NCBI GenBank assembly: GCA_031316255.1 | Contig: JALDQW010000001.1 | Span: 3,319,485 to 3,383,484 of the forward strand | Direction of reading: 5' to 3' | DNA length: 64,000 bases | Origin: Nitrosomonas sp. | GTDB lineage: Bacteria > Pseudomonadota > Gammaproteobacteria > Burkholderiales > Nitrosomonadaceae | In this document: one piece after another, positions 1-64,000 of the stretch | Layout of the letters: each line of letters begins with the position of its first letter | How positions within the stretch are numbered: the stretch's first letter is position 1 | Position numbers and translations under genes: made by a program | Notes under the pieces: generated by a model | What the model was told of the DNA's origin: nothing | Database searches by the model: none | The model's input: only the letters and a program-made list of their open reading frames with translations

Positions 1-868
1 CTGCTGTCAGCGGCACATCCAGCGTTATATTTTCTATCATTACCATCGCCGCATAAATGGTGTTCCACGACCCTGTCCAACGGCTATACGCATGTGCGCG
101 CAGCACCAGCGGATGGTCTTCCAGTCTTTCCGCATAATCGCCCTCGGTCACCATCCGCTTTTGTGTATGGATGGCGCGCGGTCCTGATGCGCGCGCTTTC
201 TCCATCGCATATGGGTACAGTGTCCAATAATTGTGCAAGGCGTCGTTACGCGCACGCATGACAAACTCGGGTGCGTTATCAAGAAAAAGCTGAACCGCAT
301 CAAGTGCAACCAAAGGCGCGCCCGCAGGATTATCGATAAATACCTGGAAATTCGCCTGTTGTGCGGGCGTCATTTCATCAATGGCGTCCTGATAATCCGA
401 ACGATACTGCTGTAACGCCAGATAAAATGTCTGCAAACGCGCTCTTCGCGTCGCTTCATCCTCACTCGCAGCGCCAGTAGCATCGGGAATTTTTGCTTCG
501 GAACCGGCCAGATTGACGGCATCATAACCAATCATTTCCAGCAACCGCCGCACCGATTCAGGACGCCGCGCCGTTTCAAGAAACGCTTCGGTCTGTACAC
601 GATCGAGCATATCGGACAGTTGATCCAAAACGACCGACATGGTTTCTACAATCACCACTTCCATATCGGCCGGTGTCCAGCGCCGGCGCTCCGGAAAACG
701 CGCCGCCAGTTCCTCCAGCATAAACAAGCGAAAACCGTCGTAATCGCGCACCAGCCAATCGAAGTCATCACCGACTTTGGGCAGTGGATCCGGCAGTTTT
801 ACCTGGCGATAGCCGCAGTCGCTGCAGCCATCGGCGAAATATAACTCGGATGACGGTTGCTCTGCCAT
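1..868 (-). CDS. Baseplate J-like protein of contractile injection system (partial)
   Basis: The frame is open from an ATG at 868 to the window edge, so only the first 289 residues are present. The N-terminus (MAEQPSSELYFADGC) carries a CSDCG motif. About residue 235 onwards reads VTEGDYAERLEDHPLVLRA, which matches the part of baseplate J / T4 gp6-like wedge proteins (Afp11 in the Afp system) that precedes the repeat domain. The start directly abuts the stop of the gp25-like gene (0 bp), so it is the next gene of the same operon. In the family this protein builds the baseplate wedge that surrounds the hub and triggers sheath contraction. The C-terminal part and further genes (tail fibre, tape measure) would lie to the left of the window. 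Family call is fairly sure; the exact Afp number is inference. Confidence 0.75.
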   Translation of the reverse strand, partial: MAEQPSSELYFADGCSDCGYRQVKLPDPLPKVGDDFDWLVRDYDGFRLFMLEELAARFPERRRWTPADMEVVIVETMSVVLDQLSDMLDRVQTEAFLETARRPESVRRLLEMIGYDAVNLAGSEAKIPDATGAASEDEATRRARLQTFYLALQQYRSDYQDAIDEMTPAQQANFQVFIDNPAGAPLVALDAVQLFLDNAPEFVMRARNDALHNYWTLYPYAMEKARASGPRAIHTQKRMVTEGDYAERLEDHPLVLRAHAYSRWTGSWNTIYAAMVMIENITLDVPLTA

Positions 869-1258
869 TTACTGATCCCCTCCGACAACAAATTCCAACT
901 GCTCTGAATGATTCAGCGTCGCCAGTGTGTACGCGATGGTAATGAACAGTTTTTCGCCTTCGCCGGTCACGTTCACTTCCAGACTTGCCGGCGCGACTTC
1001 TCCCGCCAGCGCTTCATTAAGGGACGCGGACAGCCTTTTTTTGGTAATCTCCCATATTGCCGGGCTGTTCGGTTCGAATACCAGTGCACGCACGCCTGCG
1101 CCGAATTCAGGGCGATACCAGCGCTCCCCCGCATCGGTGAACAGCACCTGTTCGATTTGTTCGCGGACATGGTGCTGACGGTTGCTCGTAGCCGCACCGT
1201 TTTCCCCGATTTGCATCGGGAACTTCATATAATCCGGATTATTCAGTCGAGTCGCCAT
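869..1258 (-). CDS. gp25-like baseplate wedge protein (Afp9-like)
   Basis: This 129-residue protein has the gp25/GPW layout: a central REQIEQVLFTDAGER segment followed by RPEFGAGVRALVFEPN, where the (E)FGxGxxxLxFEPN pattern is the family hallmark (the EPR-type core of T4 gp25 and TssE). Length is normal for the family (110-150). It forms the short wedge that links the sheath to the baseplate. It lies 56 bp after the spike gene and directly before the baseplate J gene, on the same strand, which is the expected order in contractile injection systems. The start is the ATG at 1258. Confidence 0.85.
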   Translation of the reverse strand: MATRLNNPDYMKFPMQIGENGAATSNRQHHVREQIEQVLFTDAGERWYRPEFGAGVRALVFEPNSPAIWEITKKRLSASLNEALAGEVAPASLEVNVTGEGEKLFITIAYTLATLNHSEQLEFVVGGDQ

Positions 1259-1314
1259 AATCGTCCAATCCTGTATCGTTCAATCCCCTGCCGTTTCCGT
1301 CACTTAAATCCACA

Positions 1315-2133
1315 TCAGAGCGCCTTGGTTTTCGTCGTCAACACAACCGGCGTTAACGGTGGCACCGGCGGCCCAGACGGGGAACCGGGCGCGGTGCACA
1401 CATGCGTATGGGCGTTGAACAGAGATAAAAATGTCTGCGCCTTGATCAATGGTTCTCCACCCTGTCCCGCCACGTCGACGGTTGTACCTTTAATCACAAC
1501 CTGCGTTCCTTCCACGGTAATGCCACTGGCAGCCATTTGTATGGTGTTGCCATTACTGTCCTTGATTTCGGTGCCGCTGCTGTCCATTGTTATTTTGTTG
1601 CCATTGGCGTCTTCCACGATGATCTTGTTGCTTTCAGCATCGAGTGTTAGCGTATTACCCGCAGCATCTTCGGTTTTAACGGTGCCTTGCGGATCAATGG
1701 TCATTTCCGTGCCGGACGGGTGCGCCAGCCGGAATTGCTCTTCTCCACTGGCATCATCGAACTGTAAAACATGACCGGATGGCGTGCGGATAATACGCGT
1801 CGTCGGCTCATCCAGCGCGGCTTCCTCGGGCGTATCGCTTTCCTGCTGCCAGAAAACGCCGACCCAGATCGGGCGATCCACATTGCCTTCTTCAAACTCA
1901 ACCCAAATCTGCGCATCCACTTCGGGAATCATAAAAAGTCCCTGGTTGGTCAGCCCGCCAAACGGCATACACGGCAACGCCCAGCCGGTATCCTGATCAC
2001 CCAGCACCGAAGGCACTCTGACTTTCAACCGGCCGCGTTTCTCCGGGTCCTGATTATCAACCACAAAGCCCCGGTATTTGCCGTAATAGCGCTGCTGCGA
2101 TTGCTGTGCAATTTGATGAAGCAGTTGTTCCAT
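1315..2133 (-). CDS. Spike protein, gp5/VgrG OB-fold (baseplate assembly protein V type)
   Basis: This 272-residue protein has an OB-fold around residues 18-110 (PEKRGRLKVRVPSVLGDQ, then IPEVDAQIWVEFEEGNVDRP), the signature of gp5/VgrG spikes. Residues about 130-225 are a run of short Asp/Asn/Gly-rich beta repeats (DANGNKITMDSSG, DSNGNTIQM), expected for the triple-stranded beta-helix needle. The C-terminus contains FNAHTHVCTAPGSPSGPP, common at the end of baseplate V proteins. It would form the trimeric spike below the hub. No toxin domain is fused. The gene is separated from the hub gene by 239 bp holding a long palindrome (2161-2267), unusual in an otherwise tightly packed operon. Confidence 0.85.
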   Translation of the reverse strand: MEQLLHQIAQQSQQRYYGKYRGFVVDNQDPEKRGRLKVRVPSVLGDQDTGWALPCMPFGGLTNQGLFMIPEVDAQIWVEFEEGNVDRPIWVGVFWQQESDTPEEAALDEPTTRIIRTPSGHVLQFDDASGEEQFRLAHPSGTEMTIDPQGTVKTEDAAGNTLTLDAESNKIIVEDANGNKITMDSSGTEIKDSNGNTIQMAASGITVEGTQVVIKGTTVDVAGQGGEPLIKAQTFLSLFNAHTHVCTAPGSPSGPPVPPLTPVVLTTKTKAL

Positions 2134-2160
2134 TAAACTAAACTCCTCAGTTGAATGGTG

Positions 2161-2267
2161 TTTAGCGTGCGTTGTTGTTGATTTCTGACAAGGCGCAATG
2201 AGGCGTCATAACGGGTTATGGCAACGCATTGCAACACAGTCAGAGATAAAGAACAGCGTACTATAAA
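2161..2267. repeat. 107-bp imperfect palindrome inside the injection system operon
   Basis: The two halves fold back along nearly the whole length. The centre is CATAAC-GG-GTTATG (2207-2220). Arms such as GATTTCTGAC on the left and GTCAGAGATAAAG on the right pair with few mismatches and small gaps, and the outer ends read TTTAG and CTATAAA. It lies between the hub (upstream) and spike (downstream) genes. It could be a MITE or REP-type insertion, or an RNA hairpin that tunes expression of the distal baseplate genes. No flanking target duplication is obvious. Confidence 0.6.
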
Positions 2268-2372
2268 CATCATAGCGACAGCGCCCTAAGCACCAAAACT
2301 TTTACGGAACATAAACTGTATATTTTCATATCAATTCCAATAATTCAAAGCGATCAACTGTGGAATTTAGGT

Positions 2373-3506
2373 TCACAATACTCCTGCAAGCGGATTGCTT
2401 GACTCACTTAAATCATCGCCGTAGGCATTGCGCAGCAGCCGGAAAGAAACCTTATATCCGTTGACATCAAAGCGATGTGTCGCCGCATCGACATAATAAG
2501 TACCGCTATAGCGTTCCCCCACGCCATCGACGCCAACAGGCTCTCCGATGCGCAATACATGGCCGTACAAGCTACCATCCAGTTCGCCGTCCACATTGAT
2601 TTTCATCGATTGTTCGTTGGCCATCTGCTGGGCAATCGCCTGCATCTGCGTTGCATCGCTGACACCCTGCCGTTGCGGCCGCCAGACAAAATCATTTAAA
2701 CCTGCCCCACTGCTGTCAGCCGCATCATTACCCAGCACCCGCAAATTCGGCGTGACTTCAACCGGCGACTCACTCGTGCCGACTTCCGCGGCAACCTGAT
2801 ACGCCACTTTGTCCGGTTTATGGCCATCATCCCGAATGTTAAAACTGATGCAGTTGGTATCCGGTCCGGCATACACCATAATTGTCGGTTGCGTCTCGGC
2901 ATCGAGCCGCATATCGCCGAAATGCAGCTTTCCTTCCTGAAAAATAATCTCGTAACCGTTTGTTTGTGCACGACGCTGCAGGAATTTGATATCCGTGGTA
3001 TTTTGCAATAAATCCTGCACTGTCTGGCCTTCACCGGGTTGCTCCAGTATGCCTAAATCGTTCCGGCCGGCTATTTCAACAGCAATCGCGCCATCGGTCG
3101 TTGGCGCGTCTTCCCCCCAACGCTGCTCAATATGCTCGCGGTCCATCTGCAGCGAATGATCTTGGCAGGATACCGTAACTTTTGCCGAACCCCGTTCCTG
3201 CGGGTATTCCGCCCGAACCTCCTTGACGAAACCCCGCATTACTTCTTCTGTTTCATCGCCGAACACGGCTTCAATCCTGACAGCAATCCAGGGTTTAAAC
3301 CGGTCGTCATCCTGCACCGTCCAGAGACCGTCTTCCAGACGGCGGGTTTCAAAAACCAGTGTTGCCGTCGTTGCCCGGCTGCGATCCGCATCGACCACCA
3401 CTTCAACCAGCGCCGGATACATATCGTCAATTTCCTGGTTGTCCAGCTTGACGATACATTCAGCCGGTTGCAGCTTTTTATCACTGAGCAGATCCAGAAG
3501 TCCCAT
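2373..3506 (-). CDS. Hub protein, phage late control D / VgrG N-terminal type (Afp8-like)
   Basis: This 377-residue protein resembles gpD/gp27-like tail hub proteins. An N-terminal beta-rich domain (CIVKLDNQEIDDMYPALVEV) is followed by a segment typical of the late-control D fold (VMRGFVKEVRAEYPQERGSA, VTVSCQDHSLQMDRE) and a C-terminal RIGEPVGVDGVGERYSGTYY region ending in the fold that caps the spike. It forms the trimeric hub that joins the inner tube to the spike. Its start lies 8 bp after the LysM gene stop. Here hub and spike are two separate genes, as in phages, whereas VgrG and Afp8 fuse them. Confidence in the family is high, from position and motifs. Confidence 0.8.
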   Translation of the reverse strand: MGLLDLLSDKKLQPAECIVKLDNQEIDDMYPALVEVVVDADRSRATTATLVFETRRLEDGLWTVQDDDRFKPWIAVRIEAVFGDETEEVMRGFVKEVRAEYPQERGSAKVTVSCQDHSLQMDREHIEQRWGEDAPTTDGAIAVEIAGRNDLGILEQPGEGQTVQDLLQNTTDIKFLQRRAQTNGYEIIFQEGKLHFGDMRLDAETQPTIMVYAGPDTNCISFNIRDDGHKPDKVAYQVAAEVGTSESPVEVTPNLRVLGNDAADSSGAGLNDFVWRPQRQGVSDATQMQAIAQQMANEQSMKINVDGELDGSLYGHVLRIGEPVGVDGVGERYSGTYYVDAATHRFDVNGYKVSFRLLRNAYGDDLSESSNPLAGVL

Positions 3507-3514
3507 GCACCAAC

Positions 3515-3805
3515 CTATTCCTTCAATTTAGGAATCAATAAAATTGATCCCTGCATTGTTTCATCCAGCATGTTTCCGGCATACAAAAATTCAGGATTGG
3601 CGTCCACGATACGCCACCATTGACGATCATCGTTATAGTAGTGACGCGCCAGTTGATCGAGCCGGTTACCGGCCTGAATTTCATGTTCGATCATGCCCAC
3701 AGCGGGACCGATTTCGCGCGCGCGCAATCCTGGAAACACGTCGCCACCATCCGCTGACAGTTGAAACAGTCCGGTATTTCTGTACCGTGATTTTTTTAAA
3801 AGCAT
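3515..3805 (-). CDS. LysM-domain baseplate protein
   Basis: This 96-residue protein has a C-terminal LysM-like domain at about residues 38-94: HEIQAGNRLDQLARHYYND, then WWRIVDANPEF and a final GSILLIPKLKE. These match LysM proteins of contractile tails (gpX / gp53 type, or the LysM part of Afp7). In tails this domain sits in the baseplate around the hub. It lies between the tube-adaptor gene (30 bp) and the hub gene (8 bp). Adaptor and LysM domain are split into two genes here, whereas Afp7 carries both; that is inference from the gene order. Confidence 0.75.
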   Translation of the reverse strand: MLLKKSRYRNTGLFQLSADGGDVFPGLRAREIGPAVGMIEHEIQAGNRLDQLARHYYNDDRQWWRIVDANPEFLYAGNMLDETMQGSILLIPKLKE

Positions 3806-3835
3806 CTGACTATCAATCCTCTACTTGTTAGACTG

Positions 3836-4513
3836 CTAGAATGAAGCGCCAAAAGAGGCCGAAAACGATACCGAAACCCCGCTGGCCAGATTGACCGCCG
3901 CACCCGCCATCTGACGCACTTTTTCAACCTGATAAAATGGGTTATTGCTTTCAATAACCTGAAAACTGAGCGTTACATTCGCCCGGTAAGGCATCAACGT
4001 CGGCAGATGCGCCACTTCTTCCACCTGCACGCTGGTTAAAAATACCGGCAACACATGCGTACCCCATACCAGCAACAAAACGGACGGATGCTCATCGCGC
4101 TGAAAAGCCTTGTTGCCGCCCAGTCCGAGACTCGACAGCATCTGTACACCACCGGGTCCCTGTGTTTTGGGCTCGACCATACTGCGCAGCGTATCGAGTT
4201 CCGGTTCAATGCCAAACGCGACTGCCGGTCCGTGTCCCGGCGACGAAGGATCGCTCATGCGATCGGTTGCGTCGATCAGGATCTGCATGCTGAACTGTTC
4301 GGGTTCGATCGTAACGCCCTGTGCCACGCGCGGTGTTTCATTGGGCAATGCAAAATCATAACCGCCACGCGTGCCCGGCGCATTGCCAGTCACGACACTG
4401 ATCGACCGTGTGCGTGACAGCGTTTGCGGATTAAATTCAAACTGCAATACCAGCGGCGGTATCGACAACCCGTATTCAATCAAAATGCCGCGTGTTAAAT
4501 TAATCAATGCCAC
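3836..4513 (-). CDS. Contractile injection system tube/baseplate adaptor (Afp7 N-terminal type)
   Basis: This 225-residue protein has the features of the CIS tube-protein family (N-terminal part of Afp7): an opening LVLQFEFNPQTLSRTRS, where FEFNPxTL is typical, then FSMQILIDATDRM and a central HPSVLLLVWGTHVLPVFLTS. The C-terminus is Gly/Ala/Ser rich (GASF end). In Afp/PVC this protein connects the first tube ring to the hub. Its start overlaps the 3' end of the preceding small gene by 14 bp, indicating translational coupling. Assignment rests on recognised motifs and neighbours. Confidence 0.7.
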   Translation of the reverse strand: MALINLTRGILIEYGLSIPPLVLQFEFNPQTLSRTRSISVVTGNAPGTRGGYDFALPNETPRVAQGVTIEPEQFSMQILIDATDRMSDPSSPGHGPAVAFGIEPELDTLRSMVEPKTQGPGGVQMLSSLGLGGNKAFQRDEHPSVLLLVWGTHVLPVFLTSVQVEEVAHLPTLMPYRANVTLSFQVIESNNPFYQVEKVRQMAGAAVNLASGVSVSFSASFGASF

Positions 4514-4826
4514 GATTCTGCCCCCTCTGTTTGCTTTGCACGTTTTGCCGGTTATTCTGATTCAATGGATTACGCTGACCGGAAACGCCAGAAACATGCA
4601 GTTGCGCATGAATCGATTGCGCAATGCGCCGTGCGATCACCTGATCCGTTTCACCATTGAAGATGTTCACTTTCGGAACCGCCAATGTCTTCAGTTCGAA
4701 TGATTGCGCCACTGGCAACCGCGCCAATTGTCTTGCCACGTCGCGAGCGATTGCATCAGCCCGTCTCTCGTATCCCGGCGGCAACCTCAGATTTAACTGT
4801 TCAATGCTATAAACACATTTACCCAT
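4500..4826 (-). CDS. Small unknown protein of the injection system operon
   Basis: This 108-residue protein (start MGKCVYSIEQLNLRLPPGYE) has no family I recognise. It is basic in the middle (RRADAIARDVARQLARLP), has no signal peptide or membrane segment, and ends in a Gln/Asn-rich tail. It sits 1 bp after the AAA+ ATPase gene and overlaps the adaptor gene by 14 bp, so it belongs to the structural operon. Small proteins at this position in related clusters are often uncharacterised baseplate or assembly factors; no function can be given. Confidence 0.6.
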   Translation of the reverse strand: MGKCVYSIEQLNLRLPPGYERRADAIARDVARQLARLPVAQSFELKTLAVPKVNIFNGETDQVIARRIAQSIHAQLHVSGVSGQRNPLNQNNRQNVQSKQRGQNRGID

Positions 4827-4827
4827 T

Positions 4828-6180
4828 CTACACGGCCTCGCTGCTATAAATCGCTTCAGGCAAATAGTTTGCCAGTGGCCCCAGATCGTTTTTATTCAAC
4901 TGCGGACGGTCTTTGGCAAGCTCGCGGTAAACGGCAATTGCCGCATGCGCCAGTGAAATCGGTTTTTCATCCTCCGCCGCAAGATAAGCGGCATGCAAAC
5001 CGGCGTTGCGGATATTGCCGCCGGTCAGATTGACCGCTTGGGCCAGAAACTCAATATCGAGATCGTCAGCCCGTGGCGCATGCGGCGGAATCATGCGCTG
5101 CCATAACGACGTGCGCGCTGTCCGGTCCGGCCGTGGAAACTCCACGACAATCTGGAAACGGCGCGAAAACGCTTTATCGATCTGGTTGCGCAGATTTGTC
5201 GTCAAAATACACGGTCCATGGTGATCTTCAATACGCGCCAGCAGATAGCTCACTTCCATGTTCGCATAACGGTCGCGTGCTTCCTTGATCTCACCACGCT
5301 TGCTCATCAACGCATCGACTTCATCAAATTGCAGCACCATTTCCCGGCCATGTGCGGCATCGAACAATTTGCCGATATTCTTTTCCGTCTCGCCGATATA
5401 CTTACTGACCAGCCGCGCCAGATCCACGCGATATAATGGCCAACCCATTTCGTTGGCGATCACTGTTGCCGCGAAAGTCTTGCCGGTTCCCGACGATCCG
5501 CTGAACAGCGCCACCGGGCCACCGACTGCATGACCGCCCCAGCGATCGACCACGGTTTCACGGTGCCGCAACCACATCAGGTATTCACGCAAAACCCGCT
5601 CACGATCCGGCGGCAGCACAAGATCATCCCAGGATGCGCGTTGCCGGACCGGATAAGCGCCAGGCGGCACTTCTTCGATTTGTGGTAAGTCCATCAGCAA
5701 CGCCAGGGTTTTTTTTCCAGGGCGCAGCGGCGCAAATGAACTGTCCTGATCGGCTTCGATTAAATCCAACCGCCGAAACTCGCCGCTGGTTGCCGTCAGT
5801 TGCCGGGCATGATGCAGCTCAGTGTAGTCCAGTGCAAGCAGCTGCTGCAACAATGCAACTGTCACAAAAGGCTGTGGATTTGCCGGTTGCAGCTCCTGGT
5901 ACAACCAGCCGGTTTTTGGTTGTGCTTCACTCGCCACGATGCAGGCGAGCACATCCATACCCAGCGGCGTCAGGCTGTTGATTGGCAATTTTGTCCAGGG
6001 ACTGTTTTTCGATTGTCTTAACCGGTCAACCTGTAGTTGAAGTTTTTCCAGACGTTTCAACACGTCATCGCGCGGCTGTTGCCCGGAGCGCGATAACAAT
6101 AAACAGTGCGCCAGCACTTCGACACGCTCCCATTCAGCCTGAAGGTTAACGGGTGAGATATTTTCAACGGCTGCTTTCAT
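4828..6180 (-). CDS. AAA+ ATPase of contractile injection system (Afp15-like)
   Basis: The start at 6180 (MKAAVENISPVNL) leaves a 1-bp gap after the cap gene; a longer frame to 6231 exists but would overlap that gene. The 450-residue protein has an N-terminal non-ATPase half and a C-terminal AAA+ domain: Walker A FSGSSGTGKTFA (Lys about 234), Walker B LQFDEVDALMSKRGE, and sensor/arginine-finger region AFSRRFQIVVEFPRP. It resembles the ATPase encoded in nearly all eCIS operons (Afp15/PVC15), thought to help particle assembly or maturation. Its presence separates this cluster from ordinary prophage tails. It is not ClpV: there is one AAA+ module and no Clp N-domain. Confidence 0.85.
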   Translation of the reverse strand: MKAAVENISPVNLQAEWERVEVLAHCLLLSRSGQQPRDDVLKRLEKLQLQVDRLRQSKNSPWTKLPINSLTPLGMDVLACIVASEAQPKTGWLYQELQPANPQPFVTVALLQQLLALDYTELHHARQLTATSGEFRRLDLIEADQDSSFAPLRPGKKTLALLMDLPQIEEVPPGAYPVRQRASWDDLVLPPDRERVLREYLMWLRHRETVVDRWGGHAVGGPVALFSGSSGTGKTFAATVIANEMGWPLYRVDLARLVSKYIGETEKNIGKLFDAAHGREMVLQFDEVDALMSKRGEIKEARDRYANMEVSYLLARIEDHHGPCILTTNLRNQIDKAFSRRFQIVVEFPRPDRTARTSLWQRMIPPHAPRADDLDIEFLAQAVNLTGGNIRNAGLHAAYLAAEDEKPISLAHAAIAVYRELAKDRPQLNKNDLGPLANYLPEAIYSSEAV

Positions 6181-6181
6181 C

Positions 6182-7228
6182 CTACACCGTCCTGTATACA
6201 CTGATGAGCAAAGGATTACTGCGGATTTCAATAGCCGGATGCCCCGGAATCACGGTAACACTGCGGGTTGCGTAAATTAATCCCTGTGCGGCCTGCTCAC
6301 CGACAGGAATTTCCACCGGCAGCGGCAACGGTAATGTTTCCGGAAAAACACCGGGGACCGATTCAGGTATATTCTGCGGGTCAATTGCATCGTTAAACGG
6401 GTTGACCGTGAGTGGCGCGCCTGCCGGACGCCAACCGTTTGAATCCCATACTTCCCAAATCAAATCAACGGTCTCACTGCTGTCGCCCGCAATCCACAGA
6501 TCCGGGGAAAAACCGGCAAACTCTGGACTGCCCACACCGAAACTTAGCGTATGCACGCATGCATCCTGATAGAGCCAGCAAATCTGGGGCGCCCATTGTG
6601 GATTGGCAATGTTGACACGATGAAACGGCACGCGCGGACCGGACACATTTCCAGAAAAAGAGGCAAAACGTTGCACGCGACCGGCAAAAACCTGATGGCC
6701 CAGACTCCCGACAATCGGTGGCTCGGCCCGCAGTTCTGATGGAATAATGGGCATCAGGGCAAGTTCATAAATCACTGACGGCCTGTAAACAGTATCGCTT
6801 TGCGTCGACCAGATTTGATTAATCTGTTCGTCAGTCATTGGCGAAAAAACAACCTGCAGGCGTACACTGACGTCCCCGATATTGACTGCAGACAAAACCG
6901 GTTGCTCATGAAAAATCCGCATTATTTCTCCGAGCATGCGTAAATCATTTTCACCTGCCGGAATATCATCCTCATCAATGCCAAAAGTGGTAATCAGGCA
7001 AAACAGGCGCATACGCCAGAATTCATCGGGACGCGTTACAGGCTGAAAACCCGAGGGCTCAAACCGATAGAAAAACAGGTTAATTCGATGTTGATCGTCG
7101 TCATCAGCGACTTCTGCTGGTGCAGCGATACTGACGGTAATATTATTGGTCGCTGCGTTGACACCGCTACGCACAAAATCCCCGATCGCATTGCAGATAA
7201 TCGATAAAGACGACTCAGGAATCGGCAT
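6182..7228 (-). CDS. DUF4255 protein, tail terminator/cap (Afp16/Pvc16-like)
   Basis: This 348-residue protein begins with a DUF4255 domain (about 1-190): SLSIICNAIGDFVRSGV, HRINLFFYRFEPSG, and LRMLGEIMRIFHEQPVL. In Pvc16/Afp16 this domain caps the distal end of tube and sheath. The remaining residues form an extra beta-rich region with Pro-rich stretches (FPETLPLPLPVEIPVGEQ) not needed for a minimal cap; it may be a particle-specific decoration. The gene lies between the unknown 330-residue gene (3 bp) and the ATPase gene (1 bp). DUF4255 is a hallmark of eCIS and supports that class over T6SS or phage. Confidence 0.85.
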   Translation of the reverse strand: MPIPESSLSIICNAIGDFVRSGVNAATNNITVSIAAPAEVADDDDQHRINLFFYRFEPSGFQPVTRPDEFWRMRLFCLITTFGIDEDDIPAGENDLRMLGEIMRIFHEQPVLSAVNIGDVSVRLQVVFSPMTDEQINQIWSTQSDTVYRPSVIYELALMPIIPSELRAEPPIVGSLGHQVFAGRVQRFASFSGNVSGPRVPFHRVNIANPQWAPQICWLYQDACVHTLSFGVGSPEFAGFSPDLWIAGDSSETVDLIWEVWDSNGWRPAGAPLTVNPFNDAIDPQNIPESVPGVFPETLPLPLPVEIPVGEQAAQGLIYATRSVTVIPGHPAIEIRSNPLLISVYRTV

Positions 7229-7231
7229 AGT

Positions 7232-8224
7232 CTACAAGCTCCGCAAATAATGACGGCTGGTTTGATCGTCGCGACGCGAGTTCGACACTGTTGCCTGCTT
7301 TCCTTGCGTTGACTTTGGTCCTTCGACAATCACATTCACCACACCTATTCTGACCTGTGGATAGGCATCTTTGTGATTCTCAACAACTGATGACTTGAGT
7401 GCATGCGATTCAATACGCGTCTCATTGTTCACCACAACCGTTGGATGCTTTGACGCATTGTGGTCACTCTGTTCAACCGCCTGTTTAATTACCGCCTCAT
7501 TCCGCGGTTTTAACGCGTCTTCCAAACCTGCGTTTCCGGGATTCAGTTCTGATCCGGAATCGAAATCAATCCCAATGCCTTGCGTACGTAAGTCAGGCTC
7601 GGTAAAAACAGGTTGATCTAATGCAACATGCTCCACGATGTTTTGTACCGGTTTGCGCACCGGTTCCAATAATGGATCACTATTCTGTAAATCGTCAATT
7701 GGTGGGCTATCCAGATCTTTTTCACTGGCAAAACAATCATCTGAAATCAACTGTTGTGCAGTTACCGGCATAGGCTGCGTACTATCGTTGCGTGCTTCTG
7801 TCCGGTAATCAAATGGCGCGCCACCCAAACCCAGCCTGCGTTCATGCTCATCGGTACGTTCGAATCCGCTAGCCGACTGTTCCGGTACTCGCGTCTGGTG
7901 CGCATGATGGACCGCCGACGCTGCCACGTCGCTTGCAGTCCGATTGACAACAGGCTGAATTTTTTTTACGCCGACCGCTCCTCCGGTCTCTGCAAACTCT
8001 GAAATTTGCGCCTGATTTTGCGGCTGAACGCTGTTTGATAGTGTCGTTTTTCCGGACATGATCCCGGATTCAATCGCAGCATTTCCTAACCCGGTAAAAT
8101 CCGCAGAATTATGCTGATGCGGATGTTCAGGTTCCATTCCGGCAAAAGACGAAACAGTCTCATGCGTAACAAAAGACCTGCCGTTTCGGCTGTCATTAAT
8201 AATGTTTTTAAAAAAGCCGCCCAT
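7232..8224 (-). CDS. Unknown 330-residue protein of the injection system operon
   Basis: I do not recognise a family. The protein starts MGGFFKNIINDSRNGRSF, is hydrophilic, rich in Asp, Glu, Asn and Gln, has no membrane segment and reads as largely disordered. It overlaps the gp26-like gene upstream by 17 bp and precedes the DUF4255 gene by 3 bp, so it is co-translated with structural genes. A low-complexity linker, a chaperone for assembly or a cargo-related factor are all possible; the sequence does not decide between them. Confidence 0.65.
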   Translation of the reverse strand: MGGFFKNIINDSRNGRSFVTHETVSSFAGMEPEHPHQHNSADFTGLGNAAIESGIMSGKTTLSNSVQPQNQAQISEFAETGGAVGVKKIQPVVNRTASDVAASAVHHAHQTRVPEQSASGFERTDEHERRLGLGGAPFDYRTEARNDSTQPMPVTAQQLISDDCFASEKDLDSPPIDDLQNSDPLLEPVRKPVQNIVEHVALDQPVFTEPDLRTQGIGIDFDSGSELNPGNAGLEDALKPRNEAVIKQAVEQSDHNASKHPTVVVNNETRIESHALKSSVVENHKDAYPQVRIGVVNVIVEGPKSTQGKQATVSNSRRDDQTSRHYLRSL

Positions 8225-9059
8225 TATGACCTTCCTGCTTAACGTGACTATGAGCGGCCATGCCGCGGCTACGATCTATCAGTTGCAAATATTTCTGTCG
8301 GCGTGCACGCGGCAGATCCAGTATATCCTGTTCACGCCAATGATAGTGCATGGCTATCGCATGCACTTCATTGAATAATGTGTCAGGCGATTTTTCAAAA
8401 CAGCTGTAGGGTGTAGCTGTCAAACGATTCTGCGCTTCACAGTGCGGGCAAACCGCCAGCACCTCGGTTGCAATTTCAGGCGACATCGCTTCTGACGTTG
8501 ATTCGATTTTCTCAATGTCTTCTGCTGTCAAGTTTTCCGGTTTTAATCCTGGCCTGCGCCCTTTTATTTTTACCAACCGCGCAATGAGTGTTCGCAATGC
8601 TTTCTGATGATCTGTTATGCCGGAAATAGCGCGCTGATCATTGCCTGTTGGTACGGAAACGGAGATCATTCCCAGACTCACTTCAATATCTCTGCTCGGA
8701 TAGCCTTCACCCGCAGGCTTGACCGGCAACTCGGATTGCCGAAAAGACACATCGAATTTTTCCGCACAGTGATGACACACAGCCGTCAGCCATACTGGTC
8801 GATCATCCATGTGCACAGCCAATTGACGCATCAGAAACTGACGGTCTCCAACACTCAAGCCGCTGATCAGTTCCTCGCTCACTTGCTGTCCCCCGATACT
8901 GGCCAGTGCGTTACACAATACCTGTGTCACGCGCTCAACATGATTCAATTCCGGGTACGTTTGCGCGTTTAGCATGAGTTCGAACCCGCCCGTGAACTCA
9001 CGAAACGTGAAATCGCGCCTGAGCGTAGTGTTAACCAGAATTCCACCGGGAAGTTGCAT
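8208..9059 (-). CDS. gp26-like baseplate protein with Cys4 zinc motif
   Basis: This 283-residue protein begins with MQLPGGILVNTTLRRDFTFRE, similar to T4 gp26/gp28-type baseplate proteins of contractile tails and eCIS. Two CxxC pairs, CHHC (about 110) and CPHC (about 210), are spaced to make one zinc site in the folded protein. A C-terminal helical part (FNEVHAIAMHYHWREQDILD) is also typical for phage proteins that act as tail-assembly factors. It lies 30 bp after the tube gene. The role in baseplate hub assembly is inferred from position and resemblance. Confidence 0.6.
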   Translation of the reverse strand: MQLPGGILVNTTLRRDFTFREFTGGFELMLNAQTYPELNHVERVTQVLCNALASIGGQQVSEELISGLSVGDRQFLMRQLAVHMDDRPVWLTAVCHHCAEKFDVSFRQSELPVKPAGEGYPSRDIEVSLGMISVSVPTGNDQRAISGITDHQKALRTLIARLVKIKGRRPGLKPENLTAEDIEKIESTSEAMSPEIATEVLAVCPHCEAQNRLTATPYSCFEKSPDTLFNEVHAIAMHYHWREQDILDLPRARRQKYLQLIDRSRGMAAHSHVKQEGHNGRLF

Positions 9060-9089
9060 CGTGCTGTGCCTTGAATTATCGAATCGACA

Positions 9090-9599
9090 TTACGATTCAG
9101 TGGGTTCAGTCACGCTGGCGTCACGTTCCCAACCATTATGCTGCAATGTCAGCGTCTGTATACCCACGGTATTCATGGTCCCGGCATCAAATTCCGGTAA
9201 TGCCTGAAACTCCGATACCCAAGCGCCGTAAACCCGGTAGGAAATCGCCAACGCCCCTTGCAGATTCAGTACATTCAAAACAATATCCTTACGGTAATTC
9301 ACCAGTGACATCGCCGCGTTGCCCTGAATATTGTTAACCAGATTCGCCCAGTTCTCGAAAATCGGATCATGGGTCAAACCCTGTTCAAGTGTGATCGGCT
9401 CATAACTTGTACCCCCCGGCATTACACGTTCATGCGCCGCATCGCCTGCTGAACGCCACTTGACCGCTTCTGTCGATTTCTTGAGCACACTCATTTTTCT
9501 GAGGCCGGCAACAGGCGCACCGTCAACAATTACCTGAAACATAAAAGTACGATAGGGATCGTAGCGGTGCGCATTGGCCGGAAACATTGGTGCAGCCAT
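9090..9599 (-). CDS. Inner tube protein (phage gp19 / Afp1 type)
   Basis: This 169-residue protein has the tube signature: YRTFMFQVIVDGAPVAGLRK near the start, then VKWRSAGDA, ITLEQGLTHDPIFENWAN, and a C-terminal GIQTLTLQHNGWERD. It polymerises as stacked hexamers to make the inner tube through which cargo is delivered. Only one tube gene is seen, whereas Afp and PVC carry two; the second may be missing or outside the window. It lies 36 bp after the sheath gene, with a purine-rich ribosome site (AGGAGG about 7 bp ahead). Confidence 0.88.
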   Translation of the reverse strand: MAAPMFPANAHRYDPYRTFMFQVIVDGAPVAGLRKMSVLKKSTEAVKWRSAGDAAHERVMPGGTSYEPITLEQGLTHDPIFENWANLVNNIQGNAAMSLVNYRKDIVLNVLNLQGALAISYRVYGAWVSEFQALPEFDAGTMNTVGIQTLTLQHNGWERDASVTEPTES

Positions 9600-9635
9600 A
9601 AAAAACCTCCTCTTCTCGCTTAAAATATTCGAATG

Positions 9636-11189
9636 TTATTGCTCGCCTACTTTCTGCTGAATACGTACAATGACAAATTCTGCCGGTTTCAACGGCGCAA
9701 AACCCACAATCACAATCACTTGTCCACGATCAATATCGCCCTGCGTCATCGTGTCGCCCAACCCGCAACGGACAAAATAGGCGTCCTTCGCTGTTGCCCC
9801 CTGAAACGCGCCTGCACGAAACAATCCATCCATAAACGAACCGATATTGGCGCGCAGCGAACCCCAAAGCGGGTGATCATTCGGCTCGAACACCGCCCAC
9901 TGAATCCCGTTGTAAATACTTTGTTCAATATAAATGGCGGTCCGGCGCACGGGAACATAACGCCATTCCGGATCTGCCCTTGTCGCCAGCGTTCTTGATC
10001 CCCAAAATACCGGTCCGAAGCCGGGGCGATTTCGAATGCAATTGACACCGGCCGGATTCAGTCCATCCTGTTCCAAATCCTCGACGTTATATTGCAGTCC
10101 ACTGACATTGATACGCGTTTCCACACCTGCAGGCGCTTTCCAGACGCCGCGTTTACTGTCTATTTTGGCCCACATCGCCGCTGCAATTGATGAAGGCGGA
10201 ATGTTTAAGGTCTTGCTTGCGGTTGGATTGGAATCGACATGATAAAGCGGGTTGCTCACCGCCACCCAGGGGTAATAAAGCACAGAATAGGTGGATGTAG
10301 GCAAGCTCAATGAAGAAACATCATTACTCGTTTCCAGTTCGGTATCGGCAGGCGGATCAACAATGACCACCCGGCTCATGGTCGCTTCACAATGGGTGAT
10401 GGTGTTGGTGATGAAATCATTACTGCTGCCATCGTCCGGCCATCGCTGTCCCGGCAGAACCATAATGGAAACATCGCGAAACTTGCGCAGCACGTTATTG
10501 TAAAAATTCAGATAATCGTCCGCAGTCGGCCCGGCCTCGGAGCCGCCGACCAGGGTACTGAAGCTCGTAAAATTGCCGTCTGCATCCTGTGAATTGGCTA
10601 CAGGCAGCGCTGTCACTCCTTCTTCAACAGTCACCTGGATCAAACTGGAACTGCCATTGACGACTTTTTCGACAAAATTGTCATCGGCTGGATCCATACT
10701 GAGTCCGCGAAACACTTCGGAAGATATTTCCACAAAACCACTACTATCCTCAATTCCAACATGCAAATCAAAATTCGAACCATCAACAGCGATTGCAACC
10801 CGCAGCGCTTCACCCCAATCACCCTCACTGGATGCGTTAACAGTCAGCACATCTACCGGTGTCGAATCGACTAACACAACCGATGCAGTATCCGGCGCCG
10901 GGTCACTATCGAGAACGCGGCAGATATAAGCCGCTTTGCCGCCATTCTGATAAAACGCACGCACCGCCAGCGCCATATGGTCATTCACATCCTGCACGCC
11001 TGAAGATTGCGTATAATCACCAAACTGGGAAACATATTCCTCCCACGTGCCAATTAATGTAGGTGTATTCGCCGGACCTCTAAATGGCGAACCAACAAAT
11101 GCGGCAGTCGATGTTGATACACCTTCTATCGCTCTGGAACCACTGGGTATCTCCTCGATGTAAACACCCGGATGTAAATAACTAGGCAT
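9636..11189 (-). CDS. Contractile sheath protein (phage tail sheath family)
   Basis: This 517-residue protein is a clear tail sheath: PGVYIEEIPSGSRAIEGVST at the N-terminus, AAFVGSPFRGPANTPTLI, VNCIRNRPGFGPVFWGSRTL and the C-terminal VGFAPLKPAEFVIVRIQQK. PAEFVxxRIQQ is the conserved strand that meshes with neighbouring subunits and the tube. It is the first gene of the operon, with a strong ribosome site (GGGAGAGA) ahead of the ATG at 11189. A single sheath gene is present, where Afp and PVC have three. The long upstream gap probably holds the operon promoter. Confidence 0.92.
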   Translation of the reverse strand: MPSYLHPGVYIEEIPSGSRAIEGVSTSTAAFVGSPFRGPANTPTLIGTWEEYVSQFGDYTQSSGVQDVNDHMALAVRAFYQNGGKAAYICRVLDSDPAPDTASVVLVDSTPVDVLTVNASSEGDWGEALRVAIAVDGSNFDLHVGIEDSSGFVEISSEVFRGLSMDPADDNFVEKVVNGSSSLIQVTVEEGVTALPVANSQDADGNFTSFSTLVGGSEAGPTADDYLNFYNNVLRKFRDVSIMVLPGQRWPDDGSSNDFITNTITHCEATMSRVVIVDPPADTELETSNDVSSLSLPTSTYSVLYYPWVAVSNPLYHVDSNPTASKTLNIPPSSIAAAMWAKIDSKRGVWKAPAGVETRINVSGLQYNVEDLEQDGLNPAGVNCIRNRPGFGPVFWGSRTLATRADPEWRYVPVRRTAIYIEQSIYNGIQWAVFEPNDHPLWGSLRANIGSFMDGLFRAGAFQGATAKDAYFVRCGLGDTMTQGDIDRGQVIVIVGFAPLKPAEFVIVRIQQKVGEQ

Positions 11190-11719
11190 TATTCTCTCCC
11201 ACAGTAAACGAAAATGATTTTGCTCGAAAATATCTTGAACGCTCTGTTTCGGCTATAAAGCCTGCGTTCATACTTTATAAGACGCAAAAAGCATGCCCGC
11301 TGCTTTATGATTTAAGTCACTGTTTTTATGCATCCAAAAAAACCGGAGTGAACCTGTTTCCGGGTTATTTATAACCCATAATATTTTTAAAATGCATTAA
11401 ATACAGCGTAACTATCTATTTATAAGTAACTTATATCGAATACCCAGACGGGTAAAATAACACCCGTTTGAACAGCTATTTTTCCGGAACGACTTCAAGA
11501 ATTCATCATTCCAAAAGAGTGGAGCGAGAATAAAAAAATCCTGACGCAGTATATGATTGATATGTAAGGAAAAAATTTTGAGAACAAGAAAGCATGGTAA
11601 CGGAGTATGAACTATTCGCGGCGTCCGCAATCGGAGCCGACCGGGAATCCACCGTCTATCGCAACCCGTTTTTTTCAGGATGCGATAAATATTATCGAAC
11701 TGAGAAATGCTGATATTGT
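11190..11719. other. Intergenic stretch upstream of the injection system operon
   Basis: No credible gene: the only open frame (72 codons on the minus strand) lacks codon structure and family resemblance. A 7-bp inverted repeat TATCGCA/TGCGATA (11657-11687) could be a weak terminator for the tauE gene that ends at 11720. The AT-rich part near 11350-11420 is the likely place of the sheath promoter, but I cannot name clear -35/-10 boxes. Confidence 0.4.
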
Positions 11720-12544
11720 TTAAACAAGCAATTTAAGAACCAAGCCTATCGCAACAAAAATCGCCATCCAGGCAAAACCCTGCTGCAGCCTGGGGCCGGA
11801 AAACCGTGCCGAAAGCAGAAAACCAATCATCATGCCTGCCAATGCACCCACAGCAAACGGCGCAGCAATCGACCAGTTCATGGTACCCAGAAAAACGGCG
11901 GAGGAAGCACCAACTGCTGAAACCAACGCAATAACTGCCAGCGATGTTGCCAATATCGACTGCATTTGCAGGTAGGTCACTTTCTTGAGCGCAGGCACAA
12001 CGACAAAGCCACCACCCACACCAAGTAAGCCGGACAGGAAACCGGCCAGCGCACCCGACATGGCCAACGCACGCGCACAGGGCCAGGTCCAGATCAAGCG
12101 GCCATTGGTATTTCCAACCATACACGGGATCTCGGGCGAAGGATGGTGGCGCATTACATCGGTCTGATTGTCATAATCTCCTTGCCTGCCTTTACGCAGC
12201 ATGCTGATCGCCACATAGGCCAGCACCAGCGCGAAGAGCAGGATTAACGGTTCATGGGGCAACTGCTGGGACGACCAAAGCCCAAGGGGAGCGGCGATCG
12301 AACCGGTTAGCGCAACGACACCGGCAGCCCGGTAGCGCACTTTTTTTTGCTTCAACCCGATCAAGGCGCCTACTGTTGCCGAGAGACACACTGCCAGCAA
12401 AGCAATTGGAACCGCTTCAGACATGTTCATGTGCAAGCCGAATATCAGCAAAGGTACAGCCAGAATAGCGCCACCCGCGCCTGTCAGTCCAAGCACGATG
12501 CCGGTAATCGATCCCAGCAGGCAACTCATTAATATCGGCTCCAT
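11720..12544 (-). CDS. Sulfite exporter TauE/SafE family permease
   Basis: This 274-residue membrane protein has about eight hydrophobic segments in two repeats; each repeat starts with a Gly-rich motif (GSITGIVLGLTGAGGAILAV and later GFLSGLLGVGGGFVVVPAL), the TauE/SafE signature. It is expected in the inner membrane, exporting sulfite or related oxyanions. It is the last gene of the arsR-sqr-tauE unit, 10 bp behind the quinone oxidoreductase. Persulfide dioxygenase makes sulfite, so exporting it completes the detoxification route. The exact substrate is inferred from context. Confidence 0.85.
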   Translation of the reverse strand: MEPILMSCLLGSITGIVLGLTGAGGAILAVPLLIFGLHMNMSEAVPIALLAVCLSATVGALIGLKQKKVRYRAAGVVALTGSIAAPLGLWSSQQLPHEPLILLFALVLAYVAISMLRKGRQGDYDNQTDVMRHHPSPEIPCMVGNTNGRLIWTWPCARALAMSGALAGFLSGLLGVGGGFVVVPALKKVTYLQMQSILATSLAVIALVSAVGASSAVFLGTMNWSIAAPFAVGALAGMMIGFLLSARFSGPRLQQGFAWMAIFVAIGLVLKLLV

Positions 12545-12554
12545 AATTCGTCAC

Positions 12555-14162
12555 TCAATGTTTTTTACGTGGATGCGCCAACCATTCATTTCCTTTCAGC
12601 ATACCATTCCAGTATAACCAGGGAAAAACCGTTGTTTTAAAGAACCAGTATAATTTTCTAGGCACAGCGGGCTTTAATGGAAATGTCGGCAGCAGTTTCC
12701 CGCCAAAACCGAATTCAGCCAAAACAACTTTGCCATTTTCAACCGTCAACGGGCAAGCACCGTATCCATCGTATACCACCGGCAATTCCTCATCTTCCTT
12801 GTCCGCCAGCAGGTTCTCGGCAACCACGACAATCTGTTTTCTGATGGCAGCGGCCGTTTTTGCATTCGGCGAGGAACAGGCATCGCCGAGTGCGAAAATA
12901 TTAGGATAGTCCGGGTGCTGCAATGTTTTCTCATTGACCTTGCAGAAACCGGCCGCATCCGCCAATGGACTGTTACGCAAAAAATCCGGCGCCATTTGCG
13001 GCGGTGTCACATGCAACATATCAAATTGCTTTTCTTCAAGACGCACACTGCCGTCATCGTCTTTGATTTCAAAATAAGCTGTTTTACTACTTCCGTCTAC
13101 CTTGACGAGATTTGAGTTGAAGTTGAGCCTGGCATGATAGTGCTCGACATACCGCATCAACGCGGGCACAAAATCGGCCACACCAAACAAAACTGCGCCT
13201 GCGGTGTCAAATTCAACCGAAATGTCATCCAGACTGCCGGTTTTCATCCAGTGATCGCATGCCAGATACATGGCTTTCTGGGGAGCGCCCGCACATTTGA
13301 TCGGCATTGGCGGCTGGGTAAACAACGCTTTTCCCTGCTTGAGTTCCTGTACCAGCGACCAGGTATACGGCGCCAGATCAAAACGATAATTGGAGGTAAC
13401 ACCATTTTTTCCCAGCGTTTCCTCCACGCCTTCTATTTTTTCCCATGCCAGCCGTATACCCGGACAGACAACAAGCTGGCGGTAACCTATCTTACGTCCG
13501 TCTTCCAGAAGAACAAGATTCTTGTCCGGATCAAATCCCGCTGCAGCCGCATGGATCCACTCTGCATTGTCAGGCATAACCTCCGACATCCTGCGAACCG
13601 TTTTGTTCGCGTCATACGCGCCGCCCCCAACTAATGTCCAGGCTGGCTGATAATAATGCTTATCATGAGGTTCGATAATGGCAATACGAAGCGATTGGCG
13701 GCGCTTGAGCAAGCTCGCCGTTATACCGATACCCGCCGAACCGCCGCCGACTACCACAACGTCAAACGCATTACCCCAGTTGCAGGCATCGACAGTTGCT
13801 TGATGCATTTTGGCAACTTCGGAATCGGACTTTGACATGGCATGCAATGCCGAAGCGCGTCTCCCGGAATTACAAAACGCAAGCACCGGCCCTGGCAGTT
13901 CAGCCGTTAATTTACGAAACGCATTACCCCGCTTTTCAGGGATGACACCCACCTGCACCGGCAAGTAGGCAAACGTAATGCCCAGCGCTTTGGCTTGAGT
14001 CTCCAGCTGTTCACTCGTCGGTTGACTCTCACCGCCTTCAAAATCAGGCCGGTTGCAGATAATCGACTTAAAACCTGATTCAGCGATTTCAGTCAAGTCA
14101 TCGATGCTGATTTGACCGGTTACCGACAATTTCTCATCAAGCTGGGTAAAATTGATGCTCAT
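12555..14162 (-). CDS. DUF442-sulfide:quinone oxidoreductase fusion
   Basis: This 535-residue two-domain protein starts with a DUF442 / beta-lactamase-hydrolase-like phosphatase-fold domain (about 1-110) with the Cx5R-type loop FCNSGRRASA. From about residue 126 it is an FAD-dependent oxidoreductase (FDVVVVGGGSAGIG dinucleotide motif) of the sulfide:quinone oxidoreductase type, with the conserved Cys in PIKCAGAPQKAMYL and the C-terminal NIFALGDACSSPNAKTAAAI. It should oxidise sulfide to persulfide and reduce quinone at the membrane. In Xylella-type blh genes DUF442 is fused to the persulfide dioxygenase; here it is fused to SQR. A good ribosome site (GGAGTG) precedes the ATG. Confidence 0.85.
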   Translation of the reverse strand: MSINFTQLDEKLSVTGQISIDDLTEIAESGFKSIICNRPDFEGGESQPTSEQLETQAKALGITFAYLPVQVGVIPEKRGNAFRKLTAELPGPVLAFCNSGRRASALHAMSKSDSEVAKMHQATVDACNWGNAFDVVVVGGGSAGIGITASLLKRRQSLRIAIIEPHDKHYYQPAWTLVGGGAYDANKTVRRMSEVMPDNAEWIHAAAAGFDPDKNLVLLEDGRKIGYRQLVVCPGIRLAWEKIEGVEETLGKNGVTSNYRFDLAPYTWSLVQELKQGKALFTQPPMPIKCAGAPQKAMYLACDHWMKTGSLDDISVEFDTAGAVLFGVADFVPALMRYVEHYHARLNFNSNLVKVDGSSKTAYFEIKDDDGSVRLEEKQFDMLHVTPPQMAPDFLRNSPLADAAGFCKVNEKTLQHPDYPNIFALGDACSSPNAKTAAAIRKQIVVVAENLLADKEDEELPVVYDGYGACPLTVENGKVVLAEFGFGGKLLPTFPLKPAVPRKLYWFFKTTVFPWLYWNGMLKGNEWLAHPRKKH

Positions 14163-14206
14163 AATTCACTCCTTCTAAAAATCAATTAAGCCATATTGCC
14201 GCATTG

Positions 14207-14545
14207 TTATTTTTTTAATACTTGCTGGTCACAATAAAGCTCAAATAAAGTCTGCATAATGCGCATGGCTTCCTCGCTAGCCAGACTATAATAGATATAC
14301 TTTCCCTTGCGCTCGGTTGTTACAAGTCCTTCTTCGCGCAATACCGTAAGTTGCTGAGAGAGAGTGGGCTGGCGGATATCGAGCGATTTTTCCAGCTCAC
14401 CCACATTTCTGGCGCCCTGGTTTAGCTGACATAAAATAAGCAGCCTGTCTTCATTAGCCAGCGCTTTCAAGATTGCACACGCCTTAGATGCAGAAGTACG
14501 TACGGTTTTCATGTCAGGTAACATTAAATCAATACCACTCATCAT
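14207..14545 (-). CDS. bigR: ArsR-family repressor, BigR/SqrR-like persulfide sensor
   Basis: This 112-residue winged-helix protein has the ArsR core (LKALANEDRLLILCQL, then QPTLSQQLTVLREEGLV and KGKYIYYSL). It lacks the metal-binding Cys motif of arsenic sensors (CVCDLC), but has two separated cysteines at about positions 39 and 105. That is the BigR/YgaV/SqrR arrangement that forms a di- or polysulfide bond and releases DNA. It lies 44 bp upstream of the DUF442-SQR gene on the same strand and divergent from the dioxygenase gene, so it probably represses both. The symbol is by resemblance and context. Confidence 0.8.
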   Translation of the reverse strand: MMSGIDLMLPDMKTVRTSASKACAILKALANEDRLLILCQLNQGARNVGELEKSLDIRQPTLSQQLTVLREEGLVTTERKGKYIYYSLASEEAMRIMQTLFELYCDQQVLKK

Positions 14546-14881
14546 TTTTCACTCATTCACAAAGAAATTTTCTTGAAAAAATTTATTTACGCCTATTCTT
14601 AAAGCCAGGCTAACACTGAATTCAGCATCGCGACATATAGAAACCGCATGTTACCACCGAGCGTTCCTGTGCACGCTCCGGCGCAACCTAAAATACCTGC
14701 AGTTCATTTGCTCAGATGAAATATCAGAAATCCGCAGCACCGATCTTTACCTCCTCCACTAATTCCGCCTCTCCAAACAGTCATAGTAGATTTAAATAAA
14801 ATATTGCATAATATTATATATATTGATATATTATTTGCAAGTATTTTATATTTGACTAACACATTAACGATGGAGTGTTTA
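14546..14881. promoter_or_regulatory. Divergent control region of the sulfide operon
   Basis: This 336-bp region separates bigR (minus) from the persulfide dioxygenase gene (plus). An AT-rich imperfect palindrome around 14807-14838 (outer arms GCATAATAT and ATTATTTGC, core of alternating A/T) is the best operator candidate for the ArsR protein, matching the AT-rich dyads bound by BigR. The ribosome site GGAG at 14872-14875 fixes the dioxygenase start at 14882. No gene is seen inside. Confidence 0.5.
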
Positions 14882-15742
14882 ATGCCACCTAATATCAATG
14901 CTTTTTTTGATCCCGCTACCTGGACCATCAGTTATACCGTATACGATGATATGACCGGAAGCTGCGCGATCATAGACCCGGTTCTGGACTATGACCCAAA
15001 ATCCGGCCGAATTCGTACAACGTCCGCAGATGCTTTAATCGAATTTATACAGCGTCAACAGCTTACCGTGGAATGGATACTCGAAACGCATGCCCACGCC
15101 GATCACTTGTCATCCGCTTATTATTTGAGAAGCAAAGTTGGCGGCAAGATTGCAATTGGGGAAAAAATTCCCGTCGTGCAGGAAACTTTTAAAAAGGTGT
15201 TCAATCTGGGCGATGAGTTTATGCCGGACGGGCATCATTTTGATCATTTATTCGCTGATGAAGAATTTTTTCAGGTCGGCAAATTAACCGCCAAAGCGCT
15301 TTTGGTGCCCGGACATACACCAGCCGATATGGCATATCAGTTTGACGATGCAATTTTTGTCGGCGATACGCTGTTTATGCCGGATGTAGGCACCGCACGC
15401 GCCGACTTTCCGGGCGGTGACGCGCAAAAGCTCTACCGTTCCATCCAAAAAATACTGTCTTTTCCGCCACAGACACGATTGTTCATGTGTCACGACTATC
15501 CGCCCAATAATCGCGAACCTGTTTGGGAATCGACCGTCGCTCAGGAGCTTGAACATAATATTCATGTCCATAAAGGCGTTACCGAAGAAGCGTTCATTGA
15601 ACTGCGCAATGAAAGGGATGCAACGCTTGAAGCGCCTGTTTTGCTATTGCCTTCAATACAGACAAATATTCGAGCGGGAGAAACACCGCCACCGGAAGAT
15701 AACGGTGTTTCCTATTTTAAAATCCCTATTAAAATGCTTTAA
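14882..15742 (+). CDS. Persulfide dioxygenase (ETHE1/Blh family)
   Basis: This 286-residue metallo-beta-lactamase-fold protein has THAHADHLSSA (the THxHxDH metal motif), GHTPADMAYQ, VGDTLFMPDVGTARADFPGG and a late MCHDYPPN His. These are the iron site and typical ETHE1/Blh signatures. It oxidises glutathione persulfide to sulfite and glutathione. I chose the ATG at 14882 (MPPNINAFFDPATW), 7 bp after GGAG, rather than the longer frame from 14804, whose first 26 codons are AT-rich leader. It is divergent to bigR, from which it is likely controlled. Confidence 0.9.
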   Translation: MPPNINAFFDPATWTISYTVYDDMTGSCAIIDPVLDYDPKSGRIRTTSADALIEFIQRQQLTVEWILETHAHADHLSSAYYLRSKVGGKIAIGEKIPVVQETFKKVFNLGDEFMPDGHHFDHLFADEEFFQVGKLTAKALLVPGHTPADMAYQFDDAIFVGDTLFMPDVGTARADFPGGDAQKLYRSIQKILSFPPQTRLFMCHDYPPNNREPVWESTVAQELEHNIHVHKGVTEEAFIELRNERDATLEAPVLLLPSIQTNIRAGETPPPEDNGVSYFKIPIKML

Positions 15743-15817
15743 TTAACCCGTATCGTTCGAATATCATTATTAGTAAGCGGTGACAAATGGATACGCGACT
15801 TAAAGGAGTTACATGCC

Positions 15818-17431
15818 ATGTCATATCCCGAAATAACGCGACGTAAATTTTTACAATACTCTGCTGCAGGCGCCATGACTTCAACTTTTCCCGGTATAAG
15901 CCTGTCGACAGACAGGCACATCAATAAAGCGCCAGACAAAAATTTCAAACCGGATGTGGAACTGGAGTTGTATGCCGAAACTGCGGAAGTGCCGATATTG
16001 CCCGGCCCTCAAACACATGTATTCCGATATACGGGAAAATTGTTAAAAGGTCCGCCAAACAGTATAAAAACACTGCCCGGCTATCTGGGCCCCATTCTTA
16101 ATTTTGAGCGTGGCCAGAAAGTCCGGATTTTCTTCTACAACACATTGACCGAACCTGTCATTACGCATTGGCATGGTTTGCATGTTCCCCAGAAAATGGA
16201 CGGCCATCCCATGTATGAAATTCTCAAAGGGGAGCGCTATGTCTATGAATTTGAGGTCGACAATCCCGCAGCAACCTACTGGTATCATTCGCACACCCAC
16301 GAAATGACCGCCACCCAGGTCTATCAAGGCCTAGCCGGGTTGATTACCGTGCGCGATGATGCGGAAAAAAAACTCGATTTACCGGCTAACGAGTATGAAA
16401 TTCCTCTCGTCATTCAGGATCGACGCTTTACGCAAGGCAATCAACTGCATTATTTACACGGCATGCATCAGCGCATGATCGGGTTTCTCGGCGACACGAT
16501 TCTGGTCAACGGCCAGGCTGACAGCACGATACCGGTAAAAACCCGTGCGTACCGCCTGCGTTTGTTGAACGGTTCAAACTCACGGATTTATAAACTCGGC
16601 TGGGAAGACGGCACGCCTGTGACTGTCATTGGCACTGACGGCGGCTTGCTTGAAAAACCTGAGACACTGCCTTATCTCATGCTCGCACCTGCCGAACGCG
16701 CGGAACTGTGGGTGGATTTCAGCGGACGCAAAACAGGCTCAGAACTTACTCTGAAAAATCTGAGTTATCAAGGCGGCGGTCCGCAGATGGGCAGGATGGG
16801 TGGAATGGGAATGGGAATGGGTCGGGGTGGCATGGGCGGTATGGGTGGCATGGGTGGTGGATTGCCGCAGGGCAAGTCTTTCCCGATTGTAAAATTCAAA
16901 ATTACTGAACATGTCAGTGATTCGCCGCAACTCCCTGAAAAACTGGTTTCGATACAGCGTTTAAGCGCAAAAGATTTAACCAATCCTGAAAAGACGTTAC
17001 CGATTGCAATCGGCATGCGTCATATGTCTTTTCAGCTTAATGGCAGAACATTCAAAATGGACGATTACCTGGATATTGAAAAAATCCCGGTAAATACCAT
17101 TCAGAAAATTCGTATCTATCATGACGGCGGCATGGGTGGCGGACGCGGCATGGGAATGATGGGCATGATGCGCGCCATGCCGCACCCAATACACCTCCAT
17201 GGCCAACAATTCCAGATTTTGTCACGCAAAAACAGTAAAGAAAACAGTGCATACGACACCGTCAAGAAAGGTTTTATCCAAAACGGCTGGAAAGATACCG
17301 TACTGGTCATGCCGGGCGAGGACATTGAAATCATTAAACCTTTCCAGGATTACACAGGATTGTTTCTGTATCACTGTCACAATCTGGAGCATGAGGATAT
17401 GGGCATGATGCGTAACTATTATGTTTTCTGA
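15818..17431 (+). CDS. Tat-exported multicopper oxidase with Met/Gly-rich inserts (CueO-like)
   Basis: This 537-residue protein opens with a Tat signal (TRRKFLQYSAAGA). All four copper motifs are present: THWHGLHVP, YWYHSHTHEM, HPIHLHGQQF and YHCHNLEHEDMGMM, which supply the type 1 and trinuclear sites with a Met axial ligand. Two Met/Gly-rich inserts (about 325-350, with GMGMGMGRGG, and 433-448) resemble the Met-rich loop of CueO that binds Cu(I). It probably oxidises cuprous ions or phenols in the periplasm. AGGAG lies 9 bp before the start. It follows the dioxygenase gene by 75 bp and precedes the decarboxylase gene by 81 bp. Confidence 0.88.
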   Translation: MSYPEITRRKFLQYSAAGAMTSTFPGISLSTDRHINKAPDKNFKPDVELELYAETAEVPILPGPQTHVFRYTGKLLKGPPNSIKTLPGYLGPILNFERGQKVRIFFYNTLTEPVITHWHGLHVPQKMDGHPMYEILKGERYVYEFEVDNPAATYWYHSHTHEMTATQVYQGLAGLITVRDDAEKKLDLPANEYEIPLVIQDRRFTQGNQLHYLHGMHQRMIGFLGDTILVNGQADSTIPVKTRAYRLRLLNGSNSRIYKLGWEDGTPVTVIGTDGGLLEKPETLPYLMLAPAERAELWVDFSGRKTGSELTLKNLSYQGGGPQMGRMGGMGMGMGRGGMGGMGGMGGGLPQGKSFPIVKFKITEHVSDSPQLPEKLVSIQRLSAKDLTNPEKTLPIAIGMRHMSFQLNGRTFKMDDYLDIEKIPVNTIQKIRIYHDGGMGGGRGMGMMGMMRAMPHPIHLHGQQFQILSRKNSKENSAYDTVKKGFIQNGWKDTVLVMPGEDIEIIKPFQDYTGLFLYHCHNLEHEDMGMMRNYYVF

Positions 17432-17512
17432 TTGCGCTTCATTTCAGGCCTGTTTGCAGGCCCGAGCATTATTCCGTTTTTGTAATTCTATAAATTCGAC
17501 CGTCACATTTTC

Positions 17513-18820
17513 ATGCCGCTAACACGCAGAACGTTTCTTGGAATGACAGGTGCAGCCACACTGGTTGCCACCTGCTCTCCCAATCTATTCTCCGGCCAGC
17601 CGCTGCTCAGCGCATTGCCCGATCACCTTGCGATCTCCGATCTTAAAGGATTACAAACCCTTATTCAGAAGAGAGCCTTGATGCTGGGTTACCCCGTTAA
17701 TATGAACTTTCCTCCCGCCGCATTTTTTGACTGGCGGAAAAAATTGAATTCCGCAGGGCTTAATCAATTTAATTTTAATAATGTCGGCGACCCTTTTAAA
17801 CACAGTCACTTCTCATTTAACACACATGATCTGGAAAAAGAATTAATTGAGCGGTTTAGTGCGATTTACGGCTTTAAGCGGAATCAAGTCTGGGGATTTT
17901 TATCCAACAGCGGAACCGACAGCAACATGCATGGCATCTATATCGGCCGCACCCTGCTGAACAACCGAACTGGAGTCATGCCCAAAATCTATTTCACCCG
18001 GGAAGCACATTATTCGATTCAGATTCTCTCCAACTTAATGAATCTGGAATGGGTTGATGTCGATACCGAGGCTGACGGCAGCATGGATATCAACGATCTC
18101 GAGCGCAAGCTGAAAGCCAATCCTGATCATCCTGCGCTGGTTGTTGCGACGATAGGCACGACTTTTAAAGGTGCAATTGACCCAATTGACGGCATACAAA
18201 GCAAGCTTGCAGGGCGTGATTCCTATCTTCATCTTGATGCCGCCCTGTTTGGCGGCTATCTGCCGCATACGCCTTTTGCGGAAGATTTGTTACATACCCG
18301 ATCATCCGGTCAGTCCGTGCGATATCATTCTATCGCCGTGTCTTGCCACAAATTTTTTGGCTTGCCCGCTCCGGCAGGATTGTTTATTACAACCCGATCC
18401 ATTTTTGAGACGTTTGAAACGCAATTTGAGAAAATTCATGATCCCCAATATCTTTTACAGCTACCCGGCACCATTACCTGCTCACGCGATTCGGTAAAAC
18501 CCGCCGAATTTCATTTTTTCAGTTCGGAAAAAGATTTTTCCCGTCAGGCCGCGGATACCCGGAAAATGCTGGACAATACAGATTATCTGCTCAACGAAAT
18601 GAAAACACACTACAGCAATCTTGAGCCCGTACGCGCCAACAATCGCTCATCGATTGTTTATTTCAGAAAGCCATCAGACAAGATCGTCCACCGCTATACT
18701 CTTGCAACAATGGCAATTGAATGCGATGGACAATCTGTTTCCCATGCGCATATTGTTGTCATGCCGCATGTTGAAAAAAAAATCCTGGATCGCTTTCTGG
18801 AAGATCTTGTTGAACTATAG
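17513..18820 (+). CDS. PLP-dependent decarboxylase (histidine decarboxylase-like) with Tat signal
   Basis: This 435-residue protein has a group II PLP decarboxylase fold: SNSGTDSNMHGIYIGR, VATIGTTFKGAIDPID, HLDAALFGGYLPH (PLP-contacting Asp) and SCHKFFGLPAP with the Schiff-base Lys at about 280. The closest family I recognise is bacterial histidine decarboxylase. Strikingly, the N-terminus MPLTRRTFLGMTGAATL is a textbook Tat signal (RRTFLG), so the enzyme is predicted to be exported, presumably folded with its cofactor. It follows the Tat multicopper oxidase. The substrate is not proven by the sequence; histidine or another aromatic or acidic amino acid is possible. Confidence 0.75.
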   Translation: MPLTRRTFLGMTGAATLVATCSPNLFSGQPLLSALPDHLAISDLKGLQTLIQKRALMLGYPVNMNFPPAAFFDWRKKLNSAGLNQFNFNNVGDPFKHSHFSFNTHDLEKELIERFSAIYGFKRNQVWGFLSNSGTDSNMHGIYIGRTLLNNRTGVMPKIYFTREAHYSIQILSNLMNLEWVDVDTEADGSMDINDLERKLKANPDHPALVVATIGTTFKGAIDPIDGIQSKLAGRDSYLHLDAALFGGYLPHTPFAEDLLHTRSSGQSVRYHSIAVSCHKFFGLPAPAGLFITTRSIFETFETQFEKIHDPQYLLQLPGTITCSRDSVKPAEFHFFSSEKDFSRQAADTRKMLDNTDYLLNEMKTHYSNLEPVRANNRSSIVYFRKPSDKIVHRYTLATMAIECDGQSVSHAHIVVMPHVEKKILDRFLEDLVEL

Positions 18821-18824
18821 CTTA

Positions 18825-18854
18825 CACTTTCTCAAAGTTAATCTTGAGAAAGTG
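18825..18854. terminator. Bidirectional hairpin between convergent genes
   Basis: A perfect 11-bp stem CACTTTCTCAA / TTGAGAAAGTG encloses an 8-base loop. It starts 5 bp after the decarboxylase stop and ends 10 bp before the stop of the convergent lipoprotein gene. There is no long T-run, so it is a likely but not certain terminator for both strands. Confidence 0.6.
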
Positions 18855-18864
18855 GAAATACACA

Positions 18865-19488
18865 TTATTCAACCAATCTGCTCAGTGACCTGGACTTGGG
18901 TGGATGGCGCAAATCAGTTCTGTTAAATTTAAATAACAACAAAACTGTATAATCATTATAGAAAGTTTCGGCCATATAAGGTGGTGATGTATGCACAAGT
19001 CGGCCGGACGGTTGTTCGAATATATTCAAATAGAAATTTGTGTAACCCACTTGATTTTGGGATTTATAAAAAGACAACTCCGGTATCGAGATCGGTATAA
19101 AAGAACCGCTGACGGGTGGAATGCCAAAAAATGTCTCATCAAACTCCGTACCAAGCGAATTAACCACAATGTGGACGCGATACTGCGCATTTTCTGGACT
19201 TTCTATATAAAACCCCTGACTACCTAGCCAACCACCAATAACATCGCCTACAAACGGATTATCAAGACTGAGTCCCGCGGTAGTTACTGCAACTTTAGAA
19301 CCCGGCGGCATCGGAAGATCACCCCGCGTTTGTTGGGTCAGGCTTTTTGAAACAGCTTCACTATGCAGTAATTGCTCTATTGCGGTTCTCGACGAATGCG
19401 TTTTATTCTGAGTTGTTGAACACGCTGATATCAATATCAAACAAAATATGCCCAACGTTATTAATCCAATTCTTGTTTTTAACATCAT
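18865..19488 (-). CDS. Putative lipoprotein, unknown function
   Basis: This 207-residue protein starts with a lipoprotein signal: hydrophobic stretch then LILISACSTT, with the lipobox Cys at about 23, so it is probably outer-membrane anchored. The mature part is soluble and mixed alpha/beta (VAVTTAGLSLDNPFVGDVIG, GWLGSQGFYIESPENAQYRV); I do not recognise a named family. A Phe/Tyr-rich C-terminal part (MAETFYNDYTVLLLFKFN) follows. It stands alone, convergent with the decarboxylase gene. Confidence 0.7.
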   Translation of the reverse strand: MMLKTRIGLITLGIFCLILISACSTTQNKTHSSRTAIEQLLHSEAVSKSLTQQTRGDLPMPPGSKVAVTTAGLSLDNPFVGDVIGGWLGSQGFYIESPENAQYRVHIVVNSLGTEFDETFFGIPPVSGSFIPISIPELSFYKSQNQVGYTNFYLNIFEQPSGRLVHTSPPYMAETFYNDYTVLLLFKFNRTDLRHPPKSRSLSRLVE

Positions 19489-19868
19489 GCTTTATAACTC
19501 CTATCTATTAGATATTATAAGTTCGTGGAATAGCCCTGTACTATTTTGTCACAAAAAAGAACTTTGCAGTTGTTCTCTACAGAGCCTTAACAGTTGTTGC
19601 ACAAGAAATCAATACGTATTACCATTTCCAACAATCATAGACATGGATGCTGAAACTAATACAGCAAACGGCAATCTTCACACTCTGCATCAAAGAAAAA
19701 AATAAAAAGCGCGAATACTTGAACATCTGAACGGCAAAAGCTGCTGTAGCGCGCTTCTTTGACATTGAAATAAAAACTCTGAAACACCGTCTTCGAGACG
19801 AGCGTAGTAAACAATAAGCGCATAACAGAATTTGCAATTCTTAAACTAAACCGACGAAGGAGCTTTTT
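19489..19868. other. Intergenic stretch before the oxidative cluster
   Basis: No credible gene: two short overlapping frames on opposite strands show no family features. It separates the divergent lipoprotein gene and the first gene of the peroxidase/P450 cluster, and must hold both promoters. A TTGACA at 19758-19763 is a possible -35 box for the plus strand, but no clear -10 follows. AGGAG at 19858-19862 is the ribosome site of the next gene. Confidence 0.35.
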
Positions 19869-20513
19869 ATGTCAAATATCGCAGGTAAGGCTTATGCCAT
19901 GAATGTGATTACACCAATACGCTGGTACATGGTCTGGATTAATCGCCTGATTTTCAAAATAGCACTGAGCAACCCTTCCACGCTTAAAGGTCTGATTACG
20001 TTATCGCTCATCCATTATGCACGCTGGGTGATTATCCCACGAGACAGCTTTCCGCGACTCGATCCGAGTCAGCCCAAAGAAGAACTGAATTATTCGTATA
20101 TGCTTTTTTTCAGTAATTTCAATGGCAGCTGGGATCAATATGTTGATTCATTTACATTTGCAATTCCGTCCGGGCTTGATTTGTTTTGGAAGTGGAATGT
20201 ACGCTATCCCAAGTCCGTTCCGCTGACACCTTTTCATGACTATATCCGGCACAATCAGATCGATACGGCCCATTACTATAACGCCTATCCAATGGCCGCT
20301 TCCAACGATGTCAAGTCCGCAAAAATAGTTAAAAAAGCGTTAATCGATTTCAATGCAACATCTGCCGACAAAGCGCCAGAGGATTTTCTCAACGATTACA
20401 ACAAGCTGCTCAACAATCTGCAACATCATTTCGGCGACATGCGACCCACACCCATCGTCAGCCTGTCCGCAGATGCAGTGAGAAAACGCCACCTGCAATC
20501 GCAGATTGATTAA
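19869..20513 (+). CDS. Unknown protein, paralogue of the next gene (peroxidase cluster)
   Basis: This 214-residue protein has no recognised family. The N-terminal 50 residues are moderately hydrophobic (WYMVWINRLIFKIALSN). The core ELNYSYMLFFSNFNGSWDQY ... HDYIRHNQIDTAHYYNAYP aligns by eye with the core of the next gene product (LKSKYLVLSSNFYGNLEDY ... ISYIKRCQLDASLFFNGST), so the two are diverged paralogues. The pattern of a beta strand, Asn-Phe, then a tyrosine-rich helix suggests a ferredoxin-like fold as used in DyP peroxidases; that is speculation. AGGAG precedes the ATG. It is first of a six-gene same-strand run. Confidence 0.65.
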   Translation: MSNIAGKAYAMNVITPIRWYMVWINRLIFKIALSNPSTLKGLITLSLIHYARWVIIPRDSFPRLDPSQPKEELNYSYMLFFSNFNGSWDQYVDSFTFAIPSGLDLFWKWNVRYPKSVPLTPFHDYIRHNQIDTAHYYNAYPMAASNDVKSAKIVKKALIDFNATSADKAPEDFLNDYNKLLNNLQHHFGDMRPTPIVSLSADAVRKRHLQSQID

Positions 20514-20536
20514 TCTGACATACAAGGAAAATTCAC

Positions 20537-21244
20537 ATGGCTACGAAAAGTGGAAATGCGACAGCATTGACCGTACTGTCCCCAATCAAGAACGGCGCAG
20601 TGGACGAAACCTCATATGCCGATATCACCCGCGAACGATGCCTGCGTTTGCCCATTCATGAAAACAGTCCTTTGTCCAAAGTACCAAATACTTACCTGGC
20701 ACGCTTGTTCATCCTCGACGATGTATTTTACGAATCGCTGCCTGCAAATGATGCCGTATTCAATTTTTCGGATATTACATCGCTGTTTTCAGATTCGGCA
20801 CGAAAAAAAGCACTGCCCCGTAAAGACCATTTAAAGTCCAAATATCTTGTTCTTTCCAGCAATTTTTATGGCAACCTTGAGGATTATCTCGTCGGCATGT
20901 GGGAAAAATGGTCTTATGTCGACCATGAAGGCAATCAGCGCGATATCCGCCATATCTGGGAACATTGTGTCGCCTTCGATCGCGTGACCGATAGCGCCAG
21001 TTTTATTAGCTACATCAAGCGCTGCCAACTGGATGCCAGTCTGTTTTTTAATGGCTCGACCGATGATTCCCTGCAAGAACAGCTCAAATCACTTTATTTA
21101 AAACAGGAATTCACCCGGTTTGCCGTTGAGCATCAGGGAAAAAGCGCAGCAGAAATACAACAGGCGTTTAAAGCCTTTATCGAACGCGCACAACCGGAGA
21201 ATCTGGAATCGCCTACATGGTCGCCCGGAAAATCAACGCCCTGA
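20537..21244 (+). CDS. Unknown protein, second paralogue (peroxidase cluster)
   Basis: This 235-residue soluble protein starts 23 bp after its paralogue. Its N-terminal part (TKSGNATALTVLSPIKNGAV) and the LFILDDVFYESLPANDAV segment have no counterpart in the first gene; the core at about 95-200 does (see the preceding gene). No signal peptide or catalytic motif is visible. It lies 69 bp before the DyP peroxidase gene. A role linked to the peroxidase substrate or to heme-protein partners is inference from context only. Confidence 0.65.
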   Translation: MATKSGNATALTVLSPIKNGAVDETSYADITRERCLRLPIHENSPLSKVPNTYLARLFILDDVFYESLPANDAVFNFSDITSLFSDSARKKALPRKDHLKSKYLVLSSNFYGNLEDYLVGMWEKWSYVDHEGNQRDIRHIWEHCVAFDRVTDSASFISYIKRCQLDASLFFNGSTDDSLQEQLKSLYLKQEFTRFAVEHQGKSAAEIQQAFKAFIERAQPENLESPTWSPGKSTP

Positions 21245-21313
21245 GCGACCCAGTTAGCTGTTAGCCAAATACATCGAATTGTCTATCAATAACCTTTACC
21301 AGAGTGATTAATC

Positions 21314-22834
21314 ATGACACATAAACTCGATTTAACAGACATACAGGGTAATATCATCAAGGCATACGGCAGATACAACTTCCAGAAAGCACGTTACCTT
21401 TTCCTGCGTATTGATGACGGCAACAAAGGCCGAAAATTTGTCGGCGCAATCACCACCAAGGTAACATCGGCCGTGCCTTGGGACAAACAAGATACAGAGG
21501 GAACATCTGCCGTACCACAGGCCACCACCAACATTGCGTTTACTTTTGATGGTTTGCAGGCTCTCGAAATCCCCACTGCTTCCCAGAGAGGATTTCCGGA
21601 TGACTTCATCATGGGCATGTCCAAACGCAAGGACATTCTGGGTGACGACGGCCCCAGCGACCCCGCAAACTGGGACAAAGTCTGGAAAGAGAAAGTGCAT
21701 GTCTGGATCTCGATTAACGGTCAGTCGATTGACGCGGTTAAAAAGCGTTATGAATGGATTCTGGAACAAGTCGAAGCCTCCAAAGGCGGCGTAGTACTAT
21801 TAACCGGGCACCGTGGTGAAAAAGGCGAAGACAACCTGCCTTATCAGGATGCCAGCGTATTGTATGATGCCACCGGCATGCCCACTTCCAAAGAACATTT
21901 CGGCTATACCGATGGCATCGGCGACCCGGTTTTCGAAGGCCAGACCAATGTCCCAGCGCGTGTTTTAGGCCGCGGAAAATTAATGCGTGACGGCACCTGG
22001 CACCCCCTCGCAACCGGCGAATTTCTGCTCGGACATGTCGATGAAGCGATGGAATATCCAAAAACCGCGCCAAAGCCCTGGTTACTTGCGCATAACGGCA
22101 CCTACATGGTTTACCGAAAACTCCATGAAAACGTTGGCACGTTCAACCGATTCCTTGAAGAACAGAGTAAAAGTTTTGACGGCAGCGCGGAAATGCTGGC
22201 TGCCAAGTTTGCTGGCCGCTGGCGTAACAACGGCGCACCCATTGTTCACGCACCCGATGATGCCAGCAAGATCGAATGGGATCAACGTTATGCTGCGGCA
22301 GATGAAGCGGGCAAGAGAAGAATGCTGACAGATTTTACTTACAATGAAGACATCCACGGCGCCAAATGCCCATACAGCGCACACCTGCGCCGTATCAATC
22401 CACGCGGCTCACTGGAGTTCGGCGTCAAGGACGCTTACGATACACCCGGTGCATTGGTGAACCGCCGCCGGATATTGCGACGCGGGTTGCCTTATGGCGA
22501 AGTTAAAGATTCCACGCGCGATGACGGCAACCATGGGATTATCTTTATGGCGCTAAATGCAGATATCCAGCGACAGTTTGAGTTCGTCCAGCAACAATGG
22601 ATTAACTACGCCAATGACTTCAAGGAAGGCAATGACAAGGAAGTTTTGTTGGGTAATCACGATGCCAAGAATCCAAGCAAGGTTGTTTTTTCCGCCGAAC
22701 CGGGGTCCGGAAAACCGCCGCACTTCGTCAGCAATATTCCGCGCCTGGTAGAAACACGCGGCGGGGACTACTTTTTCATCCCCAGCATTACCGCACTCAA
22801 AGCAATTGCGGCTGGCATTGTTGATCCAACCTGA
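21314..22834 (+). CDS. DyP-type heme peroxidase
   Basis: This 506-residue protein begins DLTDIQGNIIKAYGRYNFQK, the usual start of long DyP peroxidases (QGNILxxYG). It contains the distal GxxDG-type motif HFGYTDGIGDPVFEG with the catalytic Asp, the proximal His region SAHLRRINPR and the Arg-rich RRRILRRGLPYG. The C-terminal GIIFMALNADIQRQFEFVQQ is also characteristic. It uses peroxide to oxidise bulky organic substrates, without a secretion signal, so probably in the cytoplasm. It lies between the two paralogous unknowns and the P450 gene (84 bp). Longer than classical DyP (about 300-450), consistent with the larger subclass. Confidence 0.9.
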   Translation: MTHKLDLTDIQGNIIKAYGRYNFQKARYLFLRIDDGNKGRKFVGAITTKVTSAVPWDKQDTEGTSAVPQATTNIAFTFDGLQALEIPTASQRGFPDDFIMGMSKRKDILGDDGPSDPANWDKVWKEKVHVWISINGQSIDAVKKRYEWILEQVEASKGGVVLLTGHRGEKGEDNLPYQDASVLYDATGMPTSKEHFGYTDGIGDPVFEGQTNVPARVLGRGKLMRDGTWHPLATGEFLLGHVDEAMEYPKTAPKPWLLAHNGTYMVYRKLHENVGTFNRFLEEQSKSFDGSAEMLAAKFAGRWRNNGAPIVHAPDDASKIEWDQRYAAADEAGKRRMLTDFTYNEDIHGAKCPYSAHLRRINPRGSLEFGVKDAYDTPGALVNRRRILRRGLPYGEVKDSTRDDGNHGIIFMALNADIQRQFEFVQQQWINYANDFKEGNDKEVLLGNHDAKNPSKVVFSAEPGSGKPPHFVSNIPRLVETRGGDYFFIPSITALKAIAAGIVDPT

Positions 22835-22918
22835 TCCATTTAAGATCAATGTCATTAAGAATCAACGGCCGCAATATACAGCAACACCTGTCCAACCCAC
22901 ATTACTGGGATTTTTATT

Positions 22919-24115
22919 ATGGCTAAAGAAAAAACATTCAACGATAAATTAACCGCATGGGCGCTTAAACATCTTGACGGGATTTTTGCGATTCTGCGAT
23001 GCATCAAACCCACTGTTGTAATCAAGGGCAACGCTGTGGTTACCCGCTTTGAAGATGTCACGGAAGTATTGAACCGTGACTGGATCTTCCAGGTTCCGTA
23101 CGCTGAAAAAATGCACAAGGTCACCAACGGCAGCAACTTTTTTCTCGGCATGGAGAATACCACCCAGTACACGCGAGACGTGTCCAACATGCGTATTGCT
23201 GCACGCCGGGAAGACATTGACGAAATCATCAAGCCCTTTGTCGACAAAACAAGTGCAGAAATTCTTAAAAACACAACCGGCAGAATGGACGTGATTCAGC
23301 AATTGACGCGTGTTGTGCCGACCCGCCTGATGGGCGAATACTTCGGCACGCCCGGCTGGAACGAAACTGAATTTTCAGATGCCGCAACAATTATGTTCCA
23401 GTATCTGTTTTACCCGGACGATCCCGAAGTTGAAGAAAAAGCGCTCAAGGCCGCAGAACAAACGCGCAACTATCTGGATCAAACGATTGCAGAAAGAAAA
23501 ACAAACCCGACGGAGAAAGACGATGTTCTCGGCCGCTGCCTGAAACTGCAGCAAGCCGGGATGCCCGGCATGTCGGATACCGATATCCGGAACAATTTGA
23601 TTGGCCTGATTATCGGCGCGATACCGACCACATCGAAATGTGCCGCAGTAACACTCAATCACCTGTTTGACAATCCCGAATTACTTGTGCAGGCTCAACA
23701 GGCCGCACGCGCCGATGACGATGAAAAAATGATTCAGTTCGTTCAGGAAAGTCTGCGTATGAATCCATTTGCAGCCGGCATTCAACGCATTTGCGCAGAG
23801 GATTACGTCGTTGCAAGAGGGACATTAAGATCAACAAAAATACCGAAAGGCGCCAGGGTGCTGGCCGCCACCCAGTCGGCCATGATGGATCGGCGAAAAA
23901 TTGAAAAACCCAAGGAATTCAGACTTGACCGTCCGGCCCATAATTATATGCACTTTGGCTTCGGACTACATACCTGCTTTGGCCAGTATATCAATTTGAC
24001 CCAGATTCCGGGTATCGTAAAAGCAGTGCTGAAACAAGACACGCTGCGACGCGTATCCAGTATGGTTGTTGAAGAGCCTTTCCCGGTCAACCTCGAAATT
24101 GAATTCGACAATTAA
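22919..24115 (+). CDS. Cytochrome P450
   Basis: This 398-residue protein has the heme-binding loop HFGFGLHTCFGQY with the thiolate Cys at about 353, and an ExxR motif in VQESLRMNPFA. The I-helix region LIIGAIPTTSKCAAV lacks the classical (A/G)GxxTT acidic-Thr pair: it reads GAIPTTSK, with Thr but no acidic residue, suggesting altered oxygen activation or use of peroxide. It is soluble, with no membrane anchor. No ferredoxin or reductase gene is nearby; with a DyP gene next door, peroxide-driven chemistry is a fair guess. It lies 62 bp before the GST-like gene. Confidence 0.9.
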   Translation: MAKEKTFNDKLTAWALKHLDGIFAILRCIKPTVVIKGNAVVTRFEDVTEVLNRDWIFQVPYAEKMHKVTNGSNFFLGMENTTQYTRDVSNMRIAARREDIDEIIKPFVDKTSAEILKNTTGRMDVIQQLTRVVPTRLMGEYFGTPGWNETEFSDAATIMFQYLFYPDDPEVEEKALKAAEQTRNYLDQTIAERKTNPTEKDDVLGRCLKLQQAGMPGMSDTDIRNNLIGLIIGAIPTTSKCAAVTLNHLFDNPELLVQAQQAARADDDEKMIQFVQESLRMNPFAAGIQRICAEDYVVARGTLRSTKIPKGARVLAATQSAMMDRRKIEKPKEFRLDRPAHNYMHFGFGLHTCFGQYINLTQIPGIVKAVLKQDTLRRVSSMVVEEPFPVNLEIEFDN

Positions 24116-24177
24116 TTAAAAGACGTGTCTATAGAAATCCAAAATTCCAAACAAGGCAAAGTTTTAACAAATACATC

Positions 24178-24972
24178 ATGTCAAATAATCAGAAACCGGT
24201 TAAAGTTCTTTCATTTTCTCCCAGCGCAGACGCTGAACTGAATCGATGGATTCTTTTTTATTATGGAATTGATTTCAAGGAAAGCCGTCATTCAGCACCC
24301 TTTTATTTTTTGTTCAACAAATTGATGGGCGGCAAAAGCCTTGTACTATGCAGGGACGGCGAAACAAAACTAACCAGCGCACGTGCCGTTATTGATCACT
24401 TTGATGCACATACAGCACCGGAATTCAAATTGATACCGGAAAACTATGCGAGCGAACTGGAAATCAGCTGGAAACGTTATAATTCCGATCTGGGCGGCGC
24501 TGTCGTCAAATGGGCCTACACCAATCTGCTGCCCCACAAGGCCATCATGATTCGGCCGCTGACCCTGGGCAGTCCATGGTTTGAACGTTTCTTCGTCAAG
24601 CACTGTTACCGCATTCCAAAAAACCTGATATGGAAGTCACAGAAACTGAGTAAAGCATCCGCCGACGAATCAATGAAGACCATCAGGACAATCTTTCAGG
24701 AAGTCGATCAGTTGCTTGCCGATGGCAGAAAATATCTCTTTGGCGAGCGATTGACACTGGCTGATTTTGCGTTTGCGGTCAGCGGTGCGCCACTGGTGTT
24801 ACCGGCCAATTATGGCGGTGATCAGTTTGAACAAGGCGCCATCCCGACATTTGAAGAATTTCCCATGGAATTGCAACACATCATCAGCACCATGCGTCAA
24901 ACACCGTCTGGAAAATTTATATTACGCCTCTATGCAGAGGATCGATACCGCTCTGTACGTGACAATCCGTAA
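24178..24972 (+). CDS. Glutathione S-transferase-like protein
   Basis: This 264-residue protein has a thioredoxin-like N-terminal half (KVLSFSPSADAELNRWILFY, VLCRDGETKLTSARAVIDHF) and a helical C-terminal half with YLFGERLTLADFAFAV, the GST N-capping motif (xLTxADF). The start of the first domain lacks an obvious CxxC or Ser/Tyr active site (SPSADAELNRW), so catalysis by thiolate activation is uncertain. It probably handles electrophilic or peroxide products of the neighbouring DyP and P450 enzymes; this is inference. The ATG at 24178 is preceded by a weak purine-rich site. Confidence 0.75.
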   Translation: MSNNQKPVKVLSFSPSADAELNRWILFYYGIDFKESRHSAPFYFLFNKLMGGKSLVLCRDGETKLTSARAVIDHFDAHTAPEFKLIPENYASELEISWKRYNSDLGGAVVKWAYTNLLPHKAIMIRPLTLGSPWFERFFVKHCYRIPKNLIWKSQKLSKASADESMKTIRTIFQEVDQLLADGRKYLFGERLTLADFAFAVSGAPLVLPANYGGDQFEQGAIPTFEEFPMELQHIISTMRQTPSGKFILRLYAEDRYRSVRDNP

Positions 24973-25170
24973 ACCTGTTTAACGAAATCAGCGCTACCGA
25001 CACTCCAGGCAGATCTGCTTAACATACAATAAAATGATAGAATCATTGTCTCATTGCTGTTAATTTGCTCAATGCCAATGGCAAGCATAAAACTATTTTG
25101 AGAAAATGAATTACAGTTTAGCTGCATACATTTTACGAACGAAAAGAATCGCAAAGGGAAGCCTACAAGA

Positions 25171-25947
25171 ATGGGCTGGGTAACGCAGTTTGCAGGCAAT
25201 CTGCTGGCAAGCTATTTGACAGCGCCGCTCAAGAAAACAACCCATATCGCAGCAGTCAGTCAGGAAATGCTCAATGCCACACTACAGCCTGGCGATGTTC
25301 TACTGGTTGACGGCAACACACGCTTGAGCGTACCCATTAAATACCTGACCCAGTCAACCTGGTCGCATGCCGCAATCTATGTCGGGCAGGACGCACTGTC
25401 GTCTCGCGAGTCCTGGCAAATGCCGCTGGTCCTGGTCGAAGCCGATTTGAAAGACGGTGTACGCGCAATTACGCTCGCGCATTACGCGCATTTAAATACG
25501 CGCATCTGCCGTCCTGTAGGTTTGGAGGAACAAGACCGCAAACGCGTCGTCGATTTTGTCGTTAACCGTATCGGCCACCATTACGATCTGAAAAATGTTT
25601 TCGATCTCGCGCGCTATCTTTTTCCACTTGCACCCGTCCCGACGCGTTTGCGCCGGCGACTGCTAGCACTGGGCAGCGGCGACCCGACTCGCGCAATCTG
25701 TTCAACACTTATCGCACAGGCTTTTCAGTCTGTATCCTATCCCATACTGCCGGAAATCAAACGCGAGTGGCTGGATGACCCGGAGTGTGCAGAATGCTAT
25801 GCCGAAACTTACTACATCCGTCACCATAGCCTCTTTACCCCCCGCGACTTCGACATCTCACCATTTTTTGATATCATCAAACCGACAATTCGCAACGGCT
25901 TCAATTACCGCGCCATTGCTTGGAAAGAAACGCACAAAGATTCATAA
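25171..25947 (+). CDS. YiiX/YebB-like permuted papain-fold hydrolase
   Basis: This 258-residue protein has the YiiX/NlpC-P60-type permuted papain signature: LQPGDVLLVDGN, STWSHAAIYVGQ (catalytic His), LVEADLKDGVRAI, then AICSTLIAQAFQS with the nucleophile Cys. Members hydrolyse amide or acyl bonds, often of lipids or peptidoglycan. An N-terminal hydrophobic stretch (GWVTQFAGNLLASYLTAP) may associate with a membrane; no clear cleavage site is visible. It lies 198 bp after the GST-like gene, so it may be separately transcribed, yet it is the last same-strand gene of the cluster. Confidence 0.75.
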   Translation: MGWVTQFAGNLLASYLTAPLKKTTHIAAVSQEMLNATLQPGDVLLVDGNTRLSVPIKYLTQSTWSHAAIYVGQDALSSRESWQMPLVLVEADLKDGVRAITLAHYAHLNTRICRPVGLEEQDRKRVVDFVVNRIGHHYDLKNVFDLARYLFPLAPVPTRLRRRLLALGSGDPTRAICSTLIAQAFQSVSYPILPEIKREWLDDPECAECYAETYYIRHHSLFTPRDFDISPFFDIIKPTIRNGFNYRAIAWKETHKDS

Positions 25948-26097
25948 TGTTATGAATTCTGATCCGGGTAATGGCACAATAAAACTCCGGTGAATCAACT
26001 GAACGACCTGCGCTCTATGCCGAGAGGTGCATGGCATTAATCCGCGTAGTATTGCATTAACGGTGACAGTCGCTTCTGAGAAGCTGAGATAAGGAAA

Positions 26098-26334
26098 CTA
26101 TCGAACCAGATTCATGATTATCAACAGACTAGCAAAAAATATTGTGTAATAACCATACTTTCTTGCATCCCTGGCATGGTCATCTTTTGACGGGAACTTC
26201 ATATCGTCACCGTCTTTGCCATATTTTTTTCTGATATAAGCATAAACCTGATCATGGTTTGCGTTCATATAGCGGTGATAAATCATCGACATAAATGAAA
26301 ATACCAGAAAAATCCATGCTAATAATTCTATCAT
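26098..26334 (-). CDS. Small two-segment membrane protein, unknown
   Basis: This 78-residue protein has hydrophobic segments at about 3-20 (LLAWIFLVFSFMSMIYH) and 62-76 (TIFFASLLIIMNLV), flanking a charged loop rich in Asp/Lys (KKYGKDGDDMKFPSKDDHAR). No family is recognised. Gene-like features are a clean frame and start. It is alone between the YiiX gene and a secreted protein gene. Confidence 0.6.
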   Translation of the reverse strand: MIELLAWIFLVFSFMSMIYHRYMNANHDQVYAYIRKKYGKDGDDMKFPSKDDHARDARKYGYYTIFFASLLIIMNLVR

Positions 26335-26534
26335 TCGCTTTCCTTCAAACCGTTTATTGTTTGCCCGATTAGCTTATCAACAAATTATCTTTTTTACCGC
26401 AATTTTCCATCAACATCTGCATAGTGATTTGATTGATTAAGTACAAATCTCAGCGCTTTTTCAGTACTTTGTCAAATATTGAACACAGTAAACTGGACAA
26501 TTGTTTTACGTTCAATAATTCTGGAGACTTTATT

Positions 26535-27032
26535 ATGAATAAAAATATTTTTATTGTACTGGCAATCAGCATGATGGCGATTTCGTTTGGCGCCAAGGCG
26601 GAAGAAAAATGGCTTATTCTTGGAAATACCGGTTGGGTAACAGGCGATGATCGTCTTGCTCTGGAGATGCCTTCTGTCGCACAGACTCATTTAACAATAA
26701 CGTCCGACACAACTGGCGATCAACAGTGGATTAGTCAAGACATACCTTTTATGTGGCGTGGAGAGATTAAAGGCATTTATTTGTGTTATCAAGCGCCCTA
26801 TGAAGGGACTTATATTAGCCAAGTCCGTCTAACAGAATACATGCTACCTGGAGAAGCGATTGTTCGCCATGATGACCAAGCTGATTTAATCAGCGCCAAT
26901 GGAGATTGTTATTATTCTATCGTCAAGGATTATCTTCCCGCCGGATCGGTTAATCTGGGCTTACGATTAAACTTTGCAAATCCAGGCGACATCATTGAAA
27001 TTGGCGCGCTCGGCATTATAATCGATAAGTAG
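26535..27032 (+). CDS. Unknown secreted protein
   Basis: I chose the ATG at 26535 (MNKNIFIVLAISMMAISF), as it gives a signal peptide cleaved near AKAEE; the frame is open back to 26433 but that leader has no such signal. The mature protein (about 143 residues) has two lone cysteines (LCYQ and DCYY) that could pair, and is beta-rich (HLTITSDTTGDQQWISQDIP). No family is recognised. It is expected in the periplasm or outside. Confidence 0.65.
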   Translation: MNKNIFIVLAISMMAISFGAKAEEKWLILGNTGWVTGDDRLALEMPSVAQTHLTITSDTTGDQQWISQDIPFMWRGEIKGIYLCYQAPYEGTYISQVRLTEYMLPGEAIVRHDDQADLISANGDCYYSIVKDYLPAGSVNLGLRLNFANPGDIIEIGALGIIIDK

Positions 27033-27127
27033 TCAGTCCTGAAAACGTGTTACGGGAAGTTTCCGGCACGATGAATCGGGATTTTAGTTGTTGGTTAGAC
27101 GGCCTCCCGAAACACCGGAGGTTCATT

Positions 27128-28099
27128 TCAATTTGATTTTTCAAACCGGTAAACCGCCGTTTCCGGATGAAACGCATACCAGGCGAACCAGAACAGCGTC
27201 ACACCCGGTATCGCCTCGCCCTTTTCATCAAATACTTCAACTGAGCGATGCGTTGCGTCATAGCGCACGCGTATGGAATACCCGGCCAGTTCATCGGCGA
27301 TTTCAACGGGTGCATCGTTGGATGTCTCACTGACTGTTTTTTCCAGTTCAATAAATGGATAAGCTTTGGCACTACCATCGAGCACAAGACCCAACACCGG
27401 TTCCTTGGGATGATAGCCTTCCGAGCGGAAACGTACCGGAAACATGATACTGTTATCCTGATCGTAGCCCTGGTATGGATTGGCGTCATAATTACGCTGA
27501 TATCCAGTCTCCAAACTCAAAACCAGCGTATCTGGATGGCGGAAAAACCAATCTTTCCAGGTGGTATGTATCACAGATACACCCGTCAAACGTGCACCCT
27601 TCATTGGCCCCGTTACCGCCTGCGCCTGAATCTGCGACCAGAGCGATTGCGTTTGCCGGTCATACATTAGTACATCGCTGTTGTAAAGCAGGCCGGATAC
27701 GCCGAATGTCAATAATTGATCGCCGATTTTTGCCCTGGACGCGGTGCCTGAACCACATAACGGACAATACACAATCGTAATCGCTTCATCGCCAAAACGG
27801 TCGTTGACGATCTCATGCCAATTGAGAATTCGCAGCGGATAGGCTTTGGCAACACCATTACGTCTCAGCGCAAGCACACGATCATTCGGCTGCAAAAAAT
27901 TCGCCCTGCCCGCTGGCACAAATTCAGGATTATCCAATGCAGGAATGCCGTCTTTCGGCGGCCCCCCGAAATGAATTTCATCAACTGGAATCAGCGCGCC
28001 ATCCAGGCTGAATCCGTTTTTTGATTCAGCCTGGATCTGACAACTCAGCGCAGAAATAATGCATGCAACTATGGCGCCGACACTATAATTTTTATTCAT
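27128..28099 (-). CDS. DUF3179 domain-containing protein
   Basis: The start at 28099 (MNKNYSVGAIVACIISALSC) gives a signal peptide; an upstream ATG at 28123 adds eight residues. The roughly 320-residue protein has the DUF3179 core: ALRRNGVAKAYPLRILNWHE, VNDRFGDEAITIVYCPLCGS (CPLCG motif), SGLLYNSDVLMYDRQTQSLW and TLVLSLETGYQRNYDANPY. The family is widespread in environmental bacteria and of unknown function; the Cys pair suggests metal or redox chemistry in the periplasm. A lone gene, followed on the other side by a MITE-like repeat. Confidence 0.85.
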   Translation of the reverse strand: MNKNYSVGAIVACIISALSCQIQAESKNGFSLDGALIPVDEIHFGGPPKDGIPALDNPEFVPAGRANFLQPNDRVLALRRNGVAKAYPLRILNWHEIVNDRFGDEAITIVYCPLCGSGTASRAKIGDQLLTFGVSGLLYNSDVLMYDRQTQSLWSQIQAQAVTGPMKGARLTGVSVIHTTWKDWFFRHPDTLVLSLETGYQRNYDANPYQGYDQDNSIMFPVRFRSEGYHPKEPVLGLVLDGSAKAYPFIELEKTVSETSNDAPVEIADELAGYSIRVRYDATHRSVEVFDEKGEAIPGVTLFWFAWYAFHPETAVYRFEKSN

Positions 28100-28141
28100 A
28101 CGCAGGCTCACAATTAAAGCCATCTCGCCGTTTTAAACTTT

Positions 28142-28284
28142 AGGGCATCTCTAAAAATCCATATTTTGTCACAATACTTTGTTGTTCAAAAAAAATATCT
28201 CCTTACATATCAATCATATGCTGCGTCAACATTTTTTGTTCTCGCCTCGTCTTGTTTAAAACTCTGAATTTTTAGAGGTGCCCT
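28142..28284. repeat. MITE-like element with 17-bp terminal inverted repeats
   Basis: The ends are AGGGCATCTCTAAAAAT (28142-28158) and its complement-inverted copy ATTTTTAGAGGTGCCCT (28268-28284), differing at one base. The 143-bp element is AT-rich, has no coding frame and ends 3 bp after the stop codon of the CysNC-like gene. Such ends are typical of small non-autonomous transposable elements. No flanking target duplication is clear. Confidence 0.7.
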
Positions 28285-28287
28285 GTA

Positions 28288-30081
28288 CTATCTAAGCAAA
28301 TTCATGATCAGTTCAATACCCGCTTCCGGTTTCAGTTTGGATGTCCAGATATGGACTTCGGGTTTTTCAGGCGGTTCATATGGACTGTCAATACCTGTGA
28401 AATTTGTTAAAGCACCGCTTCGTGCTTTTGCATAAAGCCCTTTAACATCACGGCGTTCGCATTCCTCCAGTTCAGTATCCACAAAAACCTCAATAAACTC
28501 ACCATCGTTAAAAAGCTCCCGTGCCATGCTGCGTTCACTCCGAAACGGGGAAATAAAACTGACCAGTACGATCAGTCCCGCATCGACCATCAATTTGGCC
28601 ACTTCGGAAACACGACGGATATTTTCTACACGATCCGCTTCGGTAAAGCCCAGATCCCGGTTTAAGCCATGACGGACATTATCCCCGTCCAGCAGATAAG
28701 TATGCTTATCTTCCTGATGCAAGCGTTTTTCCAATAAATTGGCAATTGTCGACTTACCCGACCCTGAAAGACCGGTAAACCAGATACACTTGGGCTGCTG
28801 TTTTTTTTGTTTTGCTCGCGTGATTTTGTTCAGTTCCAAAGCCTGCCAGTGAATATTGCTGGCCCTGCGCAAGGCGAAATCGATCATACCTGCACCAACC
28901 GCGCCCGAAGTCAATCGATCGATCAAAAAAAACTGATTCAAGCTGCGGTTTTCCCCATGGCGCTCAAACACCAATGGCGAACCCGTAGAGAGTATGACGC
29001 GGCCAAACTTGCCGATCCCTAATGTCTTTGAAGCCAGGTGCGCACCTGACTGAATATCCGTTTGATATTTGATCTTTGTAATCGTAGCTGTCACTTCCCT
29101 GTTGGCCTGCTTCAACACATACTGCCGTCCTGGAATCATTTCGGCATGACTGATCCACAACAGATCAGCCTCGAACTGATCGGCGACTTCAGGCGGAGTG
29201 CCCGTAGCCAGGACATCACCTGGATTCATATCTACGGCATCATTCAATTCCAGTGTTATAAGATCGCCAACATGCGCTTCCTCCATTTCAGCATCATTGT
29301 TCAATACCGCTTTAACCGTTGTTTGCATGCCTGAAGGCAAAACACGCACATTATCACCGGGACGAATCATACCTGAAGCAACCTGACCGCAATACACACG
29401 ATTTTGCGCACCAGATTGTTTTTTCCAGAACACGGGCATGCGAAAATCACCTTGCACCTGATCTTTATTGACATCAACAGCATCCACAGACTCATTCAAA
29501 CCAGGGCCTGTATACCATGACAAAGTATCATCCGTACAAAATACATGATCAACACACATTAACGGTATCGATATCACCTGAACACCGCCAAAACCACTGT
29601 CCGTTATTAATCGCCGATAATCGGAGGAAATGGCGTTAAATCGTGTTTTATCGATACCATCACGACCGGTTGTGCAAATGATCAGCACTATATGACGCAC
29701 ACCCAGTGTTGCAAGCACATGACTATGTTGACGTGTCTGCTCAAGCAAGTCCTTGTTCGCATCAACCAATACAATGACCACATCCGCAACCGATGCCGCA
29801 AAAGCTAATGACTGAAAATTGTCTTTGCCGTTCATCGCGAATTCAGCAATGATGTAACGCCGTTTTCGGGAAGAGAAAAAATAATACATGGGTTCAATGT
29901 GGAATGCCGCCTTGTTTTTCGACAAAACAGAATGACCCGGATACATGTAATCAAGCAATCCTGGGGTAGCAGCCCTGTTCTCATCCAGATTGCTGCAGAC
30001 AATCAATCTCACAATATTTCCATCATGATTACCTGAATTGCCCGAACGTTTTTCTATGTCTCTATTATTGAAATTGACCAT
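28288..30081 (-). CDS. CysN-CysC fusion with degenerate GTPase domain and intact APS kinase
   Basis: With the ATG at 30081 the protein has 597 residues. The C-terminal part (about 430-597) is a canonical adenylylsulfate kinase: [14 protein letters not shown] (P-loop Lys about 443), [17 protein letters not shown] and [15 protein letters not shown]. The middle matches the EF-Tu-like barrels of CysN ([18 protein letters not shown]). The N-terminal GTPase motifs are gone: the P-loop GSVDDGKS position reads [12 protein letters not shown], the DTPGH motif reads EFAMNGKDN, and the NKMD motif reads CTTGRDG. It therefore probably does not act as a normal ATP-sulfurylase GTPase. No cysD gene is nearby; it lies 199 bp after pstB. 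Confidence 0.8.
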
Positions 30082-30280
30082 TAAATTCCCACTATGTGTA
30101 TCGTAATAATCATTAAAAACCAGACTGCATTGTTTCCTCACATTACTGAGTGATTTGCGTTTTAGGTCACTACATTATCCTGACTCAATCAGGCATGTCA
30201 GACAAAATAACCCAAACTGTGTTCATCGGCATCAACCATGTGTAAAAATCAACTGCCAGGATATTGATCATTGCACCGGA

Positions 30281-31111
30281 TTATCCCCTGCTCCCGTTGA
30301 CATATGCCGCCGTCAGTTCATGAGTTGGGGATTCAAAAATATGCTGACAGCGACCAAATTCAACCAGTTGACCGGCGCGTTCCTTGACCCAGAAGAATGC
30401 CGCATAGTTGGCGATACGTCTGGCCTGCGCAAGATTATGGGTTACGATGACAATCGTATATCGCCCTTGCAAACGGCTGATCAAGTCCTCAACAACACCC
30501 GAAGCGATGGGATCGAGTGCGCTGCATGGTTCGTCCATGAGCAGAATTTCAGGCTTCAACGCCAATGCGCGTGCAATACAAAGCCGCTGCTGTTGCCCAC
30601 CGGACAGACTGAGCGCCGATACATCCAGACGATCATGCACTTCATCCCATAAACCGACATCGCGCAATACTTGTTCAGTGACAGCAGACACCTCGGCTTT
30701 TTGAGTGATACCGTGTTCGTTAAGCGGTAATGCGATATTGCGACGAATGGATAAAGGAAAAGGTGTTGGTTTCTGAAATACCATACCGATTTGACGGCGT
30801 AAGACTTGTACCTGACTGCTGGTATGATGAATATCGCGATTGTTGACCAGAATCTGACCGCTAACGCCGCAACCCGGAATCAGGTCTGTCAGGCGATTGA
30901 TTGCCGATAAAAAACTTGTTTTCCCGCAACCGGACGGACCGATTAATGCAGTAATACAACCTTTATAGATGTCCAGCGTGACATTATCCAGCGCCATTTT
31001 GCCGTCATACTGCAATGACAGGTTTTTTACCTGAATCACCGCTTGCGGCACGCAACAAGCCGGGCCGGACTCGAGCGGCCCGAGTGTAAAGGTATCTTGA
31101 TTGGCAGTCAT
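30281..31111 (-). CDS. pstB: Phosphate ABC transporter ATP-binding protein PstB
   Basis: The start at 31111 (MTANQDTFTLG) overlaps the pstA stop in an ATGA junction. The 276-residue protein has Walker A GPSGCGKTSFL, the ABC signature LSGGQQQRLCIARAL and Walker B ILLMDEPCSALDP, plus the Pst-typical NRLTDLIPGCGVSGQI. It energises high-affinity phosphate import through PstCA. It is the last gene of the DUF547-pstS-pstC-pstA-pstB run. Confidence 0.93.
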   Translation of the reverse strand: MTANQDTFTLGPLESGPACCVPQAVIQVKNLSLQYDGKMALDNVTLDIYKGCITALIGPSGCGKTSFLSAINRLTDLIPGCGVSGQILVNNRDIHHTSSQVQVLRRQIGMVFQKPTPFPLSIRRNIALPLNEHGITQKAEVSAVTEQVLRDVGLWDEVHDRLDVSALSLSGGQQQRLCIARALALKPEILLMDEPCSALDPIASGVVEDLISRLQGRYTIVIVTHNLAQARRIANYAAFFWVKERAGQLVEFGRCQHIFESPTHELTAAYVNGSRG

Positions 31112-32001
31112 GTCATAATTTTCCTGCGTTGCAAACCATAAGCAAGTCTCATGGCCAGTATATTGATACATAATAACAGACTCACAAGAATCAGTGCCGA
31201 TGCAAACGCAGGCATATCGCCACCGGGCACATTCATCGATAAATCGAAAATATGCAAGGCCAATGCACGCCCGGAGTCAAGCAGCGAACCCGGCATGCGA
31301 TCGACATAGCCGCTGGTAAAGAGCAACGCTGCTGTTTCAGCCAGTGCTCGCCCGACGCCAATCAGCAGGCCCGCAGCCAGAGTCGGTGCAGCAGCGGGAA
31401 ATATCAAGTGAATCAATGCAGCGGTACGCGTCATGCCCAATGCAGCCGCCGAAAGCCGGTAATTTTCCGGAACCGCGCGCAAACCCGCTTCGGCGGTACT
31501 GGTCAGAATCGGCAACAACATGCAGGCCAGCGTCAAACCGCCAGAAAGAATGGAAAACCCAAGGCCCAGATATATACTGAAGAACGCATTGCCAAACAAC
31601 CCAAATACAATCGACGGTACACCGGCCAAAACATACAAACTGAAACGAACGAACTTGCCGAACCTGCTGTTTACCGGCACAAATTCCGCCAGCAATACCG
31701 CCGTTGCCCATGCCAGCGGCACTGCGGTAACAATAGCCACCAGCAAAATCAGCACCGTAGACACCAGAATCGAGGCTATGCCCCCAGAACGCCCGGCATC
31801 GCGCGGTGATTCGGTCAGGAACTCCCAGGAAAGATGTGCAATACCGCCGCGTACAAGATCAGCCAATATCCATATGAACACTGCACTGACCAGCAACACC
31901 GCCAGATAAACCAGCGCCTGTACTCCGCAGTCACGCATCTTTTGCCCGATAAGACTGCGAACCATTTCAGGCATGGCGGTGTTTTTCCAGTAATCCTGCA
32001 A
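31108..32001 (-). CDS. pstA: Phosphate ABC transporter permease PstA
   Basis: This protein of about 290 residues has six hydrophobic segments and the permease EAA-like loop (ALGMTRTAALIHLIFPAAAP). GGIASILVSTVLILLVAIVT and PSIVFGLFGNAFF are typical of PstA. The frame starts at 32001 (MQDYWKNTAMPEM), overlapping pstC by 35 bp; a start at 31974 (MPEMVRSL) would give an 8-bp overlap and is equally good. It forms the inner-membrane channel with PstC. Confidence 0.9.
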   Translation of the reverse strand: MQDYWKNTAMPEMVRSLIGQKMRDCGVQALVYLAVLLVSAVFIWILADLVRGGIAHLSWEFLTESPRDAGRSGGIASILVSTVLILLVAIVTAVPLAWATAVLLAEFVPVNSRFGKFVRFSLYVLAGVPSIVFGLFGNAFFSIYLGLGFSILSGGLTLACMLLPILTSTAEAGLRAVPENYRLSAAALGMTRTAALIHLIFPAAAPTLAAGLLIGVGRALAETAALLFTSGYVDRMPGSLLDSGRALALHIFDLSMNVPGGDMPAFASALILVSLLLCINILAMRLAYGLQRRKIMT

Positions 32002-32821
32002 TCGCTGACAGCACCATCACCAGCAGCATCAGCAGCAGCCCAGAGACAAACAGAACGGCGCGGTGATCGCCCATGGCATACGCCATCTCAAGCGCAATAT
32101 TTGCCGCTAAAGTGCGAATGGGATCAAAAATTGATTCAGGATACTGCACCACATTTCCGGCAACCATCAACACGGCCATGGTTTCACCAAGCGCACGCGC
32201 TGCGGCAAGAATAATTCCAGTGGTAATACCCGTACGTGCTGCAGGCAGTGCTATGCCACTAATCATACCCCAGCGGGATAGCCCCAGCGCGGCTGCATTA
32301 CGGAATAACTCATCCGGTACAGCCGCAAGCGCCGTATATGCAGTGAGCGTAATCATGGGCAGGATCATCAGTGTTAGCACCAGCACGCCCGCGAGCAAGC
32401 TTGCCCCGGGTGGATGCCATTCATTGATCAAAGGCACCAGCGTCGTCAACCCCCAGAATCCGAAGACCACCGATGGAATCCCGGCCAGCAGTTCTATGAG
32501 CCGCTTATAGAGTAACGATAGATGCTTTGGTGCAAAAAAAACGATAAACAAAGCCGAAGCCATTCCCAAAGGCACTGCCAACATCAATGCACCCATGCTT
32601 GCCAGCAGCGTACCAGATAGCATCGGCATTAAATTGTAGGCGTCTTCAAGCGGGTGCCAGGACACATCGGTAACGAAACGCAGTAAAGACAGTTTGGTTA
32701 AAACAGGCCAGGATTCAAATAACAGAAAAGAAAGAATCAGCAGCATGACCAGTGCAGCGACTGCTGCACCTGTACGTAAAACCCCGACAAGCAATTTATC
32801 AATGTGCATCAACCGGAACAA
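31967..32821 (-). CDS. pstC: Phosphate ABC transporter permease PstC
   Basis: This 284-residue membrane protein has the PstC hallmark WHPLEDAYNLMPMLSGTL near the outer loop and the ABC permease loop AAALGLSRWGMISGIALPAA. Six hydrophobic segments are visible. Its start overlaps the pstS end by 23 bp, suggesting translational coupling. Paired with PstA it forms the phosphate channel. Confidence 0.92.
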   Translation of the reverse strand: MFRLMHIDKLLVGVLRTGAAVAALVMLLILSFLLFESWPVLTKLSLLRFVTDVSWHPLEDAYNLMPMLSGTLLASMGALMLAVPLGMASALFIVFFAPKHLSLLYKRLIELLAGIPSVVFGFWGLTTLVPLINEWHPPGASLLAGVLVLTLMILPMITLTAYTALAAVPDELFRNAAALGLSRWGMISGIALPAARTGITTGIILAAARALGETMAVLMVAGNVVQYPESIFDPIRTLAANIALEMAYAMGDHRAVLFVSGLLLMLLVMVLSAIAGLLEKHRHA

Positions 32822-33644
32822 AATACTGCGCCTTGATCAAATCGTGCACCTGTGATGATTGTGCAAACATGATAAATTGCTGTGCCAGATTCGACGGCGT
32901 TGTTGCAGTAACGAGATTAAGTGGGCGCGATAATGGAAAAACCCCGTTATGCACATTGGCTACCGAAGCGTCAACGCCATCGAGCGCCAGCAAGCGGACC
33001 GGAACACCGCGCCGCACTTCATATTCCGCAGCGCCGATAGACACATAACCGATCGCATTGCGGTTGCCTGTTACCGTTTTAATGCCCTGCGCATTGTCGC
33101 CGATAATGATATGCGGCTTGACCATACTGTTTTTAAGTTGAAAATAATTTAGAAAAAGCTCCAGAGTAGAACGCCCTTCCGCCTTGTTCACGACCGTGAT
33201 GCGCGCATCCGTTCCGCCGACGTCACTCCAGCGAGTAATGTTTCCGGTAAAAATAGCGGCAATCTGCAACGTACTGAGTGACGCAACAGGATTACTCGCA
33301 TGGACAATCAAACTGATGCCGTCCAGCGCGATCGTAAAAGCGCGCAGATCATCCTCATCCGGTTTCAGTGCGCGCGATACCATACCGATATCGGCAATGC
33401 CCTTGCGCACATCATTGATGCCGCGTGATGAACCGCCGGTCTGCACGTCTATGCGCACACCGGGAAACTGTGATTCAAAACGCCGCGCAATTTCACTGAT
33501 CAGTGGCGCGACGGTACTTGAGCCCGTTAATATCAGCCGTTGCGAACCAGCATTGAGGGTTCCGGCAGACAGTAAAACCAGTCCGATTATACCGGCTGAG
33601 AATAAAATCAGGTTGACCAGTGTATGGTCGATTGTTTTAAGCAT
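32799..33644 (-). CDS. pstS: Phosphate-binding periplasmic protein PstS
   Basis: This 281-residue protein has an N-terminal hydrophobic signal or anchor (LVNLILFSAGIIGLVLLSAG), then the PstS-like phosphate-binding core ILTGSSTVAPLISEIARRFE, where GSSTV...PL contacts phosphate, and VQTGGSSRGINDVRKG. It delivers phosphate to PstCA. It lies directly (2 bp) after a DUF547 gene. No phoU, phoB or phoR is in the window, and I see no convincing Pho box upstream. Confidence 0.9.
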   Translation of the reverse strand: MLKTIDHTLVNLILFSAGIIGLVLLSAGTLNAGSQRLILTGSSTVAPLISEIARRFESQFPGVRIDVQTGGSSRGINDVRKGIADIGMVSRALKPDEDDLRAFTIALDGISLIVHASNPVASLSTLQIAAIFTGNITRWSDVGGTDARITVVNKAEGRSTLELFLNYFQLKNSMVKPHIIIGDNAQGIKTVTGNRNAIGYVSIGAAEYEVRRGVPVRLLALDGVDASVANVHNGVFPLSRPLNLVTATTPSNLAQQFIMFAQSSQVHDLIKAQYFVPVDAH

Positions 33645-33646
33645 GC

Positions 33647-34465
33647 CTATTTCTTGTCATTTAATTTCCAGTCGTAATCAAGATAACGCACCCTGAAATT
33701 ACCGGCGGCAACTGTCCGTTTCTCCTGCTCATTATCGGTCAGGCTATCTGCATAATGCGTCAAAAACTGTTTCAATGAACGCCATCCGCCCCAGCCACTT
33801 TCAAAATCCTTGCTGTACCAGTCGAATATTTTCGAGACTTCAAGACGTCCGGTCGATGGGTTAAAACGGTTACGCGACCGGTCTTCAAGAAACGCCTTGG
33901 TGACGGCTTCGAGTTGCTGCTCCAGTTTTTCCCCGGTAAACGCTTCATTTAACAGCGCCGGACAACCGATGGACGCGCAATTCACTGCAAAATGAATGCG
34001 TGGCTCGTTATAATCGCCGGGGTTTCGGATCATGCCATGCTCAATATCATCGAGTGAACGGAGTTTCCCAAGCAAGGGTACAAATTCTTTTTTCCAGGGA
34101 CTGCTGAGGAATGATCCCAGATCCTTAATCGAGTCAAGCTTAGGATAACGCGTCAGAATCAGTTCTATGGTAAAGGCATTATACGCATTGATCAAAAATG
34201 CCAGTTGCTCTGCTTTGCTCCAGCGTATAAATTTTTTTTCATTCACGGCCGACAATTGTTTCAAGTATTGTTGCAACGCCTGTCTGTTTTGCAAAAACCC
34301 GGCGTAATCGGTTTGACTCGCCCGGCCTTGATTAATCATGACAACATGATCACGCAGTAATTTGTTCCATGCGGCATGCGATTGATCGAATTGATTCGCA
34401 AAAGCAGCTTGGGTCAGAATCCATAAAAACAAGCCCGTCAATAATGTTTGAGTCCAACGCAACAT
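33647..34465 (-). CDS. DUF547 domain-containing secreted protein
   Basis: This 272-residue protein has a signal peptide (LLTGLFLWILTQAAFANQF) and the DUF547 core: EQLAFLINAYNAFTIELIL, SLDDIEHGMIRN, RIHFAVNCASIGCPALLNEA and FDWYSKDF. DUF547 proteins are periplasmic and of unknown function. It is the first gene of the pst run, only 2 bp before pstS, so its job may be linked to phosphate uptake; that is inference. Confidence 0.85.
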   Translation of the reverse strand: MLRWTQTLLTGLFLWILTQAAFANQFDQSHAAWNKLLRDHVVMINQGRASQTDYAGFLQNRQALQQYLKQLSAVNEKKFIRWSKAEQLAFLINAYNAFTIELILTRYPKLDSIKDLGSFLSSPWKKEFVPLLGKLRSLDDIEHGMIRNPGDYNEPRIHFAVNCASIGCPALLNEAFTGEKLEQQLEAVTKAFLEDRSRNRFNPSTGRLEVSKIFDWYSKDFESGWGGWRSLKQFLTHYADSLTDNEQEKRTVAAGNFRVRYLDYDWKLNDKK

Positions 34466-34604
34466 TCTTATATGCCCTATTGATTGTCTATTTGATTAAC
34501 GCTAAAAACTGTTTGTCGATATCGCCAGAAAACCCTTACATGGCAAAAAGGGCTTGCTTAAAATGTTTTCGTATTATTTTACACTTTGAAGCAAATCCTG
34601 TTTG

Positions 34605-34754
34605 TTAACCTGAATATTGCACCAGTTGCTGGAATTTAAACGCAGAATTGTTTTGAATTGAGCGTGCTCGCGACCGCAGACGCAGTTATTCTGCGGCTAA
34701 GGGAGCATGTGCGTTCAATTTAAAACAAGCGTACTGGCGCAATATTCAGGTTAA
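34605..34754. repeat. 150-bp imperfect palindromic element
   Basis: Outer arms TTAACCTGAATATTGC (34605-34620) and its exact inverse GCAATATTCAGGTTAA (34739-34754) continue inward with mismatches (ACCAGT / ACTGGC, TTGTTTTGAATTGAGCG / CGTTCAATTTAAAACAAG). A central 7-bp stem CCGCAGA / TCTGCGG is at 34674-34696. The element could be a MITE or a large hairpin RNA. It stands in the 846-bp gap between the pst run and the TonB receptor operon. Confidence 0.65.
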
Positions 34755-35311
34755 GCCATTGCTTTTCTGCATCGGGCATTACTGACCACCTTTTTTAACC
34801 AGAATTACGCAAACACAAAATTCGTGGCAATTCTATAAGCTTTATCGATCGCCGCCGGCTATTTTTTCTCAGACTGTTAACGCGCCAGCGATTTAATGCA
34901 AACCCTTATCGTTTCATAAGCCGGAGCATGACGAAAAGCGATTTAAATATCGGAAAAAGCAATATTTTTCCTGCTTTATAGAACGTTTATTCAAGCGTCA
35001 CTTCACGTATGATCCCGTGAAATCGTAAAGCATCCTAAATTTGTCTTTGTAGAACGATTATAGCTTGACGTGCTCAGCGGATACCGGATTGTAATCCGAC
35101 ACCAGATTCCGGTTTGAATTTGCTTGATGATGGCATAACAATCCTGACGATTTACAGCACGATATTGAGGATGCTCTACATTCATGGCCATTAAAAATGG
35201 TTGACGGAAACACTGAATCATTTTTTCCAGTTTCTACTGATCAAATTATTCATGCATTGACCCTCTCGTCCGCCTGCTACAATTTTTGCGTAAATAAGTC
35301 ATTGCTGGTTA
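34755..35311. other. Intergenic stretch before the TonB receptor operon
   Basis: No credible gene; a 72-codon minus-strand frame (35003-35221) has no family features and no ribosome site. A promoter-like pair TTGACC (35257-35262) and TACAAT (35278-35283), spaced 15 bp, lies 28 bp before the receptor start and probably serves the operon. Confidence 0.4.
35257..35283 (+). promoter_or_regulatory. Candidate sigma-70 promoter of the TonB receptor operon
   Basis: TTGACC and TACAAT are each one base from consensus-like boxes; the 15-bp spacer is shorter than the optimal 17. It sits just upstream of the only gene start in this stretch. Confidence 0.4.
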
Positions 35312-37327
35312 ATGAATAAAAACCGGATTTATATTAAACTGAGCAGGAAATACAGCACTGCAACTCATCGGTTATACCGCTATATTGGCTGTATTCTTTG
35401 GATTATTTTTTTCCTGATCAGTTCAAATGCTCTGGCGGACGATAAAAAACACGATTTAGCCGGTGCGTCACTGGAAGAACTCCTAAACTTTGAACTGATT
35501 ACCGCATCAAAAATTGCCCGCCAGGTCAGCGATGCGCCCTCCGCTGTCAGCATTGTCACCGCAGATGATATCAAGGCTTACGGTTACCGCACGTTGGGTG
35601 AAATTCTAAACAGCATGCGGGGACTCAATATTACCTATGATCGCGCCTATGATTTTTTAGGCGGGCGTGGTTTCAGCAGTCCCGGGGAATACAGCGGCCG
35701 CATCATGTTGCTCATCGACGGCATGCAAGCCAATGACAACGTATATAACCAGGCTTATTTCGATCATAGCGGCCTGATCGATACCGAACTCATTGAACGC
35801 GTTGAATATGTGCCCGGACCGGGTTCTGTAGCTTACGGAAATAATGCTTTTTTCGGTATCGTCAATATCATCACCAAGAAAGGCGCCGATTTTAACGGCG
35901 CTCAGGCGGCGGTGTCAGCTGGCAGTTTTCTGACCGGCAAAACCAGATTGACATTTGGTAAACAATTTTCCAATGATGTGGATTTACTGCTATCCGCATC
36001 GGGTTTGACAAGCCGAGGACAGAATTTTTATTTTCCCGAATTTGATAACGGTGATCCGCTCAATAATAACGGTATAGCGCGTCGCCAGGACGGACAGAAT
36101 AACCAGCGGTTTTTTGCCAAATTGCAAGGAAGAAACTGGCTTTTCGAAGCCGGTCACTCCCGCCGTCATAAGGATATACCGACCGCACCCTATGGCGCTG
36201 ATTTCAATACCCACTATTTTTATACGGACACCAACAAATTTGTTGCAGGCCAATATCATATTGATCTCAGCGACCACCTTAAACTGTCATTACTGACAGA
36301 CTTCAGCGATTATCGCTATCATGGGAATTCCCTGTATAGCGGCGAATACTGGGCGGATGAATCCATTGGCCGGCGATGGGGCACCGAAGCGAAATTCTCT
36401 GGCAACTGGTTCGATTTCCATAAAATAATTTTTGGCGTCGCCTTCCGCGATGATTTTCAACGCAAAATCATCACTCCCGCCGCATCTTCAGACCATGGCC
36501 GCCAAACGGTAAGCGTATACGCCCAGAATGAATTTACCTTACGCAATAATCTTTGGCTCAATCTAGGTGTAAGAAACGATTATTTCACGGATGATGGCAA
36601 TGCGGTATCCCCCCGTTTTGCATTAATCTACGAACCCCTGCCGGAACACTTTGTCCGCTTGTCCTATAGTCGCGCGCACCGAACGCCGACCGCATTTGAA
36701 AAATTTTATACCGACGGTGAATTTCTCTTACCCAATCCGAATTTAAAGATCGAACATGTCAATGCGGCTGAGTTGGTATTGGAGCGGCGCTGGAGCAATC
36801 AATCCAGGATACTTGCATCGTTTTATCATCAAACGACTGTAAAACCCATTCAGAGCACCCCGTATAGTTCCGATTTTGTACAGTACCTGAATACCAATGG
36901 TGCACGCGCCAGAGGTCTGGAAATAGAAGCCGAGCACCATTGGCGTAATAACATGCGTATCCGCGCCAGTTATGCCTTTCAGGATTCCGAAGATGGCGCA
37001 GGCAACTGGGCGATCAATTCTCCGCGTCATTTAGGTAAATTCAACTTCACTGCACCCGTTTATGGAGACTTATTTCGCACAGGCGTTGAGGTTCAGGTGG
37101 TTTCACGCCGCAAAACACATTTGGGCAACACCATTGGCGGCTTTGCGATTGCAAATGCCACGCTGAGTACTAACCGCCTGATACCCAATCTGGATATTTC
37201 CTTCACAATTCGTAATTTATTCAATACGAATTATGTTCATGTGGCGCCTGATTACAATACGCCACTTTCGACAATCGCACAGGATAGCCGAAATTATTGG
37301 CTGCAATTGACGTATGAATTTAAGTGA
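35312..37327 (+). CDS. TonB-dependent outer membrane receptor
   Basis: This 671-residue protein has a long signal sequence ending near SSNALADDKK, a plug domain (SAVSIVTADDIKAYGYRTLG, MLLIDGMQANDNVYNQ, IERVEYVPGPGSVAYGNNAF) and a beta-barrel ending in an aromatic-rich strand (NYWLQLTYEFK). The TonB box region is not obvious. The ligand is unknown; siderophore, vitamin or heme are all possible. The gene overlaps the next (yfiR-like) by 14 bp, linking the receptor to c-di-GMP signalling. Receptor-YfiR-GGDEF operons are seen in several proteobacteria. Confidence 0.9.
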   Translation: MNKNRIYIKLSRKYSTATHRLYRYIGCILWIIFFLISSNALADDKKHDLAGASLEELLNFELITASKIARQVSDAPSAVSIVTADDIKAYGYRTLGEILNSMRGLNITYDRAYDFLGGRGFSSPGEYSGRIMLLIDGMQANDNVYNQAYFDHSGLIDTELIERVEYVPGPGSVAYGNNAFFGIVNIITKKGADFNGAQAAVSAGSFLTGKTRLTFGKQFSNDVDLLLSASGLTSRGQNFYFPEFDNGDPLNNNGIARRQDGQNNQRFFAKLQGRNWLFEAGHSRRHKDIPTAPYGADFNTHYFYTDTNKFVAGQYHIDLSDHLKLSLLTDFSDYRYHGNSLYSGEYWADESIGRRWGTEAKFSGNWFDFHKIIFGVAFRDDFQRKIITPAASSDHGRQTVSVYAQNEFTLRNNLWLNLGVRNDYFTDDGNAVSPRFALIYEPLPEHFVRLSYSRAHRTPTAFEKFYTDGEFLLPNPNLKIEHVNAAELVLERRWSNQSRILASFYHQTTVKPIQSTPYSSDFVQYLNTNGARARGLEIEAEHHWRNNMRIRASYAFQDSEDGAGNWAINSPRHLGKFNFTAPVYGDLFRTGVEVQVVSRRKTHLGNTIGGFAIANATLSTNRLIPNLDISFTIRNLFNTNYVHVAPDYNTPLSTIAQDSRNYWLQLTYEFK

Positions 37328-37859
37328 CGGGAAGTCTATATACTGCTTGCTGTTATTCCTGTCTTTGTTTTTAGGCTGGACAGCCGACTCTGTTGGGCAA
37401 CAGAAATCTTTTCCCGAATATGCTATGAAAGCGGCATTTATCTATAACTTTACGGTTTTTACACGGTGGCCGGAATATTCAGAAAACACATTGACGATTT
37501 GTACGATGCATTCTGACCGTTTGCGCGAAGAACTTCAACAGTTTGCTTCCAAAGTGACGCAAGACGATAAAAAAATTGTGATTCAGAAAATCACCCGTAA
37601 CCAGGGTGTAGCGCAGTGCCAGGTCATATTTCTTTCCGAAGAAGACATAGCGCAAATTCCAGCTATTTTAACGATGACACAGAATCATCCGGTCTTGACT
37701 GTAACGGATATTCCCGGCTGGACGGAAAAAGGAATAATTATCGGGATGAATATTCAGAATCAACGCATTGTTTTTGAAATTAATTTGCAATCCGCTCAGC
37801 AGGCCGGATTGCAACTCAGTTCAAAATTGCTGAACCTGGCAAGAAAGGTATATAAATAA
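37314..37859 (+). CDS. YfiR/DUF4154 family periplasmic protein
   Basis: This 181-residue protein has a signal peptide (YCLLLFLSLFLGWTADSVG) and the YfiR core: YAMKAAFIYNFTVFTRWPE, then CQVIFLSEEDIAQIP and GIIIGMNIQNQRIVFEINLQ, where IxFExN is diagnostic. In Pseudomonas, YfiR represses the diguanylate cyclase YfiN in the periplasm. The adjacent cyclase/phosphodiesterase has a CHASE8-type periplasmic domain like YfiN, supporting the same pairing. It starts inside the end of the TonB receptor gene and lies 12 bp before the next gene. Confidence 0.88.
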   Translation: MNLSDGKSIYCLLLFLSLFLGWTADSVGQQKSFPEYAMKAAFIYNFTVFTRWPEYSENTLTICTMHSDRLREELQQFASKVTQDDKKIVIQKITRNQGVAQCQVIFLSEEDIAQIPAILTMTQNHPVLTVTDIPGWTEKGIIIGMNIQNQRIVFEINLQSAQQAGLQLSSKLLNLARKVYK

Positions 37860-37871
37860 ATCTGTCAAAAC

Positions 37872-39920
37872 ATGTCATTACTACGCAACTCCAGTATTGG
37901 AAAAAAACTACTGATAATAAACATTGCATCAATGAGTGTTGCCATGTTTATCCTGGTGTTAAGTATTATTACAGTGATGTTTTTCAGCAGCAGAAATAGT
38001 CTTTCAGAGGATGTAAAGAATCAAGCCCACATACTGGGCGAAAGCCTGGCGCCGGCAATATTGTTTAACGATATTAAAACCGCCAAAGCGTTGTTTGCTG
38101 CTTTACCGCCCTATATCGAGTATGTAACAGTACTGGACCAGTACGGAATAGAATTCATCTCATATACCCAGAATACCGTTGCTTCTAATACTGATATAAC
38201 ATCAACGCTTGAAAGATATTTTTCAGAAGTGTACATTGACTATCCAATTGTCCTGAACAATCGGGAAGTGGGACTGATACAGATCAGCGCGTCATTGGAC
38301 AAAATATACGGCCAGCTTGCCAAATTCCTACTGTTTACCCTGTTCTCACTATTGTTGTCGAGCACGCTCGGCATTTTGATGCTCAGGCATTTGCAGACCT
38401 ATTTAATCAGTCCCATCGTAGGGCTTACAAAATCGATGCGGCTGATATCCAGTACGGATAATTATTCCTTACGGTTTCATCTCGACAACAAGGATGAACT
38501 GGGAGAACTGGCATCCGGTTTTAACACCATGCTGAACAAAATCCAGTCTCATCAGGTGAAGCTTGACGCCGAACTCGTTCGCCGCAGGGAGGCTGAAGAT
38601 CGCCTGCAGCAACTGGCTTTCTACGATAACGTCACACATTTGCCCAATCGTCACTTTTTTAAAGAAAGACTGGAGAATGTCGTGATTTCGACGCTGAGAC
38701 ATAACACCAGTTGCTGCGTCATACTCATTGATCTTGATGATTTTAAAAATGTAAATGATACGCTTGGTCACCATGTTGGCGATGAGTTATTAAAGGCCGT
38801 AGCCGAACGGCTCGGCAAGGAACTACGCGGCAGTGATGCTTTGTGCCGTATAGGCGGCGACGAATTCGCGATGATACTTGATCATACCGATGATATCTCG
38901 CAGGTCGAATATATCGCCAACAGAATGATCAAATTACTTTCTCAGCCATTTATGTTGCAGGGACAGGAAGTATTTATTGGCGCAAGTATAGGCGCAAGTT
39001 TCTGTCCCGCCGATGCCTCCGACATACCGACATTACTCCGGAATGCGGATAATGCGATGTATAGCGCCAAGAATCGCGGTAAAAATCATTTCCTGATGTA
39101 TAAACCGGACATGGATCATAAGAGCATGAAACGTTTCACACTGGAAAACGCATTACGGCGCGCTCTGGAACTTAAAGAAATATTTTTGCTGTATCAACCG
39201 CTTATACAAATTGGCACAAACAAAATAGTAGGATTCGAAGTACTGGTGCGCTGGAACAACCCCGAACTCGGAATTGTACAGCCCGCAGACTTTATCCCGA
39301 TTGCCGAAGAAACCGGGCTCATCATACCCATCGGCGAACATGTTTTTTATGAAGCCTGCTTACAGGGTAAACACTGGCGGGAAAACTTCGGATTCGAGGG
39401 TACAATCAGTGTAAATCTGTCGGGACGGCAATTATTAAAGCACGACATTGTTGAACGCATAGTCGAAATCGCACAAACGGCTGAATGGCCCTATCATTTA
39501 TTAAATCTCGAATTAACCGAAAGCATTTTGATGGATCATTCCAAGGAGACTTTCGATAAACTGGAAGCGCTCAATAATCTGGGGTTCTCGATATCAATTG
39601 ACGACTTCGGCACGGGTTATTCATCCATGAGCTATCTTAAACGTTATCCTATCAACACACTGAAAATCGACCGCAGCTTTATTTCCGATCTACCCTACGA
39701 TACCAATGATGTTGCCATTTCAAAGGCAATTATTGCATTGGGTCAAAGCCTGAGCATGAAAATTGTCGCGGAAGGCGTTGAAACACGGGAGCAACTGGAT
39801 TTCCTGAAAAAACATGGCTGCAACTTTGCACAAGGGTTCTTCTATAGCAAACCAATGTCCCCCGAACAGGTTGAGGATTTTATTTCAGCCCGGCATGAGC
39901 TTTGTATTGAAAAAGGGTGA
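37872..39920 (+). CDS. CHASE8-HAMP-GGDEF-EAL c-di-GMP enzyme
   Basis: This 682-residue membrane protein has two TM segments (about 14-36, 155-175) around a CHASE8-like periplasmic domain (AHILGESLAPAILFNDIKTA), a HAMP region, a GGDEF domain with an intact motif IGGDEF and inhibitory-site RGSD five residues before CRIGGDEF, and an EAL domain with EVL in place of EAL, NLELTESILMD, DDFGTGYSSM and the catalytic EGVET. Both activities look possible, though the EVL variant makes the phosphodiesterase uncertain. It is the effector of the receptor/YfiR pair. Confidence 0.9.
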   Translation: MSLLRNSSIGKKLLIINIASMSVAMFILVLSIITVMFFSSRNSLSEDVKNQAHILGESLAPAILFNDIKTAKALFAALPPYIEYVTVLDQYGIEFISYTQNTVASNTDITSTLERYFSEVYIDYPIVLNNREVGLIQISASLDKIYGQLAKFLLFTLFSLLLSSTLGILMLRHLQTYLISPIVGLTKSMRLISSTDNYSLRFHLDNKDELGELASGFNTMLNKIQSHQVKLDAELVRRREAEDRLQQLAFYDNVTHLPNRHFFKERLENVVISTLRHNTSCCVILIDLDDFKNVNDTLGHHVGDELLKAVAERLGKELRGSDALCRIGGDEFAMILDHTDDISQVEYIANRMIKLLSQPFMLQGQEVFIGASIGASFCPADASDIPTLLRNADNAMYSAKNRGKNHFLMYKPDMDHKSMKRFTLENALRRALELKEIFLLYQPLIQIGTNKIVGFEVLVRWNNPELGIVQPADFIPIAEETGLIIPIGEHVFYEACLQGKHWRENFGFEGTISVNLSGRQLLKHDIVERIVEIAQTAEWPYHLLNLELTESILMDHSKETFDKLEALNNLGFSISIDDFGTGYSSMSYLKRYPINTLKIDRSFISDLPYDTNDVAISKAIIALGQSLSMKIVAEGVETREQLDFLKKHGCNFAQGFFYSKPMSPEQVEDFISARHELCIEKG

Positions 39921-40069
39921 CAATTACTAAAGACAAAAGGTGTTAAAGAATCTTTAGTGCATTTAGCCGAAACGGGGCTCAACAACAGCTGCCCACGCAT
40001 TCTGAATACGTCCAGAAAAAATACCAGACTGCCATGACGCATCGGATCATGTTGCCGCATAGGTCATGA

Positions 40070-43000
40070 TCAGGTCATGAAGGGCTTGATACGTGTGATT
40101 TCCTGGTCAGTGCAATTGTCTTGTGGAAGGTAAAAACGCGTGAGGTAGAAGCGCCCTCCCGATCTGCGGATTCCGATATTATTTCCACTCAGTATATTTT
40201 GGGGTTGCTGGGTAAAATTCATACCGGCGGCGGCCAGGGGCACATGCTGATCGATCAGGTTGCTGACTTCGTTGATTCCGGTTCCTTCGTTAAACATGCT
40301 GCTGGTATTACTACGGTCTATATTGTTGTCCTGCATGTTGTAATACTTGAAAGTATGACCGGAAACAATGTGATTGCGGCGATTGTCTACCACATCAACC
40401 GTAACCGCAGCAGGATTGCCATTGATCTGTACCTGACAATTGACCGTATGCCAGACGTTGTCCTGGTGATATGCGATGTTCTGCTCACGGTATTGATAGT
40501 CACGCAGGTGATCGCGGCCAAACTTACTGAGGATACTGATATAGTTCATGCGGCTGCCATGTCCCACGCCGTTCAAACCCAGCACAAAGTTTCGCAGCGC
40601 ACCGCGCCCTTTCGATGCCGCAGGGGTGATCAATGCCTTGGCCAATGCCTGCTTTTCCTGCACGGTCAGAATATTGTTCGTTTCAAGCCCGGCCTGCGCT
40701 TCTCCCGAGCGCGTTACAATACTGCCAGGATGCCGTTGCCATTGATCGGAGTATTTTCTGATAAAATCACGTTTGTCTTTCCAGTTGATGAGGTATTGCA
40801 GGTTATTGGTCATCAAACCGGTGAAACCGCCGTCATCCAGCGCATGACCGCCGGTGAGGAGGCGGTTGGTCAGATTTGCGGTTTGGCCTGAAGACAGCCC
40901 GCCGGCAACAAATCCTTGCATTGCCTGTTGAATGGTTACAGGTTGCAGAATGTTGAGCGCATTGAAACACTGCGCGATATTGTCCGGCAGCATCGCTACA
41001 AGTGCGTGCCGGTATTTTTCCTGTCCGAGCGTGCCGACAGCGTTTGTGATGTTGCCACCATTGGCGGCTTTTAACAACTTGCTCATATGGCCCTGCCCGA
41101 TATGGCCTGCGGCATAGGCGCAAATGTCACCGATAGTGAGCAGGCCGAGAATCGCATTCTTCTTGTCATCGGAGTTAAACTTGGCATTGATAATACCGAG
41201 GGTCTGCACGTTCTGACCGGCAAGTGTGGGTACGGAAGCAACGCCGAAAACCGATAGATCGTTGGTGAGCTGCACGCTAATACCGGCGACATTGAGTAAC
41301 TGGACATATGCCGCCGCATTCAGATTGCCCACACCTGTTTCGACTGAGGCGCCGTCACAGTCTGGTTGAATCAACCAGTCGATGTGGTTTGCAAAATTCG
41401 GCGTCTGGCTCAAGGCATGAAGGGTATTGGCGCCAAGCCCGCCTGTGAGCTTCTCCGCCATCCGCATTTGTTGATACAAATTGGTGATAACATTTCCGAT
41501 GGCAAGGATTTCTCCGCCATTGAGGTTGATTAATTGATTAATCCCCGCACGGGAAAAACCACGAACGGCGTGCACCGTCGTGGCGGGCAGTCCGCCGTTG
41601 GCGAGCAGATTATGATAGAAAGCAAATTGCGGCCCCAGGCGATAGATTGTCTCGGTATAGGTCTGAATAGTCGCGCCGCCGAAGCAATTGCGCATGCCGT
41701 GAATCTGCGTGGGGCTGAAGTCATTCAGTAACGCAGCATAAAACGGTTGACCGAGGACCGCAACGGCAGCGGTCACTTCCAGGGCGTTGGCGGCGAAAAG
41801 CAGTTTGCCCATTTTTCCCGCGCCAATCGCACCGTTAGCATAGGCGTTCAGCGTAGGGATATCCAGTGTCTGGGCGATCTGTTGCTTTTTCCGGGGCGTA
41901 TTAAACTTTGTACAGAGTGTGCGTACCTGGGCGTCCGAAATCACAGCAAGCGCGGGCATCGCAGCAAGCCCGAAACCCGTGGCAGCATTGGTTTCCTGTG
42001 CTGTCAGCGTGCCGACGTTCAACAGATTGACATAATGCCGGGGTGTTACGGTATTAATCGCGGCATCCATTGCCGCGCCCGGAATTGCAGCGTCAGCAAC
42101 CTTGCGGTAACAGTTGGCAAAACCGCCTTGTTGACAGAGTTGATACACCGTAATGGGTTGCAAGCCCGAACCCATTTTCTGACTCAACCGTAACTGAAGC
42201 AGTTTGTCGGTTACAACACTGGCGATAGTATTCATTTCGGCGACCGAACACCCCATCGCCATCGCATGCAGCGTTGAACCGAAACCTGCGAGCGCCCCGA
42301 TTTCATTGATCGTCAGTCCATAATCAAGCAGGTCACAGTACAAATCAAAATTTCTGGTACCCATCTGGTTGATCACGGACATCGATCCGGTCAGAGCGCC
42401 GGGAAATTGACTCAGCCACTCCATGTTATTGTAGGCTTCGTCGAGCGTTTGAGACCATTCATACACGTAATCCGCCAGAACGGTATTTGAGTGCTCGTCG
42501 AGGTACTCGTGATAAGGATCCGTTTGCGCACTTTCCCAATCCTCGTAATCATCCAGATAATCCCGGGTTGTTTTCTTTCCCTTGCCCAACTGAATCACCC
42601 ATTTGGGCTGGATTATCGTCAGGGTGCTGGCTGCACTTTCCGGATTCCGGTGTGATTTTGAGACTTGCGCAGCAGCGGTAGTTGCAGGTTGAATCGCATG
42701 TTTCATCTGCAGGGCTTTCGCGCCCATTGTATCGGCTTCGCGTTCCAGATCCGCATTATCGTTAATCGTTACTCCCCTGGTCTGCAATGTCGGCGTCACG
42801 CGTCCCTGCGCCTGCTGGACGACATGCCAGGCCTCATGCGGCAAATGCTTTTCCTGTCCCGCTGCAACGTGAATATCTGCTCCCCGGGTATACGCATGCG
42901 CATTGAGTTGTGCAGGCTTGTCCGAGTTGTAATGAACTTTGACGCCATCCAGCGATAGACCGGATAACCGCTCAATACCCTGCTTCAAATGACACGGCAG

Positions 43001-43348
43001 GCCGGTATTGTCTTGTTTCTGGGCAGGTGCGGTGGCCGGCTGAGCCGGCTTGAATATCCCTTGCGCAATCTGTGCGTCATTGATCCTGCGCTGAGCCGGA
43101 ACATGAAAAATCGCGGCCATATATTGCCGTTGCGCGTTCATGCGCGGACTACTGTGAATGTGTTCGATAAAGCGGCGTTGTGCGATGGCTCGCGGCGCAT
43201 TCTCCATAACCGCCAGCATGTGTATCTGGCTGACCCTGGATTTGCGATTATCAACAAAAGCCTGACTGACGGCGGATTTGGTACTGTGCAAATGACGTGC
43301 ATGGAAACTGTGTTGTCGATCGGTTCCTTTTGTAAGCGTTTGCTTCAT
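40070..43348 (-). CDS. Large DUF4157 protein, probable eCIS cargo/effector
   Basis: This 1092-residue protein has an N-terminal DUF4157 domain: LSGLSLDGVKVHYNSDKPAQ, then PHEAWHVVQQAQGRV with zinc-metallopeptidase HExxH (His171, Glu172, His175). DUF4157 is the domain most associated with eCIS cargo, and this genome carries an eCIS operon at 1-11189. Residues about 309-805 hold two diverged ~250-residue helical repeats (MEWLSQFPGAL... and TETIYRLGPQF...; shared LNLLNVG/LLNVAG and AYANGAIGAGKMGKLL/AYAAGHIGQGHMSKLL), with a third partial copy to about 870. The last ~210 residues are unrelated and may be the toxic domain. No signal peptide. Transcribed divergently from the TIR-SLOG pair. Confidence 0.8.
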   Translation of the reverse strand: MKQTLTKGTDRQHSFHARHLHSTKSAVSQAFVDNRKSRVSQIHMLAVMENAPRAIAQRRFIEHIHSSPRMNAQRQYMAAIFHVPAQRRINDAQIAQGIFKPAQPATAPAQKQDNTGLPCHLKQGIERLSGLSLDGVKVHYNSDKPAQLNAHAYTRGADIHVAAGQEKHLPHEAWHVVQQAQGRVTPTLQTRGVTINDNADLEREADTMGAKALQMKHAIQPATTAAAQVSKSHRNPESAASTLTIIQPKWVIQLGKGKKTTRDYLDDYEDWESAQTDPYHEYLDEHSNTVLADYVYEWSQTLDEAYNNMEWLSQFPGALTGSMSVINQMGTRNFDLYCDLLDYGLTINEIGALAGFGSTLHAMAMGCSVAEMNTIASVVTDKLLQLRLSQKMGSGLQPITVYQLCQQGGFANCYRKVADAAIPGAAMDAAINTVTPRHYVNLLNVGTLTAQETNAATGFGLAAMPALAVISDAQVRTLCTKFNTPRKKQQIAQTLDIPTLNAYANGAIGAGKMGKLLFAANALEVTAAVAVLGQPFYAALLNDFSPTQIHGMRNCFGGATIQTYTETIYRLGPQFAFYHNLLANGGLPATTVHAVRGFSRAGINQLINLNGGEILAIGNVITNLYQQMRMAEKLTGGLGANTLHALSQTPNFANHIDWLIQPDCDGASVETGVGNLNAAAYVQLLNVAGISVQLTNDLSVFGVASVPTLAGQNVQTLGIINAKFNSDDKKNAILGLLTIGDICAYAAGHIGQGHMSKLLKAANGGNITNAVGTLGQEKYRHALVAMLPDNIAQCFNALNILQPVTIQQAMQGFVAGGLSSGQTANLTNRLLTGGHALDDGGFTGLMTNNLQYLINWKDKRDFIRKYSDQWQRHPGSIVTRSGEAQAGLETNNILTVQEKQALAKALITPAASKGRGALRNFVLGLNGVGHGSRMNYISILSKFGRDHLRDYQYREQNIAYHQDNVWHTVNCQVQINGNPAAVTVDVVDNRRNHIVSGHTFKYYNMQDNNIDRSNTSSMFNEGTGINEVSNLIDQHVPLAAAGMNFTQQPQNILSGNNIGIRRSGGRFYLTRFYLPQDNCTDQEITRIKPFMT

Positions 43349-43602
43349 GCCATTCTCCAGAATTCAGCAGTTATTGCCCGTCGTCGCCAAACATACCACG
43401 ACAAACCTTGACGTGGAAATTATTTTTTTCCAGGCAGTTGTTGCCCTGTCAAAAGCCATGATTGTGTCGATTCAAAGTGTTAAAAATCATCAGCGCATTG
43501 CGGTCAGGCAATGACAAACAGTTTAATCCATCCCAGGTTTTGTGCTATCTTTAATTTGAGTCTATCAAACACATTTAGAGGCGTCCTTGAGAAGGAGTAG
43601 GC

Positions 43603-44124
43603 ATGGGTTTCAAGATTCAATCGCTTAATGTTAATTTGCCGTTTGGTCTCGGTGGCGCGAATATTGTCGTGACCGAAGCGCAACAAAAAGTGGCCTGGTC
43701 ATTGTACGTTGAACTGGCTACCCGTGTTGCCGGTGTCAAGCTCGAACCGGGTATGGGCTCGGCGCGCGAAGCGCTCGACTCCTTGTATTCATTGTTTGAA
43801 ACAACACGCGCCGTACTGCGAGCAGAAGGTCCGGGCGCCGCCAACGGGCCGGAATCGGTTGGTCCGATTGCCATTAATATTCTCAACAACGGGTTGCGGC
43901 CTTTTTTGACTCAATGGCATACGGCATTGAGCGATTTTGAAGACCGACAAAAAGAAGAGCAACGCAAGGAATTCGGCGGCAAAACCATTATCATTATTGA
44001 TGAATCCCGCTGGCCGGAACGCGAGTCTTTTTATCAGGCGCTGGAAGAAAACCGCCAGAGCATGCTGGAATATATTGAAATATTGGCGCGCATCGCCGGT
44101 GTATATCATGAACAATCGCAATAA
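43603..44124 (+). CDS. Unknown helical protein coupled to the TIR-SLOG gene
   Basis: This 173-residue protein (MGFKIQSLNVNLPFGLGGAN) starts with a beta segment and continues mostly helical (EAQQKVAWSLYVELATRVAG, EALDSLYSLFETTRAVLRAE, PFLTQWHTALSDFEDRQKEE). I recognise no family, no signal or TM segment. AAGGAG lies 5 bp before the ATG. Its last 17 bases overlap the start of the TIR-SLOG gene, so the two are translated together. It is likely a sensor, chaperone or regulator of the TIR enzyme; that is inference. Confidence 0.7.
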   Translation: MGFKIQSLNVNLPFGLGGANIVVTEAQQKVAWSLYVELATRVAGVKLEPGMGSAREALDSLYSLFETTRAVLRAEGPGAANGPESVGPIAINILNNGLRPFLTQWHTALSDFEDRQKEEQRKEFGGKTIIIIDESRWPERESFYQALEENRQSMLEYIEILARIAGVYHEQSQ

Positions 44125-46258
44125 TTATCTGCCCACGCTAACGATCCGGGTGTTGTGGGTTAAAGCACCAGGGCAGGATTCAAGCAACACAACGGAAGCA
44201 AACCCTGACCCCATCGACACGCTTGCAGAATCCGTTTATTCAGCCTTTTGCCGCTCCATTGAACAACCGCTTGAACGCGGCATGGGCATTCCGGTTTTTT
44301 TTCATCGCACACCGCCCGAACCCGATATTCTCAATCAAAGTCGGCATACCATTTTGGTGGTTCTGGTGGATGACCGCATGGTCATCAGCCCGGAATGGAA
44401 CGAAGGACTGACCGCACTGGCGCAAGCCGTTCAAGCCAGCAATCAACAGCACCGGATTTACCCGGTATCGCTGACACCCAATGCGTTTAATTTCAACCCG
44501 GTCATTACCACAACCAACTTCATCCGTCTGCACCGGTATACTGAATCCAGACAGCCCGAACAACTTGCACAACTGACATTGACGCTGACACACGAACTCT
44601 GCCGCTTATTGCTGACAGGACCGGCAAATATTGAATCCATCAACAATCGCCTCAGTCCAACACCGGTCATGTTGTTTTTAAGCCATGCCAAAGCCGATGG
44701 CGAGGGACTTGCGGAAACACTGCGCGACCACATCGAGACCACCAGCGCGGTGCAGACCTTTTTCGACACCAACGACATTGCACCGGGCTTCGATTTTCGT
44801 TCCGAAATCGAAGACAATATCGAGCGCAGTGTACTGGTCGTCTTGCTGACTGATCACTATGCCTCACGCACCTGGTGCCGGCGTGAAGTGCTCTGGGCCA
44901 AAAGCAAGGGCTGTCCGTTGGTTGTTGTGCATGCTGTGCGCAACCGCGAAGAGCGCAGCTTTCCTTATCTCGGCAACACGCCGGTGATTCGCATCGCCGT
45001 GCAGGATTTTGACGCCAATCCTCAACAAAACAATTGGTGCGCACAAGCCGTCGCGCTGGCGCTCAATGAAATGTTGCGGTTCTGCTGGTTCCGCGCGCAT
45101 CTGAATGACCTCAAGAAAATCGGTTTGATTCCCAATCATTTGGAGCCTTGCCCATCCCCGCCGGAAATGCTGACCGTCATGGCAAAGCAAACGAACAATA
45201 AAACGGCAACGGATCTTCACCTGATTTATCCCGATCCACCGCTAGGCATGGAAGAGCGCCAATTGCTTACACAGGCCGCACCTAACGTCCATTTCACCAC
45301 ACCGACCAGTTGCGCAGGGTTATCCGGAAAAACTGAAAATGAAGCGCTATTGGAAGGCTTAAACATCGGTATTTCGATTTCAGATAGCCCCGATTTGGAA
45401 GCGCTGGGCATGAACAACAATCATTTGGATAACGCCATGATCGAAATCGCCCGCCACCTGTTGTCCCAAGGCGCGCATCTATCTTACGGCGGCGATCTGC
45501 GCCCCGGCGGTTTTACCGAGAAACTGCTGGAACTGGTCTGGACATATGACAGTCAACAGCAGAAACAACCGGTGATGCCGACACCCGAAGAAAAAGCCGA
45601 AACAGCCAGCCGCCGCCTGACCAACTATGTCGCCTGGCCGATTCACTTGAACTATTCCCCGGCCATTCTCGCGCAGTATTATTTGAAAAGCGTTTTCAAA
45701 TTCATCGACCCACCGGCAGATCTGAATCTGGGTACACAACAACAAAAAATCTTCACACCACCCGACACATCCGAACACCGCTACAGGTGGTACCGCAGCC
45801 TGACAGCCATGCGTGAACGCATGGCGGATGATATCAAAGCGAGAATCATACTCGGTGGCCAGATCCGGGGCTACGCTGGCGGGATACCCGGATTGCTCGA
45901 AGAAGTGCTGCTGACGATATGCCAGAAACAACCGGTTTATCTGCTCGGTGGTATGGGTGGTTGCGCGCGCGTGATTATCGATGCGATCGAAGGCCGTCAG
46001 CCCAATGAATTGACCGTTGACTATCAATCAGAAAGCAAAGGATACATGTCGTTCCTCAATTATGTACGCCATCAAGCCCGGACTGAAATCAACTACCCTG
46101 CCATGGTTGAAGAACTGGAACAGGCCGGTATTGCGGGTTTGAACAACGGCCTGACCGAGGAAGAAAACCGGATACTATTTACTACACCACATGTTCCGGT
46201 GATGGTGGCGTTGGTGTTGAAGGGGTTGGTGATATGTAAAAACCTTAAAAATACTTAA
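44108..46258 (+). CDS. TIR-SLOG protein (tandem TIR-like domains plus SLOG)
   Basis: I chose the ATG at 44108 (MNNRNNYLPTL), where it overlaps the preceding gene by 17 bp; the frame runs back to 43937 inside that gene. The 716-residue protein has an N-terminal TIR-like domain (about 5-150; ILVVLVDDRMVISPEWNEGL), a canonical TIR domain (about 185-302; VMLFLSHAKADGEGLAETLR, then YASRTWCRREVLWAKS with catalytic-type Glu about 260), a linker, and a C-terminal SLOG-like Rossmann domain (about 415-710; ISISDSPDL, LSYGGDLRPGGFTEK, LGGQIRGYAGGIPG, VYLLGGMGGCARVI). TIR domains cleave NAD+ or make nucleotide signals; SLOG binds such nucleotides. Having both in one chain suggests a self-contained defence or conflict effector related to Thoeris. 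Function is inference. Confidence 0.78.
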   Translation: MNNRNNYLPTLTIRVLWVKAPGQDSSNTTEANPDPIDTLAESVYSAFCRSIEQPLERGMGIPVFFHRTPPEPDILNQSRHTILVVLVDDRMVISPEWNEGLTALAQAVQASNQQHRIYPVSLTPNAFNFNPVITTTNFIRLHRYTESRQPEQLAQLTLTLTHELCRLLLTGPANIESINNRLSPTPVMLFLSHAKADGEGLAETLRDHIETTSAVQTFFDTNDIAPGFDFRSEIEDNIERSVLVVLLTDHYASRTWCRREVLWAKSKGCPLVVVHAVRNREERSFPYLGNTPVIRIAVQDFDANPQQNNWCAQAVALALNEMLRFCWFRAHLNDLKKIGLIPNHLEPCPSPPEMLTVMAKQTNNKTATDLHLIYPDPPLGMEERQLLTQAAPNVHFTTPTSCAGLSGKTENEALLEGLNIGISISDSPDLEALGMNNNHLDNAMIEIARHLLSQGAHLSYGGDLRPGGFTEKLLELVWTYDSQQQKQPVMPTPEEKAETASRRLTNYVAWPIHLNYSPAILAQYYLKSVFKFIDPPADLNLGTQQQKIFTPPDTSEHRYRWYRSLTAMRERMADDIKARIILGGQIRGYAGGIPGLLEEVLLTICQKQPVYLLGGMGGCARVIIDAIEGRQPNELTVDYQSESKGYMSFLNYVRHQARTEINYPAMVEELEQAGIAGLNNGLTEEENRILFTTPHVPVMVALVLKGLVICKNLKNT

Positions 46259-46444
46259 CGAGCAATAGTCTCAACAAGGTTGCTTCCATTTCAATGGTAG
46301 CCAGAGGATTTACCAAAAATTTAGGAAAATGCCGGGTTACTTGCAACAATCATACCAGCAAATCATAAGTTTTACTGAAAACCGGCATCTACTGCGGTTT
46401 GGCTTCACTCATATCAGCGTTTCATCGTCCAGAGATTTCATCGG

Positions 46445-46624
46445 TCAGAGACATGGGGACAAAACAACACGGAACCCAACATCGTCGTCACGAAAGCCCG
46501 GCACGTAGTAGTGGCGCACAGCACACCGCACATCGTTGGAGCCGTCGTTGAACGCAGCACCGCACAACAGAGGGTGTTCGTAATTCTGTGTCAACCTAAA
46601 ACTGATTACCGGTCTATCGTAAGT
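46445..46624 (-). pseudogene. Remnant of FGE-sulfatase (formylglycine-generating enzyme fold) protein
   Basis: Read on the minus strand, 59 codons after an in-frame stop give CGAAFNDGSNDVRCAVRHYY, then RDDDVGFRVVLSP and a stop. This is the C-terminal signature of the FGE/SUMF1 fold (GGSwNd...vRcavRn...R.d.iGFRvvlsP). No start codon with a ribosome site is present and the rest of the domain (about 200 residues) is missing, so it is a decayed fragment between the TIR-SLOG and glutamine amidotransferase genes. The same fold ends the variable proteins of diversity-generating retroelements, but no reverse transcriptase is in the window. Confidence 0.6.
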
Positions 46625-46650
46625 TTAAAATTTGTGGACGTAAACGTAGC

Positions 46651-47367
46651 CTATGCGTTAAAAAATTTAACCACCCAGCGTGCAAATAGCTGATCATCAA
46701 GCGGTGTGGCTAGTGACGCTTTTCCCTGCTCGAGCCGTTCGGCCGGAATGATGTTGCGGCGCACGTCCATCAGCGTGGACGAATAATCTTTCTTGAATTC
46801 CGGATGCCCCTGGACGCTCAGGAAATGATCACCATGCGCGAGTAGGTAGTACGGACAGAAGGCGCTGCCCGCCAGAACATCGATGTTCACATTCTTTGGC
46901 AGTGTTAACACTTGATCCTGATGGCTCGCGATCAGATTGAGATTGGGTTTGACGGGTTCCATCCAGGACTTTGTATATCCGGTTTGGTGCACCTGATTCA
47001 CGGTGACGCCAACTCCCCAACCTTTGTCGGATTTTCTGACTTCACCACCAAGCGCCTGAATCATGATCTGGTGGCCGAAACAGATGCCGAAATATTTTTT
47101 CCTGGCCTGATCCAGTTCGCGGATAAAATCTTCCAGTCGGGCAATCCACGGCAAATTGTCGTAGACGCTATGACGGCTGCCAGTGGAGATATACGCGTCG
47201 CATTCATCCAAATGCTGCGGATATTCCAATGCCTGAACATCGTACAACCTGAATTGATAGTCCGGTGCAACGTTGGCGAACAGTGCCGTGATCATCTGCG
47301 GATAGTCACCGAATTCCGATTGCAGTTCTTCGCGCACATGGTCGCATTGCAAGATACCGATTTTCAT
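46651..47367 (-). CDS. Class I glutamine amidotransferase-like protein
   Basis: The start at 47367 (MKIGILQCDHV) leaves 238 residues; the open frame extends to 47406 but those codons lie inside the IS element. Motifs are KKYFGICFGHQIMIQALGGE (nucleophile Cys) and FLSVQGHPEFKKD (His-Glu), so the catalytic triad is complete. Related proteins hydrolyse gamma-glutamyl amides (compare PuuD) or serve as GMP-synthase-like amidotransferases. It was the last gene of the glutamine synthetase-aldehyde dehydrogenase-alcohol dehydrogenase operon until the IS landed 9 bp ahead of its start. Confidence 0.82.
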   Translation of the reverse strand: MKIGILQCDHVREELQSEFGDYPQMITALFANVAPDYQFRLYDVQALEYPQHLDECDAYISTGSRHSVYDNLPWIARLEDFIRELDQARKKYFGICFGHQIMIQALGGEVRKSDKGWGVGVTVNQVHQTGYTKSWMEPVKPNLNLIASHQDQVLTLPKNVNIDVLAGSAFCPYYLLAHGDHFLSVQGHPEFKKDYSSTLMDVRRNIIPAERLEQGKASLATPLDDQLFARWVVKFFNA

Positions 47368-47372
47368 AGTGT

Positions 47373-47376
47373 TTAG
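47373..47376. repeat. Target duplication TTAG, left copy
   Basis: TTAG directly precedes the left IS end and is repeated directly after the right end (48853-48856). It fits the YTAR target pattern of IS701 elements. Confidence 0.8.
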
Positions 47377-48852
47377 TTCTACTTTGTCAGATTCAAATGA
47401 TCCCAACAGCGTATCAAGTTGATATATAATAACATATTGTTTAATAACTATTAATCACGATCATGTCGTGAAAATACTAAACGGTCACTCCAATTTGCCC
47501 TTCAGGGGCTTCCAGAAGCGCTTAGCGCGCATTTATCGTCATTTTCATCATTTTTTGTATCCTCGACGCGTGATGTCACAGCAACGTTCTACGGTTATTT
47601 GCGCGGACTTTTCCAGTCAGAACGAGCGAATATGCTGCGAATGGGCGAAGTCAACGAAGTTGATCACCAGGCTATGCAGCATATGCTAACATCAAGGGCG
47701 ATTGACTGGAACGGGTTTGGCGAGCAGATTGCGAGTGAAACGGATGCGTTGTTGGGTGGTTCTGCTGCTGTTTTGATTATCGATGAAAGCGCTTTTGCGA
47801 AGAAAGGAGAATCATCAGCGGGTGTTTCCCGACAATGGAATGGCCGACTTGGCAAGGTAGACAATTGCCAGGTCGGAGTATTTGCCAGTTTGTGCCAAAA
47901 CAGCATGGCCAGTTTGATTGATGTGCGCCTGTATTTACCGGAACATTGGGTGAGCGATTCAAATCGTTGCAAGAAGGCGGCAATACCTGAGGCATGCCGG
48001 TATTATCACAGCAAATGCGAGATTGCACTATCGATGATCGAAACAGCCAAACAACGCGGAGTGCGTTTTGGTTATGTCGGCATTGATGGTGGTTATGGCA
48101 AGGATCCTGCTTTCTTGCGAGGTGTTGATAAGCTTGGTTGCGCATTTGTTGCTGATGTTCACTGTCGGCAGATGGTTTATCTTGAAGACCCGATGCCATG
48201 CATTCCTGCCTGGAATGGCCGTGGCAGGCAACCGAAACACCTGAAGGCACAATCTGAAGCGATACGTGTTGATCAATGGGTATCTGAGCAGCCGGATACA
48301 GTATGGCGGCGTATTAAACTGCGTGAAGGTGAGAAAGGTATACTGGAAGCGGAATATCTTCATGCGTTGGTATGGGTATGGGATGGTAGCGAGAAACAAG
48401 CGCATCGCTGGCACTTGCTGGCTAGGCGGGAAGCCGGCGCTAGCGAAATATCGCATTATTGCTTATCCAATGCGTCACTTGAAACACCGTTACAGGAACT
48501 GGCGCAAGTACAGACGCAGCGTTTCTTCATTGAACATTGCTTTCATGAAGCGAAAAGCGAATGCGGCATGGACGATTATCAAGTACGCCGGTGGGATGCA
48601 TGGCATCATCACATGGCGCTGGTCATGCTGGCAACGCTATTCTTAGTCAAGCAAAAGATGCTTGGGCGCAAGCAATGGCCGATGTTATCCTTCAATGACC
48701 TGGTGACCGCATTAGCGCACATGCTGCCGCAAAGACAACTTACTACCGAGGATCTGGCTGATATTATTCATAAGCGACACCGGCGACGGCTCAGCGCTAA
48801 AAAATCTTCTGCCAGACGAAAAGTCGCTTTTGAGTAATCTGACAAAGTAGAA
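47377..48852. mobile_element. IS701-family insertion sequence, 1476 bp
   Basis: The element is bounded by perfect 17-bp terminal inverted repeats: TTCTACTTTGTCAGATT at 47377-47393 and its inverse AATCTGACAAAGTAGAA at 48836-48852. A 4-bp target duplication TTAG flanks it (47373-47376 and 48853-48856). It carries one DDE transposase gene. It sits in what was a 14-bp gap between the alcohol dehydrogenase stop (48862) and the glutamine amidotransferase start (47367), and so breaks a four-gene operon. The intact ends and duplication point to a recent insertion. Confidence 0.9.
47599..48837 (+). CDS. IS701-family DDE transposase
   Basis: DDE residues are visible: LIIDESAFAKKGESSAGV (first Asp), FGYVGIDGGYGKD (second Asp) and FFIEHCFHEAKSECGMDDY (Glu), with the IS701-typical SRQWNGRLGKVDNCQVGVF. 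The only start in this frame is a TTG at 47599. Yet the frame is open back to 47455 and the extra codons read like the usual transposase N-terminus (ALQGLPEALSAHLSSFSSFF, then STRDVTATFYGYLRGLFQSE). An ATG at 47463 is one frame off and stops after two codons. So the gene either uses an unusual start or has a small 5' frameshift. The 3' end reaches the right terminal repeat. Confidence 0.8.
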   Translation: MRGLFQSERANMLRMGEVNEVDHQAMQHMLTSRAIDWNGFGEQIASETDALLGGSAAVLIIDESAFAKKGESSAGVSRQWNGRLGKVDNCQVGVFASLCQNSMASLIDVRLYLPEHWVSDSNRCKKAAIPEACRYYHSKCEIALSMIETAKQRGVRFGYVGIDGGYGKDPAFLRGVDKLGCAFVADVHCRQMVYLEDPMPCIPAWNGRGRQPKHLKAQSEAIRVDQWVSEQPDTVWRRIKLREGEKGILEAEYLHALVWVWDGSEKQAHRWHLLARREAGASEISHYCLSNASLETPLQELAQVQTQRFFIEHCFHEAKSECGMDDYQVRRWDAWHHHMALVMLATLFLVKQKMLGRKQWPMLSFNDLVTALAHMLPQRQLTTEDLADIIHKRHRRRLSAKKSSARRKVAFE

Positions 48853-48856
48853 TTAG
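48853..48856. repeat. Target duplication TTAG, right copy
   Basis: This is the second copy of the 4-bp direct repeat flanking the IS701-family element; it lies 5 bp before the alcohol dehydrogenase stop codon. Confidence 0.8.
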
Positions 48857-48861
48857 TCTGG

Positions 48862-50034
48862 TTAAATTTGTCCATTGACCGCTTCGACAAAGATTTCTGA
48901 ATAGCGTTCTGCGGTAAACGCAATGGGGTTGCCACTGGCAGACGGATCGGCGGCTGACATTTCACCAATGCGCGCCGCCTGCGCCGTATCGATGCCGATG
49001 GCCGACAAACCATGTGGAATCCCGAGCTGGCTGCGCAGTGTCAATATCCAGCGCAGAAATCCATCAAACGATGTATCCTCAAGCGACAGGAACCAGCTCA
49101 ACCGTTCAATACGATCTTCTAACACAACCCGGTTGGCATTGAGAATATACGGCATTAGAATCGCATTGAGCAGGCCGTGATGCGCATCGTAAACCGCACC
49201 GAGCGAGTGCGCGATAGCATGCATGCCGCCAAGCCCTTTTTGGAACGCCGTTGCACCCATCAACGAAGCCGTCAGCATTTGCGTACGGGCATCCATATCC
49301 TGTCCATTTTCAAATGCCCGCGGCAAATAGTCTTTCACCAGCCGAATGCCTTCCATCGCAATGCCGTCGGCCATCGGGTGATAAAACGGTGCGCAATACG
49401 CTTCCAGATTATGCGACAGCGCATCCATGCCGGTCGCGGCGGTGATCTTGGGAGGCAACGATACCGTCAGTTCCGGGTCAAGAATCACGCGCGCGGGCAA
49501 CATGTTCGGATGAAAAATGATTTTTTTAACCTGTTGTTCGGTGTCGGTAATCACCGAAGCGCGGCCGACTTCTGAACCGGTTCCGGCTGTGGTGGGAACC
49601 GCAATCACAGTCGCCATACCCGCTTCGTTCACACGCAACCAGTTATCACCCCGGTCTTCAAAATTCCATAACGGGCGCTCCTGCCCGACCATCAGCGCTA
49701 CTGCCTTGCCTGCATCCAGCGCCGAACCACCACCCAATGCAATCACGCCGTCATGCTTGCCTGCGCGATATACGGCAACGCCGTCGCTGACATTCCGACC
49801 GGTGGGATTGCCCTGGATAGCGCTGAATATGCCGCAATGCAAACCGGCTGCATGGCAATGATCGACGATGTCCTGAACCATTGGCAGCACCGCCAAACCG
49901 GGGTCGGTAATCAGCAACGGTGCGTTCATGCCCAACTGTTTACAACTATCGGGTAATTCCTGAATACGTCCTTTGCCGACACGAATGGCGCACGGATAAT
50001 TCCAGTTGGCCATCAAGCTCAATGATTCTGTCAT
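48862..50034 (-). CDS. Iron-containing alcohol dehydrogenase
   Basis: This 390-residue protein belongs to the group III metal alcohol dehydrogenases: DGVIALGGGSALDAGKAVAL (NAD-binding GGGSxxDxxK), VPTTAGTGSEVGRASVITD, and metal-binding His in GMDALSHNLEAYCAP and KGLGGMHAIAHSLGAVYDAHHG. It interconverts an alcohol and an aldehyde with NAD(H). A good ribosome site (AGAGGGG) precedes the ATG, 9 bp after the aldehyde dehydrogenase gene. With its neighbours it suggests oxidation of an amino alcohol or its gamma-glutamyl derivative. The substrate is inferred only from context. Confidence 0.9.
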   Translation of the reverse strand: MTESLSLMANWNYPCAIRVGKGRIQELPDSCKQLGMNAPLLITDPGLAVLPMVQDIVDHCHAAGLHCGIFSAIQGNPTGRNVSDGVAVYRAGKHDGVIALGGGSALDAGKAVALMVGQERPLWNFEDRGDNWLRVNEAGMATVIAVPTTAGTGSEVGRASVITDTEQQVKKIIFHPNMLPARVILDPELTVSLPPKITAATGMDALSHNLEAYCAPFYHPMADGIAMEGIRLVKDYLPRAFENGQDMDARTQMLTASLMGATAFQKGLGGMHAIAHSLGAVYDAHHGLLNAILMPYILNANRVVLEDRIERLSWFLSLEDTSFDGFLRWILTLRSQLGIPHGLSAIGIDTAQAARIGEMSAADPSASGNPIAFTAERYSEIFVEAVNGQI

Positions 50035-50043
50035 ACGCCCCTC

Positions 50044-51435
50044 TTACGGTACGATTCGGATATGGTAGGATTTTGGCCGGGTAAATGCATTAAAACCCAG
50101 TTTCGACAAGGTGCAGCCGCGCCCGGTGTTTTTCACACCCGTCCACGCCAGTTCGGGGTCGAGATAATCGCAGCGGTTGACGAAAAACGTGCCGGTTTCG
50201 ATCCGATTGCCCAAGGCAACCGCTGTTTCAATATCCTGAGAAAAAATCGAGGCCGTCAGTCCGTACTCGCTGTCGTTCATTAGTTTCACCGCTTCTTCAT
50301 CGGAAGCAACTTTCATGATTCCCACGACCGGCCCGAAGCTTTCCTCGGTCATCACGCGCATATTGTGGTTAACTTCCGTAAGTACTTGCGGGGCCATATA
50401 AGGTGAATCTTCCTGATCCAGCGCAAAATCCGCCGGATTAATATGCGCCATCGCGCCTTGCGATACGGCTTCCTGAATCTGCTTTCGGACAAAGTCTGCC
50501 GCTTTGGCGTTGACCAATGGCCCAAGTGTCGTTTCGGGATCGTCCGGTCTTCCAAGCCGGTATTGTTTGGTCAGCGCAACGAATCGCTCGACAAATTCAT
50601 CGTAAACCGTTTCATGCACATAAATGCGTTCAACACCGCAACACGATTGCCCGGAATTGAAAAACGCACCATCGACGGTATTCTCCACGGCATCGTCCAG
50701 ATTGGCATCGGCGCGGATATAGCTCGGGTCTTTGCCGCCCAGTTCCAGCCCGATGCCGATAAACCGACCGGCGCCAAGTTGCTCGATTCTTGCGCCGACC
50801 GATACCGAACCGGTAAATGCAATAAAATTGATCCTACCCGATTGAATGATTGTTTCAGTGGCTTCATGCGATAGATGCAGATATTGAAATACGCCTTCAG
50901 GAATCCCGGCCTGTTTGAACGCATCGAAAATTCGTTCGGCGCATAACGGCACTTGCGCAGAATGTTTGAGCAACACCGCGTTGCCTGCCAGCAATGCCGG
51001 AATAATTGAGTTAATCGGCGTATGCAGCGGATAATTCCACGGCGCGATGACCAGCACCACGCCGACCGGTTCACGATCAATGTAGCGGATAAAACCGGGT
51101 TTGTCGCCGACCTGAACCGGCGTCAGCGTTTCATCGGCAATTGAAATCATGTAGCGCGCGCGATCGGCGAAACTGCGGACTTCGTTTGCAGCGTAGCGGA
51201 TCGGTCGACCCATCTGCCAGCACAATTCTTCGGCAATTACCGCTTTATTGGCAACAAACGCTTCAACCGCACGGCTGCAAATGGCCTTGCGTTCGGCCAG
51301 TGGCGTATTGCGCCAAACTGTCTGTGCCTGACCGGCTCTGGCTAATGCGGCCTGGATTTGTTGATTGTCAGCCAGCGGACGTTCCACATAAACAGAACCG
51401 TCTATCGGGCTAATTGTTTTTTGTATGACTGTCAT
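50044..51435 (-). CDS. Aldehyde dehydrogenase family protein
   Basis: This 463-residue protein has the family motifs FIAFTGSVSVGARIEQ, LELGGKDPSYIRADANLDDA (general-base Glu), FFNSGQSCCGVERIYVHETV (catalytic Cys) and MTEESFGPVVGIMKV. It should oxidise an aldehyde to an acid with NAD(P). It lies 9 bp upstream of the alcohol dehydrogenase gene and 24 bp after the glutamine synthetase-like gene. By analogy with PuuC it could oxidise a gamma-glutamyl aminoaldehyde; this is inference. Confidence 0.9.
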   Translation of the reverse strand: MTVIQKTISPIDGSVYVERPLADNQQIQAALARAGQAQTVWRNTPLAERKAICSRAVEAFVANKAVIAEELCWQMGRPIRYAANEVRSFADRARYMISIADETLTPVQVGDKPGFIRYIDREPVGVVLVIAPWNYPLHTPINSIIPALLAGNAVLLKHSAQVPLCAERIFDAFKQAGIPEGVFQYLHLSHEATETIIQSGRINFIAFTGSVSVGARIEQLGAGRFIGIGLELGGKDPSYIRADANLDDAVENTVDGAFFNSGQSCCGVERIYVHETVYDEFVERFVALTKQYRLGRPDDPETTLGPLVNAKAADFVRKQIQEAVSQGAMAHINPADFALDQEDSPYMAPQVLTEVNHNMRVMTEESFGPVVGIMKVASDEEAVKLMNDSEYGLTASIFSQDIETAVALGNRIETGTFFVNRCDYLDPELAWTGVKNTGRGCTLSKLGFNAFTRPKSYHIRIVP

Positions 51436-51459
51436 GGTTTTGGGTTCAAATTGTCAACA

Positions 51460-52833
51460 CTATATGATCTCAAAATACCGTTCCATTTCCCACTCGGTAA
51501 TATGCTTGCGGAACTGGCGTTCTTCCCATTCGCGCGTGGCGACAAAATGGTCGACAAACGCATCGCCAAACAGCGCTCGCGCTGCCTCGGAATGTCTCAA
51601 CCGTTGCGCCGCATCCCACAGCGTCGCTGGCAGCATTAAATGCGCGGGTGGCTGATGCTGGTAAGCGCTGCCTTTGATAAACGGCTCCGGTTCCCATTCA
51701 TGCACTATGCCATATAAACCGGACGCCAGCGCTGCGGCCAATGTGAGATAAGGATTGCCGTCAGCCGCACCCACGCGGTATTCAATGCGTTGCGATTTGT
51801 CACTGCCGGGAATCACGCGCAACGCCGTGGTACGGTTTTCAACGCCGCAGGTCGCGCCAGTCGGCGCCCATGCACCCGGAATCAACCGAGTGTAACTGTT
51901 CACCGTCGGCGCAATCATGCATAACAACTCAGGCATCAAACGCTGCTGTCCGGCAAGAAAGTGGCGTTGGGTTTTGCTCATGTTGTATTTCTGCGCGGGA
52001 TCGTAAAACGCAGAACGGCCATCGCTGCGGTTACGCAACGATAAATGAATATGCCCGCTCTGGCCGGGATAATCCAGCGACCATTTGGCCATGAACGTCG
52101 CCATCAGGTTGTTGCGTTGCGCCAGCACTTTCATGAACGTTTTGAACAGTGCGCCTTTGTCTGCCGCCTGTTCGGCGTGATCGACTGCTATCGCCGCTTC
52201 CAGCACGCCCGGCCCGGTTTCGTCATGCAATCCCTCAATCGGAAAATCCATCGCCTCGCTCAAATGCAGAATCTGGTCAAACAAATCGGCATGCACCGAA
52301 TTGCGCAGCACCGAATAGCCGAACCAACCCTGCGTCATTGGCTGCAGGTTTCTGAAGTTTTTCTCGCGCACACTTTCGGGCGTTTCGTTGAACATGAAAA
52401 ATTCGTATTCCAGCGCGGCAAACGCATCAAACCCCATTTCCTGTGCTTTGCCGATGACCCGTTTGAGCACATTGCGCGGACAGATTTGTGCGGCTTCCGC
52501 GTCAAATTCACAGATGAACAGCAGCATGTTGTCATCAAACGGAATTTCGCGGCAACTCTCGACGACCACGCGCACCGGCGCATCGGGATAACCGGTATGC
52601 CAGCCCGTATAGGCGGTATTGTCATAGAGCTGATCTTTCGAATCCCAACCGAGCACCACATCGCAAAAAGCCAACCCGTTCTCAAGCGATGCCAAAAACT
52701 TGTCCTTGCTGAGATATTTCCCCCGCATGACGCCATCGATATCGAAAATACCGATTTTGACATGCGTCCGATTACGCGCATTGACAATCTGCCGGGCATC
52801 TTCAACGGATTTGACCGCTCTGGGATTTAACAT
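51460..52833 (-). CDS. Glutamine synthetase-like (gamma-glutamyl ligase) protein
   Basis: I chose the ATG at 52833 (MLNPRAVKSVEDARQ), 6 bp after GAGGTG, giving 457 residues. The glutamine synthetase fold is seen in FAALEYEFFMFNETPESV (metal-binding Glu), SGHIHLSLRN (His of the nucleotide site) and NRTTALRVIPGSDKSQRIEYR (Arg pair). It lacks the adenylylation loop Tyr (NLYDLP) of true GlnA and belongs to the PuuA/IpuC-like group that makes gamma-glutamyl amides of amines. It is the first gene of the operon, followed by aldehyde and alcohol dehydrogenases and a class I amidotransferase, a set resembling the gamma-glutamylation route for amines. Confidence 0.85.
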   Translation of the reverse strand: MLNPRAVKSVEDARQIVNARNRTHVKIGIFDIDGVMRGKYLSKDKFLASLENGLAFCDVVLGWDSKDQLYDNTAYTGWHTGYPDAPVRVVVESCREIPFDDNMLLFICEFDAEAAQICPRNVLKRVIGKAQEMGFDAFAALEYEFFMFNETPESVREKNFRNLQPMTQGWFGYSVLRNSVHADLFDQILHLSEAMDFPIEGLHDETGPGVLEAAIAVDHAEQAADKGALFKTFMKVLAQRNNLMATFMAKWSLDYPGQSGHIHLSLRNRSDGRSAFYDPAQKYNMSKTQRHFLAGQQRLMPELLCMIAPTVNSYTRLIPGAWAPTGATCGVENRTTALRVIPGSDKSQRIEYRVGAADGNPYLTLAAALASGLYGIVHEWEPEPFIKGSAYQHQPPAHLMLPATLWDAAQRLRHSEAARALFGDAFVDHFVATREWEERQFRKHITEWEMERYFEII

Positions 52834-53083
52834 GGCACACCTCAACTGTTTTTTTTAACCTGTCAGACTGCTGATTAATTTCTACAGCACCGCTCTCATC
52901 GTGTTACCGCTATTATACGCCGCTGCATTTACATCCTACCGCAAGAATATTAACGTTTTTGGTCAGATAATTAATATAATGACGGACTGGACCTGAGCAA
53001 CATCATTTGACCTCAGATTTTAATCGTTCCGTTATTTTTAAAACCCGTGCAATAGTCGGAATTACGCCCTGCGCAACCGGTAG

Positions 53084-54004
53084 TCATGATTTACTGTGTG
53101 TGATCGCTTCAAACCCCGAAACCAGATCCAACAATTCCGCGGTAATTACAGTCTGGCGGGCCCGGCGATAAGTCAGGGTCACTTCTTCAAGCCGGTCGTC
53201 CAGATTACGCTGCGCAGACTGCATCGCGGATAACCGGCTGGTATGCTCGCTGGCTTGAGATTCCGCGCAGGCGCGAAACAACGTAACAAAAAGATATTGC
53301 CGCAGCAAACGGGCAAACAACTGTTCATGATCCATGCTGAAAGTCGGCAAACTGCGCGACGGCCAGACTTCTTCTTCCAGCCGGTGAAAACGGTGCAGAT
53401 TGACGGGCAATAATTCAAACCCCGTCGGACGGTATCCTTTGCTGCCCGAATGCCGGTTATAAAACAGATAAACATAATGTACGCCAAGCTGTTCCCGCCA
53501 CTCGTCTATTTTGAGCAAAATCTGCTGCACGGTCAGTGTAATCTGGGTGGCCGATCCGGGCACCAGAAAAACATCCTCAACGATTTGACCTTCGTGTTCG
53601 AGATTGCCCGCCACACGCGCACCCACGGCAAGCAGCAGATGATGCGCCGGATCGGCGGGTGTTGACTGCATGCGTTCCAGAGTATAGTGCGTAATATCCT
53701 CATTGAACCGGCCGCACAAACCGTGATCGGAACCAAATACGATGGCGGCCAGACGCAGCGGGTGTTTATGCTGTCTCAAATGTATGGATCGATGCGCATG
53801 ATGTGCTGCATCAGACAACACCTGCGAATTCTTTAACACCACATGCAATCCGCGCTCCACTGTCCTATAGTATCCTGCCAAAGCTTTAACCGCCTGTTCA
53901 TACTGCCTGACACTGGCGGCGGACAACGCCTTCATGGTTTTAACGATAGTCCGCAATTCCTCCAGACTGTCGAGCTGCTTCTGTAATTGCTCCAGGGATT
54001 CCAT
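53084..54004 (-). CDS. atpG: N-type ATP synthase gamma subunit
   Basis: This 306-residue protein is the central stalk of F1: N-terminal helix LEELRTIVKTMKALSAASVR (RIxxVxxxxKxTxAM-like), AIVFGSDHGLCGRFNEDI (the GSDxGLCG motif) and a C-terminal helix ERNLDDRLEEVTLTYRRARQ with TYRxARQxxIT. It lies 8 bp after atpA and ends the operon. Sequence and gene order match N-ATPases rather than the housekeeping F-ATPase. Confidence 0.85.
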   Translation of the reverse strand: MESLEQLQKQLDSLEELRTIVKTMKALSAASVRQYEQAVKALAGYYRTVERGLHVVLKNSQVLSDAAHHAHRSIHLRQHKHPLRLAAIVFGSDHGLCGRFNEDITHYTLERMQSTPADPAHHLLLAVGARVAGNLEHEGQIVEDVFLVPGSATQITLTVQQILLKIDEWREQLGVHYVYLFYNRHSGSKGYRPTGFELLPVNLHRFHRLEEEVWPSRSLPTFSMDHEQLFARLLRQYLFVTLFRACAESQASEHTSRLSAMQSAQRNLDDRLEEVTLTYRRARQTVITAELLDLVSGFEAITHSKS

Positions 54005-54012
54005 CGCTATCT

Positions 54013-55521
54013 TTATTTCTCAATCGTCAATGCTTTTCGCGCAACGTCCAAAACCTGCTCCCACTGTGCATGCGTCAGTTTTTTCCCCGTCTCCATTTGC
54101 GTGCAGAGCTCCGGCAATTCTTCTAGAATGCGTTTTTGTATCGTCGCCTCGGCTTCGCCAACGCTTTCCAGCTCAAGAGGGTCAAACAACCCTGCGTTAA
54201 CCGCCTTCAATACAGCCATTTGCTGACTGCCGCGTAGCGGCTGGTGCTCATCCTGTTTCAGAATCTCGCGCACACGCCGCCCGTGTTCTATGGTTGCGCG
54301 TGTTTCCTCATCCAGCCGGGTAGCAAAACGGGCGAATGTTTCCAGTTCTTCAAATTGCGCATACGACAATCGCAAATCTCCCGCCACATCCCGGAATGCC
54401 GGATATTGCGTTTTACCGCCCACGCGGGAAATCGATTTGCCAACATCGATAGCGGGTAATAATCCTTTGTGAAACAAAGTCGGCGAAAGATAGATCTGAC
54501 CATCGGTTATGGAAATCAGATTGGTAGGAATGTATGCTGAAATATCTTGCGCCTGGGTTTCGATAATCGGCAATGCCGTTAACGAACCGCCGCCCATTTT
54601 CTCGTGCAGATGCGTCGCTCGCTCCAGCAACCGGGCATGAAGATAAAAAATATCGCCCGGATAGGCTTCACGCCCCGGCGGACGCCGCAACAACAAGGAT
54701 AATTCCCGATAAGCGCGTGCATGCCGAGTCAGATCGTCATATACGATGAGCACATCTTTTCCCTGTTCGGAAAAGTATTCAGCCATCGTGGTCGCGGCAT
54801 AAGGCGTGATATAACGCAGTCCCGGCGGATCTTCATCGGAGGCCACGACGACGATGGTATTCTCCAGCGCCCGATACTGCCGCAACGTATTGACTACACG
54901 GGCCACCGCGGTGCCCCGTTGTCCGATCGCACAATAGACACAGATGACATCCTTGTTGCGTTGATTGATAATCGTATCCACTGCGACGGAAGTCTTCCCC
55001 GTCTGCCGGTCGCCGACAATCAATTCACGCTGACCGCGGCCTATCGGAATGAGCGCATCGATTGTTTTAATGCCGGTTTCCAACGGCACAGTCACCGAAG
55101 CGCGTTCTATAATTGCTGGCGCAGGCCGTTCCACGGGCCGCCGCTCCTTGAAATTTAAAGGCTTGCCACGATCCAGCACACGCCCTGTCGCATCAATCAC
55201 CCGGCCTAACAGACCCTCCCCTACCGGCGTATCCGCCTCACGACCGGTCGCGCTGACGTCGGCACCGGCCATCAATTTATCGCTGTCGCCAAGCAGAATC
55301 ACACCGACTTCTTGCGGCTCGAGATTAATCGCCACGCCTAACACATCACCCGGAAAACGAACCAGTTCCTCGGAAGTAATACTGGATAATCCTTTTATCC
55401 GCGCAATACCACCGCCAACATGAACGATCCTGCCTATTTCACGCGCGCGCAATTCAGGTTTATTCCGATCAATCGCGTTATTTAATTTCGCTAATGTTTC
55501 ATCAAGCAGCTGCGTTAACAC
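54013..55521 (-). CDS. atpA: N-type ATP synthase alpha subunit
   Basis: This 502-residue protein has the noncatalytic nucleotide site [25 protein letters not shown] region [37 protein letters not shown], and [20 protein letters not shown]. The normal partner, catalytic beta (atpD), is not found in the operon. It lies 3 bp after atpF and 8 bp before atpG. Confidence 0.93.
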
Positions 55522-55524
55522 ATA

Positions 55525-56316
55525 CTATTTCTCCGGTTTTTCATTTAATGCAACGGAAGCAGCCGGCGCAAACGCATCCTCAACGCGCTGATTCAGTTGA
55601 TTCAGATAGTCCGCCAGATTCCATCCCAGCCGCCCTGAACCGACAGTCACCGCTATGCCACACAACAACTCAGCTGATTGCGTATATTCAATCACAGCGC
55701 CTTTAAACAGGTGCTCATGAATTGCATGTTTAATTGTGTTACGCATCGCCGCATCCAACACAAAAGTACTCGTCACATGTACGGGCTCAGAAGCATCTTT
55801 AAACGCTTTCAGCAGCAAAATGCGGGATTGCTGATCAAGTGTTGCCAATTGATCAATAAATGAATGGATTATTTGTTTTTCAAGTTCTGCATCTCCCAGT
55901 TCTTTTAAAGCCGAATGCGCAATTTTTTGGATTGAATTGGCAACCTGATGGCGCAAATTGCCGAGGAATTCTTCTTTTTCCTGATGCGCTTGCCTTAACC
56001 AGTGTTCACGGATTTCTGCGACTTCCTTGCGTGCTTCGTCTATGAGTTGCTTTTTCTGTTGCGCCGCCTGCTCATGGGCTTTGGCTAAAATCCTGTCCTG
56101 TTCGCGTTCCAGGGCGCTGGATTTCTCATGGTACTGTTGCATTGTTTCGTCAGCGTTCTGTTCGCGCACCTGCGCTTCATTCAATTGCGCGATGATGCGT
56201 TGCTCACGACGCGCCATAGCCCGCATAACCGGCTGATACAAAAAACGCTTTAGCAACCAGACCAGTATCAAAAAATTGACAATCTGCGCCGAGACCGTTA
56301 TCCAGTCTATGCCCAT
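55525..56316 (-). CDS. atpF: N-type ATP synthase long b subunit
   Basis: This 263-residue protein has one N-terminal TM segment (ITVSAQIVNFLILVWLLKRF) followed by a long charged coiled coil (AKAHEQAAQQKKQLIDEARK) and a C-terminal part resembling a delta-like region (LATLDQQSRILLLKAFKDAS). The length (about 100 more than normal b) is characteristic of N-ATPases, which lack a separate delta subunit. It is 3 bp from both neighbours' ends. Confidence 0.88.
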   Translation of the reverse strand: MGIDWITVSAQIVNFLILVWLLKRFLYQPVMRAMARREQRIIAQLNEAQVREQNADETMQQYHEKSSALEREQDRILAKAHEQAAQQKKQLIDEARKEVAEIREHWLRQAHQEKEEFLGNLRHQVANSIQKIAHSALKELGDAELEKQIIHSFIDQLATLDQQSRILLLKAFKDASEPVHVTSTFVLDAAMRNTIKHAIHEHLFKGAVIEYTQSAELLCGIAVTVGSGRLGWNLADYLNQLNQRVEDAFAPAASVALNEKPEK

Positions 56317-56319
56317 TGA

Positions 56320-56598
56320 TCAGCCTCCGGCTGTCGCCGTCACATAGTCCCAGAAGGGATTGGCAAAAATCAGAATCATCGACACCACAAAACAATAAAT
56401 TGCTGTGGATTCAATCATGGCCAATCCCACAAATAAGGTGCGGGTAATAGTTGCTGCTTCGTCGGGTTGCTGGGCGATCGAACTCAATGCCTGTACTACC
56501 GCGCGTGCTTCACCAAATGCAGGACCAAGCGAACCGATTGCAATCGTGATACCCGCGGTAAAAATCGAGATCATACCGATAAGTGAGATAGTGTCCAT
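56320..56598 (-). CDS. atpE: N-type ATP synthase c subunit
   Basis: This 92-residue hairpin protein has two TM helices. Helix 2 carries MIESTAIYCFVVSM with the ion-binding Glu followed by Ser-Thr and Tyr, a set of polar ligands associated with Na+ binding. Helix 1 has GPAFGEARA, where the position of the Na+-ligand Gln of classical Na+ rings is a Glu. The polar loop AQQPDEA joins the helices. It forms the membrane rotor ring. Confidence 0.92.
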   Translation of the reverse strand: MDTISLIGMISIFTAGITIAIGSLGPAFGEARAVVQALSSIAQQPDEAATITRTLFVGLAMIESTAIYCFVVSMILIFANPFWDYVTATAGG

Positions 56599-56616
56599 TT
56601 TGATTTCCTCTGGTGT

Positions 56617-57312
56617 TTACTGGTTTCTGATCTGACCGTCATCCGATTTATGCACCGACGTCGCAGAAGCAATGTAAACCATTGCCAGGACAGCAAAAAT
56701 ATACGCCTGAACCATACCGGTCAGCAAACCAAGTAATTGCATGACAACCGGAAAAAAATACGGTGTAAGACTCAACAGAATCGCCACAATGACCGTACCG
56801 CTCATAATATTGCCGTACAGACGGACAGCCAGGGCAATTGTACGTGAAATCTCGCCAATAATATTGAAAGGCAGCATCAGAACCGTTGGCTTAATATAAC
56901 GCGCAAGATAGCTCATAGGCCCTTCAGAAGCAACACCATAAAGCGGGACAGCGACAAAAACACAAATAGCCAGTGCTGTTGTTGTTGAAAGCGAGCCGGT
57001 CGGTGCCATATAGCCAGGCACAACGTTCAACAAATTGGCCGTGGCAATAAATAAAAACAAAGTGCCCACAAACGGCAGATACTTGCCCGGCTGTTGCTGG
57101 CTAACTTCCTTGATTTGGTCGTGAATGCCCATGACCACAACTTCAAGCAAATTCTGCCACCGTGAAATATCTGTTCCTGTAGACAAGTTGCGTGTCACAA
57201 GCCATGATATCAGCGTCAGTAACGCCATTATCGCCCAGGTAAAAATTATCGTCGCATTTAACGACACTTCACCCCATTGCCAAAAAACAACAGTATCAGG
57301 ATTGATCGTCAT
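56617..57312 (-). CDS. atpB: N-type ATP synthase a subunit
   Basis: This 231-residue membrane protein has the a-subunit core ISRTIALAVRLYGNIMSGTV with the essential Arg, and GMVQAYIFAVLAMVYIASAT with the conserved Gln. About five hydrophobic segments. It forms the ion half-channels next to the c ring. It precedes atpE by 18 bp and follows atpR by 14 bp. Confidence 0.92.
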   Translation of the reverse strand: MTINPDTVVFWQWGEVSLNATIIFTWAIMALLTLISWLVTRNLSTGTDISRWQNLLEVVVMGIHDQIKEVSQQQPGKYLPFVGTLFLFIATANLLNVVPGYMAPTGSLSTTTALAICVFVAVPLYGVASEGPMSYLARYIKPTVLMLPFNIIGEISRTIALAVRLYGNIMSGTVIVAILLSLTPYFFPVVMQLLGLLTGMVQAYIFAVLAMVYIASATSVHKSDDGQIRNQ

Positions 57313-57326
57313 AACCGTTTCTCCTT

Positions 57327-57629
57327 TTACACGGGCGGAAACTGTGCCGATGCAGTAATTTGAGAACGCATTCTACGGGTGTAAAACATACGTAACACTA
57401 TAAATCCAGCCAACACCGCTAACAAGTGAGTCCAGTTTCCATAGCTTAGAATGGCATAAAATGCAGACAGCAACAGCGCCATGCGCACCGCCATACTGGC
57501 GATCAACCAGGCAACCGGATGCTTGCCATTATGAATACGCTGTACAGTAAACCAGAGACCTGAGAAATACATTCCTCCAAGTATCAAACCAAATAAAAAC
57601 ATCAAAAATAGGAATGACAAATCATGCAT
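57327..57629 (-). CDS. atpR: N-ATPase subunit AtpR
   Basis: This 100-residue protein has three hydrophobic segments (LFLMFLFGLILGGMYFSGLW, VAWLIASMAVRMALLLSAFY, LLAVLAGFIVLRMFYTRR) with the two Arg residues of the family in membrane regions. AtpR is specific to N-ATPase operons and thought to help assemble the c ring. It lies 97 bp after atpQ and before atpB. Confidence 0.85.
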   Translation of the reverse strand: MHDLSFLFLMFLFGLILGGMYFSGLWFTVQRIHNGKHPVAWLIASMAVRMALLLSAFYAILSYGNWTHLLAVLAGFIVLRMFYTRRMRSQITASAQFPPV

Positions 57630-57726
57630 GTTAATGTGCTCCGATCACAATCGAATCCATAATAATCGATAAAAGCCTAATCCGGGCCGACACACAATGC
57701 CAGAGCCCTTGACAGTCCGAATCTTT

Positions 57727-58044
57727 TTATTTCCGCCTGCTTTCCTGTTTGATCCAATACCAGGCATTCAGACAACCCAGCGCAATACCTATGAAAAGAA
57801 ATGTCAGTGTCCACGAATGTTTGCCCGGCCATTCCCGGTCAAGCCAGATACCGATGGCGATACCCATTACAGTAGGTATCGCCACAGACCAGCCTACCAA
57901 TCCAAACATACCAAAGCCAAACCAGAGCGGCCGCTCGTCCTGCGCTCTCGCAAGTTGCTTGCGTCTGGCGCGATGACCGATCTGCTCGCCAAGCTTGTCC
58001 GTCTGAACGGACTTACGTTGCGGTAATTCAGGAGGTGTGCTCAT
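57727..58044 (-). CDS. atpQ: N-ATPase subunit AtpQ (AtpI/AtpZ-like)
   Basis: The start at 58044 (MSTPPELPQRK) gives 105 residues; a GTG at 58050 is an alternative. The N-terminal half is basic and soluble; the C-terminal half has two TM segments (GFGMFGLVGWSVAIPTVMGI, and FLFIGIALGCLNAWYWI), as in AtpQ/AtpZ assembly factors. In other N-ATPase operons atpD and atpC precede it; here it is the first gene, with no beta or epsilon gene in the next several kilobases. Confidence 0.85.
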   Translation of the reverse strand: MSTPPELPQRKSVQTDKLGEQIGHRARRKQLARAQDERPLWFGFGMFGLVGWSVAIPTVMGIAIGIWLDREWPGKHSWTLTFLFIGIALGCLNAWYWIKQESRRK

Positions 58045-58201
58045 GGCCACGTAACAAATATTTAATAGAAAAATATAGCAGACTTGTTCTGATCACAATA
58101 GCATTTCAAGTCTTATAGGTTCTGACGGTAAACACTTTTGGATAACAATGCAACATTGCAACCTATCAGTAAACAAGAATTTCACGAAATCACAAAAAAA
58201 T

Positions 58202-58221
58202 ACGCCGTCGGATGACGGCGT
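58202..58221 (-). terminator. Rho-independent terminator of the His-rich gene
   Basis: An 8-bp perfect stem ACGCCGTC-GGAT-GACGGCGT is followed on the minus strand by a run of seven T. It lies downstream of the His-rich protein gene and upstream of atpQ, separating the two. Confidence 0.8.
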
Positions 58222-58327
58222 TTAATTTACAAACGAGAGAAGAGCTATGGGAGAAGAGCTGTAAAAATACTGTTTACTTGGCGTATTTACGTTTTGAATT
58301 TCTAATGGTTAACTGGTTATTGGCATG

Positions 58328-58678
58328 TTAATAGCCGAAAAAGAAATGTCCATATCCGGTATTGATATCCAGCATTACATTTGGTGGATAGCCATAAACA
58401 GGTGCGGGCGCATAAACCGGTGCGGGCGCCGGGTAATAATTATAGCCATATCCTGGTTGGGGGCCATAAGGGCGATTATAGTAACCGTATGGCTGATGAT
58501 AAATCTGCGCATACCCGCCATGATGGTGGTGATGGTGATGGCCGTGGTGATGACCATGATGATGTCTATGATGACCTCTTCCAGCCTCAGCAAACGAGGA
58601 AAGGGTCAGAGCCATCGCCAACAACATCATCGATAACAAACTGGTTGGCATAACGCCTTTTATCATTTTTACTTTCAT
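58328..58678 (-). CDS. His/Tyr-rich small secreted protein
   Basis: The start at 58678 (MKVKMIKGVMPTSLL) lies 6-7 bp after GGAGG; ATG codons at 58681 and 58693 are alternatives. After a signal peptide ending near SSFAEAGRG, a His cluster (HHRHHHGHHHGHHHHHHHGG) is followed by a Tyr/Pro-rich tail (YYPAPAPVYAPAPVYGYPPN). Metal binding (Ni, Cu, Zn) in the periplasm is likely from composition alone; no family is recognised. It has its own terminator. Confidence 0.7.
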   Translation of the reverse strand: MKVKMIKGVMPTSLLSMMLLAMALTLSSFAEAGRGHHRHHHGHHHGHHHHHHHGGYAQIYHQPYGYYNRPYGPQPGYGYNYYPAPAPVYAPAPVYGYPPNVMLDINTGYGHFFFGY

Positions 58679-58829
58679 CATACACCTCCACATCAGACAA
58701 TTTATTTAATCAATTTTTATGCCCTCATTTTATAAATGGATACCTGAATAAAAACTGAATAAAACAACGTATCCACCCGGCCTTGATATAAAATCCATAC
58801 CTTTATATCGCATTAATAGAGGTTTGTTT

Positions 58830-59435
58830 ATGGTATCCAGGACGAAATGGTCATCCCGCAACACCCAGTTCATCTTCGGAATCGGAATAATTGTTGCTTT
58901 TATAGCATTTGGCGCTTTTTTACAGTCGAGCTCGCAAGGTGACTTTTCCGATACATATCCGAAAGGTTTTCGTGGCAATACCTGCACCGTTGAAACGGAA
59001 ACGCTGACAATTGGGTATTCAAGTTATTATCTTCCTGATGACTACGAAGTCTCGGATGATGAACCCAGGTCGCCCTATATACCTGTGCAGTGTGGAAAAA
59101 TACCGCAGCCCGGCATGTTGAATATTTCGATTGACTTGCTGTATCCGGATTCATCGCGCAATGTGCCGCTGGCGATGCGTTTGGTCAAATTGATCTTCCT
59201 CGATGAAGAACACTTTGAAGAAGAGGAAGTATTGTCCATTCCTGCACAGACCCACCCATCCGGCGTCATCACCCGGGCGCTCAGACTCGATGACACAGGT
59301 CAATATTTTATTTATCTGGACGGCAAAAGCGCTGACAATACGCACTATCAACTCAGAGTCCCCATAACAGTCGGTCATAGCTGGCGGGACAATGTCAGAA
59401 ACTTTTTACCGCCATTTTTCAGAAAATATATATAA
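58830..59435 (+). CDS. Unknown membrane-anchored protein
   Basis: The ATG at 58830 (MVSRTKWSSRNTQ) gives 201 residues. An N-terminal TM segment (FIFGIGIIVAFIAFGAFL) anchors a beta-rich periplasmic domain (LTIGYSSYYLPDDYEVSDDE, two Cys at about 49 and 85) with LRLDDTGQYFIYLDGKSADN. No family is recognised. It is divergent from the His-rich protein gene. Confidence 0.65.
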   Translation: MVSRTKWSSRNTQFIFGIGIIVAFIAFGAFLQSSSQGDFSDTYPKGFRGNTCTVETETLTIGYSSYYLPDDYEVSDDEPRSPYIPVQCGKIPQPGMLNISIDLLYPDSSRNVPLAMRLVKLIFLDEEHFEEEEVLSIPAQTHPSGVITRALRLDDTGQYFIYLDGKSADNTHYQLRVPITVGHSWRDNVRNFLPPFFRKYI

Positions 59436-59571
59436 AATTGATTAATCAACGCATAAACAGCAAAAAACACTCATTCAACGCAATCTAAACCCTTATTGTT
59501 TATCAACAAATTTAATGAGTTGCCGTTAACACTATATCTGCACAAATTGAGCTATCTGAAAAGGAGGTTTT

Positions 59572-59772
59572 ATGGATGTCACCAATATAGCCAGTACGGC
59601 AACAACAATGAGCGAGGCTTTTATCCAGCAGGCCTCTGGCACGGCCGTTTTTAAAAAAGCGCTTGATATCAGCGCTGAAAATGCCATTCAGCTGATTGAA
59701 GCGATTCCGAATAACACACCGGCACAGAATTTGCCGCCACATCTGGGGCAAAACATCAACACAACCGCCTAA
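59572..59772 (+). CDS. YjfB-like putative motility protein
   Basis: This 66-residue protein (MDVTNIASTATTMSEAFIQQ, then FKKALDISAENAIQLIEAIP and a short Asn/Gln tail) matches the YjfB family of small proteins annotated as putative motility proteins. No TM segment or signal. GGAGG precedes the start. A terminator follows at 59791. Confidence 0.75.
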   Translation: MDVTNIASTATTMSEAFIQQASGTAVFKKALDISAENAIQLIEAIPNNTPAQNLPPHLGQNINTTA

Positions 59773-59790
59773 TCATCTTTTTTCGCCCGC

Positions 59791-59819
59791 ACAGCGCTAC
59801 TCTGATAGCGCTGTTTTTG
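59791..59819 (+). terminator. Terminator of the YjfB-like gene
   Basis: The stem ACAGCGCT / AGCGCTGT (8 bp, 8-base loop) is followed by TTTTGTTT on the plus strand, 18 bp after the stop codon. Confidence 0.85.
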
Positions 59820-59945
59820 TTTCCGGAATACGCAATCGCGAGTGGTTATTTGTTTAACAATCGGGATCAGGTTAAACTCACAGCTATAATAGAGTACATT
59901 CGACAGTTCTCAAACATTGCATTTATTGTGTATTAAGGAGTTCTT

Positions 59946-60605
59946 ATGGCACTACGTATTAACGATCAGGCACCTAATTTTCAAGCGGAAACCACGCATG
60001 GCAGGATAGATTTTCACCAATGGATTGGAGATGGCTGGGCGGTATTATTTTCCCATCCCAAGGATTTTACCCCTGTTTGCACCACTGAACTCGGTTTTAT
60101 GGCGGGCATTCAGTCCGAATTTGATAAACGCAACACCAAGATTATCGGTCTGAGTATAGATCCGCTTAACGACCACGAAAATTGGCTGAAAGATGTAGAA
60201 GATGTCGGCGGATCACAAGTGCGCTATCCGGTTATCGCTGACACCGACTTGCATATCGCCAAGCTTTACAATATGTTTCCGGCCGATGAAACCGGTTCCG
60301 CCGAAGGCCGTACAGCATTGACAAATGCAACTGTACGATCAGTCTTTATTATTGGCCCTGATAAAAACATCAAGCTCATGATGACTTATCCCATGACAAC
60401 AGGCCGTAATTTTAATGAAATTTTACGTGTGATCGATTCCATGCAATTGACCGCCAAACATAAAGTCGCCACGCCCGTTAACTGGCAACAAGGTGAGGAT
60501 GTGATTATTGTTCCTGCTGTCAGCAATGAAGAAGCCGAGAAAATTTACCCCGGTGGCTGGGAGACGGTCAAGCCTTATCTCAGGAAGGTAAAACAGCCTC
60601 AATAA
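59946..60605 (+). CDS. 1-Cys peroxiredoxin (Prx6 type)
   Basis: This 219-residue protein has the peroxidatic site LFSHPKDFTPVCTTELG (PxxxTxxC) and the Prx6-type second part DKNIKLMMTYPMTTGRNFNE and KIYPGGWETVKPYLR. No resolving Cys is visible. It reduces peroxides and alkyl hydroperoxides in the cytoplasm. AAGGAG precedes the ATG by 6 bp. Confidence 0.93.
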   Translation: MALRINDQAPNFQAETTHGRIDFHQWIGDGWAVLFSHPKDFTPVCTTELGFMAGIQSEFDKRNTKIIGLSIDPLNDHENWLKDVEDVGGSQVRYPVIADTDLHIAKLYNMFPADETGSAEGRTALTNATVRSVFIIGPDKNIKLMMTYPMTTGRNFNEILRVIDSMQLTAKHKVATPVNWQQGEDVIIVPAVSNEEAEKIYPGGWETVKPYLRKVKQPQ

Positions 60606-60633
60606 TTATTGGAAATGTATCAACCCGGACGCC

Positions 60634-60672
60634 GCATGCAGGATATCGAAGAAACGCTGGTATCCTGCGTGC
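60634..60672. terminator. Hairpin between convergent genes
   Basis: A 12-bp stem GCATGCAGGATA / TATCCTGCGTGC (one G-T pair) with a 15-base loop lies between the peroxiredoxin and dehydrogenase genes, which converge. No strong T-run, so a terminator is likely but unproven. Confidence 0.55.
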
Positions 60673-60705
60673 AGATTATTTGCAACATACAGGCAAAAAG
60701 ATTTA

Positions 60706-61629
60706 TTACTTTAACTTTTTGTTGTAAACCAGCTTGTTAATATTCTTTTTTATTGATTTTGCCGTTTTCTCCAAGGCTGTCTTTTCCACCTGGTTCAATT
60801 TGGGATACAAATGTCGTATAACACCGGTTCGACCCACTACTACTGGAATACTGAAACAGTTGTCCTCAACCCCCTGCCATTGTCTGAAATAGATACTCAA
60901 AGGCATTGTTCGATGTTCATCGAACACAATTGACTTCAACACTTCGCACGTTGCGGTTGCAATCGCAAAATTGGTATACCCTTTTAAGTTATACACATCA
61001 AAACCGGCTCCGGTGACGCCATCGAATATTTTGCGATGCGCAGAATTGTCGGCTATGCGCTCACTGCCGGCAAAAGCATTACTGAAAACCGGGAACTGGT
61101 TGGGACCATGTTCTCCCAGAATATACGTGCGCAAATCATCTGGATGAATTTGTTCTTCAACAGACAGCAACACTCTAAAGCGGGCGGAATCCACCAGCGT
61201 GCCGATTCCCATAATTCTGGAAGACGGCAATCCGGCAATCTGGGTTGTCAGATAAGTCAACACATCGACTGGATTGGAAATAACCACTATGATTGCTGCA
61301 GGATTATTCTGTATCAACACAGGGATCATTTTTCTGAATAATTTAACATTATCCACACCTAACTGCATCCGGTCAGTCATTTTGCCCTGTCCACTAACCG
61401 ATGCCGTAATGACAATAATATCGCTGTCTCTGACAGCTTCAATCGAACTGCTTTCAATAGTCATCGGCCGTTCACAAAACGACAGGGTGTGCTGCAAATC
61501 AAGCACATCGCCCCGGGCCTTGGTAATATTGCGACCAGCCAAAACCAGGTGGCTGCACAATCCCTTAAGCACCACAGCATAGGCAATTGTTGAACCAACC
61601 TGTCCTGTTCCGATTATGGTAATTTTCAT
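60706..61629 (-). CDS. Lactate/malate dehydrogenase family protein
   Basis: This 307-residue protein has the NAD site IIGTGQVGSTIAYAVVL, VVISNPVDVLTYLTTQIAGL (substrate Asn), the catalytic YILGEHGPNQFPVFS (His) and GMG-like IMGIGTLVDSARFR. The substrate-specificity loop is unusual: TASVSGQGKMTDRMQLG replaces the AGxxQKPGETR (lactate) or AGxxRKPGMTR (malate) sequence. So whether it acts on pyruvate, oxaloacetate or another 2-keto acid cannot be told. It is convergent with the peroxiredoxin gene. Confidence 0.85.
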   Translation of the reverse strand: MKITIIGTGQVGSTIAYAVVLKGLCSHLVLAGRNITKARGDVLDLQHTLSFCERPMTIESSSIEAVRDSDIIVITASVSGQGKMTDRMQLGVDNVKLFRKMIPVLIQNNPAAIIVVISNPVDVLTYLTTQIAGLPSSRIMGIGTLVDSARFRVLLSVEEQIHPDDLRTYILGEHGPNQFPVFSNAFAGSERIADNSAHRKIFDGVTGAGFDVYNLKGYTNFAIATATCEVLKSIVFDEHRTMPLSIYFRQWQGVEDNCFSIPVVVGRTGVIRHLYPKLNQVEKTALEKTAKSIKKNINKLVYNKKLK

Positions 61630-61985
61630 GACGCATTGACCTCATTCATATTTGCCGGATACGGCATTCCATACTTATACAAACCATTGCCCTGAAAAAG
61701 TAACGGCCATATTGCTGTTAACAACTGCAACGACTGCTGTTGCAGAAAATAAATAGCCTGTTAAATTGAAATTTAAACATATCAATACACATATTGTCTG
61801 TGCGTTACTGCACCATTTCAACATTGCAGAAATAATGACATCGATATGACTATCATAATATTGTAATCTGGTTAATGAATGTCATAACCCGCACTACAGA
61901 TAAAGCATATACAATCTATAGTTGGGAAAAGGCGGCCCGCAGCAGACCATCCGGATACTGAACGAAGAATCTTTGGAAAATTACC
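61630..61985. other. Intergenic stretch between divergent genes
   Basis: No gene is seen. It must hold promoters for the dehydrogenase (minus) and the RTX protein (plus). An AT-rich segment around 61740-61870 is the likely place, but no clear boxes are recognised. An in-frame TGA at 61959 limits the RTX gene start to 61986. Confidence 0.35.
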
Positions 61986-63161
61986 GTGACCAACACATAC
62001 CAGGATTATTTTGACACACTCGGTTTCAGGGAATCGTCGAGCATTCCCGGCGGCGCACAGAATTACCACACTGAAAATCCGTTTGGCTTCATCGGCAAAT
62101 ACCAGTTCGGTGAAGCTGCACTGTTCGATCTCGGATACTATGGCATTGACGGCAGCGACAGCAATTTATTCAGAAATGACTGGAGCGGCAACTGGTCTGG
62201 CAAAAACGGCATCAACAGCAAACAGGATTTTTTCAATAATGGCACCGTCCAGGAAATTATCGTCCGGGAATGGCATGAAACTTTATGGAACAGGATAACG
62301 TTTCTCGAGCTCGACAAATATGACGGTCAAATTCTCAATGGTCAACCCATAACCATTTCCGGAATGCTTTCCGCCGCACATCTGATTGGCGCGGGCAGCA
62401 GCACATCGGAAACCGCCGGCCTGAAAGGCTATCTTTTGTCTGGCGCTGTTTTCAACCCAGAAGATAACAACGGGACGACTGCCAATGAATATATGGCCGT
62501 TTTTTCCGGCTTTCAGACACCTTTCGCTACCAACCATAGCACCGCTGAAACCATTGATGGCGGCATTGGAAAAGATATTTTGACGGGTTTTGGCGGAAAC
62601 GACTTTCTCAACGGCAACACGTCGATTGATACGGCAATCTACACCAGTCAGTCTTCTGAATATGTGCTTGTAAAACATACCGCTGAAACCTGGACAGTCA
62701 GTCATCAAAATGATGGTGCCGATGGCACCGACACGCTTATCGATATTGAACGTATCGCGTTTTCAGATACTTCACTTGCGCTCGATCTCGAGGACAATGC
62801 AGGTATTACGGCAAAGCTACTCGGCGCGGTTTTCGGGCATGAATCGGTGTCAAATAAACAGTTTGTCGGTATCGGCTTGCGTTTTCTCGATAACGGCACA
62901 CATTACGAAGCGTTGATGCAACTTGCAATCGATGCAGCGCTCGGCGTTGATGCTACCAATCACACTGCAGTTGTCGATCTGCTCTATGAAAACATCATCG
63001 GCTTTACGCCTTCGCCTGCTGCAGAGGCACAGTTTGTCAGATTACTCGACTCAGGCACTTATACTGTCGCCGAACTCGGTGTTTTGGCAGCCGAAACAAC
63101 GCTTAATCAGGAAAATATTGATCTTGTGGGGCTGTCTCAAACCGGGCTGGAATTTCTTTAG
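61986..63161 (+). CDS. RTX-type protein with lysozyme-like N-terminal segment
   Basis: This 391-residue protein starts with GTG at 61986. The N-terminal region LGFRESSSIPGG ... GFIGKYQFGEAALFDLGYYG has a Glu-Ser and Gly-x-YQF pattern similar to lytic transglycosylase or lysozyme-like domains. Around residue 195 two Ca-binding RTX repeats GGIGKDILTGFGGNDFLNG occur. The C-terminal ~120 residues are helical, with a DUF4214-like pattern (HYEALMQLAIDAALG, EAQFVRLLDSGTYTVAEL). No signal peptide, as for type I-secreted RTX proteins. Substrate unknown. Confidence 0.7.
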   Translation: MTNTYQDYFDTLGFRESSSIPGGAQNYHTENPFGFIGKYQFGEAALFDLGYYGIDGSDSNLFRNDWSGNWSGKNGINSKQDFFNNGTVQEIIVREWHETLWNRITFLELDKYDGQILNGQPITISGMLSAAHLIGAGSSTSETAGLKGYLLSGAVFNPEDNNGTTANEYMAVFSGFQTPFATNHSTAETIDGGIGKDILTGFGGNDFLNGNTSIDTAIYTSQSSEYVLVKHTAETWTVSHQNDGADGTDTLIDIERIAFSDTSLALDLEDNAGITAKLLGAVFGHESVSNKQFVGIGLRFLDNGTHYEALMQLAIDAALGVDATNHTAVVDLLYENIIGFTPSPAAEAQFVRLLDSGTYTVAELGVLAAETTLNQENIDLVGLSQTGLEFL

Positions 63162-63185
63162 TATTTGTAACCCAGTCCTTGGTGA

Positions 63186-64000
63186 TTACTCCCACTCAAT
63201 TGTTGCAGGTGGTTTTCCGGAAATATCATACACAACGCGATTGATACCGCGGATCTCGTTGATAATGCGGCTGGACACCTTGCCAAGCAATGAATAAGGC
63301 AGTTCAGCCCAATTGGCGGTCATAAAATCCTGAGTCTGTACCGCACGTAAAGCGATTACGTATTCATACGTGCGGCCATCGCCCATAACGCCCACTGATT
63401 TGACCGGCAGAAAAACGGCAAATGCCTGCGCAGTTTTTTCGTACCACCCTGAGCGCCGCAATTCTTCGATGAAAATCTGATCCGCATGTCTTAACAGCTC
63501 GGCATATTCATATTTTACTTCGCCCAGAATCCTTACACCCAGACCCGGTCCGGGGAAAGGATGCCGAAAAACCATTTCACGTGGCAGGTCCAGCGCCAGC
63601 CCGAGATCGCGTACTTCGTCCTTGAACAGTTCACGCAGGGGTTCGAGTAATTTCAAATGCAGTGTTTCTGGTAAACCACCGACATTATGGTGCGATTTGA
63701 TGGTTTTCGCCTTTTTGGTCTTGGCACCCGCCGATTCGATCACATCCGGGTAAATCGTGCCTTGCGCCAGCCACTTGGCGTCGGTAATCTTGGCCGATTC
63801 ACTCTGAAAAACTTCAACAAACTCCCGGCCGATAATACGTCTTTTTTCTTCCGGATCGGTAACACCTTTCAATCGGTCAAAAAAAACACGGCTGGCATCC
63901 ACATGTATCACTTTCACCGCCAGATGATTCGCGAATGTATCCATAACCTGTCTGGCTTCATTCGCACGCAACAGTCCGTTATCGACAAAAACACAGGTCA
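63186..64000 (-). CDS. guaA: GMP synthase (glutamine-hydrolysing), C-terminal part
   Basis: The gene is cut by the window edge; the readable 271 residues are the C-terminal part of Gua[75 protein letters not shown] and the dimerisation end [14 protein letters not shown]. The ATP-pyrophosphatase domain start and glutaminase domain lie beyond 64000. It makes GMP from XMP. It converges with the RTX gene. Confidence 0.97.

Follow-up and report, generated by a model that had tools for sequence, protein, structure and literature searches.

The gene pair described here encodes a 716-residue protein that carries a TIR domain and a C-terminal SLOG domain, together with a 173-residue helical protein (p173), and, judging from comparative sequence analysis, it probably works in anti-phage defense. 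The combination of TIR with SLOG is an already known immune pairing; the new part appears to be the shared helical p173 family, for which no name was found in the libraries and open-licence literature searched, although it may have been published under another one. We tentatively propose, with slightly less than even confidence, that this previously unnamed family is a general partner of bacterial TIR immunity, a four-helix module exchanged among ThsB, TIR-NTPase, TIR-WD40, and TIR-TIR-SLOG proteins and patatin-like effectors, and that, together with the TIR-SLOG protein, it forms a variant of Thoeris with a TIR in place of the SIR2 effector.

The gene pair and the domains of the TIR-SLOG protein

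Positions below refer to the window, that is, the whole stretch of 64,000 nucleotides of Nitrosomonas sp. DNA that was analyzed. The pair comprises the following features:

43603..44124, + strand: p173 gene, coding for the 173-aa helical partner (predicted beta-hairpin and four helices)
44108..44124, + strand: gene overlap of 17 bp, also 17 bp in L009
44108..46258, + strand: TIR-SLOG gene, coding for the 716-aa protein
44108..44656, + strand: domain at the N terminus (residues 1 to about 183), shared by relatives; resemblance to TIR unproven
44675..44929, + strand: TIR domain, residues 190-274 (Pfam TIR_2)
44885..44887, + strand: codon for Glu260 of the WCRRE motif, corresponding to the catalytic-type glutamate of TIR domains
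45350..46177, + strand: SLOG domain, residues 415-690 (Pfam LD_cluster2)

Both genes lie on the plus strand of a Nitrosomonas-like chromosome (genome G000), with p173 as the 5' member. The two overlapping reading frames are as an earlier note on this DNA had claimed, and the same pair with the same overlap recurs in L009, a Nitrosomonas MAG. Between the window and L009, amino acid identity is 93% for p173 and 83% for the TIR-SLOG protein, at dS values of 0.81 and 0.74, respectively, and dN/dS values of 0.043 and 0.129 from this one relative indicate purifying selection on both. Because the overlap and the pair recur in L009 with low dN/dS, both reading frames are real genes, and purifying selection rules out a chance open reading frame.

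The TIR_2 match scores 53.5 bits against a cut-off of 28 (E = 4e-14), and Glu260, which directly follows WCRR, is kept in all 19 of the 19 TIR-SLOG proteins aligned. These represent 19 of the 21 SLOG loci analyzed; Rhizobium bangladeshense, whose TIR region is broken by an insertion element, and G346, where no TIR gene was found adjoining the SLOG gene, were left out. The C-terminal SLOG domain proposed in the earlier note is strongly confirmed by the LD_cluster2 profile (PF18163), with 291.1 bits against a gathering cut-off of 25.3 (E = 1.2e-86). This Pfam family is presumably derived from the work of Burroughs et al. in 2015; neither PF18163, LD_cluster2, nor “SLOG cluster 2” was mentioned in the open-licence literature searched.

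Two TIR-like domains had been suggested for the protein, and whereas the second is clear, the first is unconfirmed. Residues 1 to 185 have no Pfam match at an E value of ≤1, comparison of the N-terminal domain with TIR profiles by hhalign gave a probability of 3% (E = 0.014), a Pfam scan of 13 members at an E value of ≤1 yielded no TIR match in this domain, and the AlphaFold model was unusable for this question (pLDDT 34). The domain is present in 17 of the 19 aligned proteins as taken, missing from G051 and, from its annotated start, from Methylorubrum. At the position equivalent to the TIR glutamate (Trp97+4 in the window protein), none of the 17 has Glu, all featuring A, V, I, L, or M instead, and the domain, if a TIR at all, is probably inactive. 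Neither a SIR2 nor a peptidase match was found in the 716-aa protein by Pfam at an E value of ≤1, and a search with the SLOG profile retrieved no solved SLOG structure by sequence. Likewise, no full-length match to a protein of any named system was found in PADLOC-DB 2023 or NCBIfam 2026; the partial matches, to PDC-S66, ThsB, and ThcB4 (42.7 of 220 bits), cover the TIR region only.

The p173 family and its TIR partners

That p173 belongs to no known family was borne out in the libraries searched. The window protein has no match in Pfam at an E value of ≤1 and none in PADLOC, while no Pfam match above the cut-off was found for eight stand-alone members (the window one included) and no NCBIfam match for five members. 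The predicted model, a beta-hairpin and four helices (pLDDT 77, pTM 0.71), has no assignable structural relatives. Near-invariant residues of the family include W32, E37, T40, R41, S60, F65, T68, R69, R99, P100, W105, and H106. Relatives occur in 11 of 61 related genomes, in 4 of 369 genomes of a class sample and 4 of 398 of a phylum sample (G000 counted each time), in plasmid records (9, 11, and 11 by three queries), and on three viral contigs.

Of 31 p173 copies, 24 have a TIR gene no more than 2 kb away, and these are spread over proteobacteria, a cyanobacterium, an actinobacterium, a Bacteroidota plasmid, and viral contigs. The 31 comprise 28 copies scored automatically, the window, and two Streptomyces copies, leaving out S. 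longwoodensis H15 and H16 (which are like H14), a weak Priestia match, and a decayed copy in G025. The TIR is on the same strand at 21 of these 24; the sound TIR match is on the opposite strand in G015, where the neighbor is a short TIR fragment, in G019, and in S. chiapasense. The TIR label of the S. cynarae partner comes from NCBI annotation only, the 25 Pfam rows listed all being beta-propeller models, and in S. longwoodensis an IS5 gene separates p173 from the TIR gene. Seven copies lack a TIR neighbor at this distance: Calothrix copy 1, Ruegeria, G036, G030, G448, G587, and G346, the last at a contig end.

The TIR partners vary in architecture. TIR-TIR-SLOG partners are found in the window, L009, G474, and Rhizobium beringeri, as well as in Aureispira with ThsB in between. 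ThsB-type TIRs were identified by Pfam in G201, G102, G050, the viral contigs L041 and L078, Vibrio, and Mesorhizobium, and by our own profile in S. chiapasense. TIRs with NTPase-like or TPR-like regions, recognized by eye or below the cut-off, are the partners in Photobacterium and in Nitrosomonas G021 and G032, and further partners include TIR-WD40 and other TIR proteins. The p173 and ThsB genes overlap as called by 4 bp in G201, 26 bp in G050, and 4 bp in viral L078. On L044 (8815-10100, minus strand), a QueC-like gene overlaps a ThsB_TIR gene, which in turn overlaps p173.

The association with TIR exceeds expectation. A TIR domain was observed within 2 kb of the p173 match in 10 of 16 genomes, compared with 0.17 expected from TIR counts; the same test gave 9 of 15 against 0.15 without G000 and 4 of 7 against 0.064 outside the genus. 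Members of the genus are not independent of each other in these counts, and the copy in G007 contains a stop. Besides G000, one genome of the 398-genome sample holds both SLOG cluster 2 and p173 (G474, where they are adjacent; P = 0.023, in a sample with some genomes of one genus), and G346 of the class sample carries the two on separate contigs. When 29 p173 sequences were placed in a tree, members linked to TIR-SLOG were scattered over several places, and the TIR-SLOG-linked G474 copy was sister to the ThsB-linked copy of G050 (support 99/97), which points to partner exchange; in this tree 11 of 26 forks are open, and a program warning applies to the long Aureispira branch, which may join falsely. 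The pair or its parts recur together in other genomes, and p173 is a conserved partner as had been supposed; it is not a dedicated one, since the family is common to many TIR proteins and most SLOG loci have no firm copy within 2 kb (see below).

Three rhizobia, Mesorhizobium, R. beringeri, and S. chiapasense, have p173 as the N terminus of a patatin-like protein, a label taken from NCBI for the first, from a Pfam match just above the cut-off for the second, and from inspection by eye for the third. The fusions are plasmid-borne, with ThsB or TIR-SLOG genes nearby (L070 3910-6486, minus strand; L071 9044-11716, minus strand; L072 6977-9601, plus strand). Together with the overlapping p173 and ThsB genes and with the hydrophobic N-terminal segments seen by eye in the Streptomyces, L078, and Aureispira members, the three rhizobial fusions would fit a role of p173 as an effector or effector adaptor, in which the TIR makes a signal, p173 does the damage, and SLOG limits or tunes the signal. 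However, the window p173 has neither a fused enzyme nor a hydrophobic segment, and p173 also pairs with TIRs that have NTPase-like (by eye), TPR, or WD40 regions and could perhaps do without a further effector; we regard such a role as a real alternative, though an unlikely one. The reading we favor is that p173 regulates the TIR layer, since it is the sole constant among otherwise different TIR proteins.

SLOG loci and the surroundings of the pair

The TIR-SLOG protein has matches in 6 of 61 related genomes, which span most of its length in G000, G041, and G025 and part of it in G014, G018, and G051; those in G014 and G018 are short pieces of close copies on small contigs. Its SLOG family is patchy (PF18163 in 4 of 398 phylum-sample genomes, G000 included), and the module is found in 11 plasmid records and on one viral contig. 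Of the 21 SLOG loci, 8 have TIR and SLOG fused in one protein, and 11 encode them in two genes that abut or overlap. At 11 of the 21, a ThsB-type TIR is found within 3 kb, according to a profile built partly from these same loci, and PF08937 directly beside SLOG is confirmed by Pfam at L019, L020, L021, L022, and L085. In the window protein, SLOG and one intact TIR do share a chain, but a producer and sensor joined in this way are only one option, as the ThsB-type TIR near 11 of the 21 loci could be the producer.

A firm p173 is found within 2 kb at five SLOG loci (the window, L009, Aureispira, G474, and R. beringeri), the window being counted from the ORF list, as automatic ORF choice had hidden its p173. 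In G474, p173 is the last gene, 3 bp from the SLOG gene and beside TIR-TIR and SLOG, and its membership is supported by a profile E value of 2e-16 before inclusion, a BLASTP E value of 2e-14, and an hhalign probability of 98%; the Aureispira copy, also beside TIR-TIR and SLOG, has an E value of 5e-15 and again 98% by hhalign. In R. beringeri the p173-patatin fusion is 54 bp from TIR-TIR and SLOG, and in Mesorhizobium such a fusion is 7 kb from SLOG. At the stated distances, 15 of the 21 loci have a firm p173 or a ThsB-type TIR and 6 have neither, two of these six ending within 0.5 kb.

Other genes accompany some of these loci. The TIR-SLOG gene of G041 shares 4 bp, as called, with an HsdM gene, and downstream are genes for MazG_C, ThsB (own profile), HMUDK_hel, HsdS, and Schlafen. 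Viral contig L085, which carries ThsB, TIR-TIR, and SLOG genes, is P2-like judging by its genes for phage tail S, CII, and integrase. Nucleotide-modification genes recur beside ThsB-type TIR and TIR-TIR/SLOG genes at L057 (11852-14675), L070 (3061-14390), L072 (954-6701), L043 (7881-8979), L074, and L077; by Pfam they include MazG_C, HMUDK_hel, and Nmad2, and by record annotation uracil-DNA glycosylase, thymidylate synthase, nucleotide kinase, and NTP pyrophosphohydrolase, with Nmad2-like proteins seen by eye in L070 and L072. Perhaps this reflects a theme of base-modification sensing.

Relatives also show decay. G025 keeps, 42 bp from a glutamine amidotransferase gene, a p173 copy of 68% identity with three stops, and no TIR-SLOG was found in the stretch around it; by eye, this amidotransferase resembles that at window positions 46651-47406, and an Fe-ADH-like gene lies beyond it as in the window. 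Decay and turnover at this site suit a conflict gene. Such a remnant without its neighbor, along with the position of p173 as the upstream overlapping gene in the window, would also be compatible with a toxin-antitoxin-like arrangement, in which p173, translated first, silences the TIR-SLOG NADase until it is lost or displaced on infection. Given that 16 of the 21 SLOG loci have no firm p173 within 2 kb, that gene order varies, as in G474, and that p173 is the better conserved of the two proteins, we consider this quite improbable.

A defense-island context, which the earlier note had proposed to look for, was not found in the window: none of the ten neighbors scanned, which include a TonB receptor, a GGDEF-EAL protein, an eCIS_core protein, a GATase, a transposase, and an Fe-ADH, is another defense gene. 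Nor does a ThsB-type TIR adjoin the pair; the single PF08937 match in the genome at an E value of ≤1e-4 is at C1:3434400, about 69 kb away. TIR_2 has 13 matches in the 3.7-Mb genome, the 716-aa protein included. Adjoining the pair in divergent orientation is a 1092-aa protein with eCIS_core (PF13699; 40070-43348, minus strand), a possible contractile-injection-system cargo or relative thereof. A short way downstream, a DDE transposase gene (PF13546; 47599-48837, plus strand) separates the amidotransferase gene from the Fe-ADH gene. The L009 pair has beside it an 1821-aa protein (7862-13327, minus strand) that by eye resembles TIR plus NTPase plus long repeats.

As the scanned neighbors are metabolic, signaling, and transport genes, and as SLOG families include nucleotide-processing enzymes according to the accessible passages of PMC9503650, one might read the pair as a module of nucleotide metabolism or stress signaling with no role in defense. 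The patchy spread, the carriage on plasmids and a viral contig, the company of ThsB and, in G041, of type I restriction genes, and the decay or fragments in relatives all argue against this reading, which we hold to be very improbable. That p173 and TIR genes are adjacent merely through clustering of defense genes in islands, as the many TIR genes at the Aureispira and Mesorhizobium loci might suggest, is more improbable still, considering the same-strand overlapping or near-abutting pairs in several lineages, the 9 of 15 genomes against 0.15 expected, and a window pair with no other defense gene among its scanned neighbors.

Relation to known systems and proposed mechanism

In Thoeris, ThsA is a SIR2-SLOG protein activated by cADPR isomers, as stated in the accessible part of PMC11204291. 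The present pair resembles Thoeris in being NAD-centered, in involving TIR proteins, in carrying a SLOG domain at the C terminus of an effector-like chain (here LD_cluster2), and in the ThsB-type TIRs near its SLOG relatives. It differs in that the 716-aa protein has a TIR in place of SIR2, in that its SLOG, of Pfam cluster 2, finds no solved SLOG by sequence, and in that the window pair has an extra p173 gene and no adjoining ThsB.

While the lack of a full-length match in PADLOC or NCBIfam upholds the view that the pair fits no named system, TIR-SLOG immunity as such had already been described: the available excerpts of PMC7824862 credit “SLOG-TIR” immune systems to Burroughs et al. (2015), and those of PMC9503650 name “TIR-SLOG-based antiviral systems.” The nucleotide-centric SLOG-TIR systems of that 2015 study, as conveyed by these citing papers, share the same predicted immune pairing. 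The two-gene units of EACC1 and EACC2 likewise combine a constant component with variable effectors, EACC1 being a single-TM domain paired mainly with caspases (PMC7159879, PMC8195603), with rarer architectures lacking a caspase also mentioned (PMC7159879); in contrast, p173 is helical and TIR-paired, and it is absent from the EACC descriptions in the available passages of these papers. An identity of p173 with EACC1 was dropped, since the window pair has no caspase link. Finally, the accessible text of PMC9122126 reports that P2-like hotspots carry defense systems, among them the TIR-NLR of P4 satellites and the TIR locus of P2-like phage AC1. Both were tested against phages and resemble our system in their TIR proteins and kind of hotspot; the main text of that paper does not use the word SLOG.

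We see about an even chance that the pair acts as a Thoeris-like anti-phage (or anti-plasmid) abortive-infection module, in which SLOG gates the TIR NADase and p173 serves as an exchangeable regulator. The TIR would cleave NAD+ through Glu260, and SLOG would bind an ADP-ribose-type nucleotide made by its own TIR or by another TIR of the cell; the genome has 13 TIR_2 matches. By analogy with the action of SLOG on SIR2 in ThsA, SLOG may then switch the TIR between idle and active states; as regards ligand binding, this analogy is weak, because the SLOG profile retrieves no solved SLOG by sequence. In turn, p173 would bind the TIR layer and set when the TIR assembles or fires, and infection would tip the complex into NAD+ depletion, so that the infected cell stops. 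An exchange of p173 among ThsB, TIR-NTPase, TIR-WD40, TIR-TIR/SLOG, and patatin-like proteins would be understandable because p173 would act on the TIR layer.

TIR enzymes are switched on by very different sensors. If our proposal is true, it would define a class of TIR systems that share a constant helical component, and one small family found beside many TIR architectures would offer a common handle on how bacterial TIRs are silenced and triggered, with p173 as a search key for unnamed defense systems. A SLOG-gated TIR would extend the logic of Thoeris to a new effector and could reveal a ligand of SLOG cluster 2.
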